Part shown: in pieces, positions 1 to 64,000 of the stretch
Layout of the letters: every line of letters begins with the position of its first letter
How positions within the stretch are numbered: the stretch's first letter is position 1
Assembly: GCF_003864255.1 (NCBI RefSeq)
Contig: NZ_QWEZ01000002.1
Location: forward strand, 310,001-374,000
Reading direction: 5' to 3'
From: Aestuariirhabdus litorea
GTDB lineage: Bacteria > Pseudomonadota > Gammaproteobacteria > Pseudomonadales > Aestuariirhabdaceae
Length of the DNA: 64,000 nucleotides
Position numbers and translations under genes: made by a program
Notes under the pieces: generated by a model
The model's database searches: none
Told to the model about the DNA's origin: nothing
The model's input: the letters and a program-made list of their open reading frames with translations, nothing else

Positions 1-68
1 TATTGTATCCCTAGGCGGTACCAAACGACTGTGCCAGAATAGTGACTCAAATCAAGCAGGAACACAGA

Positions 69-425
69 ATGTACCTTATCAACGCTGTACGAGTATTTAC
101 CCGGGATTTTGATAACGCGCTCGCGTTCTATGAAGAGACCCTGGGGCTGGAGGTAAGCAGCTGCGATGAGGAGGCGGGGTTTGCCCTCTTTAACACCGGT
201 CCTGCCAAGCTGATCCTGGAGCAGCTGGACGATGCGGACTCCGATCTGGTGGGTCGCTTTAGCGGCATCTCCCTGGCGGTCGAGGATATTCACGCCGAGT
301 ACGAGGAGCTCGATCACCTGGGGGTCGAGTTCACCGGCCCTCCCGAGCAGCAGAGCTGGGGCGGCTGGCTGGTTCACCTTCTCGACTACGACAACAACAT
401 CATTACTCTGGTGGGCGAGGACTGA
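69..425 (+). CDS. VOC family (glyoxalase/bleomycin-resistance fold) protein
   Basis: A protein of about 118 residues that reads as one vicinal-oxygen-chelate module. It opens with MYLINAVRVF, followed by a DNALAFYEETLGLE segment typical of the first beta-alpha-beta unit, and later has a GISLAVEDIHAEYEEL half. VOC proteins bind a metal and act as lyases, dioxygenases or resistance proteins. The substrate cannot be told from the sequence. I chose the ATG at 69 because AGGA lies about eight bases before it; the upstream ATG at 42 has no comparable site. The stop overlaps the start of the next gene (TGATG), so the two are probably translated together. Family is fairly sure, function unknown. Confidence 0.8.
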   Translation: MYLINAVRVFTRDFDNALAFYEETLGLEVSSCDEEAGFALFNTGPAKLILEQLDDADSDLVGRFSGISLAVEDIHAEYEELDHLGVEFTGPPEQQSWGGWLVHLLDYDNNIITLVGED

Positions 426-952
426 TGAGGCTCGACACCCCGCCGGTGCCCAGCGCCGAAAGGGTCTGTTCTGACGAGCTGATCAACCTGCTCAAGTTGC
501 TTCAGCCCTCCATTCGATACCGTCATCATGAGCCGGTATTCACCTGCGAGCAGGCCGATCGCCACGCCGCGGGCCTGGCCGGCGTGGCGGCCAAGAACCT
601 GTTACTCAAGGAGCGCAAGGGGCAGCGTTACTTCCTGTTGTGCACGGATCCTTCCCAGCGGGTTGACCTGAAGGGGCTGGCCGCACTGCTGGGCTGTTCA
701 CGCCTGAGCATGGCCAGTGCGGAGGAGCTCAGCCTGCTGCTGGGGACCGAGGCGGGGGCGCTGTCACTGCTTTCGCTCCTCAACGACCCTGGGCACCGGG
801 TTGAGGCCATCGTGGAGGCCTCCCTGGAATCGGTTCCCCGGATTCAGTGCCACCCCCTCAGCAACCGTTGCACCATGGACGTTGACACCCAGGTACTCTG
901 GCAGCTACTGGACCAGCGGGGACACATCGTGCGCTGGCTGGCACTGCCCTGA
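425..952 (+). CDS. YbaK/ProX-like aminoacyl-tRNA deacylase
   Basis: A 175-residue protein of the YbaK/ProX/PrdX family, freestanding hydrolases that remove wrong amino acids from tRNA (for example Ala or Cys from tRNAPro). The core GVAAKNLLLKERKGQRYFLL contains the family's conserved lysine (about residue 59), which contacts the tRNA end. The QRVDLKGLAALLG helix and the GALSLLSLLNDP substrate-pocket stretch follow, and a CHPLSNRCTM segment lies near the end. Length fits the bacterial ProX type. The start codon overlaps the stop of the VOC gene. The next gene, trpS, is convergent. Exact tRNA specificity is not visible. Confidence 0.8.
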   Translation: MRLDTPPVPSAERVCSDELINLLKLLQPSIRYRHHEPVFTCEQADRHAAGLAGVAAKNLLLKERKGQRYFLLCTDPSQRVDLKGLAALLGCSRLSMASAEELSLLLGTEAGALSLLSLLNDPGHRVEAIVEASLESVPRIQCHPLSNRCTMDVDTQVLWQLLDQRGHIVRWLALP

Positions 953-979
953 CCCGGCAGCGCCTGCACTCGAAACGCT

Positions 980-1987
980 TCAGGCCAGTGGACGTATTCC
1001 CATCGCGCGACGCACGCGCTCCATAAAGGGGGTGGCTTGCTCGCGCGCCTTAACGGCCCCCTTGATCAGCTCCGCCTCAACATAGCCCGGGTCCTTCATC
1101 AGCGCCTCATAGCGCGCTCGCGGCCCCTTCAGCTCTTCATTGACCAGTTCAAACAGCTGCTTTTTGGCCTCCCCCCAGGCGATCCCGTTTTCAAATTCAC
1201 GGCGCATGTAATCGATCTGGCTCTCATCCGCAAAAGCTTTCCAGATCTGGAACAGGGTGGAGTCATCCGGGTCCTTGGGCTCTCCCGGCTCCAGCAGGTT
1301 GGTCTTGATCTTGTTAATCGATTTGCGCAGCTTGTTCTCGGGCTCAAACAGCGGGATGGTGTTGTCGTAGCTTTTGCTCATCTTGCGGCCGTCCAGCCCT
1401 TGCAGCACAGCCACATTTTCTCCCACCACCGCTTCCGGCAGGGTAAAGCCCACCTTGTAGTGGTGGTTCATACGATCGGCGATATCACGCGCCATCTCCA
1501 GGTGCTGCACCTGATCGCGCCCTACCGGGACTTTATGGGCATTGAACATCAGGATATCGGCCGCCATCAGCACCGGGTAGCTGAACAGCCCCATGGTGAT
1601 CGCCTGGTCGGCATCGTTGCCTTCGGCCACATTGGCATCCACCGCAGCTTTGTAGGCGTGGGCCCGGTTCATCAGCCCCTTGGCGGTCATGCAGTTGAGG
1701 ACCCAGCAAAGCTCCATGATTTCGGGAATATCGGACTGTCGGTAGAAAGTGACCCTGTCGGTATCCAGCCCACAGGCCAGCCAGGTCGCCGCCACCTGCA
1801 ATGAGGACTCATGCACCCGCTGCGGGTCCCGGGTTTTGATGATGGCGTGGTAGTCGGCCATGAAGTAGTAAGCGCTGATACCCGGATTCAGGCTGTCCTG
1901 AATCGCCGGTTTGATGGCGCCAACGTAGTTACCCAGGTGCGGAGTGCCCGAGGTAGTGATACCGGTGAGGGTGCGAATTGTGCTCAT
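980..1987 (-). CDS. trpS: Tryptophanyl-tRNA synthetase
   Basis: A class I aminoacyl-tRNA synthetase that charges tRNATrp in the cytoplasm. The HIGH-like signature is [13 protein letters not shown] near the N-terminus, and the KMSKS loop is [11 protein letters not shown] around residue 200. At 335 residues it matches the usual bacterial enzyme. A longer reading frame exists upstream, but the ATG at 1987 begins the conserved MSTIRTLTG start and has an AAGGGC ribosome site just before it. It faces the two preceding genes and lies alone; the ~500 bp upstream of it is non-coding. Confidence 0.96.
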
Positions 1988-2170
1988 AGTGCCCTTGTAA
2001 CGGCCGTCGGGCGGCCACTGATCAGATGGTTGGCGCACGATTATAGAAGAGTCGGGGGGCAAGGTTAAGGGCGAAGCGGGCCTGTGAGCCCACGGGGGTA
2101 GGTATTTATCCCTATCGGGGCCGTAGTATTACGAATAGGTCAATGCGGCCAAGCCCCCTACACTGTACGC

Positions 2171-2250
2171 AGTTAAGTGACTCGCTTGACTCCTAATTGG
2201 TACATCCTGTGCCCCGACCACTCCTCATTCTGGTCGGGGCTTTTTTTTGC
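2171..2250 (+). ncRNA. Candidate short RNA with its own terminator
   Basis: Between the trpS start and the end of spoVR lies a plus-strand intrinsic terminator with no plus-strand gene in front of it. A TACACT hexamer at 2159-2164 could serve as a -10 box, giving a transcript of roughly 75-80 nt. No good -35 is present (TAGGTC at 2136). The stretch 2097-2140 contains repeated TAGG/CCTA and TATTAC half-sites that could bind an activator. No open reading frame of note fits. I recognise no known RNA family. The terminator is firm; the RNA is inference. Confidence 0.4.
2211..2248 (+). terminator. Strong intrinsic terminator, plus strand
   Basis: A perfect 10-bp GC-rich stem (GCCCCGACCA pairing with TGGTCGGGGC), a 10-base loop and a run of eight T. 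On the minus strand no T run follows the stem, so it cannot be the spoVR terminator. It implies a plus-strand transcript starting in the trpS-spoVR gap. Confidence 0.85.
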
Positions 2251-2261
2251 CTACAGGACGT

Positions 2262-2460
2262 AGGTAGATCTCGTGAGTCAGGATGACGGTAGCGATCCGT
2301 GGGTAACGCCAGGTAGATCGCGTGAGTCAGGATGACGGTAGCGATCAATCGGGAAGCGCTAGCCAGATCCCGAGAGTCAGGATGACGGTAGCGATCAATC
2401 GGGAGGCGCTAGCCAGATCCCGAGAGTCAGGATGACGGCAGCGGTCCAGGGATGCCCGGT
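2262..2460. repeat. Four ~50-bp imperfect tandem repeats
   Basis: Copies begin at 2262, 2311, 2361 and 2411 (periods 49, 50 and 50 bp). The most constant part is GAGTCAGGATGACGG, followed by TAGCGATC in three copies. Copies 3 and 4 are nearly identical for their first 38 bp. There are no unique spacers between units, so this is a plain tandem array. It fills the space between the terminator at 2248 and the spoVR stop codon. Function unknown. Confidence 0.85.
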
Positions 2461-2486
2461 CCCATGGCCTCCACCCCTTCCCCGCT

Positions 2487-4004
2487 TCAGGCAGCAACGC
2501 CCGGCTTATTGATCTCCGGGCAGTGGTAAGTGGTTTTGACGACGCCGTCGTTGACCGATTCCAGGTGAATATCAAACCCCCAGAGGTTGTGCAGGTGTCG
2601 CAGCATCTCCCGGGTGCTGCCCCCCAGTGGCCGGTTGTTGTGCTGGGTATGGCGCAGGGTCAACGAGCGGTCCCCTTTGATGTTGACGTTGTACACCTGG
2701 ATATTCGGCTCACGGTTGCCCAGGTTGTACTGTGCAGCCAACGCCTCCCTCACCGCCCGATAGCCGCTTTCATCATGAATCGCCGCCACCTCCAGGGTCG
2801 GTTCCGACTCATTGTCGCGAATGGCAAAGAGCTTTAGCTCACGCATAATCCGCGGCGAAAGGAACTGCAGGATAAAGCTTTCATCCTTGAAGTTTTCCAT
2901 CGCAAAATGCAGCGTATCCAGCCAGTTGGCCCCCGCGATCTCGGGGAACCATTGCCTGTCCTCGGCGGTGGGTTGCTCACAGATACGCCGAATGTCCGCC
3001 ATCATATTAAAACCGAGGGTATAGGGGTTTATGCCGCTGTAACGGGGGTCGTCAAACCCGGGCTGGAAGATCACATTCGAGTGCGAATGCAAGAACTCCA
3101 TGATAAATCCATCCGTCACCAGCCCCTCCGAGTGCAAGTGGTGTAGTAACGTGTAGTGCCAGAAAGTGGCCCACCCCTCATTCATCACCTGGGTCTGGCG
3201 CTGGGGATAGTAGTACTGGGCCACTTTGCGAACGATGCGCACCAGTTCACGCTGCCAGGTCTCCAGCAGGGGAGCATTCTTCTCGATAAAATAAAGAATG
3301 TTCTCTTCCGGCTCGGGCGGAAAACGTGACTCACTGGACTCCGCCACCTTTTCTCCCGCTTTGGGAATCGTATTCCAGAGCTCATTGAGCTGCCGCTGCC
3401 GATACTCCTCGCGCTCGGCCTGGCGTGCTTTCTCCTGCTCGGCAGAGATCGGGGCCGGCCGGGTGTAGCGGTTGACCCCGAAGTTCATCAACGCATGGCA
3501 GGAGTCCAGAACGCTCTCTACCGCATCAATACCGTAGCGTTCCTCGCAATGGGCAATATAGCTTTTGGCAAACAGCAGGTAATCAATGATCGATTCCGCA
3601 TCGGTCCAGGTTCTGAACAGGTAGTTCCCCTTAAAAAAGGAGTTATGTCCATAGCAAGCGTGGGCAATCACCAGTGCCTGCATGGGCATGGTGTTCTCTT
3701 CCATCAGGTAGGCAATACAGGGGCTGGAGTTAATGACGATTTCATAGGCCAGTCCCATTCGTCCACGCTGATAGTTTTGCTGCGTACTGAGAAACTGTTT
3801 CCCAAACGACCAGTGGCTATACATCAACGGCATTCCCGTTGACGAGTAGGCGTCCATCATCTGCTCCGAGCTGATCACCTCAATCTGGTTGGGGTAGGTA
3901 TCGAGCCGATATAGCGCCGCCACCCGGGCAATCTCCTTGTCGTAGCGCTCGATCAGCTCAAAGGTCCACTCCGACCCCTCTGATATGGGCTTTCTGTCAC
4001 TCAT
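2487..4004 (-). CDS. spoVR: SpoVR family protein (YcgB-like)
   Basis: A 505-residue SpoVR family protein, close in length to E. coli YcgB. It has no signal peptide or membrane segment. The long conserved body includes [21 protein letters not shown], an [21 protein letters not shown] block and a [11 protein letters not shown] block, all typical of the family. The biochemical role is not established. SpoVR proteins are tied to spore cortex formation in Bacillus and to stationary-phase and stress conditions in proteobacteria. Its start overlaps the stop of the DUF444 gene by four bases, so it is the third gene of the prkA-DUF444-spoVR operon. Confidence 0.93.
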
Positions 4005-5278
4005 GCCTGTTTCCTCTCGAAAAGACGCCGGAACACAGGATAGATATCCGCAGCCGATTTTATCTGCTGCATGGCGAAGCTATCATGGTTGTCCTCCTGG
4101 ATCGTTTCATACTCCCGCCACAGGTTTTGGTGGTTACGGTCTGTTATCTCGACATAGGCAAAATACTGAACCAGGGGCAGCAGGTGGGTGGTGAGTATCT
4201 TGCTACACACCGATGAGTCCCCCTCCCAGTTATCGCCATCGGATGCCTGCGCCACATACACATTCCAGTCGGCGGTAGGATACCGCTGCTGTATCACCTT
4301 GTAGCAGAGCTCCAGGGCGCTGGATACGATGGTGCCTCCGGTTTCCCGCGAGTAGAAAAAATCGTTTTCATCCACCTCCTTGGCCGAGGTGTGATGGCGG
4401 ATAAATACCACCTCTATCTGCTTGTAGTTCCTTTGCAGAAAGAGGTAGAGGAGCAAGAAAAAGCGCTTGGCCATGTCCTTGATTTCCTGGGTCATCGACC
4501 CCGAGACATCCATAAGGCACAGCATCACTGCCTTGGTACTCGGCTGCGGAACCCGCACAAAGTTATTGAATTTGAGATCAAACTCATCAATGAATGGTAG
4601 CCGTTTTAGCTTCAGGTTGAGCGCTTTGATCTGCTCTTTTAACTCAATAATCCTGCTCTCGTTACGCTCACCGGCGGAGAGCTCGAGCTGACGAAGCTCT
4701 CTCTTTAGCGCCCGAATCTCTCTCCGCTCCTTGCCGGAGAGCGCGATTCTTCGGGCATGGGCACTTCGAAGGGAGCGAACAATATTCAGCTTTTCCGGTG
4801 ATCCCTTGTTGGAAAATCCAGCCTGGCGGAGGCTGAAGGCGCTGGCATCCTTGAGCTGTTTCTTAACCAGAAAGGGCAGCTCAAGGTCTTCGAATACGAA
4901 CTCGAGGAACTCCTCCTGGCTGATGTGGAAGGTAAAATCATCCAGCCCTTCGCCATCGTTGCTGGCTTCACCACTTCCTCCACCGCCCCCTGCGCCACCA
5001 CCCAGCGGCCGCTTGATACGGTCACCGGACAAGAACTCCTTGTTACCCGGATGAACCGTGGTGACATCGCCACCCTGGCCGTGGTGGAAGATAGGCTCCG
5101 ATATATCCTTGCGGGGGATAGTAATATCGCTACCGCTTTTGACATCCGTAATACTGCGCTGGGTAACCGCGCCAGAGACCGCCTTCTTGATGTGCTTTTT
5201 ATAGCGCTCAAGGAACCTCTGCCGATTCACCGTACTTTTGTTCTTGGCATTCAACCGGCGGTCGATAATATGGCTCAT
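4001..5278 (-). CDS. yeaH: DUF444/YeaH family VWA-like protein
   Basis: A 425-residue protein of the YeaH/YhbH (DUF444) family. The N-terminal third is basic, then a Gly/Ser-rich stretch ([12 protein letters not shown], about residue 95) leads to a helical middle part rich in Lys, Arg and Glu. The C-terminal third resembles a von Willebrand A domain, with a MIDAS-like DVSGSM motif (about residue 254). E. coli yeaG and yeaH are co-transcribed and take part in nitrogen-starvation and stationary-phase responses. Here it sits 18 bp after the prkA gene and overlaps spoVR, so the three products probably act together. Confidence 0.93.
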
Positions 5279-5296
5279 GGATAATCCCCCGAATGA

Positions 5297-7219
5297 CTAC
5301 TGAGACTTCCTCACTCGAATATACCATTCGGATAACAGGCGAACCTGTTTCTCGGTATAACCCCGCTGCGTCATGCGCTTGACGAACTCCGCATGCTTGC
5401 TTTGATCATCCGCAGAGGCTTTTGCATTGAAGGAGATGACCGGCAACAGATCCTCTGTATTTGAGAACATCTTTTTCTCGATCACGGTTCGCATCTTTTC
5501 GTAGCTCAGCCAGCTGGGATTTTTGCCATTGTTGTTAGCCCGGGCCCTCAGCACAAAGTTGACGATTTCGTTACGGAAATCTTTGGGATTAGCGATGCTG
5601 GCGGGCTTTTCGATCTTCTCAAGCTCATCGTTGATAGCCGCCCGGTTAAGAATGTCACCGGTTTCAGGATCCCTGTACTCCTGGTCCTGTATCCAGAAAT
5701 CGGCATAGGTGATGTAGCGGTCGAAAATGTTCTGTCCATACTCTGAGTAGGACTCGAGGTAGGCGGTCTGTATCTCTTTGCCCAGGAACTCGATGTACTT
5801 GGGTGCCAGGAACTCTTTGATGAATCGCAGGTAGCGGTCATGTACCTCCTGGGGGTATTGCTGCTGCTCTATCTGCTGTTCCAGGACGTACAGCAGGTGG
5901 ACCGGGTTAGCCGCCACCTCGGCAGGATCAAAGTTGAACACCTTCGAAAGAATCTTGAAGGCAAAGCGGGTGGACAAGCCCTCCATACCCTCATCCACAC
6001 CTGCCGTATCCTTGTACTCCTGCAGCGACTTGGCATTAGGATCGGTATCCTTGAGGTTTTGGCCATCGTAGACGCGCATCTTCGAGAATACGTTGGAGTT
6101 TTCCGGCTCCTTAATGCGCGACAGCACCGAGAACTGAGCCAGCATCCGCAGGGTATCCGGCGCACAGGGGGCCTTGTTCAGGGAGCTGTTTTGCAACAGC
6201 TTTTCGTAGATATGTACCTCTTCGGTCACCCTTGTGCAGTAGGGAACCTTGACGATATAGACCCGGTCGATAAAGGCCTCGTTGGTTTTGTTGTTTTTAA
6301 AACTCTGCCACTCCGACTCGTTGGAGTGCGCCAGCACAATGCCGTCAAAGGGAATGCTTCCCATCCCTTCGGTGCTGTTGTAGTTACCCTCCTGGGTGGC
6401 GGTCAGGAGCGGGTGCAGGACCTTGATGGGTGCCTTAAACATCTCTACAAACTCGAGCAATCCCTGGTTGGCGTGGCACAGTCCGCCTGAGAAGCTGTAG
6501 GCATCAGGGTCATTCTGGGAAAACTCCTCGAGCTGGCGAATGTCCACCTTACCCACCAGCGCGGAGATATCCTGATTGTTCTCGTCTCCGGGCTCGGTCT
6601 TGGCCACCGCAACCAGGTTGGCAACCGAGGGGAAGAGTTTAACCACCTTGAACTGGGAGATATCGCCACCAAACTCCTGCAAGCGCTTCACCGCCCAGGG
6701 CGACATGATCCCTTTGAGGTAGCGACGGGGAATTCCGTATTCCTCCTGCAGGATGGTGGCATCCTCGGCAGGGTTGAAGAGTCCGAGCGGGGACTCATAC
6801 ACCGGCGATCCCTTGATCGCATAGAAGGGCACCTTCTGAATCAGGAATTTTAATCGTTCCGCTAGTGAGGACTTACCTCCACCGACCGGCCCCAACAGGT
6901 AAAGAATCTGTTTCTTCTCCTCCAGCCCCTGGGCGGCATGACGAAAGTAGGAGACGATCTGTTCGATCGCCTCCTCCATGCCATAAAACTCTTCAAAGGA
7001 GGCGTAGCGCTTGATCAGCTTGTTGGAGAAAATCCGGCTCAGGCGAGGGTCCCGCGAAGTGTCCACCAGCTCAGGCTCACCAATCGCCATCAGCATCCTC
7101 TCCGAGGCAGAGGCATAGGTACTGGGGTCGTCTTTGCAAAGCTGGAGGTACTCCTGAAGGCTCAACTCCTCATGCTGGGTGGACTCATAACGATTTTTAT
7201 AGCTATTAAAAATATCCAT
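5297..7219 (-). CDS. yeaG: PrkA family serine protein kinase (YeaG)
   Basis: A 640-residue PrkA/YeaG protein. It has an N-terminal AAA-like ATP-binding part with Walker A GPVGGGKSS (about residue 112) and a C-terminal kinase-like part. It is a cytosolic Ser/Thr kinase involved in starvation and stress adaptation in E. coli and Bacillus. Of two possible starts, the ATG at 7219 (MDIFNSYKNRYE) matches the family N-terminus and has AGGTGA five bases before it; the GTG at 7228 has no such site. It is the first gene of the operon with yeaH and spoVR. The ~280 bp upstream hold the promoter, but I could not identify a clear sigma-factor signature. Confidence 0.94.
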   Translation of the reverse strand: MDIFNSYKNRYESTQHEELSLQEYLQLCKDDPSTYASASERMLMAIGEPELVDTSRDPRLSRIFSNKLIKRYASFEEFYGMEEAIEQIVSYFRHAAQGLEEKKQILYLLGPVGGGKSSLAERLKFLIQKVPFYAIKGSPVYESPLGLFNPAEDATILQEEYGIPRRYLKGIMSPWAVKRLQEFGGDISQFKVVKLFPSVANLVAVAKTEPGDENNQDISALVGKVDIRQLEEFSQNDPDAYSFSGGLCHANQGLLEFVEMFKAPIKVLHPLLTATQEGNYNSTEGMGSIPFDGIVLAHSNESEWQSFKNNKTNEAFIDRVYIVKVPYCTRVTEEVHIYEKLLQNSSLNKAPCAPDTLRMLAQFSVLSRIKEPENSNVFSKMRVYDGQNLKDTDPNAKSLQEYKDTAGVDEGMEGLSTRFAFKILSKVFNFDPAEVAANPVHLLYVLEQQIEQQQYPQEVHDRYLRFIKEFLAPKYIEFLGKEIQTAYLESYSEYGQNIFDRYITYADFWIQDQEYRDPETGDILNRAAINDELEKIEKPASIANPKDFRNEIVNFVLRARANNNGKNPSWLSYEKMRTVIEKKMFSNTEDLLPVISFNAKASADDQSKHAEFVKRMTQRGYTEKQVRLLSEWYIRVRKSQ

Positions 7220-7498
7220 GCTGATCACCTGCTGCTTTGACTATTTTTTTGATCACACGATACTTCGCGCTTGCTCACCCGGTACCGAGGGCAAAAATTT
7301 AGACCACCAATACTTCCTTTTGTTGTGTAGAGGCTTGGTAAAGACTTTGACCCTTTGACTGGATGTGCCCCCCTAGGACAACCCTTAGCTTTGAGTGTAG
7401 CAGTTGATTCTTGCGCCACTTTTGTGCGCAGGCTCATTTTTTAAACGCCGCAAACCGAGCCCTGATATACTCTAGCCAAACCAAGTGATGGATCGACA
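7220..7498. other. Divergent intergenic region, prkA / PilZ gene
   Basis: This ~280-bp stretch separates two divergent genes and must hold both promoters. I see no convincing gene in it. A short hairpin (TGCGCCAC-TTTT-GTGCGCA with one bulge, about 7412-7430) is followed after a few bases by TTTTTT at 7437-7442; it is too loose to call a terminator. No clear sigma-54 or sigma-70 pair was found. Confidence 0.4.
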
Positions 7499-7834
7499 AT
7501 GCCCTCTGAACACAGAGCCTTGCCCCGCAAACGCCTCAAGTCGGTGGTACCGGTCACTAATGATGATACGGGTGAAGCGGTCGGACGGATCTTCGATATT
7601 ACGGTCGAGGGGTTCATGCTCCTGACCCAGCAGACGCTGGCCCCGGACACCCTCTTCAACTTCAGCTTTTCCCTACCGGATGAGCGCATTGGCCCTGCCG
7701 AGATAAAGCTACAGGCGGTCTGTGTCTGGTGCCAGGGATCGAGTTTTTCCGAAGAGTTCGGTGCGGGCTTCCGGCTTGCCAACCTGAGCCCGATTTACAA
7801 GCCTGCCTTCCAACGGCTGGTGGCTGAGTTTTAG
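7499..7834 (+). CDS. PilZ domain protein
   Basis: A 111-residue single-domain protein. Near the N-terminus RALPR fits the RxxxR c-di-GMP-binding motif, and DITVEG fits the (D/N)x(S/T)xxG motif about 25 residues later. The rest is the expected six-strand barrel with a CVWCQ strand. Such proteins are c-di-GMP receptors acting on motility, pili or polysaccharide output. The partner cannot be told. Its stop codon overlaps the stop of the convergent lrp gene by four bases. The GGDEF/EAL protein at 28-31 kb is a possible c-di-GMP enzyme in the same genome. Confidence 0.82.
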   Translation: MPSEHRALPRKRLKSVVPVTNDDTGEAVGRIFDITVEGFMLLTQQTLAPDTLFNFSFSLPDERIGPAEIKLQAVCVWCQGSSFSEEFGAGFRLANLSPIYKPAFQRLVAEF

Positions 7835-8328
7835 CGGCGCGGGTCCTGTATCGGGATGGCCAGGGTCTCTTTGAGCTCCTCCATCACGATATAGCTTTTT
7901 GACTCACGGACACCGGGCAGCTTCAACAGAATATCCCCCAAAAGCTCGCGGTAGGAGGCCATTTCAGAGATTCTGGCCTTCACCAGGTAGTCAAAGTCAC
8001 CCGACACCAGATGGCACTCCAGCACATGGGGAAGACCGATCACCGCATGGCGGAACTCATCGAAAATATCGGCCGACTTGGAGTAGAGACTGATTTCAAC
8101 AAAGACCAGCAGACCCGCTTCCAGCAATTGCGGGTTTAACTTGGCAGCGTAGCCTTCAATCACCCCTGCCCGCTCCAGCCGCTTGACCCGCTCCATGCAG
8201 GGGGTCGTGCTTAACCCCACTTTGGCGGCAAGATCCACATAGGAGATGCGCCCGTCGCGCTGCAGTTCGCGCAGGATATTACGATCGATCCGGTCCAGTT
8301 TACGCACAGTTTCTTTAAGGTTACGCAT
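7831..8328 (-). CDS. lrp: Leucine-responsive regulatory protein Lrp
   Basis: A 165-residue Lrp/AsnC regulator. The N-terminal helix-turn-helix includes LDRIDRNILRELQRDGRIS and GLSTTPCMERVKRLERAG, and the C-terminal ligand and oligomer domain has ECHLVSGDFDYLVKAR and LPGVRESKSYIVMEE. These blocks match global Lrp more closely than AsnC-type paralogues. It binds DNA as an oligomer and responds to leucine. I chose the ATG at 8328 because it starts at the usual distance before the HTH; an upstream extension looks non-coding. It diverges from the puuR-like gene across ~200 bp and converges with the PilZ gene. Confidence 0.92.
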   Translation of the reverse strand: MRNLKETVRKLDRIDRNILRELQRDGRISYVDLAAKVGLSTTPCMERVKRLERAGVIEGYAAKLNPQLLEAGLLVFVEISLYSKSADIFDEFRHAVIGLPHVLECHLVSGDFDYLVKARISEMASYRELLGDILLKLPGVRESKSYIVMEELKETLAIPIQDPRR

Positions 8329-8534
8329 GATAATTTTCTTATAATTGATAAGAGACTTTAGGCTATTACTATCCAAGATAGCATGGCAAGTGATTTATCC
8401 GGCTATCTATCACCTAAACAGACCAAAACTCTTTGATACTTTTCATGGGCAAACATCGCCAGCGAAAGCCGCCGAATCGTTGCAAATTTTGAACACTCGT
8501 GTGATGATCAAACGATCACAACCCTGAGAGCACC
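8329..8534. other. Divergent promoter region, lrp / puuR-like gene
   Basis: About 200 bp of AT-rich DNA between two divergent regulator genes. An inverted repeat CTATC-CAA-GATAG is visible around 8371-8383, and a TATAAT-like stretch lies close to the lrp start (around 8338-8346). The part near 8490-8520 carries repeated ATGATCAAACGATCA half-sites that could bind the PuuR-like protein. No gene is seen. Confidence 0.4.
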
Positions 8535-9098
8535 ATGGTCGGAACAGATTTGGATGTAGGCGGACGGCTCAAGGCGATCCGCAAGCAGCACGGCTTGTCC
8601 CAGCGAGAGCTGGCCAAGCGCGTTGGCGTCACCAACAGCACCATCTCCATGATCGAGAAAAACAGCGTCAGCCCCTCGATCAGTTCGCTGAAGAAGGTGC
8701 TCAGTGGCATCCCGATGTCACTGGTTGATTTCTTCTCCATGGACCTCGAGCCCGATCACACACAAAAAATCGTCTATCGCGCTGACGAGCTTTTGGATCT
8801 CGGCATGGACGGCATCGAGATGCTGCTGGTCGGCAAAGGTCGGAGCGAGCGCTCCATGGCCTTTATGATTGAGACCATGCCTCCCGGCACCGATACCGGC
8901 ACAGAGATGCTGGCCCATGAGGGTGAGGAGGCGGGTGTGGTACTTGAGGGCAAACTGGAGCTCACCGTCGGTAGTGAAGTCTCGATCCTCGAAGCGGGAG
9001 ATTGTTACTATTTCGAAAGCACACAGCCGCACCGCTTCAATAACCCCTTCGATCAGCAGTTACGTCTGGTGAGCTGTACCACACCGGCTAACTTTTAG
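8535..9098 (+). CDS. puuR: XRE-cupin regulator, PuuR-like
   Basis: A 187-residue cytosolic repressor-type protein. It has an N-terminal XRE helix-turn-helix (about residues 10-65, with LKAIRKQHGLSQRELAKRVG and NSTISMIEKNSVSPS) and a C-terminal cupin domain (about 110-182, with LAHEGEEAGVVLEG and ESTQPHRFNNP). This arrangement and length match PuuR, the repressor of putrescine use. No puu catabolic gene lies beside it, so the ligand is unproven. It starts about 200 bp from the divergent lrp gene and is followed 14 bp later by a small membrane protein. Confidence 0.8.
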   Translation: MVGTDLDVGGRLKAIRKQHGLSQRELAKRVGVTNSTISMIEKNSVSPSISSLKKVLSGIPMSLVDFFSMDLEPDHTQKIVYRADELLDLGMDGIEMLLVGKGRSERSMAFMIETMPPGTDTGTEMLAHEGEEAGVVLEGKLELTVGSEVSILEAGDCYYFESTQPHRFNNPFDQQLRLVSCTTPANF

Positions 9099-9111
9099 GC
9101 CGCGCCCGTCG

Positions 9112-9519
9112 ATGTGGATTCATCGGTGGCTATTCCCGCCCCAGGGGCGCAGCTTCCACGGCAAACGCTGGTCGATGATTCTCCTCCGAACCCTGCACCT
9201 GTTGGGGGTGGCCGGCACCGGTGCCAGCTTCCTCGTCACAGGGGGTGCACCACCCCCTGCCACCTATCTCCATATCCTGCTGTTTTCGGGCCTTCTGATG
9301 GCCCTGATCGAGATTTGGGGCCACGGCGTATGGCTGCTGCAACTTAAGGGGCTGAGCGTTCTCGTCAAGCTGGCGCTGATCGCCGCCATGCTCTATTGGC
9401 CGGCTCAGTCAGCACCGCTTTTTATCAGTATCATCCTCATCTCCGGCATTATTGCCCACGCTCCCGGCTACGTACGCTACTACTCGCCTTGGCATCGCCG
9501 GCGACTGCCCCACCCCTGA
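9112..9519 (+). CDS. Small multi-spanning membrane protein, unknown
   Basis: A 135-residue hydrophobic protein with about four predicted membrane segments (roughly residues 22-42, 47-68, 75-97 and 99-118) and a short basic C-terminal tail (SPWHRRRLPHP). I do not recognise a family. An ATG at 9175 (MILLRTLHLLG) would give a shorter protein starting right at the first membrane segment; neither start has a strong ribosome site. It follows the PuuR-like gene by 14 bp, so it is probably in the same transcript, and it converges with the RND pump gene. Confidence 0.6.
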   Translation: MWIHRWLFPPQGRSFHGKRWSMILLRTLHLLGVAGTGASFLVTGGAPPPATYLHILLFSGLLMALIEIWGHGVWLLQLKGLSVLVKLALIAAMLYWPAQSAPLFISIILISGIIAHAPGYVRYYSPWHRRRLPHP

Positions 9520-9574
9520 CACTTGATCCGGACCCCACCGATCGAGCGCATACCCCGATCGGTGGCCGCCTCGG

Positions 9575-12500
9575 TCAGCGTGGGTTAGGTACCTTAAAGA
9601 ACACCGCGTAAAGCACGGGAATCACCACCAGCGTTAACACGGTGGCAAAACCGAGACCAAACATCACCGTCAGCGCCATGTTCACGAAGAACACATCGGG
9701 GAGCAGCGGAATCATACCCAGAATGGTGGTACTGGCCGCCATCATCACCGGACGCATACGCGCTACGGAAGCATCCAGAATCCCCGTAAAGGGCTCTTTA
9801 CCCTCACCAATCTGCAGGTCGATCTCCTCAATCAGGACGATCGCATTCTTGATCAGCAGGCCGACCAGGCTGAGCGCGCCCAGCAGGGCCATAAAGTCAA
9901 ATGCGCCGTTGGAAATCAGCAGGCCCGCCGTGATGCCGATGGTGGCCAAGGGTACCGTCAGCCAGATAATCAGTGGCTGTCGGATCTTCCCGAACAGCAA
10001 AATAGTGACGATGATCATCATCAGGAAGCCGCCCGGCAACGCTCCGAACAGGGCGTCCTGGGCGTTTTTGGTATCTTCATACTCTCCGCCCCACTCCAGG
10101 AGGTAGCCCGGCGGCAACTCGATCGCTTCGACCTGAGGTTTGACCCGCTCGAACAATGGGGTTGCCAGATCACTCTTGGGGTTGGTTGAAGCAATGATGG
10201 TTGCCCGCCGATCACGGTTACGGATGATGGCGTTCTCCCACACGGTTTTCCATTCTGAAACCACCTGCCCCACAGGCACCGAGGTGTTCAGTACCGGGCT
10301 CCATACCTGCAGATCCTGCACGCTCGAAACATCTTCCCGCTCGTCGGCGGGTGGCCACAGAATCATCGGCAGCAAGCGGATACCATCGCGATAGATGCCC
10401 ACCTGGGTGCCCTCGAAGCCCTGCTTGAGCGCCCTCGCCAGGTCTTGTCGGTTAATACCCAGCTGACGAGCCACACTCTCATTAAACACCGGCTTGATCA
10501 GTTTAACCGGCTGACGCCAGTCGTCGCGAATATCCTTGGCCTCAGGGTCGGCACGGAATATGGCCTGCGCTTTTTCCGACAGCTCCCTTAAAACTTCATA
10601 GTCCGGCCCACTAAAACGGGCCTCGATCTTGGAGTCACGCCCGGGGCCTATACGCAGGTTTTTCACCTTGGGCTCGGTATTGGGCAGGGTCTGCTCCATG
10701 AACGCTTCGATCTTTGTTTTCATGGCCGCAATCTGCTCGCGGGACTCCATCTCAACAATAATCTGGCCGTAGGCAGTGGTCGCAGACTCCGGGTTGTAGA
10801 CCAGCGTAAAGCGGTCCGCCCCGCCGCCCACAAAGGCCGAGGTGGTAACAACCCCCTCCTGAGCACGGATGAACTCATCGATCAGCAGCAGATCATCCCG
10901 GGTATGGCGAATATCGGTCCCCTCCACCTCCCACAGATCGACAAAAAACAGGGGCGTATTGGAATCGGGGAAGAAAGCCTGGCGCACAAACCCAAACCCG
11001 GCGATAGAGCCAGCGAACAGGGCCACCACCACCGCCAGGGTCACGAAGCGCATGCGAATCGCACTGGCCAGCAGCGAGCGGTAAATGCGAAAACCGGCAC
11101 CGGAGTATGCATCGGCTTGCTCTTCACTCCCGCTGTCTTTGGGGTCGGGCTTTATCAACCAGGCACAGAGCATGGGGGTGGTCGTGATCGCCGTGAACCA
11201 GCTCAGCAGCAGCGAAATCAGGATCACCCAGAACAGTGAGTTGATGAACTCTCCGGTTGAGTCCTGGGACAGGCCAATGGCTGAAAAGGCGAGTATGCCG
11301 ATCACCGTCCCCCCCAACAGGGGCCAGATGGTCTGGCTAACCACCTCATTACCTGCCTTGACAGGATCCATACCCCCGCGAATGCGAACCAGCATCCCTT
11401 CAGCCACCACGATCGCATTATCCACCAGCATGCCCAGGGCGATAATCAGCGCACCCAGCGAAATGCGCTGCAGTTCGATCGCTTTCATGTCCATAAACCA
11501 GAGGGTTCCACAGACAGTGATCAATAACACCGCTCCGATGATCAGGCCTACACGGACGCCCATGAAAAAAAGCAATACCACGATCACGATCACCAACGCC
11601 TGGCCGACACTGATCACAAAGCCGTTAACTGAATTTTCCACCTCCTGGGCCTGGTCATAGATAGGGGTAAACTCCATACCCACCGGTGCCAGCTCCATCA
11701 TCTCCTGACCCCGTTTTCCCAGATTGCGCCCCACCTCAACAACGTTAACCCCGGAGATCATCGAAATACCGATGGTGAGTCCTGGTTTGCCGTTGATGTA
11801 GCTCAACTTGCTTGGCACCTCCTGATAGCCCCGACGAACCGTTGCAATATCCTTGAGGTAGGTCAGGCGTCGGTCATCGCTGCTGATCAGGATATCGCCA
11901 ATCTCTTTAACCGATTGCGACTCCCCCGTCGGCTCAACACGGATGTAATCATTGTTCACCCGAATACGTCCCGCATCGGCCACCACGTTCTGGCTCTCCA
12001 GCACGCCAATGATGGTTTGTGGGGAGATCCCAAGCTCGGCCATACGGTTGCGGGCCAGCTCAATGTAGACCACCTCATCGATATACCCACCGATGACCAC
12101 CTTGCGAACCCCGTGCACCAGCACCAGCTCTTTTTTGAGCAGATCCGCGTAGTCCTTCAGCTCCCGATAGGTGTAGCCCTCCCCCGTAAGGCCGTAGTAA
12201 ATCCCGTAGACGTCACCGAACTCGTCATAGACCAGGGAGGGCTGCGCGCCGGGCGGCAGCTTGTGCTGCATATCCCCAATTTTGCGTCTCAGCTCATCGT
12301 AAATCTGCGGAAAATCATCCTTACGGTATTTATCCTGGAACTCCACGCTGACTTCGGAAATGCCTGCCCTGGAGATGGACATTTTGATGCGCTTGAGCTG
12401 GCCCATCTGCTGCACCGCATCCTCGATGTGGTAAGTCACCTCATCGTTGACCTGCTTGGCGTTAGCACCGGGGTAGCGGGTAAAGATTTTGGCCTCTTTG

Positions 12501-12628
12501 ATGGTGTACTCCGGATCTTCCAGCTTACCCATCTGCTCGTAGGCACCCAGGCCGCCTCCCACCAGAATCAGCACCACCAGCCAGCTCACTACTTTATTGA
12601 CGATTGAATACTCAGCAATATTCATCAT
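9575..12628 (-). CDS. RND efflux transporter, inner-membrane permease
   Basis: A 1017-residue resistance-nodulation-division pump of the AcrB/TriC type. It has a first membrane segment at about residues 10-30, a large periplasmic loop, a membrane bundle at about 335-540, a second periplasmic loop and a final bundle at about 845-1010. The proton-relay region of TM4 reads LGMLVDNAIVVAEG, with one aspartate where AcrB has two. Such pumps export drugs, detergents or metals through a tripartite complex. The adaptor gene lies just upstream in the same operon; no outer-membrane factor gene is next to it. Substrate not predictable. The start may be this ATG or the next codon. Confidence 0.93.
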   Translation of the reverse strand: MMNIAEYSIVNKVVSWLVVLILVGGGLGAYEQMGKLEDPEYTIKEAKIFTRYPGANAKQVNDEVTYHIEDAVQQMGQLKRIKMSISRAGISEVSVEFQDKYRKDDFPQIYDELRRKIGDMQHKLPPGAQPSLVYDEFGDVYGIYYGLTGEGYTYRELKDYADLLKKELVLVHGVRKVVIGGYIDEVVYIELARNRMAELGISPQTIIGVLESQNVVADAGRIRVNNDYIRVEPTGESQSVKEIGDILISSDDRRLTYLKDIATVRRGYQEVPSKLSYINGKPGLTIGISMISGVNVVEVGRNLGKRGQEMMELAPVGMEFTPIYDQAQEVENSVNGFVISVGQALVIVIVVLLFFMGVRVGLIIGAVLLITVCGTLWFMDMKAIELQRISLGALIIALGMLVDNAIVVAEGMLVRIRGGMDPVKAGNEVVSQTIWPLLGGTVIGILAFSAIGLSQDSTGEFINSLFWVILISLLLSWFTAITTTPMLCAWLIKPDPKDSGSEEQADAYSGAGFRIYRSLLASAIRMRFVTLAVVVALFAGSIAGFGFVRQAFFPDSNTPLFFVDLWEVEGTDIRHTRDDLLLIDEFIRAQEGVVTTSAFVGGGADRFTLVYNPESATTAYGQIIVEMESREQIAAMKTKIEAFMEQTLPNTEPKVKNLRIGPGRDSKIEARFSGPDYEVLRELSEKAQAIFRADPEAKDIRDDWRQPVKLIKPVFNESVARQLGINRQDLARALKQGFEGTQVGIYRDGIRLLPMILWPPADEREDVSSVQDLQVWSPVLNTSVPVGQVVSEWKTVWENAIIRNRDRRATIIASTNPKSDLATPLFERVKPQVEAIELPPGYLLEWGGEYEDTKNAQDALFGALPGGFLMMIIVTILLFGKIRQPLIIWLTVPLATIGITAGLLISNGAFDFMALLGALSLVGLLIKNAIVLIEEIDLQIGEGKEPFTGILDASVARMRPVMMAASTTILGMIPLLPDVFFVNMALTVMFGLGFATVLTLVVIPVLYAVFFKVPNPR

Positions 12629-12670
12629 TCATCCCCACTTTTATCGCTTCATGTGCCATGAATATTGCCT

Positions 12671-13780
12671 TCAGTTGGCCGCGCCTTCGGAGCCCATCGG
12701 CTCGGCCTGCTCAATCTCCTTCATAAGGCGGACCTTTTGGCCCTCGGTTAAAAAGGCGACGCCGGCGGTCACTATCCGGTCTCCCTCCTGCAACCCTTCG
12801 ACCACCTCTATGCTGTTATCGTGCATTGCGCCCACCTTCACGGGCACCCCCTTAAGGGTCATCGTGGACGCATCAACAACCCATACCTGGGGATCGAGTT
12901 TGATATCGCCATGCACGGCATCGAGCGGAATAAGGTAGCTTGCTATACCGGTCAGGTCCCCCAGAGAGGTATGCATCACCACCGAGGTGGTCATTCCCGG
13001 CAGTACCGTAAAGCTGGTCGGCGAGTCCATTGACAGGGTTACCCGGAACGTTTGGGTCTTGGTATCGGCGACGGTAGAGTACTCCTTCACCTTGAGGGCA
13101 AAATTCTGGTCCTGGGAGGGACCAAAACGAGCCACCAGCACCGGCCGCACACTGTCCTCGCGCATCCGTTTGACATCGCTTTCGGGTATATCGATCTTCA
13201 CCTCCAGCGAACTGGTGTCCTGTAGCTCAACGATGGTCTGTTTGGCCTGCACCTCCTGGAAATTTTCCACCAGGCGTTTAGCCACCCGTCCTGAAAAGGG
13301 GGCCTTGAGAGTGGTGTACTCCAGGTTTTGGCGGGCTTCCGAGAGCGCGGCATCGGCACTCTTGAAGGTCGCCTCCAGGCGATCGTAATCCGCCTTGGAG
13401 ATATAGCCTTGAGGCAGTAGCTGGGCGGCCCGATCAAAGTTAGCCTTTGCTTCCTGGTAACGCGCTTTTCGATCCCGCTCCACGATCTGGTAGTCAGCCG
13501 GATCCAGCTGGGCAATCACCTGACCCTCCGTTACCACCTCACCCTCGCGGACGGGAAGTGACTTCAGCTTACCCGACACCCGAAAGGCGAGCTCGACTTT
13601 CTGGTTGGCATCGATCACTCCGGGAAACACTCTCACACTGGCCGTCTCGGGAGACGACACCACCATTGTTTTAACCGGCCGTACCGCTTCCGTAGCCGTA
13701 GTCACCTCTTCCTGGCCACAACCAACCAGCATCAGGGGCAAGGACAGCGCAGCGGCCCAGAATGTTACCTGCTTGTGCAT
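12671..13780 (-). CDS. RND periplasmic adaptor (membrane fusion) lipoprotein
   Basis: A 369-residue HlyD/AcrA-type adaptor that links the RND pump to an outer-membrane channel. The ATG at 13780 starts a lipoprotein signal peptide ending in LMLVGC, so the protein is probably lipid-anchored at Cys-19. A barrel-sandwich part (GKLKSLPVREGEVVTEGQ) leads to a helical hairpin of about 70 residues, then a second barrel half (APFSGRVAKR) and the beta-barrel and membrane-proximal parts. It lies 43 bp before the permease gene, so the two are co-transcribed. Confidence 0.92.
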   Translation of the reverse strand: MHKQVTFWAAALSLPLMLVGCGQEEVTTATEAVRPVKTMVVSSPETASVRVFPGVIDANQKVELAFRVSGKLKSLPVREGEVVTEGQVIAQLDPADYQIVERDRKARYQEAKANFDRAAQLLPQGYISKADYDRLEATFKSADAALSEARQNLEYTTLKAPFSGRVAKRLVENFQEVQAKQTIVELQDTSSLEVKIDIPESDVKRMREDSVRPVLVARFGPSQDQNFALKVKEYSTVADTKTQTFRVTLSMDSPTSFTVLPGMTTSVVMHTSLGDLTGIASYLIPLDAVHGDIKLDPQVWVVDASTMTLKGVPVKVGAMHDNSIEVVEGLQEGDRIVTAGVAFLTEGQKVRLMKEIEQAEPMGSEGAAN

Positions 13781-13963
13781 AGAGTTCTCCGTGTCATGCA
13801 TCCACGCCCCTCCCTAAAGAGTGACGGTCTTTTCAAGTCAGACCATTGTGGCACAACACACCCTGAGCTGCATTAATGGAGGGAGGCGCGGGATGACTCT
13901 TGAATCTTAGTGCCGTTCATCGCTTTAATGGGTCACCCCCTGCTCAGACAGACCCGCAATTTA

Positions 13964-15427
13964 ATGGATACCGACCTCACTCTGTATAGCTCCGCTGCCG
14001 CCCTGGCATACCTGCTGGTCAGTCTTGCCCTGGCACTTCGTATTGTGATGCGGCGCCGACCCGTTGGGGTTTCCCTTGCCTGGCTATTGCTGCTTTTTTT
14101 ACTACCCGTTGTTGGTATCGCGCTCTACCTTTTGATTGGCGAGCACCGGCTAGGCTCCAAGCGCCTCAAGCGCAGCGAACACTTACTCCCAGCCTACTCC
14201 CGATGGGCTGAGCAGATGAGCGACTCTCATCAGGACCTACTACCCAGCATAGACCCCTGTTACCGTGGCGTTTATCGCCTCAGCCAAAACTCCCTGGGGA
14301 TTCCGGCCCTGTGCAACAATCGCCTCGAGCTACTCAATGACTCCCTGTCGATCCTCGCCTCTATTGTTGAAGATATTCGCCATGCGCGTCACTTTTGCCA
14401 CCTCCAGTTCTATATCTGGTCCGAGGGAGGAGAGGCCGACAGCATCGCCGAAGCACTGATCGAGGCCCGCACTCGCGGAGTTGAATGTCGCATATTGCTG
14501 GACTCAGTGGGCAGCGCCCCCTTCCTCAGGAGTCACTGGCCCAATCGGCTCAGAGCCCATGGCGTCGAAGTCAGGGCCACCTTGCCGGTGGGCGCCATGC
14601 GCCTGGTTCTGGAGCGGCTGGATATTCGCAACCACCGCAAGGTAGTGGTCATCGACGACTGCATCGGCTACACCGGCAGCATGAACCTGGTCGACCCCCG
14701 CCACTTTAAACAGGAGGAAGGGGTAGGGGAGTGGGTTGATGCGATGGCGCGCCTGCATGGCCCTGCGGTACACGCCCTCAATGCCGTTTTCCTATGGGAC
14801 TGGCACATCGAGACCGGGCAAACTGTCGACGTTTTCCTCGAGTACAGTCACCTGCAACTGCCCGAAAAAGGGGGCGTTGACAGCGGCCTGCAGGTGGTTC
14901 CCTCGGGACCCGACGACACCCGAGAACTGATCCACCAGCTGCTGCTGGCCGCCCTCTACAGTGCGCAGGAGCAGCTGGTCATCACGACCCCCTACTTTGT
15001 GCCCGATGAGGCTCTGCTGACGGCACTCAAGTCCGCCGCCGCCCGCGGCGTGCAGGTTCAACTCATACTGCCCCGCCGGGTCGATTCCCGCCTGGTTCGC
15101 TACGCCAGCCGCTCCTACTTCTACGAACTGCTCAACGCCGGCATTGAAATCTGGGAGTTTGACGGCGGGCTGCTACACACCAAGAGTGTGCTCGTCGATC
15201 GACAGATTGCCATCTTTGGCACCGTCAACCTGGATATGCGCAGTGTATGGCTTAATTTTGAGGTCTCCCTGATCGCCTTCGACCCTCAATTTGGCGAGTC
15301 GCTGGCCTACTTACAGCAGGGGTACAGGGCACAAAGTTGCCGCATAGCGCTGGAGGAGTGGAAACGGCGTCCCTTGATCCGGCGCTTGACCGAAAACCTG
15401 GCGCAGCTGCTGAGCCCACTGCTGTAA
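13964..15427 (+). CDS. cls: Cardiolipin synthase
   Basis: A 487-residue phospholipase-D superfamily enzyme, close to E. coli ClsA (486), which joins two phosphatidylglycerols into cardiolipin at the inner membrane. Two N-terminal membrane segments (about residues 8-27 and 37-58) are followed by two HxKxxxxD motifs: HRKVVVID with YTGSMN after it, and HTKSVLVD with FGTVNLD after it. I chose the ATG at 13964 because the product then aligns in length with ClsA; a GTG at 13910 would add 18 residues. Neither has a clear ribosome site. Confidence 0.9.
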   Translation: MDTDLTLYSSAAALAYLLVSLALALRIVMRRRPVGVSLAWLLLLFLLPVVGIALYLLIGEHRLGSKRLKRSEHLLPAYSRWAEQMSDSHQDLLPSIDPCYRGVYRLSQNSLGIPALCNNRLELLNDSLSILASIVEDIRHARHFCHLQFYIWSEGGEADSIAEALIEARTRGVECRILLDSVGSAPFLRSHWPNRLRAHGVEVRATLPVGAMRLVLERLDIRNHRKVVVIDDCIGYTGSMNLVDPRHFKQEEGVGEWVDAMARLHGPAVHALNAVFLWDWHIETGQTVDVFLEYSHLQLPEKGGVDSGLQVVPSGPDDTRELIHQLLLAALYSAQEQLVITTPYFVPDEALLTALKSAAARGVQVQLILPRRVDSRLVRYASRSYFYELLNAGIEIWEFDGGLLHTKSVLVDRQIAIFGTVNLDMRSVWLNFEVSLIAFDPQFGESLAYLQQGYRAQSCRIALEEWKRRPLIRRLTENLAQLLSPLL

Positions 15428-15503
15428 GTCCTTAGCCACAGGAAGGGTAAGGAAAGAGCGCAGGTGTTGAAGCGGCAACCCGGGTGTCAGGGCAAGGGAA
15501 TGC

Positions 15504-15534
15504 TGTGGATAAGTCTGTGACTAACCGTGGATAA
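15504..15534 (+). other. Two DnaA-box-like sites
   Basis: TGTGGATAA at 15504-15512 is a perfect DnaA-box 9-mer, and CGTGGATAA at 15526-15534 differs at one base. They have the same orientation and are 22 bp apart. They lie in a gap of ~170 bp downstream of cls. Two sites alone are far from an origin; they could titrate DnaA or be chance. Confidence 0.35.
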
Positions 15535-15600
15535 AACCGCTGCTTGGGATTGGGGGTAGGGTCGCCGCGGCGCCCCGCCACGGCGACCGCTTGAGGGCTG

Positions 15601-15765
15601 TTAGATATCGCCCCAGTAGGCGTTACCAATCATGGTATCAAGGCGTTTGTTCTCGAAGTGGTCTTCGATGGCGCGGCGAACAAAGAGAGAGCGAGAAGCG
15701 TTTTTCTCCTTCGGAGATCTGGTGTTATTCCGCTTACTATTTTTTTTCATGTTTTCGTTTTGCAT
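15601..15765 (-). CDS. Small basic protein, 54 residues
   Basis: A short gene of 54 residues beginning MQNENMKKNSKRNN and ending YWGDI. The first third is rich in Lys, Asn and Arg; the rest carries a helical RRAIEDHFENKRLDTMIG segment. GGAAGGGG lies about nine bases before the ATG at 15765, a strong ribosome site, which is the main reason to believe it. It somewhat recalls the small PA3496-type proteins of pseudomonads, but I cannot confirm that. No signal peptide or membrane segment. It stands alone between cls and hexR. Confidence 0.6.
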   Translation of the reverse strand: MQNENMKKNSKRNNTRSPKEKNASRSLFVRRAIEDHFENKRLDTMIGNAYWGDI

Positions 15766-16000
15766 AGTGACACCCCTTCCTAATGGTTGATTTTTGTTGT
15801 TATAGGTAACGAGTACATGGAATAAGCTAAGAAAAAATACCTCTAATCACAAGAAAAATGTTCTCTATTTCTCCATTTAATAGCGCGCCACAGCCCTTTG
15901 CTACCAAAGGGTGCAGATTGTTCGGGCAGCGCCCCATAACGGGGTAACAGCTGTGTAGATAATACCCAACGTACTCGGGGAAAACGCACCAAAATGGTGC
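15766..16000. other. Intergenic region upstream of the 54-residue gene
   Basis: About 235 bp, AT-rich between 15780 and 15885, which presumably carries the promoter of the small gene (minus strand). The rest runs up to the hexR stop. I see no further gene, clear terminator or RNA structure. Confidence 0.4.
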
Positions 16001-16852
16001 TTAGCGAGGATTCAAGCGCAGGCTTCGGAGGTTGCGTTTCACGGTTTTCAGGTGCTCGGCCAACTCAGGCCCCCTCGCCATGGCCACCCCCATCGCCAGA
16101 ATATCGATCACAACCAGATGCACGATGCGTGATGTCAGGGGCGTGTAGACCTCCGTATCTTCCGACACATCGATCAGGATGGGATAGTCACTGAGCTCAG
16201 CAAGAGGCGTGTTGGCGGGACAGATGCCCACCACTTTGGCACCGCGCTCCTGCACCTGCCGCACACTGTGCATCAGCTCCCGGGTTCGTCCTGTTTGGGA
16301 GATCGCCACCACCACATCGCCGGGCTGCATGGTCGCCGCCGACATCGCCTGCATATGCGGATCGGAGTAGGCCGCCGTGGCGACTTGCAAACGGAAAAAC
16401 TTGTGCTGGGCATCGCTCGCAACCGCACCCGAGGCGCCATAACCGTAAAACTCTACCCGCTTGGCATGTGCGAGGGGATCTATGGCATCTTCCAGCGCCT
16501 GGGGGTCCAGTTTATCCCGGGTCTGCACCAGGGTACCGATGGTGGAGTCAAAAATTTTGCGCTTGTAATCCGAGGTTTTATCGCTGGCGTCTATGTCAAA
16601 CTGGGCAAAGCCACGGTTCGCAGCCAGGCTCTGCGCCAGCTGCAGTTTGAAGTCCTGGAACCCGTTGCAGCCAACCGCCCGGCAAAACCGCAGAACCGTT
16701 GGTTCACTGACACGCGATGCCGCCGCCAGCCCGGCCAGGCTCAGGTGAATGATGGTGGAGGGCTGGGCCAGAACCTGTTCCGCCACTTTAAGCTCCGACT
16801 TTCGCAGGGAGCCCAGGCACAGCTCGATATCGGTTAGCAGTTTCGTCGTCAT
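16001..16852 (-). CDS. hexR: MurR/RpiR family regulator HexR
   Basis: A 283-residue regulator with an N-terminal RpiR helix-turn-helix (about residues 1-77, including RKSELKVAEQVL and VSEPTVLRFCRAVGCNGFQDFKLQLAQSLA) and a C-terminal SIS sugar-phosphate domain (about 125-260, with FYGYGASGAVASDAQHKF and AISQTGRTRELMHSVR). HexR responds to KDPG and controls central sugar catabolism (zwf, edd, gap and related genes) in gammaproteobacteria. The ATG at 16852 gives the normal N-terminus. None of its usual target genes is adjacent. A palindrome just upstream suggests autoregulation. Confidence 0.92.
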   Translation of the reverse strand: MTTKLLTDIELCLGSLRKSELKVAEQVLAQPSTIIHLSLAGLAAASRVSEPTVLRFCRAVGCNGFQDFKLQLAQSLAANRGFAQFDIDASDKTSDYKRKIFDSTIGTLVQTRDKLDPQALEDAIDPLAHAKRVEFYGYGASGAVASDAQHKFFRLQVATAAYSDPHMQAMSAATMQPGDVVVAISQTGRTRELMHSVRQVQERGAKVVGICPANTPLAELSDYPILIDVSEDTEVYTPLTSRIVHLVVIDILAMGVAMARGPELAEHLKTVKRNLRSLRLNPR

Positions 16853-16897
16853 GATGTCCAACGCTGAACAGCCCAATGGCTGCGTTTTAATCGTTGG

Positions 16898-16914
16898 TTG
16901 TAGTTATACTACAA
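16898..16914. promoter_or_regulatory. Probable HexR operator
   Basis: The 17-bp sequence TTGTAGTTATACTACAA is a near-perfect palindrome (TTGTAGT-TAT-ACTACAA) lying 46 bp upstream of the hexR start codon. TTGT...ACAA is the known shape of HexR operators, so the gene probably represses itself. Confidence 0.65.
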
Positions 16915-16969
16915 GAAGGTTTCCCTGACTACAAAACCCGCCCGATAGCGCTGCACAGGGCGCCCATCA

Positions 16970-17908
16970 CTAGAAATACTGCTTACCGGTTCCCATGGCG
17001 ATCATCTTGGAGAGGTACTCCATTTTTTGCGGATCATCATCGACGAAACGAATACTGATGGCGATCAAGGCGCTGTCCATCTTCTGCTCAGCCGCTTCCA
17101 GCTTGCTGATATAACCATTGATGCGAGCTACCTCCCGCTCCTCTCCCTGCTCGAGATCCACCACCGCCTGGGAGAGCAGTTGCGGGATACGCTCACCCCG
17201 ACGAATCACCGCCTTCACCTCTTTCAGGCTCAGTGCCTGGACGACACAATCGACGGTCATATCAGGAAACCGTAACTGCGCTGACGACCCTCTGGCGCCG
17301 GACTTGCCAGCGCCTTTGGGGGCCGGTGCCGGGGTCGTCGCAGCTCCGGTCAGAGCAGCCACAGAGGAGGATGCCTCGGTGGCTGCAGGGGAGGGGGGGG
17401 GAGATGGAGCGGGACGAGACTGCGTCAGCACCGAGACCGAGGCGGCATGGGTGGCGCTGCCTCCGGTCAGTACTTCGGCGCTCCCACCCGGGGTATCGGG
17501 GCGGGAGCTCCCTCTAAGGTCGCTGGCAGAATGACGGCGGGAGAGCACTTTGATGATTTTCTTCAGTAGCGCATCGCTGGAAAACGGCTTGCCGATATAT
17601 TCCGATACCCCGGACTGTACCGCTGCGACCACATTGTCACGGTCGCCCCGGCTGGTAACCATAATAAAGGGGGTATCCAGTGAACGCTCGTTGCGCATCC
17701 ACTGCAGCAGTTCAAGACCACTGAGTTCAGGCATCTCCCAGTCGCAAAGCACCAGGTCATAGCGCTGTTTTTCCAGCAGGGACTGGGCTTTGCGGCCATT
17801 AATCGCCTCCTCCACCAGGAAGTGAGGAAATTTAGAGCGGACCGTCTTCTTTACCAGATCCCTGATAAAAGCCGCGTCATCCACCACCAGCACTCTGATT
17901 TTTTTCAT
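16970..17908 (-). CDS. Response regulator with a C-terminal domain of unknown type
   Basis: A 312-residue protein. Residues 1-122 are a CheY-like receiver with the acidic pocket at VVDDAAF, the phosphoacceptor Asp in LCDWEMPE (about residue 56) and Lys in YIGKPF. A low-complexity Pro/Ala/Ser linker (about 125-205) follows, and then a ~100-residue folded part (RFPDMTVDCVVQALSLKEVKAVIRR onward) with no DNA-binding motif that I recognise. A response-regulator gene is also found next to phoU in Pseudomonas. It lies 59 bp after phoU here and probably belongs to the same Pho transcript. Its kinase and output are unknown. Confidence 0.8.
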   Translation of the reverse strand: MKKIRVLVVDDAAFIRDLVKKTVRSKFPHFLVEEAINGRKAQSLLEKQRYDLVLCDWEMPELSGLELLQWMRNERSLDTPFIMVTSRGDRDNVVAAVQSGVSEYIGKPFSSDALLKKIIKVLSRRHSASDLRGSSRPDTPGGSAEVLTGGSATHAASVSVLTQSRPAPSPPPSPAATEASSSVAALTGAATTPAPAPKGAGKSGARGSSAQLRFPDMTVDCVVQALSLKEVKAVIRRGERIPQLLSQAVVDLEQGEEREVARINGYISKLEAAEQKMDSALIAISIRFVDDDPQKMEYLSKMIAMGTGKQYF

Positions 17909-17967
17909 AGCCCGCCTGCGCCCTTGCCGATGCCTCTAATCATAGCGCACAAGGCTTGGGCTCAGGG

Positions 17968-18687
17968 CTAATCTTTCAGCTCACGTTTCATCTCTTTATA
18001 GCTCAGGTGGCGAACGTCGGTGCCCTTAACCAGATAGATCAGGTGTTCAGCGATATTGCGGGCATGGTCGCCCACCCGTTCCAGCGAGCGCAGTACCCAC
18101 ATGATGTTCAATACCCGCGATATACTCCGTGGATCTTCCATCATAAAGGTCACCAGCTCACGCATGGCGCTCTTGTACTCCATATCCACCGATTTATCCG
18201 CTTTGGCAACCGTCAGCGCCAGATCGGTATCAAAGCGGGCGAACGCGGTCAGGCTATCCTTGATCATCGCTCGCACCCGATCGCCGATATGGCGGGTTTC
18301 CACATAACCCCGAGGTGACTCCCCCTGCTCGCACAACTCAATCGCGTGTCGAGCCACCTTGGCGGCTTCATCACCCACCCGCTCAAGGTCACTGGCGGCT
18401 TTGGAGCAGGCGATCACTAACCGCAGATCGCTCGCGGCTGGCTGGCGGCGCGCCAGAATGCGGGTGCACTCCTCGTCGATCGCCATCTCCATATCATTGA
18501 TCAGCTCATCCTTTTCGCGCACGCTGCGGGCCAACTCACTGTCGGCCTCGATCAGCGCTTCGATGGCGTCGGAGACCTGCTTTTCGACCAGCCCGCCCAT
18601 CGCCAGCAAGCGGTTTTTCACCTCATTGAGCTCGGCGTTGAACTGCTGGGATATGTGTTGTGTGTGTAGATCGGTATTGATTTTCAT
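17968..18687 (-). CDS. phoU: Phosphate signalling protein PhoU
   Basis: A 239-residue protein made of two similar three-helix bundles, each with the metal-binding E(D)xxxD pattern (about residues 70-105, SKAASDLERVGDEAAKVARHA, and about 190-215, LRSLERVGDHARNIAEHL). PhoU links the Pst transporter to PhoR and keeps the Pho regulon off when phosphate is plentiful. The gene follows pstB by 23 bp, the standard order. Confidence 0.95.
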   Translation of the reverse strand: MKINTDLHTQHISQQFNAELNEVKNRLLAMGGLVEKQVSDAIEALIEADSELARSVREKDELINDMEMAIDEECTRILARRQPAASDLRLVIACSKAASDLERVGDEAAKVARHAIELCEQGESPRGYVETRHIGDRVRAMIKDSLTAFARFDTDLALTVAKADKSVDMEYKSAMRELVTFMMEDPRSISRVLNIMWVLRSLERVGDHARNIAEHLIYLVKGTDVRHLSYKEMKRELKD

Positions 18688-18710
18688 GATCTTTTCGTTG
18701 CCTCCCGGGA

Positions 18711-19589
18711 TTAGCCGTAGCGCCCGGTTATGTAGTCTTCGGTCTGTTTTTTGTCCGGGTTAGTGAACAGTGAGTCGGTATCGCCAAACTCGATCAGGTC
18801 CCCCATGTACATGAAAGCCGTGTAGTCCGACACACGCGCCGCCTGCTGCATGTTGTGAGTAACGATCACAATGGTATAGCGGGACTTGAGCTCATTGATC
18901 AACTCCTCAATCTTGAGGGTCGAGATGGGGTCCAGAGCCGAAGCCGGCTCATCCAGCAGCAGCACCTCAGGCTCCACCGCGATGGTACGGGCAATCACCA
19001 GTCGCTGCTGCTGACCGCCCGACATGCCGAGCGCACTCTCATGCAGGCGGTCTTTCACCTCCTCCCACAGGGCAGCGCCCCTGAGCGAACGCTCCACCAC
19101 CTCATCCAGGGTCCGCTTGTTCTTTACCCCCTGGATACGCAGGCCGTAAGCGACGTTCTCGTAGATGCTCTTGGGAAAGGGGTTGGGCTTCTGGAACACC
19201 ATGCCCACCCGACGGCGCAGCTCCGCTACATCGGTGCCACGCTGGTAGATATCCACCCCGTCCAGCAGGATCTTGCCTTCGATGCGGCAGCCATCCACCA
19301 GGTCATTCATGCGGTTGATACTGCGCAGCAAGGTTGACTTGCCACAACCGGAAGGTCCGATAAAGGCGGTGACACGGTTTTTGGGGATGGTCAGGTCAAT
19401 ATTATTGAGGGCCTGCTTCTCGCCGTAATAAAGATTCAGCCCGGAGACCTCCATGCAGGTCTCCTCCTGCTCCATGCTCAGGCTCTGACGGGTGCGACCG
19501 AGGGATGCGGTATCGATCCCGTGGGTACGCCCCCCCTCGTTGTTCTCCTGCGTTGGCCCGTGACCACTTACTCTGTTTGCTTGTGACAT
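18711..19589 (-). CDS. pstB: Phosphate ABC transporter ATP-binding protein PstB
   Basis: A 292-residue ABC ATPase powering phosphate import. It has Walker [10 protein letters not shown], signature [11 protein letters not shown], and Walker [14 protein letters not shown]. The core begins around residue 45 ([18 protein letters not shown]); the ~45-residue hydrophilic N-terminal extension is longer than in E. coli PstB. The ATG at 19589 has TGGAG eight bases before it, which supports the long start. The gene is 27 bp after pstA. Confidence 0.95.
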
Positions 19590-19616
19590 ATTCAATACTC
19601 CAGTCGACACCGGTGG

Positions 19617-21281
19617 TTAGACTTCCAGCGCCTTGTATTTTTCCCGCAGGTGGTTGCGTATCGCCACCGCCGACAGGTTCAGAACTGCAATGACCACCAC
19701 CAGCAGCAGAGCCGTGGCATACACCAGGGGACGGGCCGCCTCCACATTCGGACTCTGGAAGCCCACATCATAGATATGAAAGCCCAGGTGCATAAACTTC
19801 TGGTCCAGGTGCAGAAAGGGGTAGTTGCCGTCGAGGGGCAAGGAGGGGGCAAGTTTAACCACCCCCACCAGCATCAGGGGTGCCACCTCGCCTGCGGCTC
19901 GCGCCACCGCCAGGATCAGGCCAGTCATCATCGCCGGGCTCGCCATGGGCAGCACCACCCGCCACAGGGTTTCCGCCTTGGTAGCGCCCAGTGCCAGGCT
20001 CCCCTCGCGAACCGCACTGGGAATACGGGACAACCCCTCCTCGGTGGCAACAATCACCACCGGCAGCGTCAGCAGTGCCAGGGTAATGGCCGCCCACATC
20101 AGCCCCGGCGTACCAAAGGTGGGGGCCGGCAGGGCTTCAGGGAAGAACAGCTGGTCGATATTGGAGCCCAGGAAATAGACAAAGAAACCCAGGCCAAATA
20201 CCCCGTACACAATCGAGGGGACTCCAGCCAGGTTGTTGACCGCAATGCGGATCGCCCGGGTGATCGGTCCCTGGCTGGCGTACTCGCGCAGGTAGACCGC
20301 GGCCACCACACCAAAGGGGGTCACAATGATCGACATCAGGATCACCATCATGACGGTACCGAAGATCGCCGGGAAGATCCCCCCTTCGGTGTTGGCCTCA
20401 CGGGGGTCGTCGCTGACGAACTCCCACAACTTGGCAAAATAGAAACCTATCTTCTGCAGCAGCCCCATCGCGTTGGGACGGAAGGCCCGCACCACATTAC
20501 CCAGGGAGATCCTCACCTCGGACCCATCGCTGGCCACGCCGACCATATGGTCGCGATTGAATCTCACATAGAGCTCGGACAGTTCCGCCTCCAGCACGCG
20601 ATAGGCCGCATCCAGCTCGGCGCGCTCACTGGCGATCTCCGCTTCGCTCGCCGCGGTGTAGGTTCCATTGAGCTGGTAGCGCCGCTCACGCAGTCTCAAC
20701 CGCTCCATTGAGGAGTTGATGGCGCCGATCTGGTGCTTTTCGATCTGGTAGATCTGGTCATGGATGTCGAGGGCTCGCTCAATCCGCTCCTGTAACACAG
20801 GCCAGGCCTGCTCCCCACTGGCCACCAGCTGTTCGTCTTCGTACACTGCCTTGAGACGACCGTAAAAATTCCCCCACTCGCGGCGCTCCACCGTCACCAG
20901 GGCGTCGGGGTAACGGCGATCTTGCAGGAAGTCATCCAGCACCCACACAAAATCGCCGCCGGTCAGATCGCGGTTGCCGATCTTGATCAGGTCTCTCTGC
21001 ATGAACTCGGCCTCGACCACCGGCACTCCGGCTGACTCGAGACGCAGGGTAGGTACCTTTTCGGTCTCCACCACTTCACCCAGAATGACCCGCTCGGGTT
21101 GCCCGGGAAGCCGGTAATCGGCCTCCATCAGGCTGCCGGGCCAGAAATGGCCCAATCCACGTACGGCGATCAGCGCGATCAGGCCAATCACCATCACCAG
21201 GCTGATCGCGACCGCCCCGGCATTGAGCCACACAAAGGGGGAACCGCTTTTGTACCAGGAAGATAAAGAAACTCGCATCAT
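19617..21281 (-). CDS. pstA: Phosphate ABC transporter permease PstA, long form
   Basis: A 554-residue inner-membrane permease, nearly twice the ~296 residues of E. coli PstA. After a first membrane segment (about residues 17-42) comes a ~220-residue soluble part with a Glu/Arg-rich helical stretch (about 155-225). The ordinary permease core then starts near residue 290, with six membrane segments and the EAA-type loop REGSLALGATKAETLWRVVLP that contacts PstB. Long PstA forms are known in pseudomonads. It follows pstC by 19 bp. Confidence 0.93.
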   Translation of the reverse strand: MMRVSLSSWYKSGSPFVWLNAGAVAISLVMVIGLIALIAVRGLGHFWPGSLMEADYRLPGQPERVILGEVVETEKVPTLRLESAGVPVVEAEFMQRDLIKIGNRDLTGGDFVWVLDDFLQDRRYPDALVTVERREWGNFYGRLKAVYEDEQLVASGEQAWPVLQERIERALDIHDQIYQIEKHQIGAINSSMERLRLRERRYQLNGTYTAASEAEIASERAELDAAYRVLEAELSELYVRFNRDHMVGVASDGSEVRISLGNVVRAFRPNAMGLLQKIGFYFAKLWEFVSDDPREANTEGGIFPAIFGTVMMVILMSIIVTPFGVVAAVYLREYASQGPITRAIRIAVNNLAGVPSIVYGVFGLGFFVYFLGSNIDQLFFPEALPAPTFGTPGLMWAAITLALLTLPVVIVATEEGLSRIPSAVREGSLALGATKAETLWRVVLPMASPAMMTGLILAVARAAGEVAPLMLVGVVKLAPSLPLDGNYPFLHLDQKFMHLGFHIYDVGFQSPNVEAARPLVYATALLLVVVIAVLNLSAVAIRNHLREKYKALEV

Positions 21282-21300
21282 AGAATCCCGTTTTTAACCG

Positions 21301-23580
21301 CTACAGAGAGCTGTACTTCTTGCGCAGGCGATGACGCACCATCTCTGCAAAGGTGTTCACCACAAAAGTGAACAGGAACAGCACCATGGCCGCCAGGAAC
21401 AGTACCCGGTAGTGAGAGCTGCCCACCTCCGACTCCGGCATCTCCACGGCGATGTTGGCCGCCAGGGTACGCATGCCCTCGAAGATATTGGCATCCATGA
21501 TCGGCGTATTACCGGTCGCCATCAGCACGATCATGGTTTCACCCACGGCGCGCCCCATCCCGATCATGACCGCCGAGAAGATACCCGGACTGGCGGTCAA
21601 CAACACCACCCGGGTAAGGGTCTGCCAGGGGGTTGCTCCCAGCGCCAGGGAGCCGTAGCTCAGGTGCTTGGGCACACTGAAGATAGCGTCCTCAGTGATG
21701 GAAAAAATGGTCGGAATCACGGCAAAGCCCATCGCCAGACCTACCACCAGTGCATTGCGCTGGTCGTAATTCAGGCCCAGCTCACTACTGATCCAGTGGC
21801 GCATGTTGCCGTCGAACAGCAGCACTTCGATATGGCCACTCGCGCCCAGCGCCAGTGCGCTGGCCACAAGGATTACCGGGATCAGCAACAGCGCCTGCCA
21901 GCCTTCAGGGACCAGGGAACGGAGTCGCTCCGGCAGTTGCGCCCAGGCGAACCCGAACAGAAGGATCGCTACCGGCACCAGAATCAGCAGGGCGAAGATC
22001 CCCGGCAAAGACTCCTCCACGAAAGGGGCCAGCCAGAGCCCGGCCAGGAAGCCGAGGATTACCGTTGGCAGTGCTTCCATCAGCTCGATCACCGGCTTGA
22101 CCTTGCGGCGCATGGCGGGTGCCATGAAGTAAGCGGTGTAGATGGCACCACAGATCGCCAGCGGAGTGGCCAGCAGCATGGCGTAAAAAGCGGCCTTGAG
22201 GGTACCGAAGGCGAGCGGCATCAGGCTCATCTTCGGTTCGAAGTCATTGGTCGAGGCGGAGGACTGCCACACGTACTCCGGCTCGCTGTAGTGCTCATAC
22301 CAGACCTTGTCCCACAGGGCCGACCAGGAGATCTCCGGGTGCTCATTGTGCAGCGCCAGATATTCCATCTGCCCACCGCCCAGCTCCAGCAGCAGGCCAT
22401 TGGCCCGAGGGGCAATGGTCATCCCCTCAATCGCTGCACTTGAGCTCTGCTCCACCAGCAGGGTGCGATGCGCTGTGGTGTTGTAGAGGCCAATCCGTCC
22501 CTCACTATCAGCCGCCATAAAGCCTTTGCGGCGATGCTCAGGCGCAATGGCTACGATAGGGCTTGAAGCCAGTTCAAAGTCCCTTACCTTTTGCAGGCTG
22601 TACTTGTTGTCGTCATCGCGCACCAGAAACCACTGGCTAATACGACCCTGGCTGTCGCCGATCAGGAGGGAGGTTCCCCCCAGCAGAAACTCGATATCGG
22701 TGATTCTGCCCCCCCCCTCGGTCACCGGCAGTACGGCGTTGACCACCGGCTCATCCCGGTCCCGAACATCCAGCACCGCCATGCGATTAGCGCCCAGCGC
22801 GACAAAAAGCCAACGCTGCTCCGGATCAATCAGCACCCGGCTCAACACACCGGGCAACGCCGGCAGTTCGAGGGTCTCCCGCTCCAGGGTTACCTCCTCG
22901 GTGAGGAAGTCGATCTCCTTGTTGTAGAGGGTGACATGGAGCCCCGCCTCGGTGCTGGCCGCCAGCATCATGGAGTTCTCATTGTCGCGCAGGGCCAGCT
23001 GGGTCAGGGGGGCACCCGCTTCATCCAGGGTTATCGGCTGCTCGCCATAGGGGAACTCGATCTGCGGTTCAATCCAGCGCACGTCATTGGGATAGCTCAC
23101 CTGGTAGCTGTGCTTGAACATGATCACCTGGCCGTTGGACAGGCCCACCGCTACCTCGCGGGTATTGGGGTCGGCTTCCGCCATCGAGGTGATCTCAGCC
23201 CCCTCCGGAAGGGGAAGCTGGACGCTCTTGCGCGGCACCCCGTCCTGAGTAGAGAAAAACAGCAAGGTACCACTGCTATCGAGGCGCAACGCCAGCTCAG
23301 CCTGCTCCTCCATCGCCAGATAGAGGGTCTGTGAACCCTCCTGCCGTGCCGGTGCCGGGTAGCTGGCTACCGGCTCCATCTCCGCCCCCTTGAACAGAGG
23401 TACCACCTCGTAGAGCAGGTAGAGGAAGATCAGCAATATCGCCACGATAACGCCAATGCCGCCCACGGCAACCGACCAACGGGCCAGTCGATCCTTGAGC
23501 GAGCGCACACGCCGATGACGCCGCGCCTCATCGGAATTGAAGTCAACCAGGGGGTTGGAAAGATCGGTAATTTGGTTCAT
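21301..23580 (-). CDS. pstC: Phosphate ABC transporter permease PstC, long form with periplasmic domain
   Basis: A 759-residue permease, far longer than E. coli PstC (319). Membrane segment 1 is at about residues 35-57. A ~370-residue region then carries repeated beta-strand patterns with Asp/Gly turns (such as RWLFVALGANRMAVLDVRD and GTSLLIGDSQGRISQWFLV), which look like WD40-type propeller blades and should face the periplasm. The permease core starts near residue 455, with the PstB-contact loop YGSLALGATPWQTLTRVVLL at about 660. An extended PstC is known from pseudomonads; the propeller reading is my inference. A Pho box lies directly upstream. Confidence 0.93.
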   Translation of the reverse strand: MNQITDLSNPLVDFNSDEARRHRRVRSLKDRLARWSVAVGGIGVIVAILLIFLYLLYEVVPLFKGAEMEPVASYPAPARQEGSQTLYLAMEEQAELALRLDSSGTLLFFSTQDGVPRKSVQLPLPEGAEITSMAEADPNTREVAVGLSNGQVIMFKHSYQVSYPNDVRWIEPQIEFPYGEQPITLDEAGAPLTQLALRDNENSMMLAASTEAGLHVTLYNKEIDFLTEEVTLERETLELPALPGVLSRVLIDPEQRWLFVALGANRMAVLDVRDRDEPVVNAVLPVTEGGGRITDIEFLLGGTSLLIGDSQGRISQWFLVRDDDNKYSLQKVRDFELASSPIVAIAPEHRRKGFMAADSEGRIGLYNTTAHRTLLVEQSSSAAIEGMTIAPRANGLLLELGGGQMEYLALHNEHPEISWSALWDKVWYEHYSEPEYVWQSSASTNDFEPKMSLMPLAFGTLKAAFYAMLLATPLAICGAIYTAYFMAPAMRRKVKPVIELMEALPTVILGFLAGLWLAPFVEESLPGIFALLILVPVAILLFGFAWAQLPERLRSLVPEGWQALLLIPVILVASALALGASGHIEVLLFDGNMRHWISSELGLNYDQRNALVVGLAMGFAVIPTIFSITEDAIFSVPKHLSYGSLALGATPWQTLTRVVLLTASPGIFSAVMIGMGRAVGETMIVLMATGNTPIMDANIFEGMRTLAANIAVEMPESEVGSSHYRVLFLAAMVLFLFTFVVNTFAEMVRHRLRKKYSSL

Positions 23581-23603
23581 GGCGCGTACCCTACGCGTTC
23601 AAT

Positions 23604-23621
23604 GTGACAGGAGTATGACAA
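23604..23621 (-). promoter_or_regulatory. Probable Pho box upstream of pstC
   Basis: On the minus strand TTGTCATACTCCTGTCAC fits the PhoB direct-repeat pattern (two CTGTCAT-like 7-mers 11 bp apart). The hexamer 10 bp downstream (23588-23593, TAGGGT) is a poor -10 and overlaps the probable ribosome site of pstC, so use as a promoter would give an almost leaderless message. Confidence 0.5.
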
Positions 23622-23656
23622 CACCCTAAGAAAACGCCTCAAGGGCGGCTCGCAAA

Positions 23657-23689
23657 CCACAAACCCCGCACAGGGTACGGGGTTTGTGG
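23657..23689 (-). terminator. Hairpin between pstS and pstC
   Basis: A perfect 12-bp stem (CCACAAACCCCG with CGGGGTTTGTGG) around a 9-base loop. On the minus strand it is followed only by TTTGCG, so it is a weak terminator or a 3'-end stabiliser. Such a structure lets pstS, the periplasmic binding protein, be made in excess over pstCAB. Confidence 0.6.
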
Positions 23690-23717
23690 CAACAGCGGTG
23701 AGGTGTTCAGCTCAAGG

Positions 23718-24695
23718 CTAGAGGCCCAGGGCCGCCATCTGCTTCTCGACCACCTTGGCCGGCAGTGGAATGTAGCCATCCTTCACCACCACATTCTGGC
23801 CCTGCTGCGAAAGCACCAGCTTTACGAACTCGCGCTCGATGGGTGCCAGCGGCTTGTTGGGCGCCTTATTGACGTAAACATAGAGGAAACGGGAGAGCGG
23901 GTAACTCCCATTGACCGCATTCTCGGACGTCGCATCCACAAAGGGCTGACCCGGCTTCTTGGCCAAAGGGACGGTCTTCACGCTGGAAGTCTTGTAGCCG
24001 ATGCCGGAGTAGCCGATGCCGTTAATGGAGGCACTGACCGACTGCACCACGGAGGCGGAACCCGGCTGCTCATTGACGCCGCTCTTGAAGTCGCCTTTAC
24101 AGAGCGCCTTGTCCTTGTAGTAGCCGTAAGTGCCTGAGACGGAGTTACGACCGTACAGCTGGAATCCACGCGCTTTCCAGGCGCCGTCCAGACCGACATC
24201 GCCCCAGCGGCTGATGTCCTTCTCGTAACCGCACTTGCGGGTGGAGGAGAAGATCGCATCCACCTGGGGAATGGTCAGACCACTGACGGGATTGTCTTTG
24301 TTTACAAACACCGCCAGCGCGTCGATGGCGACCGGAATTGCGGTCGGCTTGTAGCCAAACTTCTTCTCGAACGCCTCCAGCTCCTTGTCCTTCATCTTGC
24401 GGCTCATGGGCCCCATGTTTGAGGTGCCTTCGGTCAACGCGGGCGGCGCTGTGGATGAGCCGGCGGCCTGAATCTGAATGTTGACGTTGGGGTATTCGCG
24501 CTTGAACTCTTCCGCCCACAGGGTCATCAGGTTAGCCAGGGTGTCCGATCCCACGCTGGACAGGTTGCCGGAGACGCCACTGCTCTTGCTGTAGGTTGGG
24601 ATAGAGGGGTCCACGGCGGTAGCGGCTACCGCTACCGTCACACTGCTGGCGGCCAGTACACCGACCAGTCCATTGATCATGCTGTTCATTCTCAT
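23718..24695 (-). CDS. pstS: Phosphate-binding periplasmic protein PstS
   Basis: A 325-residue periplasmic binding protein. A signal peptide with a hydrophobic core ([18 protein letters not shown]) is followed by the mature protein with [12 protein letters not shown] and [23 protein letters not shown], the phosphate-binding segments of the family. It also has the [13 protein letters not shown] region. It hands phosphate to PstCAB. A start at 24695 or 24689 is possible; GGAG precedes both. It is separated from pstC by 138 bp containing a hairpin and a Pho box. Confidence 0.94.
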
Positions 24696-24759
24696 CTCAC
24701 GTCTCTCCAAGTGGTATTGCTGTATTCAGTGACCACGAGTATCCAGGGGTCGTGTTGCA

Positions 24760-24794
24760 ACTATATTGCGGCGAGATGACAGTTTTATGACCAG
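24760..24794 (-). promoter_or_regulatory. PhoB-dependent promoter of pstS
   Basis: On the minus strand CTGGTCATAAAACTGTCAT (24776-24794) is a near-consensus Pho box, and TATAGT (24760-24765) follows exactly 10 bp later as a -10 box. This is the standard layout in which PhoB replaces the -35 contact. Confidence 0.8.
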
Positions 24795-24953
24795 CGGGAT
24801 TAAATGTATCGAGTGTGGGTGCGCTCGCTTTCTCGATCGATCACTACTTCCCGCACCGGCAGTTTTGGGTATAATCCCGCGCCGACAGGGATTGTCCTTA
24901 AAATACCATTAGCCTTTGGCCGTAAACGCAAAGCAATAACAAGAGCGGAACCG

Positions 24954-25349
24954 ATGAACGATATTGAAGATAACCCAAGGCCCAATGGCCAACTTTGCCT
25001 GCAGATCCAGGCCATGCCCCGGGATACCAACCCCGAGGGAGCCATCTACAGTGGCTGGCTGGTTTCCCAAATGGACCTGGCGGCGGCCATGCTGGCCCGG
25101 CGCGCAACCAACGGTCGCGTTGCCACTGTCTCCATGGAGAGTATGGCGTTTATGGTGCCGGTGAGCATCGGCGACTGCCTCGGGTTTTACGGTGAGGTCG
25201 TTGGGCAGGGGCGCAGCTCCCTGACCATCCGCATCGAGGTCTGGAAACCCTCTCGCGAGGATGCCAACGAGCTGTGCAAGGTGACCGACGGCTCCATCGT
25301 GCTGGTCGCCATTGATGAGCGTGGCCGCACCCGGCCGATCCCCGCTTAA
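24954..25349 (+). CDS. yciA: Acyl-CoA thioesterase, YciA-like
   Basis: A 131-residue hotdog-fold thioesterase. Typical parts are NPEGAIYSGWLVSQMDLAAAMLARR and VSMESMAFMVPVSIGDCLGFYGEV, with the active-site Asp of the helix at QMD. YciA hydrolyses short and medium acyl-CoAs in the cytosol as a hexamer. I start it at the ATG at 24954, where the hotdog domain begins; the longer upstream reading frame would add ~50 residues unlike the family and would cover the pstS promoter region. Confidence 0.85.
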   Translation: MNDIEDNPRPNGQLCLQIQAMPRDTNPEGAIYSGWLVSQMDLAAAMLARRATNGRVATVSMESMAFMVPVSIGDCLGFYGEVVGQGRSSLTIRIEVWKPSREDANELCKVTDGSIVLVAIDERGRTRPIPA

Positions 25350-25358
25350 CGAAGGCCG

Positions 25359-25682
25359 CTAGGCCTCCCCCTCCCCAGGGGTGGGCTCCTGCAGCGCGCT
25401 CAGAGCGGAGAGGATTTCGGTGATGGCAGCGACCGTTGCGTGCTGCGCCTGGGCGATGGCCTGGGGGTCGCCCGCCGCTACCGCCTGGGTCATCTCCACC
25501 CGTTGGTGGGCCTCACGCTGCTTCTCCTCGTCGCTCTGCTGCACGCGGATGGCGCCCAGGCTGGCGCCCAGCAGGCGCACCAGCTGGATCAGTTGCCCCT
25601 TGCTGCGGGACTCCAGCGTCTCCTCCAACAGCTGGTTCAGCTGCTGGATTTTCTCCAGCCCAATCTCTGAGTTATCGCTCAA
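25359..25682 (-). CDS. Uncharacterised helical protein downstream of uvrD
   Basis: A 107-residue soluble protein, mostly helical and rich in Gln, Glu and Leu (KIQQLNQLLEETLESRS near the start), with no signal peptide or membrane segment. I recognise no family. It begins 32 bp after uvrD in the same direction and probably shares its transcript. It converges with yciA. Confidence 0.6.
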   Translation of the reverse strand: MSDNSEIGLEKIQQLNQLLEETLESRSKGQLIQLVRLLGASLGAIRVQQSDEEKQREAHQRVEMTQAVAAGDPQAIAQAQHATVAAITEILSALSALQEPTPGEGEA

Positions 25683-25714
25683 AATTCACCTCGGCTTGTG
25701 GTTAATGGCTGCGG

Positions 25715-27898
25715 CTAAAGCGCCTGCAGCTTGGCATAGGAGAGCACCAACCATTTGGTGCCCTCGGTATCAAAATTGACCTGCACCCGTGCCTGCGCGC
25801 CCTGACCTTCGTAGTTGAGGATCACCCCTTCACCAAACAGCTTGTGCAATACCCGCTGCCCGAGGGCGAAACCGCCCTCCGGTACGTCACGGGCCGCACT
25901 GGAAAAAAGTCCCTGGCTAACCGGGCGGGAGATACGGGCATTAAGCCGCACCTCCTGGATCAGCTCGCGGGGTATCTCGCCGATAAACCGTGAGGGCGCG
26001 TTCAGGGTTTCACTGCCGTGCAGGCGACGGGACTCGGCGTAGCAGAGGTAGAGGCGCTGCATGGCCCGGGTAATACCCACGTAACAGAGCCGACGCTCCT
26101 CCTCCAGGCCATTACCCGACTCCAGCGACATCTTGTGGGGGAACAGGCCCTCTTCGACGCCGCTCATAAAGACCAGCGGAAACTCGAGTCCCTTGGCCGA
26201 ATGCAGGGTCATCAGCTGCACGCTCTCCTCGTAGCGATCGGCCTGGTTATCCCCCGCTTCCAGGGCGGCGTGGTCGAGAAATACCGCCAGCGGAGAGGCA
26301 GCCAACTCCTGCTCCTGGTCATGATAGGGTGACTCCTCAGGGTCGAACTGGCGGGTGGCACTGACCAGCTCCTCGAGGTTTTCCACCCGCGCCTGGCCCC
26401 GCTCCCCCTTCTCCTTGCGATGAAAGTCGATCAGGCCCGTGGCGGCAATCACATGGTCCACCAGCTCGTGCAGAGCCAGGTTGGCGCAGCGCACTTCGAG
26501 CTCATCCAGCAGCCCCATAAAATCGGCCACGGCGCCACAGGCCCTGGCAGGCAGCCGCCGCTGCTCGACCGCCAACCGACAGGCTTGCCACAGCGATACT
26601 CCCTGCTCACGCGCGCAATCCCGCAGTAACTGCACGCTGCGCTCGCCGATGCCTCGGGTGGGCACATTGATCACCCGCTCCAGCGAGGCATCATCGTCGC
26701 GTTGGTTCAACAGCCGCAGGTAAGCGAGGGCGTTTTTGATCTCGGCACGATCGAAAAAGCGCTGGCCACCGTAAATGCGGTAGGGCACCGCGGCTCGGAT
26801 CAGCGCCTCCTCCAGTACCCGCGATTGCGCGTTGGAGCGGTAAAGTATGGCCACATCGCTACGGCTGTAGCCCTGTTCCAGCCACTCCTGGATACGATCC
26901 ACAATAAAGCGCGCTTCATCATGCTCATTAAAACCGGCATAAAGCTGGATCGGCTCTCCCTCGTCACCCTCGGTCCAGAGCTCCTTGCCCAGGCGATCCG
27001 TATTGTGACGAATCAGCTCGTTGGCTGCCCTCAGGATGGTGGAGGTGGAGCGATAGTTCTGCTCGAGGCGAATGGTTTCGACGCCGGCAAAATCCTCGTC
27101 GAAGCGGCGGATGTTTTCGATGCGGGCCCCCCGCCAGCCATAGATTGACTGGTCGTCGTCCCCTACCGCCATGACCTGCCCATGTTCACCCGCCAGCAGG
27201 CGCAGCCAGGCGTACTGGATGGCGTTGGTATCCTGGAACTCATCCACCAGCAGGTGGGAGAAGCGGCGCTGGTAGTGCTCACGGATCGGGCGCTGGTCAC
27301 GCAGCAACTCGTGGGCCCGCAGCAGCAACTCGGCAAAGTCCACCATGCCGCCCCGCTGGCAGGCCTGTTCGTAGCGTTCGTACACACGCACCATGGTCTG
27401 GGTAAAGAGGTCGCCATGGGTTTCAATGTGTTGCGGGCGTAGACCCTCATCTTTTTGCCCGTTGATAAACCATTGCACCTGCCGGGGAGGCCAGCGGGAG
27501 TCGTCCAGTTCCAGCTCTTTACAGATCCGTTTGATCAGTCGCAGCTGGTCGTCGCTATCGAGGATCTGGAAGTTGTCGGGCAGCCCGGCATCGCGCCAAT
27601 GGGCACGCAGCAGCCGGTGGGCCAGGCTGTGAAAGGTACCCACCCACAGCCCCTGCAGTGCACTGCCCCAGAGGGCTTCAATACGCGCCCGCATCTCCGC
27701 CGCCGCCTTGTTGGTAAAGGTCACCGCCATGATGCTGTAGGGGGACTCCCCCTGACTCACCAGCCAGGCAACCCGATTCACCAGCACCCGGGTTTTACCG
27801 CTGCCGGCCCCTGCCAACACCAGGTAGTTGCCGGGCTTTGCGGTCACCGCACGTTGCTGGGCATCGTTAAGGGACGCCACTTGTTGAGTTACGTTCAT
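25715..27898 (-). CDS. uvrD: DNA helicase II, UvrD
   Basis: A 727-residue superfamily 1 helicase that unwinds DNA in nucleotide excision and mismatch repair. Motifs in order: Walker A LAGAGSGKT (about residue 30), motif Ia TFTNKAAAEMR, motif II VDEFQDTN (about 220), motif III GDDDQSIYGWRGA, motif IV LEQNYRS, motif V TLHSAKGLEF and motif VI YVGITRAMQ. The C-terminal ~60 residues (RVLHKLFGEGVILNYEG) form the Tudor-like domain of UvrD/PcrA, which supports UvrD over Rep. Confidence 0.95.
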   Translation of the reverse strand: MNVTQQVASLNDAQQRAVTAKPGNYLVLAGAGSGKTRVLVNRVAWLVSQGESPYSIMAVTFTNKAAAEMRARIEALWGSALQGLWVGTFHSLAHRLLRAHWRDAGLPDNFQILDSDDQLRLIKRICKELELDDSRWPPRQVQWFINGQKDEGLRPQHIETHGDLFTQTMVRVYERYEQACQRGGMVDFAELLLRAHELLRDQRPIREHYQRRFSHLLVDEFQDTNAIQYAWLRLLAGEHGQVMAVGDDDQSIYGWRGARIENIRRFDEDFAGVETIRLEQNYRSTSTILRAANELIRHNTDRLGKELWTEGDEGEPIQLYAGFNEHDEARFIVDRIQEWLEQGYSRSDVAILYRSNAQSRVLEEALIRAAVPYRIYGGQRFFDRAEIKNALAYLRLLNQRDDDASLERVINVPTRGIGERSVQLLRDCAREQGVSLWQACRLAVEQRRLPARACGAVADFMGLLDELEVRCANLALHELVDHVIAATGLIDFHRKEKGERGQARVENLEELVSATRQFDPEESPYHDQEQELAASPLAVFLDHAALEAGDNQADRYEESVQLMTLHSAKGLEFPLVFMSGVEEGLFPHKMSLESGNGLEEERRLCYVGITRAMQRLYLCYAESRRLHGSETLNAPSRFIGEIPRELIQEVRLNARISRPVSQGLFSSAARDVPEGGFALGQRVLHKLFGEGVILNYEGQGAQARVQVNFDTEGTKWLVLSYAKLQAL

Positions 27899-28046
27899 CC
27901 GTATCCTGCTGTGCGCACGCGGCTTGCTGCGCTGTGGTTAGATGGGGTTAAATGGAGGCTGGAACCGTTCAGAAGCCCATAATAACAAAAGCCAGCGCCG
28001 CAGGCTCTTCGCCGGGCAGACTGTAACCCAACCACTCGGGACCACC

Positions 28047-30881
28047 ATGATCGATGCGATCCGGCGACTGCTGCCACGGTTAGGCAACAACGCAACCCCG
28101 GATGACAGTAACATGCGCCAACGGACGGCCGACCAGACCCATTTCCAGCTGCAGCGACTGCACCAACTGCACCGCACCCTGCCGTGGCTGGTCACCTTTG
28201 GCTCGTTACTGGCGACGGCCTTCCTATGGCCGGTCCTGAACGCTTATCACCTACTGCTCGGTGGAGTCTGGCTGGCCTTGTTAATGCTGGGGCGCTACAA
28301 CCTCGCATTGCGCTTTCGCTATCGCCGTGAGCGCGCGCTGGGCCATTGGCCCCTGATCTCCTGCCTGCCCGCGCTGCTGGGGGGAGCCACCATCGCCCTG
28401 GCGTTCGTTTCACTGCTGCCCCAGTTGAGCCTGCCGCTCACGGGGGTGTGCTACCTGCTACTGCTGGCGGCGCTGCTGAGCGCTATGCTCTTTTATGCCA
28501 TATTCCCCCCCGCGTTCCTGAGCTTTGCAGGCGCTGCCGTCCTGCCGCTGTGCACAGAACTCTTGTGGCAAGGGGGTAACTACGCGCAGCTGGCAACCCT
28601 CGGGTTGTTGCTGAGCCTGGCCCTGCTCACCTACGGTAACCTCTGTGCCAATCACTACCTGCTGAGCCGCTACCAGCTTCAGCAGCGTCATGACCGTCTC
28701 CAGCTCAAACTGCAACACACCCAGCGGGAGCTGGCGCTCAGCCACCCTGAGCGTCCGGCTGCTGTCGAGCCTGCCGTGGGTTCAAGCCCCGACCCAGCCC
28801 ACAACGCCCGCCTGGCACGACAGCTCAGCGACGCGCGCCAGGGCATTCAGGCCGCCGAACAGCGCCTGGCCATGGTGCTTGAGGCCAACGAACTGAGCCT
28901 GTGGGAGTGGGACCTGAGCCAGGACCGCTTTATCCAACCTCAGGCGCTGGAGATGCTGGGCCAGCGCTTCGATGGCCAGCAGGGTTTTATCGGCAGCCTC
29001 AAGCCCCTGCTCGAGGAAGCGGACCTGCTGCGCCTCAAGGAGGCGATGCAGCATTACCTTAACGGCAACAGCCTGGAGTACCGTGTCCAGTTCCGCGCCC
29101 GCCACCAAAACGGCCAGTGGCTGTGGCTGGAAGACAGGGGCCAGGCCAGCGCCTGGGATGCTCAGGGCAGAATTACCCGCATTGCCGGTACCCGCCGGGA
29201 GATCACCCTGCAGAAAAAACAGCAGGCGGAGAGCGACCTCTTCCGCCGCCTGTGTTCCCTCAGTCACCAGTCGATCTGCCTGCTCGACCACCAGCTCCGC
29301 ATCCAGCTCCCCAACCCCAGTTTCTGCGAGCTGACCGGCTACTCCTACGAGGAGCTGATCGGCCGCCCCATCGACCAGATCTCCCGCCAGCAGCCCGCTC
29401 TCTTTTATCAGGAGGTCACGGACCAGCTGCAGCAGAAGGGGTTCTGGAGCGGGGAAATACTGGAGTATCGCAAGGATGGTCACCCCTACCCGGTGGCGGC
29501 CAACTTCTCCCGCGTAACTGACGCCAGCGGTCTTAACCCTTACTTCCTGGCCATCTTCAACGACCTCTCTGACCAGCAGCGGACCGAGCACCGGCTTCAC
29601 TACCTGGCCAGCTTCGATAGCCTGACCGGCCTGGTCAACCGCGAACAGTTCCTGCGTCGCCTCAGCAAGGCCACCCAGGCTGGCAAAACCCTGAACCTGA
29701 TACTGCTTAACCTCGACCGCTTCAAGCAGATCAATGAATCGCTCGGCCACGAGGTGGGGGATCAACTGCTGGTGCATTTTTCCCGGCGCCTGCGCACCCA
29801 CGCCCGGGACGCCGAGCTGATTGCCCGTACCGGCAGCGACGAGTTTGCCCTCCTGCTACCGGGCGAGACCGGCCTCGGCAGTCTGATGCGCATCTGCGAA
29901 CGCCTGCTGCGCAAAACCGGGCGCGACTACCGGGTCGCCAGCCACGACCTGACCCTGACCCTCAGCGCCGGCGTCTGCCGTTTTCCCCAGCAGGTGCGCA
30001 CCGCACGCGCCCTGTTGCAGGGCGCCTCACGGGCGCTGATTGAAGCCAAGAAGTTTGCCGGCAATCATTACCACCTCTACACCGACGAGCTGGCGGACAA
30101 GGACGCCACCCAACCGCTGCTGGAGGGGGCGCTGCGCAAAGCGGTCGCCAACCGCGAGTTTGAAGTCTATTACCAGCCCAAGCTGCACCTGGCCAGCGGC
30201 ACCATCCGTGGCGTCGAAGCGCTGGTACGCTGGCAACATCCACAGCTGGGACTGGTGGAGCCCGAGCGTTTTATCTATCTCGCCGAGGAGAATGGCCTGA
30301 TCGGCGCTATTGGCGAGCAGGTGCTGGAGCAGGCCTGCCAGCAGGCCCGTGAGTGGCTCAATGATGGCATCGAGATTCGTGTAGCGGTCAACCTCTCTGC
30401 CCAGCAGCTTAAACAGGGGGACGGTGCAGCGGTGATCGAAAGGACCCTTAAACGCACCGGGCTGCCCCATCACCTACTGGAGCTGGAACTCACCGAAAGC
30501 ATCCTGCTTGAGGAAAATAGCCGGATCAGCAGTACCATTCACCGCATTCGCGAGCTGGGGGTGGGCATCAGCATTGACGATTTCGGCACCGGCTACGCCT
30601 CCCTCAGTTACCTGCGCCGATTCCCGGTCAGCGCACTCAAGATCGACCGCAGCTTCATCAGCGGCATCCCCGACAGCGACAGTGACTGCGCCCTGGCTCG
30701 AGCGATCATCGCCATGGCACTCAGCCTCGACTTGCGGGTCGTGGCCGAAGGGGTGGAGCTGCCGCAGCAGGCGGAGTTTCTGCGTCGCTTTGCCTGCGAC
30801 GAGATTCAGGGCTACCTGGTCAGCAAGCCGGTGTGTGCCCGTGAACTGACCGAGCAGCTGGGGCAACCGGTCAGCTTCTAG
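28047..30881 (+). CDS. PAS-GGDEF-EAL membrane protein
   Basis: A protein of about 944 residues that may make or degrade c-di-GMP. Order: several N-terminal membrane segments (about residues 35-210), a helical linker, two PAS-like sensor domains (about 270-525), a GGDEF domain (about 530-690) and an EAL domain (about 700-940). The GGDEF signature reads GSDEF. The EAL part keeps EALVRW, NLSAQQ, ELTES, DDFGTGYASL, KIDRSFI, VAEGVE and QGY, so phosphodiesterase activity is likely. Start uncertain: the ATG at 28047 is the first plausible one, and 28113 is another. It converges with phoR, the two stops lying two bases apart. Confidence 0.87.
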   Translation: MIDAIRRLLPRLGNNATPDDSNMRQRTADQTHFQLQRLHQLHRTLPWLVTFGSLLATAFLWPVLNAYHLLLGGVWLALLMLGRYNLALRFRYRRERALGHWPLISCLPALLGGATIALAFVSLLPQLSLPLTGVCYLLLLAALLSAMLFYAIFPPAFLSFAGAAVLPLCTELLWQGGNYAQLATLGLLLSLALLTYGNLCANHYLLSRYQLQQRHDRLQLKLQHTQRELALSHPERPAAVEPAVGSSPDPAHNARLARQLSDARQGIQAAEQRLAMVLEANELSLWEWDLSQDRFIQPQALEMLGQRFDGQQGFIGSLKPLLEEADLLRLKEAMQHYLNGNSLEYRVQFRARHQNGQWLWLEDRGQASAWDAQGRITRIAGTRREITLQKKQQAESDLFRRLCSLSHQSICLLDHQLRIQLPNPSFCELTGYSYEELIGRPIDQISRQQPALFYQEVTDQLQQKGFWSGEILEYRKDGHPYPVAANFSRVTDASGLNPYFLAIFNDLSDQQRTEHRLHYLASFDSLTGLVNREQFLRRLSKATQAGKTLNLILLNLDRFKQINESLGHEVGDQLLVHFSRRLRTHARDAELIARTGSDEFALLLPGETGLGSLMRICERLLRKTGRDYRVASHDLTLTLSAGVCRFPQQVRTARALLQGASRALIEAKKFAGNHYHLYTDELADKDATQPLLEGALRKAVANREFEVYYQPKLHLASGTIRGVEALVRWQHPQLGLVEPERFIYLAEENGLIGAIGEQVLEQACQQAREWLNDGIEIRVAVNLSAQQLKQGDGAAVIERTLKRTGLPHHLLELELTESILLEENSRISSTIHRIRELGVGISIDDFGTGYASLSYLRRFPVSALKIDRSFISGIPDSDSDCALARAIIAMALSLDLRVVAEGVELPQQAEFLRRFACDEIQGYLVSKPVCARELTEQLGQPVSF

Positions 30882-30882
30882 C

Positions 30883-32196
30883 TCAGGCGCTTTCCACCAC
30901 TGGCACGCAGGACTGCAGCCGAAAATGACAGCTGAAGGTACTGCCTTTTCCCGGCGCGCTCCGCACAGACAGCACCCCACCATGGCGCAGCAGCACATGC
31001 TTGACGATCGCCAACCCCAGGCCGGTGCCACCGGTTGCCATGGAGCGGCTGGTATCCACCCGATAGAAGCGCTCGGTGAGGCGGGGGATATGCACCGGAT
31101 CGATGCCGATGCCCTCGTCACGCACCGCCAGGTGGGCCCCCTTGCTGTCCTGCCACCAGCGAACCTCGATGGTACCGGGAGAGGGGGTGTACTTGACGGC
31201 ATTGATGACGAGGTTGGAAAAGGCACTGAACAGCTCCGGCTCCTGCCCCATTAACATCGCCCCAGCTTCGCACTCCAGCACAATGCGAGAGGGGATATCG
31301 ACCAGCTCCCCCGCCTCCTCCACGATTTTCTGTAGCAGCGGGTAGATCGCTACTTTACGCGGTTCCGAGCTTTCGTCACTGTTCTCAAGGCGCGACAGCA
31401 ACAGCAGATCGGTCACCAGGTTGCCCATGCGCTCGGTCTGCTGTTGCATCTGTTTCAGCGCCCTCGACCAGGTAGCAGGCACCCCATCGGGGTGGGTTTG
31501 CAGAGTCTCGAGGTAGCCGCGGATCACGGTCAGGGGCGTACGCAGCTCATGGGAGACATTGGCCACCAAATCCTTGCGCATCTGCTCCAGCTGGTAGAGG
31601 CGGGACACATCGCGCACCACCAGTAGCCGCTCTCCCTGGCCAAAGCGGGTAATCAGGTATTGGAGTCGAACCCGGTCGTTAAGCGGGGAGCGCAGCTCCA
31701 GCGGCTCCCGGTAATCCCCCTGCACAAAGTAGCGCGCAAAACGGGGGTCGCGAATCAGGTTGGTCACCCGCTGCCCACGGTCACCGGGAAAGCGCAACCC
31801 CAGCAGGGACTCCGCGGCTTCATTCCACCAGTCAAGGGACTGACGGCTATCCACCATCACCACCGCATCACGCAGGGCCGCCGTCGAATCCTGAATGCGC
31901 TGGATTATCGAGCGCAGCCGCTCCTGATCCTGCTGGTCGCGGCGCTGCAGGCGGTAAAGGGCATCGAACAGGTCACCCCAGATGCCGACGCTCTCGGGCG
32001 GAGGGCTGCGTTCCTCATCAAAGACGTTCACCCAGTGCAGGATTCGCATCAGGTTGCGTAGCATCCAACCCAGATAGATCGCTGTCACCAGCAGCAGGCT
32101 CCAGCCATAGGCGCCGGTGAGCGCCCCCAGGGCCAGCCCCGCAACCACCAGCCAGGCAAGGTTCCCCATCAGACGCCTTTGCCAATTGCGCTTCAT
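30883..32196 (-). CDS. phoR: Phosphate sensor histidine kinase PhoR
   Basis: A 437-residue kinase. One hydrophobic hairpin at about residues 13-50 anchors it, a PAS domain follows (about 95-200), then the HisKA box ANVSHELRTPLTVIRGYLETL (about 213) and a HATPase with N box NLVINAVKYTP, G1 DEGIGI and G2 GTGLGLAI. It phosphorylates PhoB under phosphate limitation and takes its cue from Pst/PhoU. A longer frame upstream overlaps phoB and is not used. It starts one base after the phoB stop. Confidence 0.94.
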   Translation of the reverse strand: MKRNWQRRLMGNLAWLVVAGLALGALTGAYGWSLLLVTAIYLGWMLRNLMRILHWVNVFDEERSPPPESVGIWGDLFDALYRLQRRDQQDQERLRSIIQRIQDSTAALRDAVVMVDSRQSLDWWNEAAESLLGLRFPGDRGQRVTNLIRDPRFARYFVQGDYREPLELRSPLNDRVRLQYLITRFGQGERLLVVRDVSRLYQLEQMRKDLVANVSHELRTPLTVIRGYLETLQTHPDGVPATWSRALKQMQQQTERMGNLVTDLLLLSRLENSDESSEPRKVAIYPLLQKIVEEAGELVDIPSRIVLECEAGAMLMGQEPELFSAFSNLVINAVKYTPSPGTIEVRWWQDSKGAHLAVRDEGIGIDPVHIPRLTERFYRVDTSRSMATGGTGLGLAIVKHVLLRHGGVLSVRSAPGKGSTFSCHFRLQSCVPVVESA

Positions 32197-32197
32197 C

Positions 32198-32887
32198 TCA
32201 GCCCCTGACAGAGAAACGGTAGCCCGTGCCACGTACGGTTTGGACCAGCGATTCATAGCGGCTGCCCAGGGCCTTGCGCAGGCGCCGTATATGCACATCG
32301 ACGGTACGCTCTTCCACATACACATTGCCGCCCCAGACCTGGTCGAGCAGCTGTCCGCGGGTATAGGCCCGTTCCTGATGGGTCATGAAAAACTTCAGCA
32401 ATCGAAACTCGGTGGGGCCCATCTCCGCAGCGGCACCGTCGATGCTTACCCGGTGGCTGACGGGGTCGAGCTCAAGCCCATCCACCACAATCGCCTCTTG
32501 CGGCTCATGGAGCTGGCTGCGGCGCAATACCGCTTTCAGGCGCGCCACCAGTTCACGGGTGGAAAAGGGTTTAGTGATGTAGTCGTCGGCACCGCTCTCC
32601 AGCCCCTGGATGGTGTTGTCCTCGTCCGCCTTGGCCGTCAGCAGGATGATTGGCAGCGACTGGGTGAGCGGATCTCGCTTCAGCCGTCGCGCCAGTTCGA
32701 TGCCGGTGGTTCCCGGCATCATCCAGTCGAGCAGTACCAGGTCGGGGCTGTGATCGACGATCAGCACCTGGGCCTGCTGGGCGTTCTCCGCCTCGAGGGT
32801 TTGAAAGCCAGCAATCTCCAGCGCTACCGCAATCATCTCGCGAATCGCAGCCTCGTCGTCGACAATCAATATGGTGTGTTCTGTCAT
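32198..32887 (-). CDS. phoB: Phosphate response regulator PhoB
   Basis: A 229-residue OmpR-family regulator. The receiver (1-120) has ILIVDDEAAI, phospho-Asp in LVLLDWMMPG (about residue 54) and TKPF; the winged-helix DNA-binding domain (about 130-229) has PTEFRLLKFFMTHQERAYTR and RRLRKAL. It binds Pho boxes such as those found here. The ATG at 32887 starts MTEHTILIVDD, the normal N-terminus. Its own Pho box lies upstream, giving positive feedback. Confidence 0.95.
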   Translation of the reverse strand: MTEHTILIVDDEAAIREMIAVALEIAGFQTLEAENAQQAQVLIVDHSPDLVLLDWMMPGTTGIELARRLKRDPLTQSLPIILLTAKADEDNTIQGLESGADDYITKPFSTRELVARLKAVLRRSQLHEPQEAIVVDGLELDPVSHRVSIDGAAAEMGPTEFRLLKFFMTHQERAYTRGQLLDQVWGGNVYVEERTVDVHIRRLRKALGSRYESLVQTVRGTGYRFSVRG

Positions 32888-32921
32888 GGCCGTACCTGTT
32901 CCTTGCAAGCGCCCAGGCACT

Positions 32922-32955
32922 ATTAGAACGGGGCTTTGTTACAAAGGCATTACAG
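32922..32955 (-). promoter_or_regulatory. Pho-box promoter of phoBR
   Basis: On the minus strand CTGTAAT-GCCT-TTGTAAC (32938-32955) is a clear 7-4-7 PhoB direct repeat, with TCTAAT (32922-32927) 10 bp later as the -10. It overlaps the gap between ubiA and phoB. The ubiA stop is just upstream. Confidence 0.78.
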
Positions 32956-32962
32956 CGTGATA

Positions 32963-33847
32963 TCAGAGGCTCCGCAAGGCGTAGTCGGCGGCCAGCCCTG
33001 CAAAAATCACCAACCCGACCCAGTGGTTATTGAGAAAGGCGCGGAAACAGGCCTCCCGCTGACGGTCCCGGGTTAACCGGTACTGGTAGGCGAACAGGGC
33101 GGCGGCCGCCCCCAGTGCCGCGTAGAAGGGGGCCCCTAACTCCAGCCGGGCAGCCACCATCACCAGCACCAGCAGACTGAAACCCTGCAGGATCAGGATC
33201 ATCAGGTTATCCGCCTCCCCAAACAGAATGGCGGTCGATTTGATGCCCGCCTTGAGGTCATCGTCCCGATCCACCATCGCGTACTGGGTGTCGTAGGCCA
33301 CGATCCACAGTAAGGTGGCGATGTAGATCAGGCCCGCCACCGGCGTCACCTCTCCACTCTGGGCCGCACTGGCCATGGGAATCGACCAGGCAAAGGCGGC
33401 GCCCAGCACCACCTGGGGCAGGTGGGTGTAGCGCTTCATAAAGGGATAACAGGCCGCCAGTACCAGGCCGCCGACCGATAGCAGGATGGTCAGGCGGTTG
33501 GTAAACAGCACCAGCACAAAGGCCAGCGCCACCATGATGGCAAACAGCAGCAGGGCTTCGTGGGGCTGGATGCGCCCGGTCGCCAACGGACGCTCGCGGG
33601 TGCGCTCCACCAGCCCATCAAAGTTCCGGTCGGCGTAGTCATTGATGACACAGCCCGCGCTGCGCATCAGTACCGTCCCGGTCACAAAGATCAACAGCAG
33701 GTCCAGGCGGGGCAGCCCTTCGGCCGCAACCCATAAAGCCCACAGGGTAGGCCACAGCAGCAGGTAGATGCCGATCGGTTTATTGAGTCGGGTCAGCGCA
33801 ATAAAGTCGGGAAGGCGGGGAAAACGCTCCAGGATCCAAGGCATCAT
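32963..33847 (-). CDS. ubiA: 4-hydroxybenzoate polyprenyltransferase UbiA
   Basis: A 294-residue intramembrane prenyltransferase joining a polyprenyl chain to 4-hydroxybenzoate in ubiquinone synthesis. It has about eight membrane segments and two Asp-rich Mg-binding motifs: [10 protein letters not shown] (about residue 68) and [13 protein letters not shown] (about 192). It lies downstream of ubiC with a ~78-bp gap, as in many gammaproteobacteria. Confidence 0.94.
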
Positions 33848-33925
33848 AACAGGGACGGTATCTGGCCAAAGGGGGTCAAGGTGATGACCGCAGTCTAGGG
33901 TCTCACCTGGCTGATTGCAACGCGG

Positions 33926-34471
33926 CTACTCGAACAGTGAGGGCAGGAACACCTCGCACACGGAAAGCGGTCGATGGTCAAGGAAAAACAGCGAGCGCCG
34001 CCCCCAGGCCACCTGCTCCTCATATTCGCTGGGAAGGTGAGCGTTCAGCTGGTTAACCGGTAGCGGGGCGATTTCGATCTCGCCGCGCTCCATCGCCGGA
34101 TTGCTGAAAAGGTAGGCCCCCAGCGGCTTGGTGTTGAGGCGCAGCAGACAACGGTTGGGGCCTACCAGGGTGGAGTGGGGCAGCACACTGCGGGCAAACA
34201 CCCGGGGCACGCCATCCCCCAGCAACAGCACCTCCCTGATGTTGGCAAACTCCCTCTGCCCGATTCCCAGGCAACGACGCTCCGAGGGTGTCGGCCGCGC
34301 CCATTGCTGGCGAATCAGTTGCACGGAAAATTTGCCGGGATAGCGACGCATCAAACGCTGGGTCAACGACCCCCTGTCCAACAACCACTCGCGCCAAGGC
34401 TCAGGCAGATCGGATTTGAGCATCTGGCTTTGTGGACGCCACTGATTGGCATAAAGAGTGGTAAGGGGCAA
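33926..34471 (-). CDS. ubiC: Chorismate lyase UbiC
   Basis: A 181-residue cytosolic enzyme that cleaves chorismate to 4-hydroxybenzoate and pyruvate, the first committed ubiquinone step. Typical parts are REVLLLGDGVPRVFARSVLP, LGAYLFSNP and the GRRSLFFLDHRPLSVCEVFLP C-terminus. It is upstream of ubiA in the same direction. Confidence 0.9.
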   Translation of the reverse strand: MPLTTLYANQWRPQSQMLKSDLPEPWREWLLDRGSLTQRLMRRYPGKFSVQLIRQQWARPTPSERRCLGIGQREFANIREVLLLGDGVPRVFARSVLPHSTLVGPNRCLLRLNTKPLGAYLFSNPAMERGEIEIAPLPVNQLNAHLPSEYEEQVAWGRRSLFFLDHRPLSVCEVFLPSLFE

Positions 34472-34679
34472 GGGACTACCGGGTTAAGAGAGGCCAATGG
34501 TATAGCCGTTCCCCAGGCCGGGGTCGGGCGCGCTAGGCGGCGAATTGTAACACAACCGCCCCAAACCCCCAGTAGCCGGCCCCCTTCCCTAAAAAAGACT
34601 TCACTTTTGCTGATACGACTGCTTAGATATATGACCAAACAATAACAAACAGCACTACCGATGACACCTTGGGGGACTC

Positions 34680-34955
34680 ATGCGTAAACCAGAATTAGTA
34701 GCAGCCATTGCCGAGCAAGCGGACCTGACCAAAGAGCAGGCCGGTGAAGCTCTTACCGCCATTCTTGACCAGATCAGCGACGCCCTGAGCCGCAGCGAGA
34801 GCGTCAGCCTGGTGGGCTTTGGCACCTTTACCCAGCGCCACCGCGGTGCCCGCATGGGTAAAAACCCGCAAACCGGCGAAGCGATCCAGATCAAGGCCAG
34901 CAACACCGTTGCCTTCAAGCCCGGCAAATCCCTCCGCGACAGCATCAACGGCTGA
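34680..34955 (+). CDS. hup: HU-family DNA-binding protein
   Basis: A 91-residue nucleoid protein. It starts MRKPELVAAIAEQADLTKEQA and carries the HU/IHF signature GFGTFTQRHRGARMGKNPQT followed by GEAIQIKASNTVAFKPGKSL. The DNA-binding arm has the RMGKNPQTG tip with the intercalating proline. It shapes DNA as a dimer. A GGGGG stretch about eight bases upstream serves as ribosome site. It stands alone, divergent from ubiC. Confidence 0.92.
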   Translation: MRKPELVAAIAEQADLTKEQAGEALTAILDQISDALSRSESVSLVGFGTFTQRHRGARMGKNPQTGEAIQIKASNTVAFKPGKSLRDSING

Positions 34956-34965
34956 CCTTCCCTGG

Positions 34966-34994
34966 CCCTGGGTTGCACGCTATGCAATCCAGGG
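34966..34994 (+). terminator. Hairpin after the HU gene
   Basis: A 12-bp stem (CCCTGGGTTGCA with TGCAATCCAGGG, one G-T pair) with a 5-base loop begins 11 bp after the HU stop. There is no T run after it, so it may protect the 3' end or work with Rho rather than be an intrinsic terminator. Confidence 0.5.
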
Positions 34995-35101
34995 CAAAAG
35001 CCCGACATCTCGACAACAGGCGATAGACGCTCGTTTGTGACAACGCCTGCTTACTGGCTACATTAGTAGAGACTGCGCTGAAAAAACGATGAGGTCTCAC
35101 T

Positions 35102-35896
35102 GTGCTCAAAACCATTCTGCTGGTCTCAGGTTTACTGCTTTCGCTTAACAGCCTGGCTACCAACACACCCCGCGAGCTCGCCGAACAAAGCGTACAACTC
35201 TCCGGTATGGAGCTGTTCTTGCAACAGGCACCGGTTATGCTGGGCCGTCTTCTGCAGGCCCAGCAAACCCGTACCGATGAAGAGAAGGCCCTGCTTAAAA
35301 AAGCCAGTGACCGCCTGCAGCAGCAACTGCAGCTCGACCCGCTTCGGACGCAACTGGTTAACGCACTGATGCAGGGGGATCGCCCCGACTATCTGCAGCA
35401 GATGAACTCGGCCCTGAGTTCGCCCCTGGCGAACGCCATGAACGAAAAGGAGAAGCAGGCGGGCAGTGCCGATGGTCGCCAGCGGCTCAATGAGTACCGG
35501 GAGAAGGTCAAACTCAATCCCCCCCGCGGCGTCCGCGTAGAGCTTGTCCAACGACTCGACAAAGCCTCACGCACCTCTGACATCAGTGTACTGCTGCGCA
35601 CCGAGCTGATGCGTTCGATCCAGCAGGCCGCCGATCTACTCACCCAGCGGCCAGCCGGCAGCCGGGAAGAGGAGGGCGCCCGGGATCAACAGCTGCACGA
35701 GCAACTTGAGGCGCGAACCCGACAGCAGGTCGAGAGTTTTTTCCTTTACGCTTACCGGCAGGTTCCCACCCGCCAGCTTGAGCAATACGTGCAGCTGTAC
35801 GAAGCAGAACCGACCCAGTGGTTTGTGGAGCAGTGCATTGCCGCCATCAAGGCGTTCTTTAAAACCCAGCGGGCCACCTTTGCAGACACCCCCTAG
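35102..35896 (+). CDS. Exported protein, DUF2059-like
   Basis: A 264-residue protein with a Sec signal peptide (KTILLVSGLLLSLNSLA) and a helical mature part. The last ~70 residues (YRQVPTRQLEQYVQLYEAEPTQWF) recall the DUF2059 pattern, in which a helix before an 'LxxxxxFYxSP' motif is conserved, but the match is loose. It begins with GTG, with GAGG seven bases before. It probably resides in the periplasm. Function unknown. It converges with the MarR gene. Confidence 0.65.
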   Translation: MLKTILLVSGLLLSLNSLATNTPRELAEQSVQLSGMELFLQQAPVMLGRLLQAQQTRTDEEKALLKKASDRLQQQLQLDPLRTQLVNALMQGDRPDYLQQMNSALSSPLANAMNEKEKQAGSADGRQRLNEYREKVKLNPPRGVRVELVQRLDKASRTSDISVLLRTELMRSIQQAADLLTQRPAGSREEEGARDQQLHEQLEARTRQQVESFFLYAYRQVPTRQLEQYVQLYEAEPTQWFVEQCIAAIKAFFKTQRATFADTP

Positions 35897-35915
35897 GCTA
35901 CCTGCCCGTTAGGGC

Positions 35916-36341
35916 TCAGGAGGTTTTGATGGTCGTCAGGTAGTGGAGTATCTCGCAGAACTGGTCCACTGCCTCGGCACCAAAGCGCTCTTCAAACAGC
36001 TGGTTGTTGGTGCGTATCACGGGCTTCACCTGCTCCAGCGCCTTACGTCCGCTGTCACTGAGGTGAAGGGAGAAAGCACGACGGTCCTCAAGGCTCCGAC
36101 GTTTCTCGATCATCGACTTTCGGCACAACCGCTCTACCATACCGGTGATGGCCGAGGTATCCAGCTGCAGACCGGCGGCCAACTCCTTCTGCTGGCAACC
36201 GTCGTTTTTTTCCAAAAACAGCAACGCCGCCACCTGGGCACCGGTAACCCCTGCAGTCTTCAGCATGGTTTTGTCGATGTACAGCTTAAGCTGGTGCTGC
36301 GCCAGGTTCAGCAGCTGGTAGACCCGTCTTTCCTGTTCCAT
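35916..36341 (-). CDS. MarR-family transcriptional regulator
   Basis: A 141-residue winged-helix regulator. The recognition region is NDGCQQKELAAGLQLDTSAITGMVERLCRKSMI, cut here into its parts: KELAAGLQLDTSAITGMVE for the HTH, then the wing with the family's DRRAFSLHLSDSGR. The dimer helices flank this. MarR proteins answer small aromatic or oxidising ligands; target unknown. A frame upstream allows a start at 36410, but MEQERRVYQLL at 36341 fits the family length. It faces the exported protein gene. Confidence 0.82.
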   Translation of the reverse strand: MEQERRVYQLLNLAQHQLKLYIDKTMLKTAGVTGAQVAALLFLEKNDGCQQKELAAGLQLDTSAITGMVERLCRKSMIEKRRSLEDRRAFSLHLSDSGRKALEQVKPVIRTNNQLFEERFGAEAVDQFCEILHYLTTIKTS

Positions 36342-36452
36342 TGCACTCTGTATGGCAGCCCTGTGAACTCCGATGATCCCCCAAAGGTCTGTGCCGTGGC
36401 AAGTTTTCAACGCGACCAGGGTCTTCAGGCTCCCCCGTCGCGCAAGCCCGCC

Positions 36453-37832
36453 TTAATGGCCAAACACATGGGCCATCTGCTCGATCTCCCCGCGGCGCTG
36501 TGCCAGCTCGGCGACCGTCGCGCGTGCCTGTTCAGGATCCAGGTTAAGCTCCTCAAACATCTCTGCGGGCACCTCCTCGGCTGGCCCGTCACCCAGCTCC
36601 TGCTCTCGCAGCAAGCGCAGTGTCACGTACAGCAGGCGAGCGTAGTTGGCATACTTGCCTGAGTATCGGGGCTCATTCTGAAAGCGCAACGCCACCACCA
36701 CCTCTTCCGGCATCCCCCACAGCTCCATCAACCAGCCCGCCATCTGCTCCCGGCAAATGCCCAGGTGGTGACGCTCAACCTCCACATGGCTGGCGTGGGG
36801 GTTGGCCTCAAGGTGACGGCAGATCACCGAAAAGTGTGGCGGAAAGACATGAGACAACACCAGATAGCCGAAGTTATGCAACAGTCCTGACAGATAGCAG
36901 AGCCCCTTTTCCGGGCGGCTTGCCCGGGGAATCAGAGAACTCAATGCGTCAATGGCAGTGGCGCAGTAGGCCGACTGGACCCAGTAGGGGGTGTGCCCCT
37001 CGGGCATATCCTTCGGTAGCGCCAGCGACTTGCCGAGCGCCAGGCCGATCGCTAGGTTGACCACCAGGTCAAAGCCCAGCACACGGATAATCGCATCCTC
37101 AATCGACTTGATCTTGCCGGGAGCGGCGTAGTAGGGGGACGCCGCCCAGCTGACGACTTGCGCTGCCAGGCTAGGATCCTCCTCCACGACTTCGGTCAGA
37201 TCCTCGATCTCGGCATCGGGATTAACCCGCAGTTTGATAATGCGCTGTGCGGTCCGCGGCAGAGGCGGTATCTCGACGGTCTCCTCCAGGCGTTGCTTGA
37301 TCCGCAAGGTAGTGAAGTTTTTGACGGCTGCGGAGATCTCTGCAACGTCCTGGTCAAGGTAACTCATAACCGGTTCCTGTGGTTGTACTGAAATAGTCGC
37401 ATCTAGCGGGGTCGCTTCACGCAGGATACGGCGAAACTCGTCCTGGGTCAGCTGTAGCAGATTGCTTTCAGCGCCCGATTCCATCATCAGCTCGGCCTGC
37501 TCGTAGAGCGCACTGTCGACGATGGTGGGTATGCCGGTCAGCTGGGGTAGGCCCGTCAATGCATCCAGACCATGTTCCTGGCAAATGGACCTTAACTCGG
37601 AGCAAGGGGTCGCCCTCAGGGAACGACCCAGCAATTTTTCCAGCTTGCCAAGATCGATCAGGTGGTCCGCAGGGAAGAGCACCTGCAGGCGACCAATTTC
37701 GTCCTCGAGCATCACCACCACGACATGGCTGGCCCCGCAGCGCCCCTGGCCGGCCACCAGGCGCGGCACACTGGTAACATTGTAGGCGATGGCCTGGTTA
37801 TCCAGTAACTGTTTTACCTTGCTGGGTATCAC
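36453..37832 (-). CDS. HDOD protein with N-terminal YbaK-like domain
   Basis: A 459-residue two-domain protein. Residues 1-150 fold like YbaK/EbsC tRNA deacylases (VVVVMLEDEIGRLQVLFP, LEKLLGRSLRATPCSE, GLPQLTGIPTIVDS), but the motif that carries the catalytic lysine in active enzymes reads SHVVVVML with no Lys. Residues ~185-420 form an HDOD domain (PPLPRTAQRIIKLRVNPDA, EDPSLAAQVVSWAASP, GLLHNFGYLVLSHVFP), a metal-free HD relative used in c-di-GMP and chemotaxis-type signalling. The N-terminal domain is therefore probably a ligand sensor. Function unknown. Confidence 0.83.
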   Translation of the reverse strand: MIPSKVKQLLDNQAIAYNVTSVPRLVAGQGRCGASHVVVVMLEDEIGRLQVLFPADHLIDLGKLEKLLGRSLRATPCSELRSICQEHGLDALTGLPQLTGIPTIVDSALYEQAELMMESGAESNLLQLTQDEFRRILREATPLDATISVQPQEPVMSYLDQDVAEISAAVKNFTTLRIKQRLEETVEIPPLPRTAQRIIKLRVNPDAEIEDLTEVVEEDPSLAAQVVSWAASPYYAAPGKIKSIEDAIIRVLGFDLVVNLAIGLALGKSLALPKDMPEGHTPYWVQSAYCATAIDALSSLIPRASRPEKGLCYLSGLLHNFGYLVLSHVFPPHFSVICRHLEANPHASHVEVERHHLGICREQMAGWLMELWGMPEEVVVALRFQNEPRYSGKYANYARLLYVTLRLLREQELGDGPAEEVPAEMFEELNLDPEQARATVAELAQRRGEIEQMAHVFGH

Positions 37833-37958
37833 TCGATTGTATCCTGTTGTCCGTTAATCAATGTTGCTAACTATAGCCAATGGCCTCAACCCTACCTTGG
37901 GCGGTGGCGTTTTTTTAACATCCCATTGCTGCATGTCACTCTATTTGTTGTCGGCCCT

Positions 37959-40052
37959 TTAGGCCTGTCCATACTGTTCTCGCGCCCCCAACCAGCGCTG
38001 GATCAACGACCCGGCATTGTTATCCAGGCCGCGCGCCTGCAGCCAGCGCGCCGCCGCCTGTACCGGCTCCAGCAGGGCCGCATCCCGTTGCAGATCGGCA
38101 ATGCGATATTGCACCAACCCGGTCTGCCGAGCCCCCAGCAGTTCACCCGGTCCCCGCAGTTGCAGGTCTTTCTCCGCAATGACAAAACCGTCGCTGGACT
38201 CACGCATGATACCCAACCGCTCGCGCCCCATCTGTGAGAGCGGTGCGCGGTAAAGCAATACGCAGTAGCTGCGGGTCGCGCCCCGGCCAACCCGGCCACG
38301 CAACTGGTGCAGCTGGGCCAGTCCAAGCCGCTCCGGGTTCTCGATGATCATCAGGCTGGCATTGGGCACATCCACCCCCACCTCAATAACCGTGGTGGCC
38401 ACCAGCAACTGTACGCCGCCCGCCTTGAAGGCGTCCATCACCGCGGCCTTTTCCGCCGCTTTCATACGCCCATGCACCAGCCCGACCCGGAACTCCGGCA
38501 ACAGGGCGCTGAGGGTCTCAGCTGTCGCCTGGGCCGCCTGGCACTGCAACACCTCCGACTCCTCCACCAAAGTGCAGACCCAGTAGGCCTGGCGCCCCTC
38601 GCGGCAGCCCTTGCGTACCCGGTCGATCACCTCCGGGCGACGTTCCTCCGGGATCGCCACCGTTTCCACCGGCGTGCGCCCCGGGGGTAACTCATCGATC
38701 ACCGAGCAATCAAGGTCAGCGTATGCACTCATCGCCAGGGTCCGGGGAATGGGGGTAGCGGTCATGATCAGCTGGTGCGGCTGATAACCGTCCTGCTCTC
38801 CCTTGGCTTTCAGCGCCAGCCGCTGGTGCACGCCAAAGCGGTGCTGTTCATCGATGATCACCAGCGCCAAGCGCTGAAACCGAACCTCCTCCTGGAACAG
38901 TGCATGGGTGCCTACCACCAGCCCCGCCTGGCCCTGCTCCGCAAGCGCCAGCTGCTCGCGCCGTTCACGCACCCCCTGTTTGCCCGCCAGCCAAGCCACC
39001 TGAATACCCAGCGGCTGCAGCCAGTCACTCAGGGTGCGGTAGTGCTGCTCCGCCAGAATCTCCGTAGGCGCCATCATGGCCACCTGCCCCCCGCAGGCCA
39101 GTGACCGCAAGGCGGCCAGGGCGGCCACCAGGGTCTTTCCGGAGCCCACATCCCCCTGCACCAGCCGCAGCATGGGGCGCGGCTGCTCGAGGTCCGCATC
39201 AATCTCCTCAAGGACTCGTCGCTGGGCCGCGGTTGGGGAGAAGGGCAGGCGGGCCAGTAACGCTTCGCGCAGAGTCTCGCCCCCCTGCAGGGGGTGAGCC
39301 TGCAACGCCTGGATACGTTGCCGGAGCTGCAACAGGCTCAGCTGGTGGGCCAACAGCTCCTCAAAGATCAGACGCCGCTGGGCGGGATGCTGCCCCTCCA
39401 GCAGCTGCTGTTGAGAGACCTCGGGGGGCGGTCGGTGCAGCAGCAACACCGCATCCTGCAGGGCCATCAGCCCATGCTCCGCCAGCAACTCGGGGGGGAG
39501 CCACTCCTGCAGCCCTCCCTCCTGCTCAAGCAACCGCAAGGCCTGCTCGACCAGCCCCCGCAAGCGGTTCTGGTGCAGCCCCTCAGTGACGGGATAGATG
39601 GGCGTCAGGTAGGCCTCAACCGGCGCCTCCATCCCCTCCTGCAAACGGCTGTACTCGGGATGAAATAGCTCCAGTCCCGAGCTGCCCCGTCGCACCTCAC
39701 CGTAACAGCGTAGGCGGGTACCTACTGCCAGCCCCTGTTTCTGAGCCGCGCTGAAGTGGAAAAAACGCAGAGTGACCGTGCCGCTGCCATCCTGCAACCG
39801 ACACACCAGGCTACGGCGACGCCCCATCACAATATCGGCGGCCTTTACCTCACCCTCGATCACTGCATCCTGTCCCAACTGCAAGCCACCGATCGCTGTG
39901 ACCCGGGTGCGATCCTGGTAACGCAAGGGCAGGTGAAACAGCAGATCCTGCAGACTGAAGATCTGCAAGCGTGCCAGCTTCTCCGCCACCTGGGGGCCCA
40001 CCCCCTTGAGTTCGCTAACCGGGCGTTGGCTCACCCCCTCACGGGCACTCAC
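37959..40052 (-). CDS. recG: ATP-dependent DNA helicase RecG
   Basis: A helicase of about 697 residues that reverses stalled forks and migrates Holliday junctions. Motifs: N-terminal wedge domain (LKGVGPQVAEKL, HLPLRYQDRT), Walker A QGDVGSGKT (about residue 300), DEQHRFG (DEx box), TATPIPRT, and ATTVIEVGVDVPNA with GRVGRG near the C-terminus. I place the start at the GTG at 40052, which overlaps the oxyR stop as GTGA; the ATG at 40079 would add nine residues inside oxyR with no ribosome site. Confidence 0.9.
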   Translation of the reverse strand: MSAREGVSQRPVSELKGVGPQVAEKLARLQIFSLQDLLFHLPLRYQDRTRVTAIGGLQLGQDAVIEGEVKAADIVMGRRRSLVCRLQDGSGTVTLRFFHFSAAQKQGLAVGTRLRCYGEVRRGSSGLELFHPEYSRLQEGMEAPVEAYLTPIYPVTEGLHQNRLRGLVEQALRLLEQEGGLQEWLPPELLAEHGLMALQDAVLLLHRPPPEVSQQQLLEGQHPAQRRLIFEELLAHQLSLLQLRQRIQALQAHPLQGGETLREALLARLPFSPTAAQRRVLEEIDADLEQPRPMLRLVQGDVGSGKTLVAALAALRSLACGGQVAMMAPTEILAEQHYRTLSDWLQPLGIQVAWLAGKQGVRERREQLALAEQGQAGLVVGTHALFQEEVRFQRLALVIIDEQHRFGVHQRLALKAKGEQDGYQPHQLIMTATPIPRTLAMSAYADLDCSVIDELPPGRTPVETVAIPEERRPEVIDRVRKGCREGRQAYWVCTLVEESEVLQCQAAQATAETLSALLPEFRVGLVHGRMKAAEKAAVMDAFKAGGVQLLVATTVIEVGVDVPNASLMIIENPERLGLAQLHQLRGRVGRGATRSYCVLLYRAPLSQMGRERLGIMRESSDGFVIAEKDLQLRGPGELLGARQTGLVQYRIADLQRDAALLEPVQAAARWLQARGLDNNAGSLIQRWLGAREQYGQA

Positions 40053-40972
40053 GCCGCTGGCTTTTCCATAATGCTGCAATGGCGTATGGCGTCAGCCAGC
40101 AGGTCGATCGCCTTGGGCCGGGGGAAACTGGCACGCCAGGCGATCGCCACGGTGCGGAAGGGTACCGGGGCCTCAAAGGGCCGCGTCTCCAGCATGCCGG
40201 GGGTGTAGGAGCGGTCACCGGCCGCCGACATGGGCAACACCGTCATCCCCATCCCGGAGGCCACCATGTGACGCAGGGTTTCCAGTGATCCCCCCTCCAC
40301 ATCGGTACGCAGCTTGTTATCGCGAGCCGTCATCGAGCTGAGCCCCGGACAAGCCTCAAGGACCTGGTCACGAAAACAGTGCCCCTCCCCCAGCAACAGC
40401 AGCTCGTTTTCGCACAACTGCGATCGGCGGATACTCTCCTGTTGACTCAGCGGGTGCTGGCAGGGCATCAGTACGGTAAAGGGCTCATCGTAAAGGGCTT
40501 TGGTGAGCACATCGGGTTCGGTAAAGGGCAGGGCGATAATGATTGCGTCCAGCTCACCATTGCGCAGCTTCTGCCGCAGAACGGCGGTAAAGTTCTCTTC
40601 GATGTAGAGCGGCATGGCCGGTGCCAGGCGCCGGATCTGGGGAATCAGGTGGGGGAAAAGGTAGGGGCCGATGGTGTAGATCGCCCCCACCCGCAGGGTA
40701 GTGCTGAGCTGATCCTTGCCAGCGCTGGCGATCTCGCGCACCGCCGCGGCCTCCTCGAGTACCTTCTGCGCCTGCTTGACTACCTGTTCCCCCAGGGGGG
40801 TGACCTGCACCGAGCTTTTGGTGCGCTCAAAGATGGAGATCCCCAGCTCTGCCTCCAGCTTCTTCACCCCCACACTGAGGGTAGGCTGGCTGACGAAACA
40901 GCGTTCGGCCGCGCGGCCAAAGTGCTGTTCACGGGCAAGGGTGACTATGTAGCGAAGTTCGGTCAGTGTCAT
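40049..40972 (-). CDS. oxyR: Hydrogen peroxide regulator OxyR
   Basis: A 307-residue LysR regulator. The HTH is at residues 1-65 (LRYIVTLAREQHFGRAAERC, SQPTLSVGVKKLE). The redox pair lies in GEGHCFRDQVLEAC (about residues 199 and 208), spaced as in E. coli OxyR, so it senses peroxide. It activates katG/ahpC-type genes, none of which is adjacent. It is immediately upstream of recG, an order seen in other gammaproteobacteria, and diverges from an SDR gene. Confidence 0.93.
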   Translation of the reverse strand: MTLTELRYIVTLAREQHFGRAAERCFVSQPTLSVGVKKLEAELGISIFERTKSSVQVTPLGEQVVKQAQKVLEEAAAVREIASAGKDQLSTTLRVGAIYTIGPYLFPHLIPQIRRLAPAMPLYIEENFTAVLRQKLRNGELDAIIIALPFTEPDVLTKALYDEPFTVLMPCQHPLSQQESIRRSQLCENELLLLGEGHCFRDQVLEACPGLSSMTARDNKLRTDVEGGSLETLRHMVASGMGMTVLPMSAAGDRSYTPGMLETRPFEAPVPFRTVAIAWRASFPRPKAIDLLADAIRHCSIMEKPAA

Positions 40973-41059
40973 GATTAAGAAAACTTATTAGATAACAAAA
41001 ACTCTTAGCCTTATCTTAATCCACCAGCGCAGCGATAACACCCCTTCAGGAGCAAAACC

Positions 41060-41929
41060 ATGAACCGACCCACCTCACCCCGTGTCCTAATCATCGGCTG
41101 CGGTGATGTCGGCAATGCACTGGGGCTGAAGCTGTTGCAACAGGGTGCCTCGGTCTGGGGTATGCGACGCGACTGTTCCCGCCTGGCCCCTGGCATTGTC
41201 CCGTTGGAGGGTGATTTCAATGATCCCGCCTGCTGGCACTCGCTGCCCGATTCCCTGGACTACCTGGTGTTCACCGCCGCCGCCAGCGAGCGCAGCGATC
41301 AGGGCTACAAGCACACCTATGTGGATGGGGTGGCCGCGATGGTGAGGGCCGCATCGAGCCAGCCGACTCCGCCACGCCGATTACTGTTCACCTCCAGTAC
41401 AGCGGTCTACCACCAGGGGGCAGGGGAGTGGGTGGATGAAACCTCCGCCACCCAGCCGCGGGCCTTTAATGGGCAGCGGATGCTGGAGGCGGAGGCGCGG
41501 CTGGCAGCGGCGCCGATGGCCTCCACCAGCGTGCGCTTTTCCGGCATCTACGGGCCGGGGCGGGAGCGTCTGATCCAGCGAGTAAAGGCGGGGAGGGGTT
41601 GCGAGTACCAGCCCGCCCCCATCACCAACCGCATCCACCGCGACGATTGCGCGGGCGTGCTAGCGCATCTTATTGCCCTCGACTGGCAAGGGTCGGAGGT
41701 AGCCCCGCTGTATGTGGCCAGCGACTCAGAACCCTGCGCCATGGATGAGGTTCTGGACTGGTTGGCGGGGCAACTGGGGATCGAGCTGTCGTCACCTGAG
41801 CCCCAGCCCTGCAATATACCCAGCAAACGCTGCAGCAATCGGCGCCTGCTGGAGACGGGTTACCCTTTTATCTTTCCCGACTTTCGCGCCGGCTATGGCG
41901 CGCTGCTGGCAGCGCGCCCTGAAAGCTAG
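41060..41929 (+). CDS. NAD-dependent epimerase/SDR-like protein (YeeZ type)
   Basis: A 289-residue Rossmann protein with LIIGCGDVGNALGLKL as the dinucleotide site, LDYLVFTAAASER for the next strand, RRLLFTSSTAVYHQG, and a FSGIYGPGRERL block near the middle. It resembles E. coli YeeZ, whose substrate is not settled. The start codon has CAGGAG upstream. It diverges from oxyR over 87 bp, so it could be an OxyR target, but I see no clear OxyR site. Confidence 0.8.
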   Translation: MNRPTSPRVLIIGCGDVGNALGLKLLQQGASVWGMRRDCSRLAPGIVPLEGDFNDPACWHSLPDSLDYLVFTAAASERSDQGYKHTYVDGVAAMVRAASSQPTPPRRLLFTSSTAVYHQGAGEWVDETSATQPRAFNGQRMLEAEARLAAAPMASTSVRFSGIYGPGRERLIQRVKAGRGCEYQPAPITNRIHRDDCAGVLAHLIALDWQGSEVAPLYVASDSEPCAMDEVLDWLAGQLGIELSSPEPQPCNIPSKRCSNRRLLETGYPFIFPDFRAGYGALLAARPES

Positions 41930-41932
41930 CCC

Positions 41933-42319
41933 TTAGGCCAGCTCCAGCACTCCGTCCATCTCCACCGGCACCCCTTTGGGTAGCTCGGCAACACCGATGG
42001 CGGCGCGGGCGGGATAGGGCTCCTCGAAATAGCGGGCCATCACCTCGTTGAGCTTGGCGAAGTTGCCAAGGTCGGTGAGGTAGATATTGAGCTTGACCAG
42101 ATCCTTGAGGCTGCCACCCGCCGCCTCAGCCACCGCCTTGAGGTTCTCGAACACGCGCTCGGCATTGGCTTCAAAGTCGCCCTCCACCAGCTCCATGGTC
42201 TCCGGAATCAGGGGAATCTGCCCTGACAGGTAGACAGTGGTGCCTACCTTGACCGCCTGCGAGTAGGTGCCGATGGCGGCGGGTGCACGGTCGGTGGTGA
42301 TGATCTGCTTGTTGCTCAT
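41933..42319 (-). CDS. ridA: Reactive intermediate deaminase RidA
   Basis: A 128-residue RidA/YjgF protein that hydrolyses reactive enamines formed by PLP enzymes. The family signature [18 protein letters not shown] near the C-terminus holds the essential Arg. [19 protein letters not shown] is the conserved N-terminal part. Acts as a trimer. It lies 30 bp downstream of spoT in the same direction, the usual order in gammaproteobacteria. Confidence 0.93.
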
Positions 42320-42349
42320 AGGGTCTCCGATTGTTCGAATGGTCCCGAA

Positions 42350-44473
42350 TTAACCGCGGGTACGGGTAATGGAATTGACGCCCTTGACGGCGCGCAGGCG
42401 CTTGATGGTTCGCGCCAGGTGCAGTCGATCGCTGACGTTGATCAGCAGCTCGACCACTGAGAAGCGGGCATCCCGCTCCTCGAGGCTAATCTTTTCGATA
42501 CTGGCATCGGTGGAGGTGACCGCTGTCGCCAGGGTTGCCACCATGCCGCGCTGGTGCTCCAGCTCCACCTTCAGCTCGACGGTAAATTCGCCGCTCACCT
42601 GTTTGTCCCACTCCACCTCGAGGCAGCGCTCCGGGTTGTGGCGAATCTCCGCCACGTTGCGGCAGGCTTCGGAGTGAATCACCATACCCCGCCCTGAGCT
42701 GACGTGGCCCACGATGGGGTCACCGGGAATGGGGTAACAGCAGCGGGCGAAGGAGATCACCATCCCCTCGGTGCCACGGATGGTCAGTGGCTGCTGGGCA
42801 TTGCTGTTGTCGAGCTGCTCCTTATGCTCACCGGGCGCCTGTTCGAGTAGTCGCTTGGCCACCATGTAGGCCATGCGGTTACCGAGACCGATCTCCTCCA
42901 GCAAGGCATCAAAGCTCGCCAGCTCCGCCTCCTTGAGCAGCAGGTAGATGCGTTCCTCGGGCACCTGCTCCAGGGAAGCGTTGAGGCTGCCCAGCACCCG
43001 GTTGAGCAGGCGCCGCCCCAGGGCCACCGAGTCGGAGTGGCGCTGGTGCTTGAGGTAGTGGCGGATGTTGGAGCGCGCCTTACCGGTGGTAACGAAGCTC
43101 AGCCAGGCGACGTTGGGCTTGGCACCGGGGGCGGTAATCACCTCCACCGTCTGCCCGCTCTGCAATGGCTGGCTGAGGGAAGCCAGGCGCCGGTCGATAC
43201 GGCAGGCCACGCAGCTGTTGCCCACATCGGTGTGCACGGCGTAGGCGAAATCCACCGGCGTGGCCCCCTTGGGCATCTCCATGATGTTGCCCTTGGGGGT
43301 GAAGATATAGACTTCGTCGGGGAACAGGTCGATCTTGACGTTTTCGATAAACTCCAGCGGATCACCGGCGTTCTGGTGCAGCTCCAACACCCCTTTCAGC
43401 CACTGCCGGGTACGGGCGTGGCTACCCACCAGCGCCTCCTCCTCGGACTTGTAGAGCCAGTGGGCGGCAATGCCGTTATTGGCCATCTCCTCCATCTCCT
43501 GGGTACGGATCTGGATCTCGATCGGCACCCCGTGCATACCGAACAGGGTGGTGTGCAGCGACTGGTAGCCGTTGGCCTTGGGGATGGCGATGTAATCCTT
43601 GAAGCGGCCCGGGAAGGGTTTGTAGAGGTTATGCACTGCCCCCAGCGCCCGGTAGCAATCATCGACCGTGGGAACGATGATGCGGAAGGCGTACACATCC
43701 ATGATCTCGGCAAAGGATTTGTGCTGGTTGCGCATCTTGCGATAGATGCTGTAGAGGTGCTTTTCGCGGCCGGTCACCGACCCCTCCAACCCATGCTCGC
43801 GCAGGCGGGTATTAATCGCATCGCGAATCACCGACACCAGCTCCTTGCGGTTGCCACGGGCCTGCTTGACCGCCCGCTGGATCAGGCTCGAGCGCATCGG
43901 GTGGATCGCCTTGAAGCAGAGCTCCTCCATCTCCACCCGCACCGAGTTCATCCCCAGGCGGTTGGCGATCGGCACATAGATCTCCATGGTCTCGCGAGCC
44001 TTGCGCCGCTTCTTCTCGGGGGGCATCACCCCCAGAGTACGCATGTTGTGCAAGCGGTCCGCCAGCTTGACCAGGATAACGCGGATATCCTTGGCCATGG
44101 CCATGGCCATCTTCTGGAAGTTCTCCGCCTCCTGCTCGGCGCGGGTCTCGAACCGCATCTGGGTCAGCTTGCTCACTCCGTCCACCAGCTCGGCCACCAC
44201 CTCGCCAAACTGGGCGGCCACCGCCTGCTTGGGAATACGGGTATCTTCGATGACATCGTGGAGCATGGCCGCCATCAGGCTCTGGTGGTCCATGTGCATG
44301 CCGGCCAGGATGCGGGCAACGGCCAGGGGGTGGGTTACATAGGGCTCGCCGCTACGGCGGCGCTGACCATCGTGGGCCTGCTCAGCAAAATAGTAGGCTC
44401 GACGGACGAGATTGATCTGATCCGGGTTGAGATAGGTAGAGAGGCTCTGGGCCAGATCATCAATGGTGGGCAA
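42350..44473 (-). CDS. spoT: Bifunctional (p)ppGpp synthetase/hydrolase SpoT
   Basis: A 707-residue stringent-response enzyme. The HD hydrolase domain keeps AAMLHDVIEDT (about residue 72). The synthetase domain has GREKHLYSIYRKM and EIQIRTQEMEEMANNGIAAHW (about 322). Then come TGS (VYIFTPKGNIMEMPKGATP), a helical part and a C-terminal ACT domain. With an intact HDxxED motif it can degrade ppGpp. It lies after rpoZ and gmk as in E. coli. Confidence 0.96.
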   Translation of the reverse strand: MPTIDDLAQSLSTYLNPDQINLVRRAYYFAEQAHDGQRRRSGEPYVTHPLAVARILAGMHMDHQSLMAAMLHDVIEDTRIPKQAVAAQFGEVVAELVDGVSKLTQMRFETRAEQEAENFQKMAMAMAKDIRVILVKLADRLHNMRTLGVMPPEKKRRKARETMEIYVPIANRLGMNSVRVEMEELCFKAIHPMRSSLIQRAVKQARGNRKELVSVIRDAINTRLREHGLEGSVTGREKHLYSIYRKMRNQHKSFAEIMDVYAFRIIVPTVDDCYRALGAVHNLYKPFPGRFKDYIAIPKANGYQSLHTTLFGMHGVPIEIQIRTQEMEEMANNGIAAHWLYKSEEEALVGSHARTRQWLKGVLELHQNAGDPLEFIENVKIDLFPDEVYIFTPKGNIMEMPKGATPVDFAYAVHTDVGNSCVACRIDRRLASLSQPLQSGQTVEVITAPGAKPNVAWLSFVTTGKARSNIRHYLKHQRHSDSVALGRRLLNRVLGSLNASLEQVPEERIYLLLKEAELASFDALLEEIGLGNRMAYMVAKRLLEQAPGEHKEQLDNSNAQQPLTIRGTEGMVISFARCCYPIPGDPIVGHVSSGRGMVIHSEACRNVAEIRHNPERCLEVEWDKQVSGEFTVELKVELEHQRGMVATLATAVTSTDASIEKISLEERDARFSVVELLINVSDRLHLARTIKRLRAVKGVNSITRTRG

Positions 44474-44554
44474 TCGCCGCCTCCTGCAGTCAGCCGTAAC
44501 GTCCTGCGGTAAGGGGAGCGGGGCGGCGATTCAGTGTCATTGCGACGACGCCAG

Positions 44555-44815
44555 TTAGCCCAGGTTATCGGCTTCTACGTCCATCCCGAAACTGATCAGT
44601 TCTTCGGGCTCGGGCTTCTCGTTCAGCACCTTGTCGGTGACCAGCCCTTCAGAAATTTCACGCAGCGCCATTACGGTGGGCTTGTCTTTTTCCCACGGCA
44701 GCATCGCCTCTTTACCACCGGTCGCCAGCTGGCGTGCCCGCTTGGTGGCAACCATAACGAGTTCAAAACGGTTATCCACGTGGTCCAGGCAGTCTTCAAC
44801 AGTTACACGAGCCAT
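44555..44815 (-). CDS. rpoZ: RNA polymerase omega subunit
   Basis: An 86-residue protein with the omega signature [30 protein letters not shown] and [11 protein letters not shown]. Omega helps assemble RNA polymerase and forms part of a ppGpp site. It precedes spoT by ~80 bp in the same direction. A terminator separates it from gmk upstream. Confidence 0.95.
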
Positions 44816-44874
44816 GGTATTACTCCGACAAAATAGGGTTAGGCATCATCATATCAGCCAGCCCGGGGGCCAGC

Positions 44875-44904
44875 AAAAAAAGGCTGCACATTTTACGAGC
44901 AGCC
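44875..44904 (-). terminator. Intrinsic terminator between gmk and rpoZ
   Basis: On the minus strand a 6-bp stem GGCTGC/GCAGCC with an 11-base loop is followed by seven T. It ends gmk transcripts, at least in part, and implies a separate promoter for rpoZ-spoT in 44816-44874. Confidence 0.75.
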
Positions 44905-44909
44905 CCGGA

Positions 44910-45798
<889 letters not shown>

Positions 45799-47154
45799 AT
45801 TAACAACCAATTTGACCACCAACACTTTAGCGACGAGCTGCTCCGGGCCAGTGCCCGACTGCAGCAGAGGCTGTTGCAGGAGAGCCGGCAGGGAATGCCA
45901 CTTCTGCAACTGGAGGAACCCCTGGGAGGGCTTGCCACTGAGGCGCTGGTTCCCTGGCTGCAGGCCAGCGACCGCTTTCCCCGTATGCTCTGGCAATCTC
46001 GCGATGGCCAGCTCACCGTTGCCGCCCTGGGTCTCGCCAGCCGTTTCAAGGCCCCCCAGGAACACCCCACCCATGCCCGCCGGATCTGGTGTGTGGCAGG
46101 CTTCGACGCCAACCAGAGCTGGAACGGCTACCCCGCCCACCTCAGCTACATCCCGGAGATCGAGCTCGAGCACAGCCCCGCCGGCTGGACCCTGCGCATC
46201 AGCCTTGGCCCCGAAACCTCTGTCGAGCAGCTGCAGCGAAGCCTGGCCACCCTGCACCGAATCAGCCCGGAGCCCGACGCTGGCCTACCCCCCGTGGTCG
46301 CCCCTGTCCGTCACCAGCCTCAGCAGCCCCAATGGTGCCAACAGGTGGGTGCGGTTCAGCGTGCAATCGCCGATGGCGAGCTGCAGAAGGTGGTACTGGC
46401 ACGCCAAAGCAGCCTCCGCTTTGAAGCGGCCCCCTCCCTCTGGTCGCTTTACCGGAGCTGGAGCCAGCAGGCTCTCAACTGCTACCGTTTTGTGTTCGAG
46501 CCCGCCCCCGGGGACGGCTTTATCAGCCTCTCCCCCGAACGCCTGATGCAGCGCAGCGGGGATCAGCTGCTGACCGAAGCGCTGGCGGGCACCGCTCCGC
46601 GGCCGAGCCAGAGCGCCGAAGCCCGCGACGCCTCCCTGGAGCTGCTGGCCGACAGTAAAAACCGCCATGAACACCAGCTGGTGATCGAGGATATTCAGCA
46701 CAAGCTGGCGTCCATCGGCCTCAGCTGCAGCCAGCGCTGCGAGACCTCGGTGCTGCAGCAGCGCGGCATCCAGCACCTGCACCAACTGCTGCAGGGCTAC
46801 GCCAACCCCATGCCCGCCGATACCCTGATCGCCCACACCCTGCACCCGACCGCGGCCGTAGGGGGGCTGCCGGGGGAGGCGGCCAGCCGCTTCCTCTGCC
46901 ACAACGAGTCCCTGGTGCGCGGATGGTACGCCGGCTACTGTGGTTACCTGGCGCCCGCGGCGGCTGAGCTGGCGGTGACCATCCGCAGTGCCCGCCTGCA
47001 GGGTAACGAACTGCAGTTGTTCGCCGGGGCCGGCATCGTCGCCCTGTCGGACCCCCTGGCCGAGTGGCAGGAGCTGGACCAGAAGATCGCCCTGCCGCTG
47101 TCGCTGTTTGTGCCGGGGGAGGAACATGTTTCCCGTCGTACATCGCTCTCCTAA
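45799..47154 (+). CDS. menF: Isochorismate synthase MenF
   Basis: An enzyme of ~451 residues making isochorismate, the first menaquinone step. Chorismate-enzyme motifs: LQKVVLARQ, ALAGTAPR, DSKNRHEHQLVIEDI, AAVGGLPGEAA and GWYAGYCGY. The start is odd. No ATG or GTG exists in frame between the stop at 45751 and the conserved core. ATT at 45799 has AAGGA eight bases before it and opens a helical INNQFDHQHF stretch; the alternative TTG at 45874 lacks a ribosome site. First gene of the men operon; overlaps menD. Confidence 0.85.
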   Translation: MNNQFDHQHFSDELLRASARLQQRLLQESRQGMPLLQLEEPLGGLATEALVPWLQASDRFPRMLWQSRDGQLTVAALGLASRFKAPQEHPTHARRIWCVAGFDANQSWNGYPAHLSYIPEIELEHSPAGWTLRISLGPETSVEQLQRSLATLHRISPEPDAGLPPVVAPVRHQPQQPQWCQQVGAVQRAIADGELQKVVLARQSSLRFEAAPSLWSLYRSWSQQALNCYRFVFEPAPGDGFISLSPERLMQRSGDQLLTEALAGTAPRPSQSAEARDASLELLADSKNRHEHQLVIEDIQHKLASIGLSCSQRCETSVLQQRGIQHLHQLLQGYANPMPADTLIAHTLHPTAAVGGLPGEAASRFLCHNESLVRGWYAGYCGYLAPAAAELAVTIRSARLQGNELQLFAGAGIVALSDPLAEWQELDQKIALPLSLFVPGEEHVSRRTSLS

Positions 47155-48868
47155 CGAGCTGCAGGCGGCACTGATTCTCGAGGAGCTGGTCCGCCACGGC
47201 GTCACCGACCTTTGCCTGGCGCCGGGATCACGCTCGGCACCGCTGGTGTTTGCCGCCGACGCCCACCCCCACCTGCGCCTGCACCACCATTTTGACGAGC
47301 GGGGGCTGGGTTTTCTTGCCCTCGGCCTCAGCAAGGCTCAGCAGCGGCCGGTGGCACTCCTCACCACCTCCGGCAGCGCCGTGGCCAACCTCTATCCGGC
47401 GGTGATCGAGGCGGCCCAGAGCGCCGTGCCCCTGATCCTGCTGACCGCCGACCGCCCCCCGCGGCTGCATGACTGTGGCGCCAACCAGGCGATCAACCAG
47501 ATCGACATCTTTGCCGGCTACCCGACCCACAGCATCTACCTGCCGCCCCCCGATGCCGGATTCTCCCCCGCCTCTCTGCTGCATCAGCTGGCACCAGCAC
47601 TGGCGGCGCAGCACGCGTTCGGCGGGGTGGTCCAGATCAACTGCATGTTCGATGAACCCCTCTACCCAAGCGGCGCCGCGCTCGACTTTTCCGCGGCGCT
47701 GACGCCGCTGGGGGGCTGGCTCAGCGAGCCGACGCCCTGGCCCGCCCCGGTCGGGCAGTCAACAACACCGCTACCCACCCGCGCCGAGTGGGAGAGCTTC
47801 TGTACCGCCCCCGGCGTGGTCGTGGCGGGCCGTCTTGACGATAACCAGCAGGCACAGGCCGTCGCCCACCTGGCTCGCGCGCTGGGCTGGCCCCTGCTCG
47901 GTGATATCCAATCCCAGCTGCGCAGCGAGCCCGACAGTTTGAAGCACAGCGACCTGTTGTTGTGCCAACACCAAGCCCAGTCGACCCTGGCGCCGCTGCG
48001 CCAGCTGCTGATGTTCGGTGATCGCCTGGTTTCCAAGCGGCTGCAGCAGTGGCTCGACAGCCACCCCTGGGAGCAGTTCTGGCTGGTCCACCCGGGCGAC
48101 AGCCCCCGCGCTCCCGGGCGCAACCAACACCGTTTCTTTGCCAGCACCGCGCTGCCCTGGTGCCAGGCGCTGCCCCCGCCCAATGCACCCGCCAACGGCC
48201 TGCGGGCGACCCTGGCGGACCTCGATACCCGCATCGCCGAGGGCCTTGCACAGCACTTCCACAGCACCCTCCCGGATGCTCCGCTCAGCGAACCGTCACT
48301 GGCCCACCGACTTTGCCGGCTGCTGCCCGACGCCCACCAGCTGTTCGCCGGTAACAGCCTCAGCATCCGCCTGCTCGACCAGCTCTCGGGGCCGCTGCCT
48401 GCCGACCTTAAGGTGCTGGCCAATCGTGGTGCCAGCGGTATCGATGGACTGCTTGCCACCGCGGCCGGTGCCGCCTGCGCCCACCCCGGTGGCACCACAT
48501 TGCTGATCGGCGATACCTCTCTGCTTTACGACCTCAACTCCCTGGCGCTGTTGCGCGGCGAGCTGGCGCTGGTGGTGGTGGTGCTCAACAACGATGGCGG
48601 CGCTATCTTTAATACCCTGCCGATCGAGGACAGCGCGCTGCGCGAGCGCCACTTCCGCTGTCCCCACCGGATGCAGTTTGAGCAGGCCTGCGCCCAGTTT
48701 GCGGTGGCCTACCGGCGGGTCGACCGCCTTACTCCCTTCGAGCAGGAGTACCGGGCCGCCCTGGCGCGCACCACCCCGACCCTGATCGAGATCTCCTGTG
48801 ATGGGGAGGAGACCGCCGCCCAGCTGCGCCGGCTCACCACCCCCGACACCCTAACCCACTTCCAATGA
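47126..48868 (+). CDS. menD: SEPHCHC synthase MenD
   Basis: A 580-residue thiamine-diphosphate enzyme that joins isochorismate and 2-oxoglutarate. It has [13 protein letters not shown] near the N-terminus, [52 protein letters not shown] and the ThDP motif [17 protein letters not shown] with LNNDGGAIF. The ATG at 47126 has AGGAAC in front and overlaps menF by 29 bp. Length is close to E. coli MenD. Confidence 0.95.
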
Positions 48869-48875
48869 GGACCCT

Positions 48876-49730
48876 ATGAAATACGGAATGAGCGAAACGG
48901 AATTGATGGCCCCGATCGACTGGCATGACCACAGCGCCGGCTACGAGGATATCCTCTACCACAAGGGGGAGGGAATCGCCCGCATCACCATCAACCGCCC
49001 GCAGGTGCACAACGCCTTCCGCCCCCTCACCGTGCAGGAGATGGAGCGCGCGCTGGCTGATGCCCGCTACGATGCCGGCATCGGCTGTGTGATCCTCACC
49101 GGCGCCGGTGGCCAGGCGTTCTGCTCCGGCGGTGACCAGTCGATCCGCGGCCGCACCGGTTACCAGGACGATGCCGGTACCGAGCACCTCAACGTGCTCG
49201 ATTTCCAACGCCAGATTCGCACCTGCCCCAAACCGGTGGTGGCCATGGTGGCCGGCTACGCCATCGGTGGCGGTCACGTCCTCCACCTGGTGTGCGACCT
49301 GACCATCGCCGCCGATAACGCCCGCTTCGGCCAGACCGGTCCGGCGGTGGGCTCCTTCGACGGCGGCTACGGCGCCAGCTATATGGCACGCATCGTGGGC
49401 CAGAAGAAGGCCCGCGAGATCTGGTTCCTGTGCCGTCAGTACGATGCCGACCAGGCACTCGAAATGGGGCTGGTCAACTGCGTGGTACCTTTGGCTGAGC
49501 TGGAGCGCGAGACGGTGCGCTGGTGCCGCGAGATGCTGCAGAACTCCCCCACCGCGCTGCGCTGCCTGAAGGCGGCCCTCAACGCCGACTGCGACGGACA
49601 GGCCGGGCTGCAGGAGCTGGCGGGTAACAGCACCCTGCTGTTCTATATGTCCGAGGAGGCGCAGGAGGGTCGTAACGCTTTTATGGAGAAGCGCCGCCCC
49701 GACTTCAACAAGTTCAAGCGCGCCCCCTAG
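48876..49730 (+). CDS. menB: 1,4-dihydroxy-2-naphthoyl-CoA synthase MenB
   Basis: A 284-residue crotonase-fold enzyme closing the naphthoquinone ring. Diagnostic parts are [32 protein letters not shown], and [22 protein letters not shown], matching MenB. Seven bases after the menD stop, with GAGG before the ATG. The gene sits between menD and menC; menH, often found here, is absent. Confidence 0.95.
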
Positions 49731-49737
49731 GGCTGCC

Positions 49738-50724
49738 ATGCTGCGCCGCGCCGCCCTCTACCGTTACCGCATCCCCCTGAGTCCGCCGCTGTCCAGCGGC
49801 GGCCGCCGCCTCAGCCACCGCGAGGGGCTGGTGGTCCGGCTTGAGCAGGGTGAACGCTGCGGAATGGGGGAGGTAGCGCCGCTGCCGGGCTTCAGCCGCG
49901 AATCCCTGTGGCAGGCGCAGCGCGAGCTGCTCCAGCAGCTGCCCCGTTGGGTGGCCGGCTTCGGTGTCCATTGCCGCCCCCCCTCCGCCGCCTTCGGCCT
50001 CTCCTGCGCCCTCGACGAACTCCGCCAGGGCGTCCCCCTGCGTCTTGTCGATCCGCTCTCCAGTGGCTATCCGCTGCTGAGCGGCGACCCCGAGCAGATT
50101 GTCGAGCGCTGGCACCACTGGCCCGAGCCCCGCCCGAGCCTGGTCAAGCTCAAACTGGGACGCCGGCCGGTTGAGGCGGAGCAGACGATGGTCGGTGAGC
50201 TGCTGTCCATCAGCCCGGGGCTGCGTTTTCGCATCGACGCCAACCGGCGCTGGAGCCCGATCGATGCCCGGCGCTGGGTCGACTGGCTGGGGCGGGAGCG
50301 TATCGACTACCTGGAAGAGCCCTGTCCGCGACTGTGGCAAAGCCTCCAGCTGGCCGATACCTGCGGGGTCGATCTGGCCCTCGACGAATCCCTGCGCGAG
50401 TCCCTGCACAATGGGCGCGGCCCACTACCGGTCCACCCGTGTTTCAAGGTGGCGGTGATCAAGCCCAGCCTCACCGGCCCCCTCGGGCAGATTGAACGCC
50501 TGATTCGCCAATGCCGGCGTCGCGGCATCACGACCCTGCTCTCCAGCAGCTACGAGTCCAGTCTGGGGATCGGGCAATTGCAGGCCCTGGCCCGGCGCCT
50601 GACCCCCGACCAGGGGCCGGGGCTCGACACCCTCGGCCCCTTCAGCCACCACCTGCTACGGCCCGCGGCCGGGGATCATGCCTGCCTCGACTGGGCGCAG
50701 CTGGAGTGCCTATGGCAGAGCTGA
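49738..50724 (+). CDS. menC: o-Succinylbenzoate synthase MenC
   Basis: A 328-residue enolase-superfamily enzyme that dehydrates SHCHC to o-succinylbenzoate. Catalytic pieces: VKLKLGR (KxK, about residue 138), FRIDANRRW (Asp ligand), YLEEPCP (Glu), LALDESL (Asp) and VIKPSL (second Lys). Eight bases after menB; its last 13 bases overlap menE. Confidence 0.93.
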   Translation: MLRRAALYRYRIPLSPPLSSGGRRLSHREGLVVRLEQGERCGMGEVAPLPGFSRESLWQAQRELLQQLPRWVAGFGVHCRPPSAAFGLSCALDELRQGVPLRLVDPLSSGYPLLSGDPEQIVERWHHWPEPRPSLVKLKLGRRPVEAEQTMVGELLSISPGLRFRIDANRRWSPIDARRWVDWLGRERIDYLEEPCPRLWQSLQLADTCGVDLALDESLRESLHNGRGPLPVHPCFKVAVIKPSLTGPLGQIERLIRQCRRRGITTLLSSSYESSLGIGQLQALARRLTPDQGPGLDTLGPFSHHLLRPAAGDHACLDWAQLECLWQS

Positions 50725-52253
50725 GCCACCCAATGGCCGAATTGACCCATCCCCTGTGGCAGGCGGCCCGGCGTCACGCCGATCGCCCCGCCCTGATCGA
50801 GGGGGAACGGGTACTGAGCTTCGCCGCCCTCTACCAGGATGCCGACGCGCTGGCCCGCCATCTGGCCGCGCAGGGGGTGCACCGCGGCGACCACCTGCTG
50901 CTGCTCGAGCCCGATCCGCTGCCGATCATACGCTGCCTGTGGGCCACCAGCCTCCTTGGGTGCGTCTGCATCCCCCTTAACCCGGCGCTGCCGGTGGCGC
51001 AGATCGAGCGCCAGCTGGCCACCGCCGACGCGCGCTGGCTAATCGGTGCCGGCAGCGGCGAAGAGGGCGAGCACATAAAGCTTCCCCCCGGCTGTCAGCA
51101 GCTCGGTTTGCCCCCCCTCAGCCTAACCGCAACCAATGCGCCGCTGGCGGCGACCCCCGAATGGCCGCCGCTGGACCCACAGACGGCGCTGACCGGAACC
51201 TTCACCTCGGGCAGCAGCGGCCATCCCAAGTTGGCGCTGCACAGCCTTGCCAACCACCGGGCCAGCGCCAAGGGGAGCGGTCAGCTTATCCCCCTCGGTG
51301 CCGGGGATGGCTGGGGGCTGACCCTGCCGCTCTACCATATCGGCGGACTGGCGATCCTGTTCCGCTGTCTGCTGGCCGGTGCCAGCCTGGTGCTGGGGGA
51401 GCGCCGCGACCTGGAGGGGTTCCTGCAGCATCCGCGGGTCACCCATCTGTCGGTGGTGGCCACCCAGCTGGTGCGCCTGCAGCGCCAGGGTCGTTCGCTG
51501 GCAGCGGGTTCCCTGCGCCACCTGCTACTGGGGGGCAGCGCCTTCCCCCGCAGCCTGCTCGACTGGCTCGCTGGCCAGCCGATCCAGTGCCATATCAGTT
51601 ACGGCCTTACCGAGATGAGCTCCCAGGTGATGACCGGCCCGGCCAACCCCGACTCCCGCATCGCCCACCTTCTGCCCGGGCGCGAGCTGCGGATCGCACC
51701 GATTGCGGGGGATGAGGGCCAGCTGGAGCCTGGTGAGGAGGAGAGTGGAAACGTCGAGGGTGAGATACTGGTGCGCGGCGACTGCCTCTGGCTGGGGTAT
51801 TACCAGCGCGGGCAGCTGCACCGCCCCCTCAACAAGGAGGGCTGGTTTCACACCCGCGACCGCGGGCAGCTCGATACCACGGGGGCGCTGCGCGTGATCG
51901 GGCGCCTCGACAACCAGTTTGTCAGCGGCGGCGAGAACGTGCAGCCGGAGCCCCTGGAGGCGATTATTCGTAGTTTCGCAGGAGGCTGCGAGGGAGGCGT
52001 TGATGGGGGCGAACCCATCGATGAGTGCTACCTGGTGCCGGTGAGTGATGCCGAATACGGCACCCGCGCGGTCTGCTTTGTGGAGCCCTTCCCCGCCGAC
52101 GGCGGCGCCGAACTGGCCCGCTGGCTACAACCGCAGCTGGCCAGCCACCAGCGCCCCCGCGCCTTCTACCCCATCCCCCCCGAACTGAAACGCGGCCTCA
52201 AGATCAGCCGCCAGCAGCTCTGCCGCTGGGCGGAGGAGCAGAGTCAGGGCTAA
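50712..52253 (+). CDS. menE: o-Succinylbenzoate-CoA ligase MenE
   Basis: A 513-residue acyl-adenylating enzyme. P-loop TFTSGSSGHPKLALHSL, then SYGLTEMSSQV, GWFHTRDRGQLDTTGALRVIGR and the C-terminal lysine region ELKRGLKISRQQL. ATG at 50712 has GGAG five bases ahead; another ATG at 50733 is possible. Last gene of the operon; the stop lies 4 bp from a recombination core of the genomic island. Confidence 0.93.
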   Translation: MAELSHPMAELTHPLWQAARRHADRPALIEGERVLSFAALYQDADALARHLAAQGVHRGDHLLLLEPDPLPIIRCLWATSLLGCVCIPLNPALPVAQIERQLATADARWLIGAGSGEEGEHIKLPPGCQQLGLPPLSLTATNAPLAATPEWPPLDPQTALTGTFTSGSSGHPKLALHSLANHRASAKGSGQLIPLGAGDGWGLTLPLYHIGGLAILFRCLLAGASLVLGERRDLEGFLQHPRVTHLSVVATQLVRLQRQGRSLAAGSLRHLLLGGSAFPRSLLDWLAGQPIQCHISYGLTEMSSQVMTGPANPDSRIAHLLPGRELRIAPIAGDEGQLEPGEEESGNVEGEILVRGDCLWLGYYQRGQLHRPLNKEGWFHTRDRGQLDTTGALRVIGRLDNQFVSGGENVQPEPLEAIIRSFAGGCEGGVDGGEPIDECYLVPVSDAEYGTRAVCFVEPFPADGGAELARWLQPQLASHQRPRAFYPIPPELKRGLKISRQQLCRWAEEQSQG

Positions 52254-52257
52254 GGGT

Positions 52258-52277
52258 TATTCGATATTCTTGATCTG
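52258..52277. repeat. Island left attachment core (attL)
   Basis: TATTCGATATTCTTGATCTG matches the site at 57552-57571 at 16 of 20 bases. Read on the minus strand with the base before it, it encodes QIKNIE and a stop, the same ending as YicC (QIQNIE-stop). This is probably the original yicC tail, displaced by the inserted element. It starts 4 bp after the menE stop. Confidence 0.75.
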
Positions 52278-52700
52278 AATGTTTTTTGTTCGGATCTATC
52301 CACTATATCTAGTGGCCTGCAGGTCTTTTATCGCAAAGCACGACGCCGTTTGGTTACCGATTTGTTTACCAGTCGGCCCTCTGCTAGCAACAATGGCGAG
52401 CTCGAATAGGTTAGCTTTAGTCAGCATTTCACTGTTCATTGCCAATAAAGGCGCCACTTCTAATTGGCCCTATTTTAACCCAATCGGCGCCAGTTTAGCT
52501 GGCACCGTTCCACTGCAGCGCCACACAAAGCGTCACAGCACCCGCAGAAGAAGCGCTCAACTCGAGAATATCCAGGTCACTCGCAGGTTCGCCGTATTCG
52601 AACATGGCTACCGGAATAGCCGTAAACGTCATTAATGCTATCAGAGCGATAGCTTGAGTAAAGCAAGGCAATAGAAGACCAAGCAACGATGCGACCGACT
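52278..52700. other. Non-coding left part of island
   Basis: About 420 bp between the attachment core and the transposon. It holds GGTTACC at 52352-52358 and GTTTACC at 52364-52370, part of the arm-site repeats seen near the integrase. Two short open frames cross here on opposite strands; neither has a ribosome site or known motifs, though a minus-strand frame (52495-52752) has a hydrophobic core. I regard the stretch as decayed DNA. Confidence 0.5.
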
Positions 52701-52701
52701 G

Positions 52702-53915
52702 TGTGTTGATGGTATTTACCTGACAGTCGGCCCCTGAAACAAGAGTGGTCATAGTGCCCCCAGAGGGTTATAGGACGAGTGTCTGACGCTCGACTGTAAC
52801 TTCACAAGGAAACGACTATGACCACTAACGAGAAAGTAGCACAACGCAAGCTCAGTCTCCTAGAACTGGCAAGAGATCTTCAGAACGTTAGCAAGGCCTG
52901 CAAGGTGATGGGGTATTCCCGTCAACAGTTCTATGAGATCCGGCGTAACTATCAAACCTTCGGCTCTGACGGCCTGATCGACAAGCTGCCTGGACCCCGC
53001 GGCCCCCACCCCAAGCGCGTCTGCGGTGAAGTCGAACAAGCCATCCTTGCCCACAGTTTGAAGTTTCCCACCAACGAGCCGGTGCGCGTCTCTCAAGAGC
53101 TTGCCCTTGAGGGCGTTCAAGTCAGCTCTGGCGGCGTCCGTGGTGTTTGGAGTCGCCATAATCTGTTGACCCGCCACGAGCGCCTTCTGCGCCTGGAGCG
53201 CACGACTCGGGAGCAAAAGATTGAGCTGAGCGATGACCAAATCCGGCTGCTGGAGCGCTTCAGTCCCGAGTTTAGAGAGCGCTACATTGAGGTCCACCAC
53301 ACCGGGGATCTGATAGCGGTGGACACCTTCTTCGTGGGTACCCTAAAGGGCGTCGGAAAGGTATACCTGCAGTCGGTAATCGACTGTTATAGCCGCTATG
53401 CTTTGGGGCGGCTGTACACTAACAAGCTACCGGTCACGGCCGCACACGTCTTCAACAGCGATGACTACCGTTCTTTAAGTCTCACAAGGCGCGGATCTCC
53501 ACCATCCTTAGTGATAACGGACGGGATTTCTGCGGCCGGAAAGACCACCACCCGTACGAGCTATTTCTCCAGCTGGAGGAGATCGAGCATCGGACGACTC
53601 GGGTTCGCCGACCACAAAGCAACGGCTTTATCGAACGGCTGCATCGTACACTGCTGGATGAGCACTTCCGCATCCAAGGGCGAACTAAATGGTATGAGAC
53701 CGTCGATGAGATGCAGAAGGATCTGGAAGAATACCTGGTACTGTACAACACCAAGCGGCCCCACCAGGGCCGCAACATGAAGGGCCAAGTGTCCTATACG
53801 GTGTTCAAAAAAGGACTGCCAAGACCCACCAAAACGGAGGGCAAGAATGCTGCTGAAAAAGCTGCTTACATAGAATGCCCACTGGGGCATGTGTCAGGGG
53901 AATACCATCACTGTA
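52702..53915 (+). mobile_element. IS481-like insertion sequence
   Basis: A ~1.2-kb element. Its inverted ends share TGATGGTATT..CCTGACA: TGATGGTATTTACCTGACA at 52707-52725 and, on the other strand, TGATGGTATTCCCCTGACA at 53892-53910 (17 of 19 match). It contains one transposase gene with a frameshift. The outermost bases and the target duplication could not be fixed. Sits inside the yicC island. Confidence 0.75.
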
Positions 53916-54040
53916 CAAACTATATACTTGTTGAGGTGAGGCGATCATCAAATATTCATCCTCCTACTTGGGCGTGTGCTAGCCTTAAAAACTGGGCTGT
54001 TCTATGTTTTCTTGTGGGTGAAATGCATCTGTTGGTCTAA
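52818..54040 (+). pseudogene. IS481-family transposase, frameshifted
   Basis: The first ~215 codons read as an IS481 transposase: N-terminal HTH (LARDLQNVSKACKVMGYSRQ) and DDE-domain start (VDTFFVGTLKGVGKVYLQSVIDCYSRYALGRLYT). At about 53466-53470 one base is lost, and the rest continues in the next frame: TILSDNGRDFCGRKDHHP, QSNGFIERLHRTLLDEHF and YNTKRPHQGRNMKG. All three catalytic acids (D, D, E) are present but split over two frames. The second frame has no stop before 54040, beyond the IS end. ISs of this family are not known to need frameshifting, so it is probably dead. Confidence 0.8.
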
Positions 54041-54089
54041 CTCACGATAGAAATAAACTCATACGGATATAACAAGAGGCGATTCTGGA

Positions 54090-54824
54090 ATGACCTGCCC
54101 CATACTTATGTATCATTTTATAGGCGATCCGGAAGACCCAGCTGATTCGCCTTATTTTGTATCCTCAGAAAAATTTGATGAGCAAATGAAGCGCCTAAAA
54201 AAAAGAGGATTTAAATCTATCAGTCTGGGCCATCTATTTAATCATCTTTATAGAGATGAAGCTCTTCCTGATAAATCGGTAGTTATAACATTTGATGATG
54301 GTCACTTGTCCTTTTATGAAAAAGCCATGCCCGTTCTTGAGAAATATGACCTAACGGCAACAAATTTTATTATTACTGAAAGAGCTGGCAAGAAAAACTT
54401 TATGACCTGGGAACAAATAAATCGCGCGAAACTGAAAGGTTTTTCTATTGAGTCGCATTCTGTTACCCACAGAGTACTAACAAAAATCAACAGATCTGAA
54501 GTAGTGAATGAGGCGTTAGTGTCAAAAAAGACAATAGAAAAAAAATTAAATTCCGATGTGAGGTTTTTTTGTTATAGGGGCGGCCATTATAACGAAGAAA
54601 TTAAAAGCATTGTTGAATCTTGTGGATATGATGCTTCGGTTTGTTCCCGTTATGGCGTTAACAACTCATCAACAGACAGGTATGAATTAAAGAGAGTGCC
54701 TATTCGAGGAACGGATGATTTAGGAATATTTCTTGCAAAAATACACGGCTATGACTGGCAGCGTTTACATGGGCGACTATTTGCAAAATACCTTGAGCCA
54801 TTGAAAATACATAGTCTTAAATGA
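54090..54824 (+). CDS. Polysaccharide deacetylase-family protein
   Basis: A 244-residue NodB-fold protein. It has MYHFIGD at the N-terminus, the first motif TFDDGH (catalytic and metal Asp, about residue 70), and ESHSVTH (metal His pair, about 125), then YRGGHYNEEI. No signal peptide, so probably cytosolic. Removes acetyl groups from sugars in cell-surface or secreted glycans. Base composition is AT-rich, unlike its housekeeping neighbours, in line with foreign origin. Followed by a sulfotransferase gene 56 bp later; both may modify one surface polymer. Confidence 0.83.
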   Translation: MTCPILMYHFIGDPEDPADSPYFVSSEKFDEQMKRLKKRGFKSISLGHLFNHLYRDEALPDKSVVITFDDGHLSFYEKAMPVLEKYDLTATNFIITERAGKKNFMTWEQINRAKLKGFSIESHSVTHRVLTKINRSEVVNEALVSKKTIEKKLNSDVRFFCYRGGHYNEEIKSIVESCGYDASVCSRYGVNNSSTDRYELKRVPIRGTDDLGIFLAKIHGYDWQRLHGRLFAKYLEPLKIHSLK

Positions 54825-54880
54825 TCTGCATATGCTGGCGCCAGCATGGGGATCTTTAAAAAACACGGTTGGAAAATAAT

Positions 54881-55729
54881 ATGCTACCTGACTTTGTTGT
54901 TATTGGCGGGATGAAGTGCGGCTCTACATCGCTACTGAGATATTTAAACTATCATCCAGATATAATACTACCTAGAAACATAAAAAACCTAGAGTTCTTT
55001 GATGAGAAAGAAAATTGGAACAAAGGGCTAAATTGGTACGAATCCTTCTTTCCAAAAGAAAAAAACAAAGGCCAAGTTTTCGGAGAAGTTTCTACAGAGT
55101 ATACAAAGCATCCCGACACCAATAATGTGGCAAAAAACCTAGCCAAAACCATACCAAATGCAAAGCTAATATACGTTATTAGGCATCCGTACAAAAGACT
55201 AATATCTCACTATATACATCAAGTTGGTGCAGGTTTAGAGCAAAGAAAAATAAACACCATATTGCGTAATATTGACAATATGTACGTAAGGTATAGCCTA
55301 TATGGCTATCAACTTGAGCAATATCTTGATTTCTTTTCACCATCCAAAATACTTGTCTTGACGTCAGAAGAATTGAGGCGTGACAAAGATAAAGCACTTT
55401 CTAGAATTTTTAGATTTATTGGCGTAGATGAGTCTTTTAAGGTTGGCAATAATGTTTCATTAAACACTAGCGCCGAAAGGAAAAAATGGAACTCTATAGG
55501 TAGGCTTATAAGAAGGTCGAGTAGAAATTACAACGCATATTGCTATTACAAAAACAAGTACCCAAGGTCGATGAGGATCGCAGATCTGCTTTTATGCTCC
55601 GCTGTAAATGTCGATTCTTTATCAAAAGAAAGCAAAGAAAAAATCAGCCCGCTATTTATTGAAGATATTAAAAAAATTGAAGATACATTTGGCCTTGATC
55701 TTTCTGGCTGGTCTTTTGATGAAGTTTGA
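54881..55729 (+). CDS. Sulfotransferase domain protein
   Basis: A 282-residue protein. The 5'-phosphosulfate loop is VVIGGMKCGSTSLLRYL (residues ~8-20), and the 3'-phosphate part is LIYVIRHPYKRLISHY (about 94-110), the two PAPS-binding signatures of heparan-type sulfotransferases. It moves sulfate from PAPS to a sugar or lipid acceptor, unknown here. Start at ATG 54881, preceded by GGA; an in-frame TTG at 54869 is less likely. AT-rich, like the deacetylase before it. Ends at an intrinsic terminator. Confidence 0.85.
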   Translation: MLPDFVVIGGMKCGSTSLLRYLNYHPDIILPRNIKNLEFFDEKENWNKGLNWYESFFPKEKNKGQVFGEVSTEYTKHPDTNNVAKNLAKTIPNAKLIYVIRHPYKRLISHYIHQVGAGLEQRKINTILRNIDNMYVRYSLYGYQLEQYLDFFSPSKILVLTSEELRRDKDKALSRIFRFIGVDESFKVGNNVSLNTSAERKKWNSIGRLIRRSSRNYNAYCYYKNKYPRSMRIADLLLCSAVNVDSLSKESKEKISPLFIEDIKKIEDTFGLDLSGWSFDEV

Positions 55730-55736
55730 TTTTTGG

Positions 55737-55787
55737 GGCAATATACGATAGCTAATATCGCATATTTAAAATTATTGCCTTTTTTTG
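55737..55787 (+). terminator. Terminator after the sulfotransferase gene
   Basis: GGCAATA (55737-55743) pairs with TATTGCC (55773-55779), an inner CGATA/TATCG stem lies between them, and eight T follow. It closes the deacetylase-sulfotransferase transcript. Confidence 0.7.
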
Positions 55788-55873
55788 TCCGCATCAACTG
55801 AATTCAAAGCTTGTCAGAGGATGTCACATTAATATCATTTTTAAGGCCATCTGAGTCGCTATGAAATTTTCCA

Positions 55874-56032
55874 TTAATAACTCTTCCGGAGACAAAGCAG
55901 CGGTTTAAAAATCCCTCCTAGGAGCTCTCTTCGGGGCGATACCAGCCAATAAGTTGCCGCACTCGAAGCTTCCGCTTTGTATATGGACTCCTCCGGCACA
56001 GCAATCAGGCGGCGTAATCTATAAAATCTCAT
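55874..56032 (-). CDS. Short open frame, 52 residues, unknown
   Basis: Begins with ATG overlapping the TGA of the preceding disrupted frame (ATGA), reads MRFYRLRRLIAVPEES and ends LCLRKSY. No known motif. The overlap suggests that it once was translated after its neighbour; it could be a truncated gene. Low confidence. Confidence 0.3.
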   Translation of the reverse strand: MRFYRLRRLIAVPEESIYKAEASSAATYWLVSPRRELLGGIFKPLLCLRKSY

Positions 56033-56394
56033 CGAGACAGCGGTACTAACTCGGGGGAATGGTCATCAGCCGCTTGCAGGTCAAAAAAGTTTTTTGGGAA
56101 TATTGATCTGCCTGAGCCAAGCCTTGGCCCAATTTCATCATTGAGCCTACGGTCTGCCTCGAGGTTGTCTTGATATTTAATAATAACTTTGCCACTAAAT
56201 ACCTGTTCAATATCTTCCTCGTTTTTATGATCGCGATATCGTTTTAAAAATGACCTATTTTGTAACTACTCGAGAAGTTCTGGCAGCGTAAGATTTAAGA
56301 GAACATCATAATTACTGATGTTGAACAATTTTGGTAATTGTTTGTGGAATTTATTTGCTTCACAGATAGTCCTCTTTTTATATACAAAGAATAT
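56029..56394 (-). pseudogene. Disrupted reading frame with one in-frame TAG
   Basis: From 56394 to 56029 on the minus strand the frame is open for 121 codons apart from a TAG at 56266-56268. The reading is protein-like (NKFHKQLPKLFNISNYDVL before the stop; LKRYRDHKNEEDIEQVFSG, KVIIKYQDNLEADRRL and GPRLGSGRSIFPKNFFD after). No ATG start lies in the first part, so it is also truncated at the N-terminus. Family not recognised. The AT-rich composition matches the island cargo. Confidence 0.5.
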
Positions 56395-56405
56395 TTAGTT
56401 TCATA

Positions 56406-57354
56406 TCAGGTATCGATATTTATAAACGGAGAAACTACTTTCGCCACTTCGCTTAAAGCTTTGCGGCGCTCCTGTAAATAGTCATACCGGTCATAAATCC
56501 CTTCCACTCCTTTCAATTTGTGATTGAGCCAGCTCTCGGCGATGTGAGGAGGGGTACCGATACGTGCAAGAAGGGAGCGGAAGCTGCACCGAAGGTCGTG
56601 TACTGTGAAGTGTTGAATCACGTTGGCCTCTGCAAGTTTGTTTAGCGCCGCATTTAGGGTGTCAGGGCTCATGTGTGGATAACGCTTACTTGTCCTTCGG
56701 CGCGGGAAGAAATAGCTGCTACCGCACGCCCTTACCTTTAACTCTTCTAGCAAGAGATGGCTGCGGCAGATAAGGGGATCAATATGGACGTTCCCATCTT
56801 TGTGCGGTGTTCCGATAGTGGCCATAGCCCCTTATCGAGATCGAAGTCCTGCCACATCAACGCCAATGCATCGTTGCTAGGGTCGGACGCTTGCTGGCAG
56901 TGACCTTTTGAATAACAATGCGAACGTCTCTTGGAGTGACGGCGTCGACTGTGAGCCCCCCGATAACCGGCTGGATGTCGCGTTCGTACTTTCGCCGGGG
57001 GATCCTGGGATGTTTAAGCCGCTTAGAGTGCTGGCTGTACCAGTCCTCAAATAGTTCATCAGTGGTACGGATAGCCATCTGCTCTTCGCGATGGCGCTCT
57101 GCTACTGGATCAGTACTATCTTTGGCAATTTTGTCTCTTAACCGTCCTGCTTCGGTACGGGCGCTAGACAGAGATAGGCGTTCGTAGTTGCCGATGGTGA
57201 AGATCCTGCGTTTTCCGTTGGCTGTGTAGCGGAGCGCCCAGTACGCCTTGCCTGCGGCGCGAAGGCATAGGTAAAGACCATCGCCATCTGCGAAGCGCCC
57301 GGCATCCCCGGACTTGATGATCGCTGTGATGGCCTTGTCGGTGAGCTTTCCCAT
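56406..57354 (-). pseudogene. P4-type tyrosine integrase, inactivated
   Basis: The N-terminal part (57354-56857) carries the DUF4102 arm-binding domain, GDGLYLCLRAAGKAYWALRY. The C-terminal part (56825-56406) keeps HDLRCSFRSLL (catalytic His and Arg) and the LNHKLKGVEGIYDRY tail with the nucleophilic Tyr. Between them the frame changes: WQDFDLDKGLW is in another frame and a further shift is needed to reach EELKVRACGS. The region that should hold the first catalytic Arg (~100 residues) is missing. A P4-type integrase is normally ~400 residues. It sits next to the right attachment core and cannot be active. Confidence 0.85.
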
Positions 57355-57386
57355 CTACCACCTCCCTGACCACTGGGTAAAAATTT

Positions 57387-57442
57387 GGTTACCGTGCCTT
57401 GGTTACCAGTTTAGTTACCATTCTGTTACCGATTTGGTTACC
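57387..57442. repeat. GGTTACC repeats near the integrase
   Basis: Five copies of (G)GTTACC lie within 56 bp, at 57387, 57401, 57414, 57425 and 57436, several preceded by TTT. Related copies at 52352 and 52364 lie near the other end. Repeats in this setting are usual for the arm sites bound by the integrase N-terminal domain. Confidence 0.65.
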
Positions 57443-57481
57443 ACCGTTATAAGTACAACAGAGTCAGCTTGAGAACACCAT

Positions 57482-57511
57482 AAAACAAAAAGCCCCTTTT
57501 TATAGGGGCTT
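57482..57511 (-). terminator. Terminator downstream of yicC
   Basis: On the minus strand an AAGCCCCT/AGGGGCTT stem with a 6-base loop is followed by TTTGTTTT. It lies inside the island boundary, between the right attachment core and the integrase, so the element supplies the terminator that yicC now uses. Confidence 0.75.
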
Positions 57512-57550
57512 GTATGGGTGATTCTGGACGAGCGAGTTCAGATCAGGTCG

Positions 57551-58417
57551 CTATTCAATATTCTGAATCTGCTCGCGCATCTGCTCGATCAGCACCTTGA
57601 GGTTAACTGCTATCTGGGTGGTGCCGGCGTTGATCGATTTGGAGCCCAGGGTGTTGGCTTCGCGGTTGAGCTCCTGCATCAGGAAGTCGAGGCGGCGGCC
57701 GATGGCGCCGCCGCTTTTCAGCACCCGTGATACCTCGGTGATGTGCACCTGCAGACGGTCGAGCTCCTCCTCCACGTCGGAGCGCTGGGTGATCAGCACC
57801 ATCTCCTGCTCCAAGCGACCGGGGTCGAGCTCGACACCGGCCTCTTCGATGCGCTGCTGCATGCGCTGGCGCTGGCGCTCGAGGATCTCGGGCATCAGGG
57901 TGCGCACCTGCTCGGCCTCATCGGCAACCCCCTTGAGGCGCTGCTCGATAAAGTCGCGCAGCTCGGCGCCCTCGCGCTCGCGCCCCTCTATCAGCTGCGC
58001 CAGGGCCTGGTTGAAGACGCCCAGGGCATCGCCGTGCACCTGCTTCATATCAAACTCCTGCTGCTGCAGCACACCTGGCCACTGTAACAGGGCCAGGGGG
58101 TCGGGCAGGGCGCAATCGTAGAAACTGGCCTGTACCTGCTTGAGCGCCTTCTGCAGCTGGTCACACATATCGCTGTTGACCACCAGCTCACCGGCCACAC
58201 CGGCGGCGATCTGGTAGCGCAGGCTGCACTCCACCTTGCCGCGGGTCAGCCGCTTGCGCAGCTGCTCGCGCAGGGGAAACTCCAGCTCCCGCAGCGCCTC
58301 CGGCAGGCGAAAGCTGGGCTCCAGGTAACGGTGGTTGACCGAGCGAATCTCCCAGGCCAGCGAGCCCCATTCAAACTGTGCCTCCTGGCGAGCAAATGCC
58401 GTCATGCTACTTGTCAT
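57551..58417 (-). CDS. yicC: YicC family endoribonuclease-type protein
   Basis: A 288-residue YicC protein. MTSSMTAFARQEAQFEWGSL is the family N-terminus, followed by EIRSVNHRYLEPSFRLPEAL and, near the C-terminus, GGAIGRRLDFLMQELNREANT and INAGTTQIAVNLKVLIEQMREQ. E. coli YicC acts as an RNase in RNA turnover. The ATG at 58417 has AAGGGA six bases ahead; an upstream in-frame start lacks support. Its last codons are the attachment core of the genomic island. It diverges from rph, which is next to yicC in many related genomes. Confidence 0.92.
   Translation of the reverse strand: MTSSMTAFARQEAQFEWGSLAWEIRSVNHRYLEPSFRLPEALRELEFPLREQLRKRLTRGKVECSLRYQIAAGVAGELVVNSDMCDQLQKALKQVQASFYDCALPDPLALLQWPGVLQQQEFDMKQVHGDALGVFNQALAQLIEGREREGAELRDFIEQRLKGVADEAEQVRTLMPEILERQRQRMQQRIEEAGVELDPGRLEQEMVLITQRSDVEEELDRLQVHITEVSRVLKSGGAIGRRLDFLMQELNREANTLGSKSINAGTTQIAVNLKVLIEQMREQIQNIE
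57552..57571. repeat. Island right attachment core (attR) inside the yicC 3' end
   Basis: TATTCAATATTCTGAATCTG covers the last codons of yicC (QIQNIE plus stop). It is 16/20 identical to 52258-52277, with most differences at wobble positions, so insertion kept the YicC ending intact. Confidence 0.75.
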
Positions 58418-58595
58418 TCGAGTTCCCTTTTTCATCGAGTGGGCGTACCCCGAGGGTACGCGGCGTCGGGTAGTGAGCTAAAAACCCATTCTACCCCATG
58501 GCCGTTGAGGGGGAAAATGCGCGCGGCCACAGCCAAAGCGCACCGCAGAGGCTATACTAGCCCCCTTTTACCCACCCGTGGAGGAATTCATCGCT

Positions 58596-59312
58596 ATGCG
58601 TCCCAGTAATCGTACCCCCGACCAGATGCGCCCGGTTCGTATCACCCGTCATTACACCAAACACGCCGAGGGGTCGGTGCTGATCGAGTTTGGCGATACC
58701 AAGGTGATCTGTACCGCATCGGTCGAGAACTCCGTGCCCCGCTTCCTCAAGGGCAAGGGGCAGGGCTGGATCACCGCCGAATACGGCATGCTGCCACGCT
58801 CCACCGGCAGCCGCATGGACCGCGAGGCCACCCGTGGCAAGCAGGGAGGACGTACCCTCGAGATCCAGCGCCTGATCGGCCGTTCGCTGCGCGCCGCCAT
58901 CGACCTGAGGCTGCTGGGCGAATACACCATCACCCTCGACTGCGATGTGATTCAGGCCGACGGCGGTACCCGCACCGCCTCCATCACCGGCGCCTGCGTG
59001 GCACTGGTGGATGCCCTGCGCAGCCTGCAGCGCAGCAAGGCGATCAAGACCGACCCCCTCAAGCAGATGGTCGCCGCCGTGTCGGTGGGTATCTATGAGG
59101 GGCAGCCGGTGCTGGACCTCGACTACCCGGAGGATTCCCGCGCCGAGACCGATATGAATGTGGTGATGACCGCCACCGGCGGCCTGATCGAGGTGCAGGG
59201 CACCGCCGAGGGGGAGGCGTTCAGCCGCGAGCAGATGAACGCCATGCTGGCACTGGCGGAGAAGGGGATTGGTGAGCTGTTCGAGCTGCAGCGCCAGGCA
59301 CTGGCGGAGTAG
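58596..59312 (+). CDS. rph: Ribonuclease PH
   Basis: A 238-residue phosphorolytic exonuclease trimming tRNA 3' ends. It has [56 protein letters not shown] and [20 protein letters not shown]. Start at 58596, where family proteins begin; GGAGGAA lies 12 bases upstream. TATACT at 58553-58558 is a plausible -10. Followed by a hairpin and the convergent crc gene. Confidence 0.95.
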
Positions 59313-59325
59313 GGCTAACCACAGA

Positions 59326-59346
59326 GCCCGGACCCAGGGTCCGGGC
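59326..59346. terminator. Hairpin between rph and crc
   Basis: GCCCGGACC pairs with GGTCCGGGC in a perfect inverted repeat with a very short loop, 13 bp after the rph stop. There is no T run on either strand, so it is only a possible end signal for one of the two convergent genes. Confidence 0.4.
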
Positions 59347-59417
59347 GGGGGCATGCAACACCGAAGATGGCCGTTTCAGGCTATTGCAGAAGCTGCAGAG
59401 CCTTGTTCGCAGGCTCC

Positions 59418-60194
59418 CTAGATCGACAGTTCCCAGTCGTAGTCGACGATGACCGGCGCGTGGCGCCCAAAGGCCTGGCCGGTGTAGATGCCGGCGCTGA
59501 GCACCGTGTGCCGCATGCCGGGGGTGACCAGCTGGTAGTCCATGCGCGCACCGGCGCCCGCCTCACGGTCGGCCTCGGTGGCCCACCAGCTGTATTTGTC
59601 GCCTTCGCGGTCCACCTCACGGTAAGCGTCTACAAAGCCCATCGGCCCCAGCACCTCGTCGAGCCAGGCGCGCTCGGGTGCGGAAAATCCCGCTTGTTCC
59701 GTGGCCTCGCGCCAGTTGTGGATATCCAGCTTGTTGTGGGCCATCTGCCAGCCGCCGCAGATGATGAACTCCCGGCGTTTGCGATTCTGCTTGCCCAGGT
59801 AGGTCAGGTATTCGTTGAGGAACTTGTATTTGATGTTCTGGCCATTGCCGGCGTCATCGACCCCGGGCACGAGCAGGCTGGCAATGCTTACCTTGTCGAA
59901 GTCCACCTGGATGTAGCAGCCGTTCTGGTCCGCCAGCTCAAACCCCAGCCCGCGAATCACCGCTTTGGGCTGGTGGCGAGAGAAGATAGCAACGCCCCCC
60001 ACACCGGGTTCCCAGGCTTCGAAAAAGTAGCGCTCATAGCCAGGGGGGCAGTATTCGGCACCATCGAGCTCATACTCGTAGGCCTGTACATTCTGCAGGC
60101 AGAGCAGGTCGATATCCTGGCCAGCGACCCAGTCGAAAAAGCCCCGCTCGGCGGCGGTCTTAATACTGTCTAGGTTGGCACTTACAACTCTCAT
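59418..60194 (-). CDS. crc: Catabolite repression control protein Crc
   Basis: A 258-residue member of the exonuclease III/APE fold family. It resembles pseudomonad Crc along its length: AAERGFFDWV, VDFDKVSIASLL, QNRKRREFIICGG, LDEVLGPMGFVDAYREVDREGDKYSWW and HAPVIVDYDWELSI. Nuclease residues are changed: the metal Glu is Gln in CLQNV and the usual GDFN motif is GGWQ. In pseudomonads Crc works with Hfq to repress translation of catabolic mRNAs when better carbon is present. It lies divergent to pyrE, the same neighbour as in Pseudomonas. Confidence 0.9.
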   Translation of the reverse strand: MRVVSANLDSIKTAAERGFFDWVAGQDIDLLCLQNVQAYEYELDGAEYCPPGYERYFFEAWEPGVGGVAIFSRHQPKAVIRGLGFELADQNGCYIQVDFDKVSIASLLVPGVDDAGNGQNIKYKFLNEYLTYLGKQNRKRREFIICGGWQMAHNKLDIHNWREATEQAGFSAPERAWLDEVLGPMGFVDAYREVDREGDKYSWWATEADREAGAGARMDYQLVTPGMRHTVLSAGIYTGQAFGRHAPVIVDYDWELSI

Positions 60195-60276
60195 ACATAG
60201 CCCCTGAAGAACTGAGCGTGTATGATACCTGAGCTATATACTTTTTTGTAACTCATCGTTCCGCTAAAAGGCTTTT

Positions 60277-60921
60277 ATGCAGGATTACCAGCGCGATTTC
60301 ATTCGCTTCGCGATCGAGCAGCAGGTGCTCCGGTTCGGCGAATTCACCCTTAAGTCCGGTCGTGTCAGCCCCTACTTTTTTAATGCAGGCCTGTTCAACA
60401 GCGGCGCCGCACTGGCCCGTCTCGGCCGCTATTACGCCAGCGCACTGGAGCAGTCCGGCGTCGAATACGATGTGATCTTTGGTCCCGCTTACAAGGGCAT
60501 TCCCCTGGCTGCCGCCACTGCCGTTGCGCTGGCCGACCAGCACGACAAGGACCTGCCCTATAGCTTCAACCGCAAGGAGGCCAAGGACCACGGCGAAGGG
60601 GGCACCCTGGTGGGGGCTGAACTCAAGGGTCGTATCCTGATTGTGGACGATGTGATTACCGCCGGTACCGCCGTGCGCGAGGTGATGCAGATCATCGCCG
60701 ACCACGAGGCGACCCCGGCGGCAGTACTGATTGCTCTCGACCGACAGGAGCGGGGGCAGGGTGAGCTGTCGGCCATTCAGGAGGTGGAGCGCGATTACGG
60801 TATCCCCGTGATCAGCATCGTCAACCTGGGCCAGGTGCTCAGTTATATCCAGGACGACCCGGCACTGGCCCAATACGCGGACGCGATCGAGCGCTACCGC
60901 GAACGCTACGGTATCGACTGA
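60277..60921 (+). CDS. pyrE: Orotate phosphoribosyltransferase
   Basis: A 214-residue enzyme making OMP from orotate and PRPP. It has [17 protein letters not shown] near the start, [30 protein letters not shown] (flexible loop) and the PRPP motif [15 protein letters not shown]. Standalone, divergent from crc over an 82-bp gap. Confidence 0.96.
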
Positions 60922-60934
60922 CAGGATCTCATAA

Positions 60935-61930
60935 ATGGCCGCACCGGGATGGAAATCACTGCTGATCACACTTGCCCTGGTCCACACCTCCCAGGCGGTG
61001 ATGGCGGCTGAGGTTCGCTACTTCCGCTATAAAAACTCGGAAGGCAATACCGTTATCTCCCCAGCCATTCCCGCTGAATACGCCGCCAAGGGCTACTCCA
61101 TCATCAACAGCAAGGGACGCGTACTGGAGGAGATTCCGCCGGCGCTGACCGAGCAACAGCTATTGGAAAAACGCGAAGAGGAGATTCGCAAGCTCGCCGC
61201 CGAGGGACAGGAGGCGCAGAAGCGATCCAGCGACGCCGCCCTGCTCAAGCTCTACAGCTCGGTGGCCGATATCGAGCGCGCCCGCGATCGGGCCCTGGCG
61301 GAGATTGAGGATCGCATCAAGATCACCAATGGTAATATCAGCCGCCTGCGCACCCAGCGCGAGGAGAAGGAGCAGTTGGCTGCGGACCGCGAGCGGGCCG
61401 GGCAGCCGGTTCCCGAACGGGTTCTGCGGGATATCGCCGGTATTGATGAAGAGATCGAGGCGCAGCTGGTCGAGATCGACCGCCGGCGCCAGAACCAGCT
61501 GTTTGTGGCCGAGCGCTTCGACCGCGATACCCAGCGTCTCAAAAGGTTACTGGGCATCATCGATGAGCAAGGCCAGCTGGTGGAGCGCAAAGCGGTGGAG
61601 GCCCTGCGTCCCGAGCAGCTGGGAGGCATCTGGGAAAGCCGCGATAAGGTCGGCAACCGTTATGAGTGGATCATCAACCCCAAAGGCAGCTTCAGTTGGG
61701 TCAGCAACCAGATCGATCGCAGCAAACAGCTGATCCTGGGGTCCTGGGGGGTTGAGAAGGGGGTGCTGGTGATCACCACCGATATGCGCCAGGTCACTGC
61801 CCCGGATGGCACCACCAATACCAGCACCAGCGAAGAGCAGCGCAAGGCCACCGTTATCTCCATCGAGGAGGACCAGTTCTCGGTGTTGATGGAGTCCGGT
61901 GAGGAGCTGCGCTTCCGCCGCGGCAACTGA
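60935..61930 (+). CDS. Exported coiled-coil protein with DUF4124-like start
   Basis: A 331-residue protein. A signal peptide (LLITLALVHTSQAVMAA) leads to a RYFRYKNSEGNTVISPAIP segment that recalls DUF4124, then a long charged coiled coil (residues ~70-215), and a C-terminal ~110-residue part (GGIWESRDKVGNRYEWIINPKGSFSW) of beta character. It should be periplasmic. Function unknown. It starts 13 bp after pyrE and may be co-transcribed. Confidence 0.7.
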   Translation: MAAPGWKSLLITLALVHTSQAVMAAEVRYFRYKNSEGNTVISPAIPAEYAAKGYSIINSKGRVLEEIPPALTEQQLLEKREEEIRKLAAEGQEAQKRSSDAALLKLYSSVADIERARDRALAEIEDRIKITNGNISRLRTQREEKEQLAADRERAGQPVPERVLRDIAGIDEEIEAQLVEIDRRRQNQLFVAERFDRDTQRLKRLLGIIDEQGQLVERKAVEALRPEQLGGIWESRDKVGNRYEWIINPKGSFSWVSNQIDRSKQLILGSWGVEKGVLVITTDMRQVTAPDGTTNTSTSEEQRKATVISIEEDQFSVLMESGEELRFRRGN

Positions 61931-61951
61931 GGTCGCCGCGGAAGCGACCGC

Positions 61952-63495
<1,544 letters not shown>

Positions 63496-63505
63496 CTAGC
63501 GGCCG

Positions 63506-64000
63506 TCAAAAAGGGATATTCAGCCCGCTGTCCACTGTCAGCAGCTGTTGCTTAAACAGGGCCTGCAGCTTCTGCAGCGCCTCCTGGCTGTCGGCCTCAA
63601 AGCGCAGCACCAACACCGGGGTGGTGTTGGAGGCCCGCACCAGGCCCCAGCCCACCGGGTAATCGATCCGCAGGCCGTCGATGTCGGTGACGCTGCCCTT
63701 GCCGAATTTACCCTCACGTCCCATCTGGACCAGTTTCTCCACCAGTTCAAACTTGCTCTCTTCGGTCACCTCGATATTGATTTCGGGGGTGCTGATCCCC
63801 TCCGGGAAGGCGGCAAACAGCTCATCGGCGCTGCGCGACTCGACCCCCAGGATCTCCAGCAGGCGGGCTGCGCTGTAGAGACCATCATCAAAACCGTACC
63901 AGCGCTCCTTAAAGAAGATATGGCCACTCATTTCGCCGGCCAGCAGGGCACCGGTCTCTTTCATCTTGGCCTTGATCAGGGAGTGACCGGTTTTCCACAT
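63506..64000 (-). CDS. algC: Phosphomannomutase/phosphoglucomutase, C-terminal part
   Basis: The last 164 residues of an alpha-D-phosphohexomutase; the N-terminal part lies beyond the window. GEMSGHIFFKERWYGFDD is the sugar-binding loop and RASNTTPVLVLRFEA the phosphate-binding loop of domain 4. Upstream of argB, as in Pseudomonas. Makes Man-1-P or Glc-1-P for LPS and exopolysaccharide. Confidence 0.9.
   Translation of the reverse strand: MWKTGHSLIKAKMKETGALLAGEMSGHIFFKERWYGFDDGLYSAARLLEILGVESRSADELFAAFPEGISTPEINIEVTEESKFELVEKLVQMGREGKFGKGSVTDIDGLRIDYPVGWGLVRASNTTPVLVLRFEADSQEALQKLQALFKQQLLTVDSGLNIPF

Follow-up and report, generated by a model that had tools for sequence, protein, structure and literature searches.

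A decayed genomic island in the last codons of yicC in Aestuariirhabdus litorea, very probably placed by a yicC-specific tyrosine integrase

We analysed a stretch of 64,000 nucleotides from Aestuariirhabdus litorea (the window), in which a segment of 5.3 kb lies between menE and yicC and meets the end of the yicC tail exactly. This segment is very probably a degenerate integrative genomic island, inserted into the last codons of yicC by a yicC-specific tyrosine integrase. The 3′ end of yicC is already published as an island target, and the island described here is a fossil member of that kind. Its features are listed in Table 1.

Table 1. The island and its chromosomal neighbours, in left-to-right order (positions in the window)
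Feature	Position	Strand	Remarks
menE, left chromosomal neighbour	50712..52253	+	AMP-binding domain; last gene of the men cluster, which comes after gmk in both this genome and G002
Distal core copy (attR-like, putative displaced original yicC tail)	52258..52277	-	17/20 match to the yicC tail; encodes QIKNIE-stop; minus-strand reading CAGATCAAGAATATCGAATA
Arm-type repeat near left end, GTTACCGATTTGTTTACCA	52351..52371	+	same 19-bp motif at right end, 0 expected by chance
IS remnant (IS481-like by residues seen, not by a family match)	52707..53910	+	19-nt terminal inverted repeats, 89% complementary; HTH domains; transposase frameshifted near 53480
Polysaccharide deacetylase, cargo	54090..54824	+	PF01522, E 2e-28
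Sulfotransferase, cargo	54869..55729	+	PF00685, E 2e-17
Tyrosine integrase pseudogene, yicC-specific family	56406..57354	-	Arm-DNA-bind_3, Phage_int_M, Phage_integrase; ~85 codons missing and frame changes; family from tree position
Arm-type repeats near right end	57386..57443	+	TGGTTACC repeats and the 19-bp motif common to the left end
yicC-side core copy (attL-like)	57552..57571	-	overlaps 3′ end of yicC; encodes QIQNIE; minus-strand reading CAGATTCAGAATATTGAATA
yicC, intact, 294 aa	57551..58435	-	full YicC-like N and C domains

The segment is bounded by two core copies in the same orientation, the left of which begins 4 bp past the menE stop codon. A preliminary description of this DNA had reported a 20-bp direct repeat with 16 of 20 positions matching; both copies were found in place and on the same strand, but their identity is 17 of 20. 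Two of the three differences fall at synonymous third codon positions, in agreement with the earlier remark that the QIQNIE and QIKNIE ends differ mostly at wobble positions. When the whole genome was searched with the core pattern, allowing two mismatches, only two matches were obtained, and the reversed control gave none. Among 60 islands simulated with a Markov model, chance matches to the yicC tail reached 15 of 20 at most, which speaks against a chance origin of the repeat.

Base composition changes across the segment, from a GC content of about 0.68–0.71 in menE to 0.35–0.58 in the island and 0.61–0.66 in yicC. A 19-bp motif, GTTACCGATTTGKTTACCA, occurs once near each end of the island, just inside it and with zero mismatches. 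Chance alone would not be expected to yield it in the window, and both ends are therefore tied to one element. The unique direct repeat at both ends, together with this shared motif inside them, argues for an island origin. The terminal repeats may be the arm sites of the integrase, judging by their position and by its arm-binding domain. The initial view of this 5.3 kb as AT-rich mobile-element DNA holds. No excisionase of the rdfM or AlpA-like type was recognised among the listed open reading frames, which cover the small ones in part. A second place in the genome (G000:C2:649396-649442, L002) matches a 46-bp stretch of the island (56011–56056) at 85% identity.

The N-terminal part of the integrase pseudogene contains the Arm-DNA-bind_3 and Phage_int_M domains, and the C-terminal part the Phage_integrase domain. 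Compared with intact relatives, roughly codons 160–244 are absent, including the first catalytic Arg, which is conserved in a GVRK motif, and the reading frame changes at least twice. The island thus has no functional integrase of the kind that characterises yicC-specific islands (IntyicC), and because of the lost codons and frame changes we class it as a decayed relic and not as an active member. By the same token, movement by its own integrase would not be expected, and the island is presumably immobile at present. It does have other marks of an IntyicC island, namely an integrase within the clade, insertion at the 3′ end, a duplicated core and an intact yicC. In a maximum-likelihood tree the integrase grouped within the clade of yicC-adjacent enzymes; its branch is long, of unsure exact place, and away from the integrase of Aestuariirhabdus sp. 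CSMAG_2910 (G002). No close relatives of the island's integrase were found in viral contigs.

The five best integrase matches within the order (G038, G007, G050, G002 and G042) are all encoded directly downstream of yicC. We then considered 69 family loci in named genomes, whose members are about 40% identical or more. At 64 of these the yicC end lies 153–379 bp upstream of the integrase, on the same strand. Three others are cut by contig ends, with the core still visible in two, and in the remaining two (L152 and L166) a bare core copy, and not yicC, stands directly upstream of the integrase, at about 9784; these look like tandem islands at the yicC site. The yicC tail is complete at 57 loci and reads QIQNIE in 46, the others being QVQNIE, QAQNIE or QIANIE. 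By contrast, none of six remote integrases (34% identity or less) has yicC nearby. More distant integrases from a class-wide search, at most 47% identical, lie on contigs other than that of yicC in G200, G195, G387, G260 and G272, which agrees with yicC specificity being confined to the closer family. That the window's integrase is nested in a clade with yicC at 64 of 69 loci, and that the six remote ones lack it, argues for an island origin. So do two E. coli strains, GABEEC10 and E14, which have the same arrangement and integrases 62% identical to the intact G002 protein.

Relatives provide both an empty site and other islands. In another genome of the genus (G001), gmk and spoT come next after yicC, in that order, and this region contains a single core copy and no integrase gene; in the window's genome (G000), spoT and gmk precede the men cluster, which is followed by the core, the island and finally yicC. 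A different island occupies this site in G002, where a core copy lies 5 bp past menE, beyond gmk and the men cluster, and is followed by island DNA; the yicC side carries an intact integrase and lies on a separate contig from the menE-side island end. The menE-side core of G002 shares AATATAGA-TGACCG, including the TGA stop, with the yicC tail of the empty site in G001, whereas the yicC of G002 itself now has a TAG stop. Displacement of the original tail, with a new one coming from the island, would be expected to leave such a pattern. Whole islands with two cores lie between yicC and gmk in G007 (about 8.3 kb, with an exact core repeat of 16 bp) and, similarly, in Terasakiella L148 (about 10 kb). 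The one-core empty site, the two-core islands and the stop codons of G002 each argue for an island origin.

The preliminary description had proposed that an integrase acted at the 3′ end of yicC and kept the gene intact, and that the yicC tail served as attB. The yicC-adjacent family, the single core of G001 and the intact yicC support this reading; use of this gene end as an attachment site was already published. Two observations bear on the checks suggested at that stage: the element-free relative G001 has one core copy, not both, and integrases of the family lie beside yicC at 64 of 69 loci in named genomes.

We infer the recombination event itself, and its exact crossover point, as follows. 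A tyrosine integrase of the yicC-specific family would have placed the island in the last codons of yicC, and the yicC tail would have been split by strand exchange inside the core of roughly 20 bp. The island would have given yicC a near-synonymous end and stop codon, and the original tail would have been pushed to the far end, beside menE. Later the functional integrase would have been lost and an insertion sequence taken in. The deacetylase and sulfotransferase genes are the cargo of the island. Against an island origin stand the broken integrase, the different contigs of the two island ends in G002, and the missing example of an uninterrupted menE–yicC junction considered below.

That the repeat instead arose by chance or is a relic of a partial yicC duplication, the AT-rich DNA having arrived by transposition or other recombination, is highly improbable. 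The IS remnant inside the segment and the imperfect identity of the core copies would suit such an origin, but simulated islands did not reach the observed match, the copies enclose both the remnant of a yicC-specific integrase and matching terminal repeats, and the same arrangement recurs in many genomes. The history of the left flank is a separate matter. The men (menaquinone) cluster occupies positions 45874–52253 of the window. In two of three examined genomes of the genus (G000 and G002) it is located in the interval from gmk to yicC. In G001, whose yicC and gmk are direct neighbours, the search gave no menE ortholog. It is unlikely that the men cluster and the island came together or successively at the yicC site, so that yicC–gmk and not yicC–menE was the junction before the first insertion. 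This would fit the finding of yicC beside gmk in G001 and, with an island in between, in G007 and L148, the absence of menE from the G001 search results, and the apparent tandem islands of L152 and L166. However, neither the genome as a whole nor the interval from gmk to menF yielded a third core copy that would place the men cluster inside an island. Moreover, in G000 and G002 alike, whose integrases are nevertheless apart in the tree, the distance from menE to the far core is 4–5 bp, which fits menE–yicC adjacency before both insertions. The more specific version, in which the men cluster entered the lineage through the same attachment site within an older island that later lost its outer core, is improbable.

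We therefore return to insertion of the island between neighbouring menE and yicC. Their adjacency before insertion, as first proposed, is well supported for this lineage by the gene order around two apparently independent islands (G000 and G002), including the far core 5 bp from menE in G002. It is less secure in that no uninterrupted menE–yicC junction was found among the menE homologs of the order that were inspected, including those of G418 and G008, in which menE and yicC are far apart or on different contigs, and the more ancient neighbour of yicC is probably gmk.

Dedicated tyrosine integrases are known to insert MGIVflInd1 and SGI1-like mobilizable islands at the 3′ end of yicC, the enzyme being intMGI (PMC4344509, PMC8409611), and relatives of Shewanella GI21, of the GISpuPO1 type, form an island family with the same target (PMC8978831). 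The present island resembles MGIVflInd1, as published, in the dedicated tyrosine integrase at this gene end (PMC4344509, PMC8409611). By description, however, MGIVflInd1 is mobilizable and carries intMGI, rdfM, cds4 and transfer signals, whereas here the integrase is broken and rdfM and cds4 were not recognised. It shares with GI21 the yicC target and an integrase beside one attachment site, but GI21 is excisable, its integrase is intact and it also has HipAB and an AlpA-like excisionase (PMC8978831), as against a cargo of deacetylase and sulfotransferase in the present island. The yicC islands of E. coli GABEEC10 and E14 likewise have the integrase directly downstream of yicC, but their integrases are annotated as complete and the neighbouring cargo is different.

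With these results, the genus Aestuariirhabdus joins the known hosts of islands that target yicC. One genus now offers an empty site, a fossil island and a different island, as material for studying the reuse of one attachment site. More widely, the integrase family follows one gene end tightly across Gamma-, Beta- and Alphaproteobacteria. Seven genomes, from Halomonadaceae and one unclassified relative (L096, L097 and L099-L103), encode protein-identical integrases, which hints that a single yicC island has recently moved between genera.
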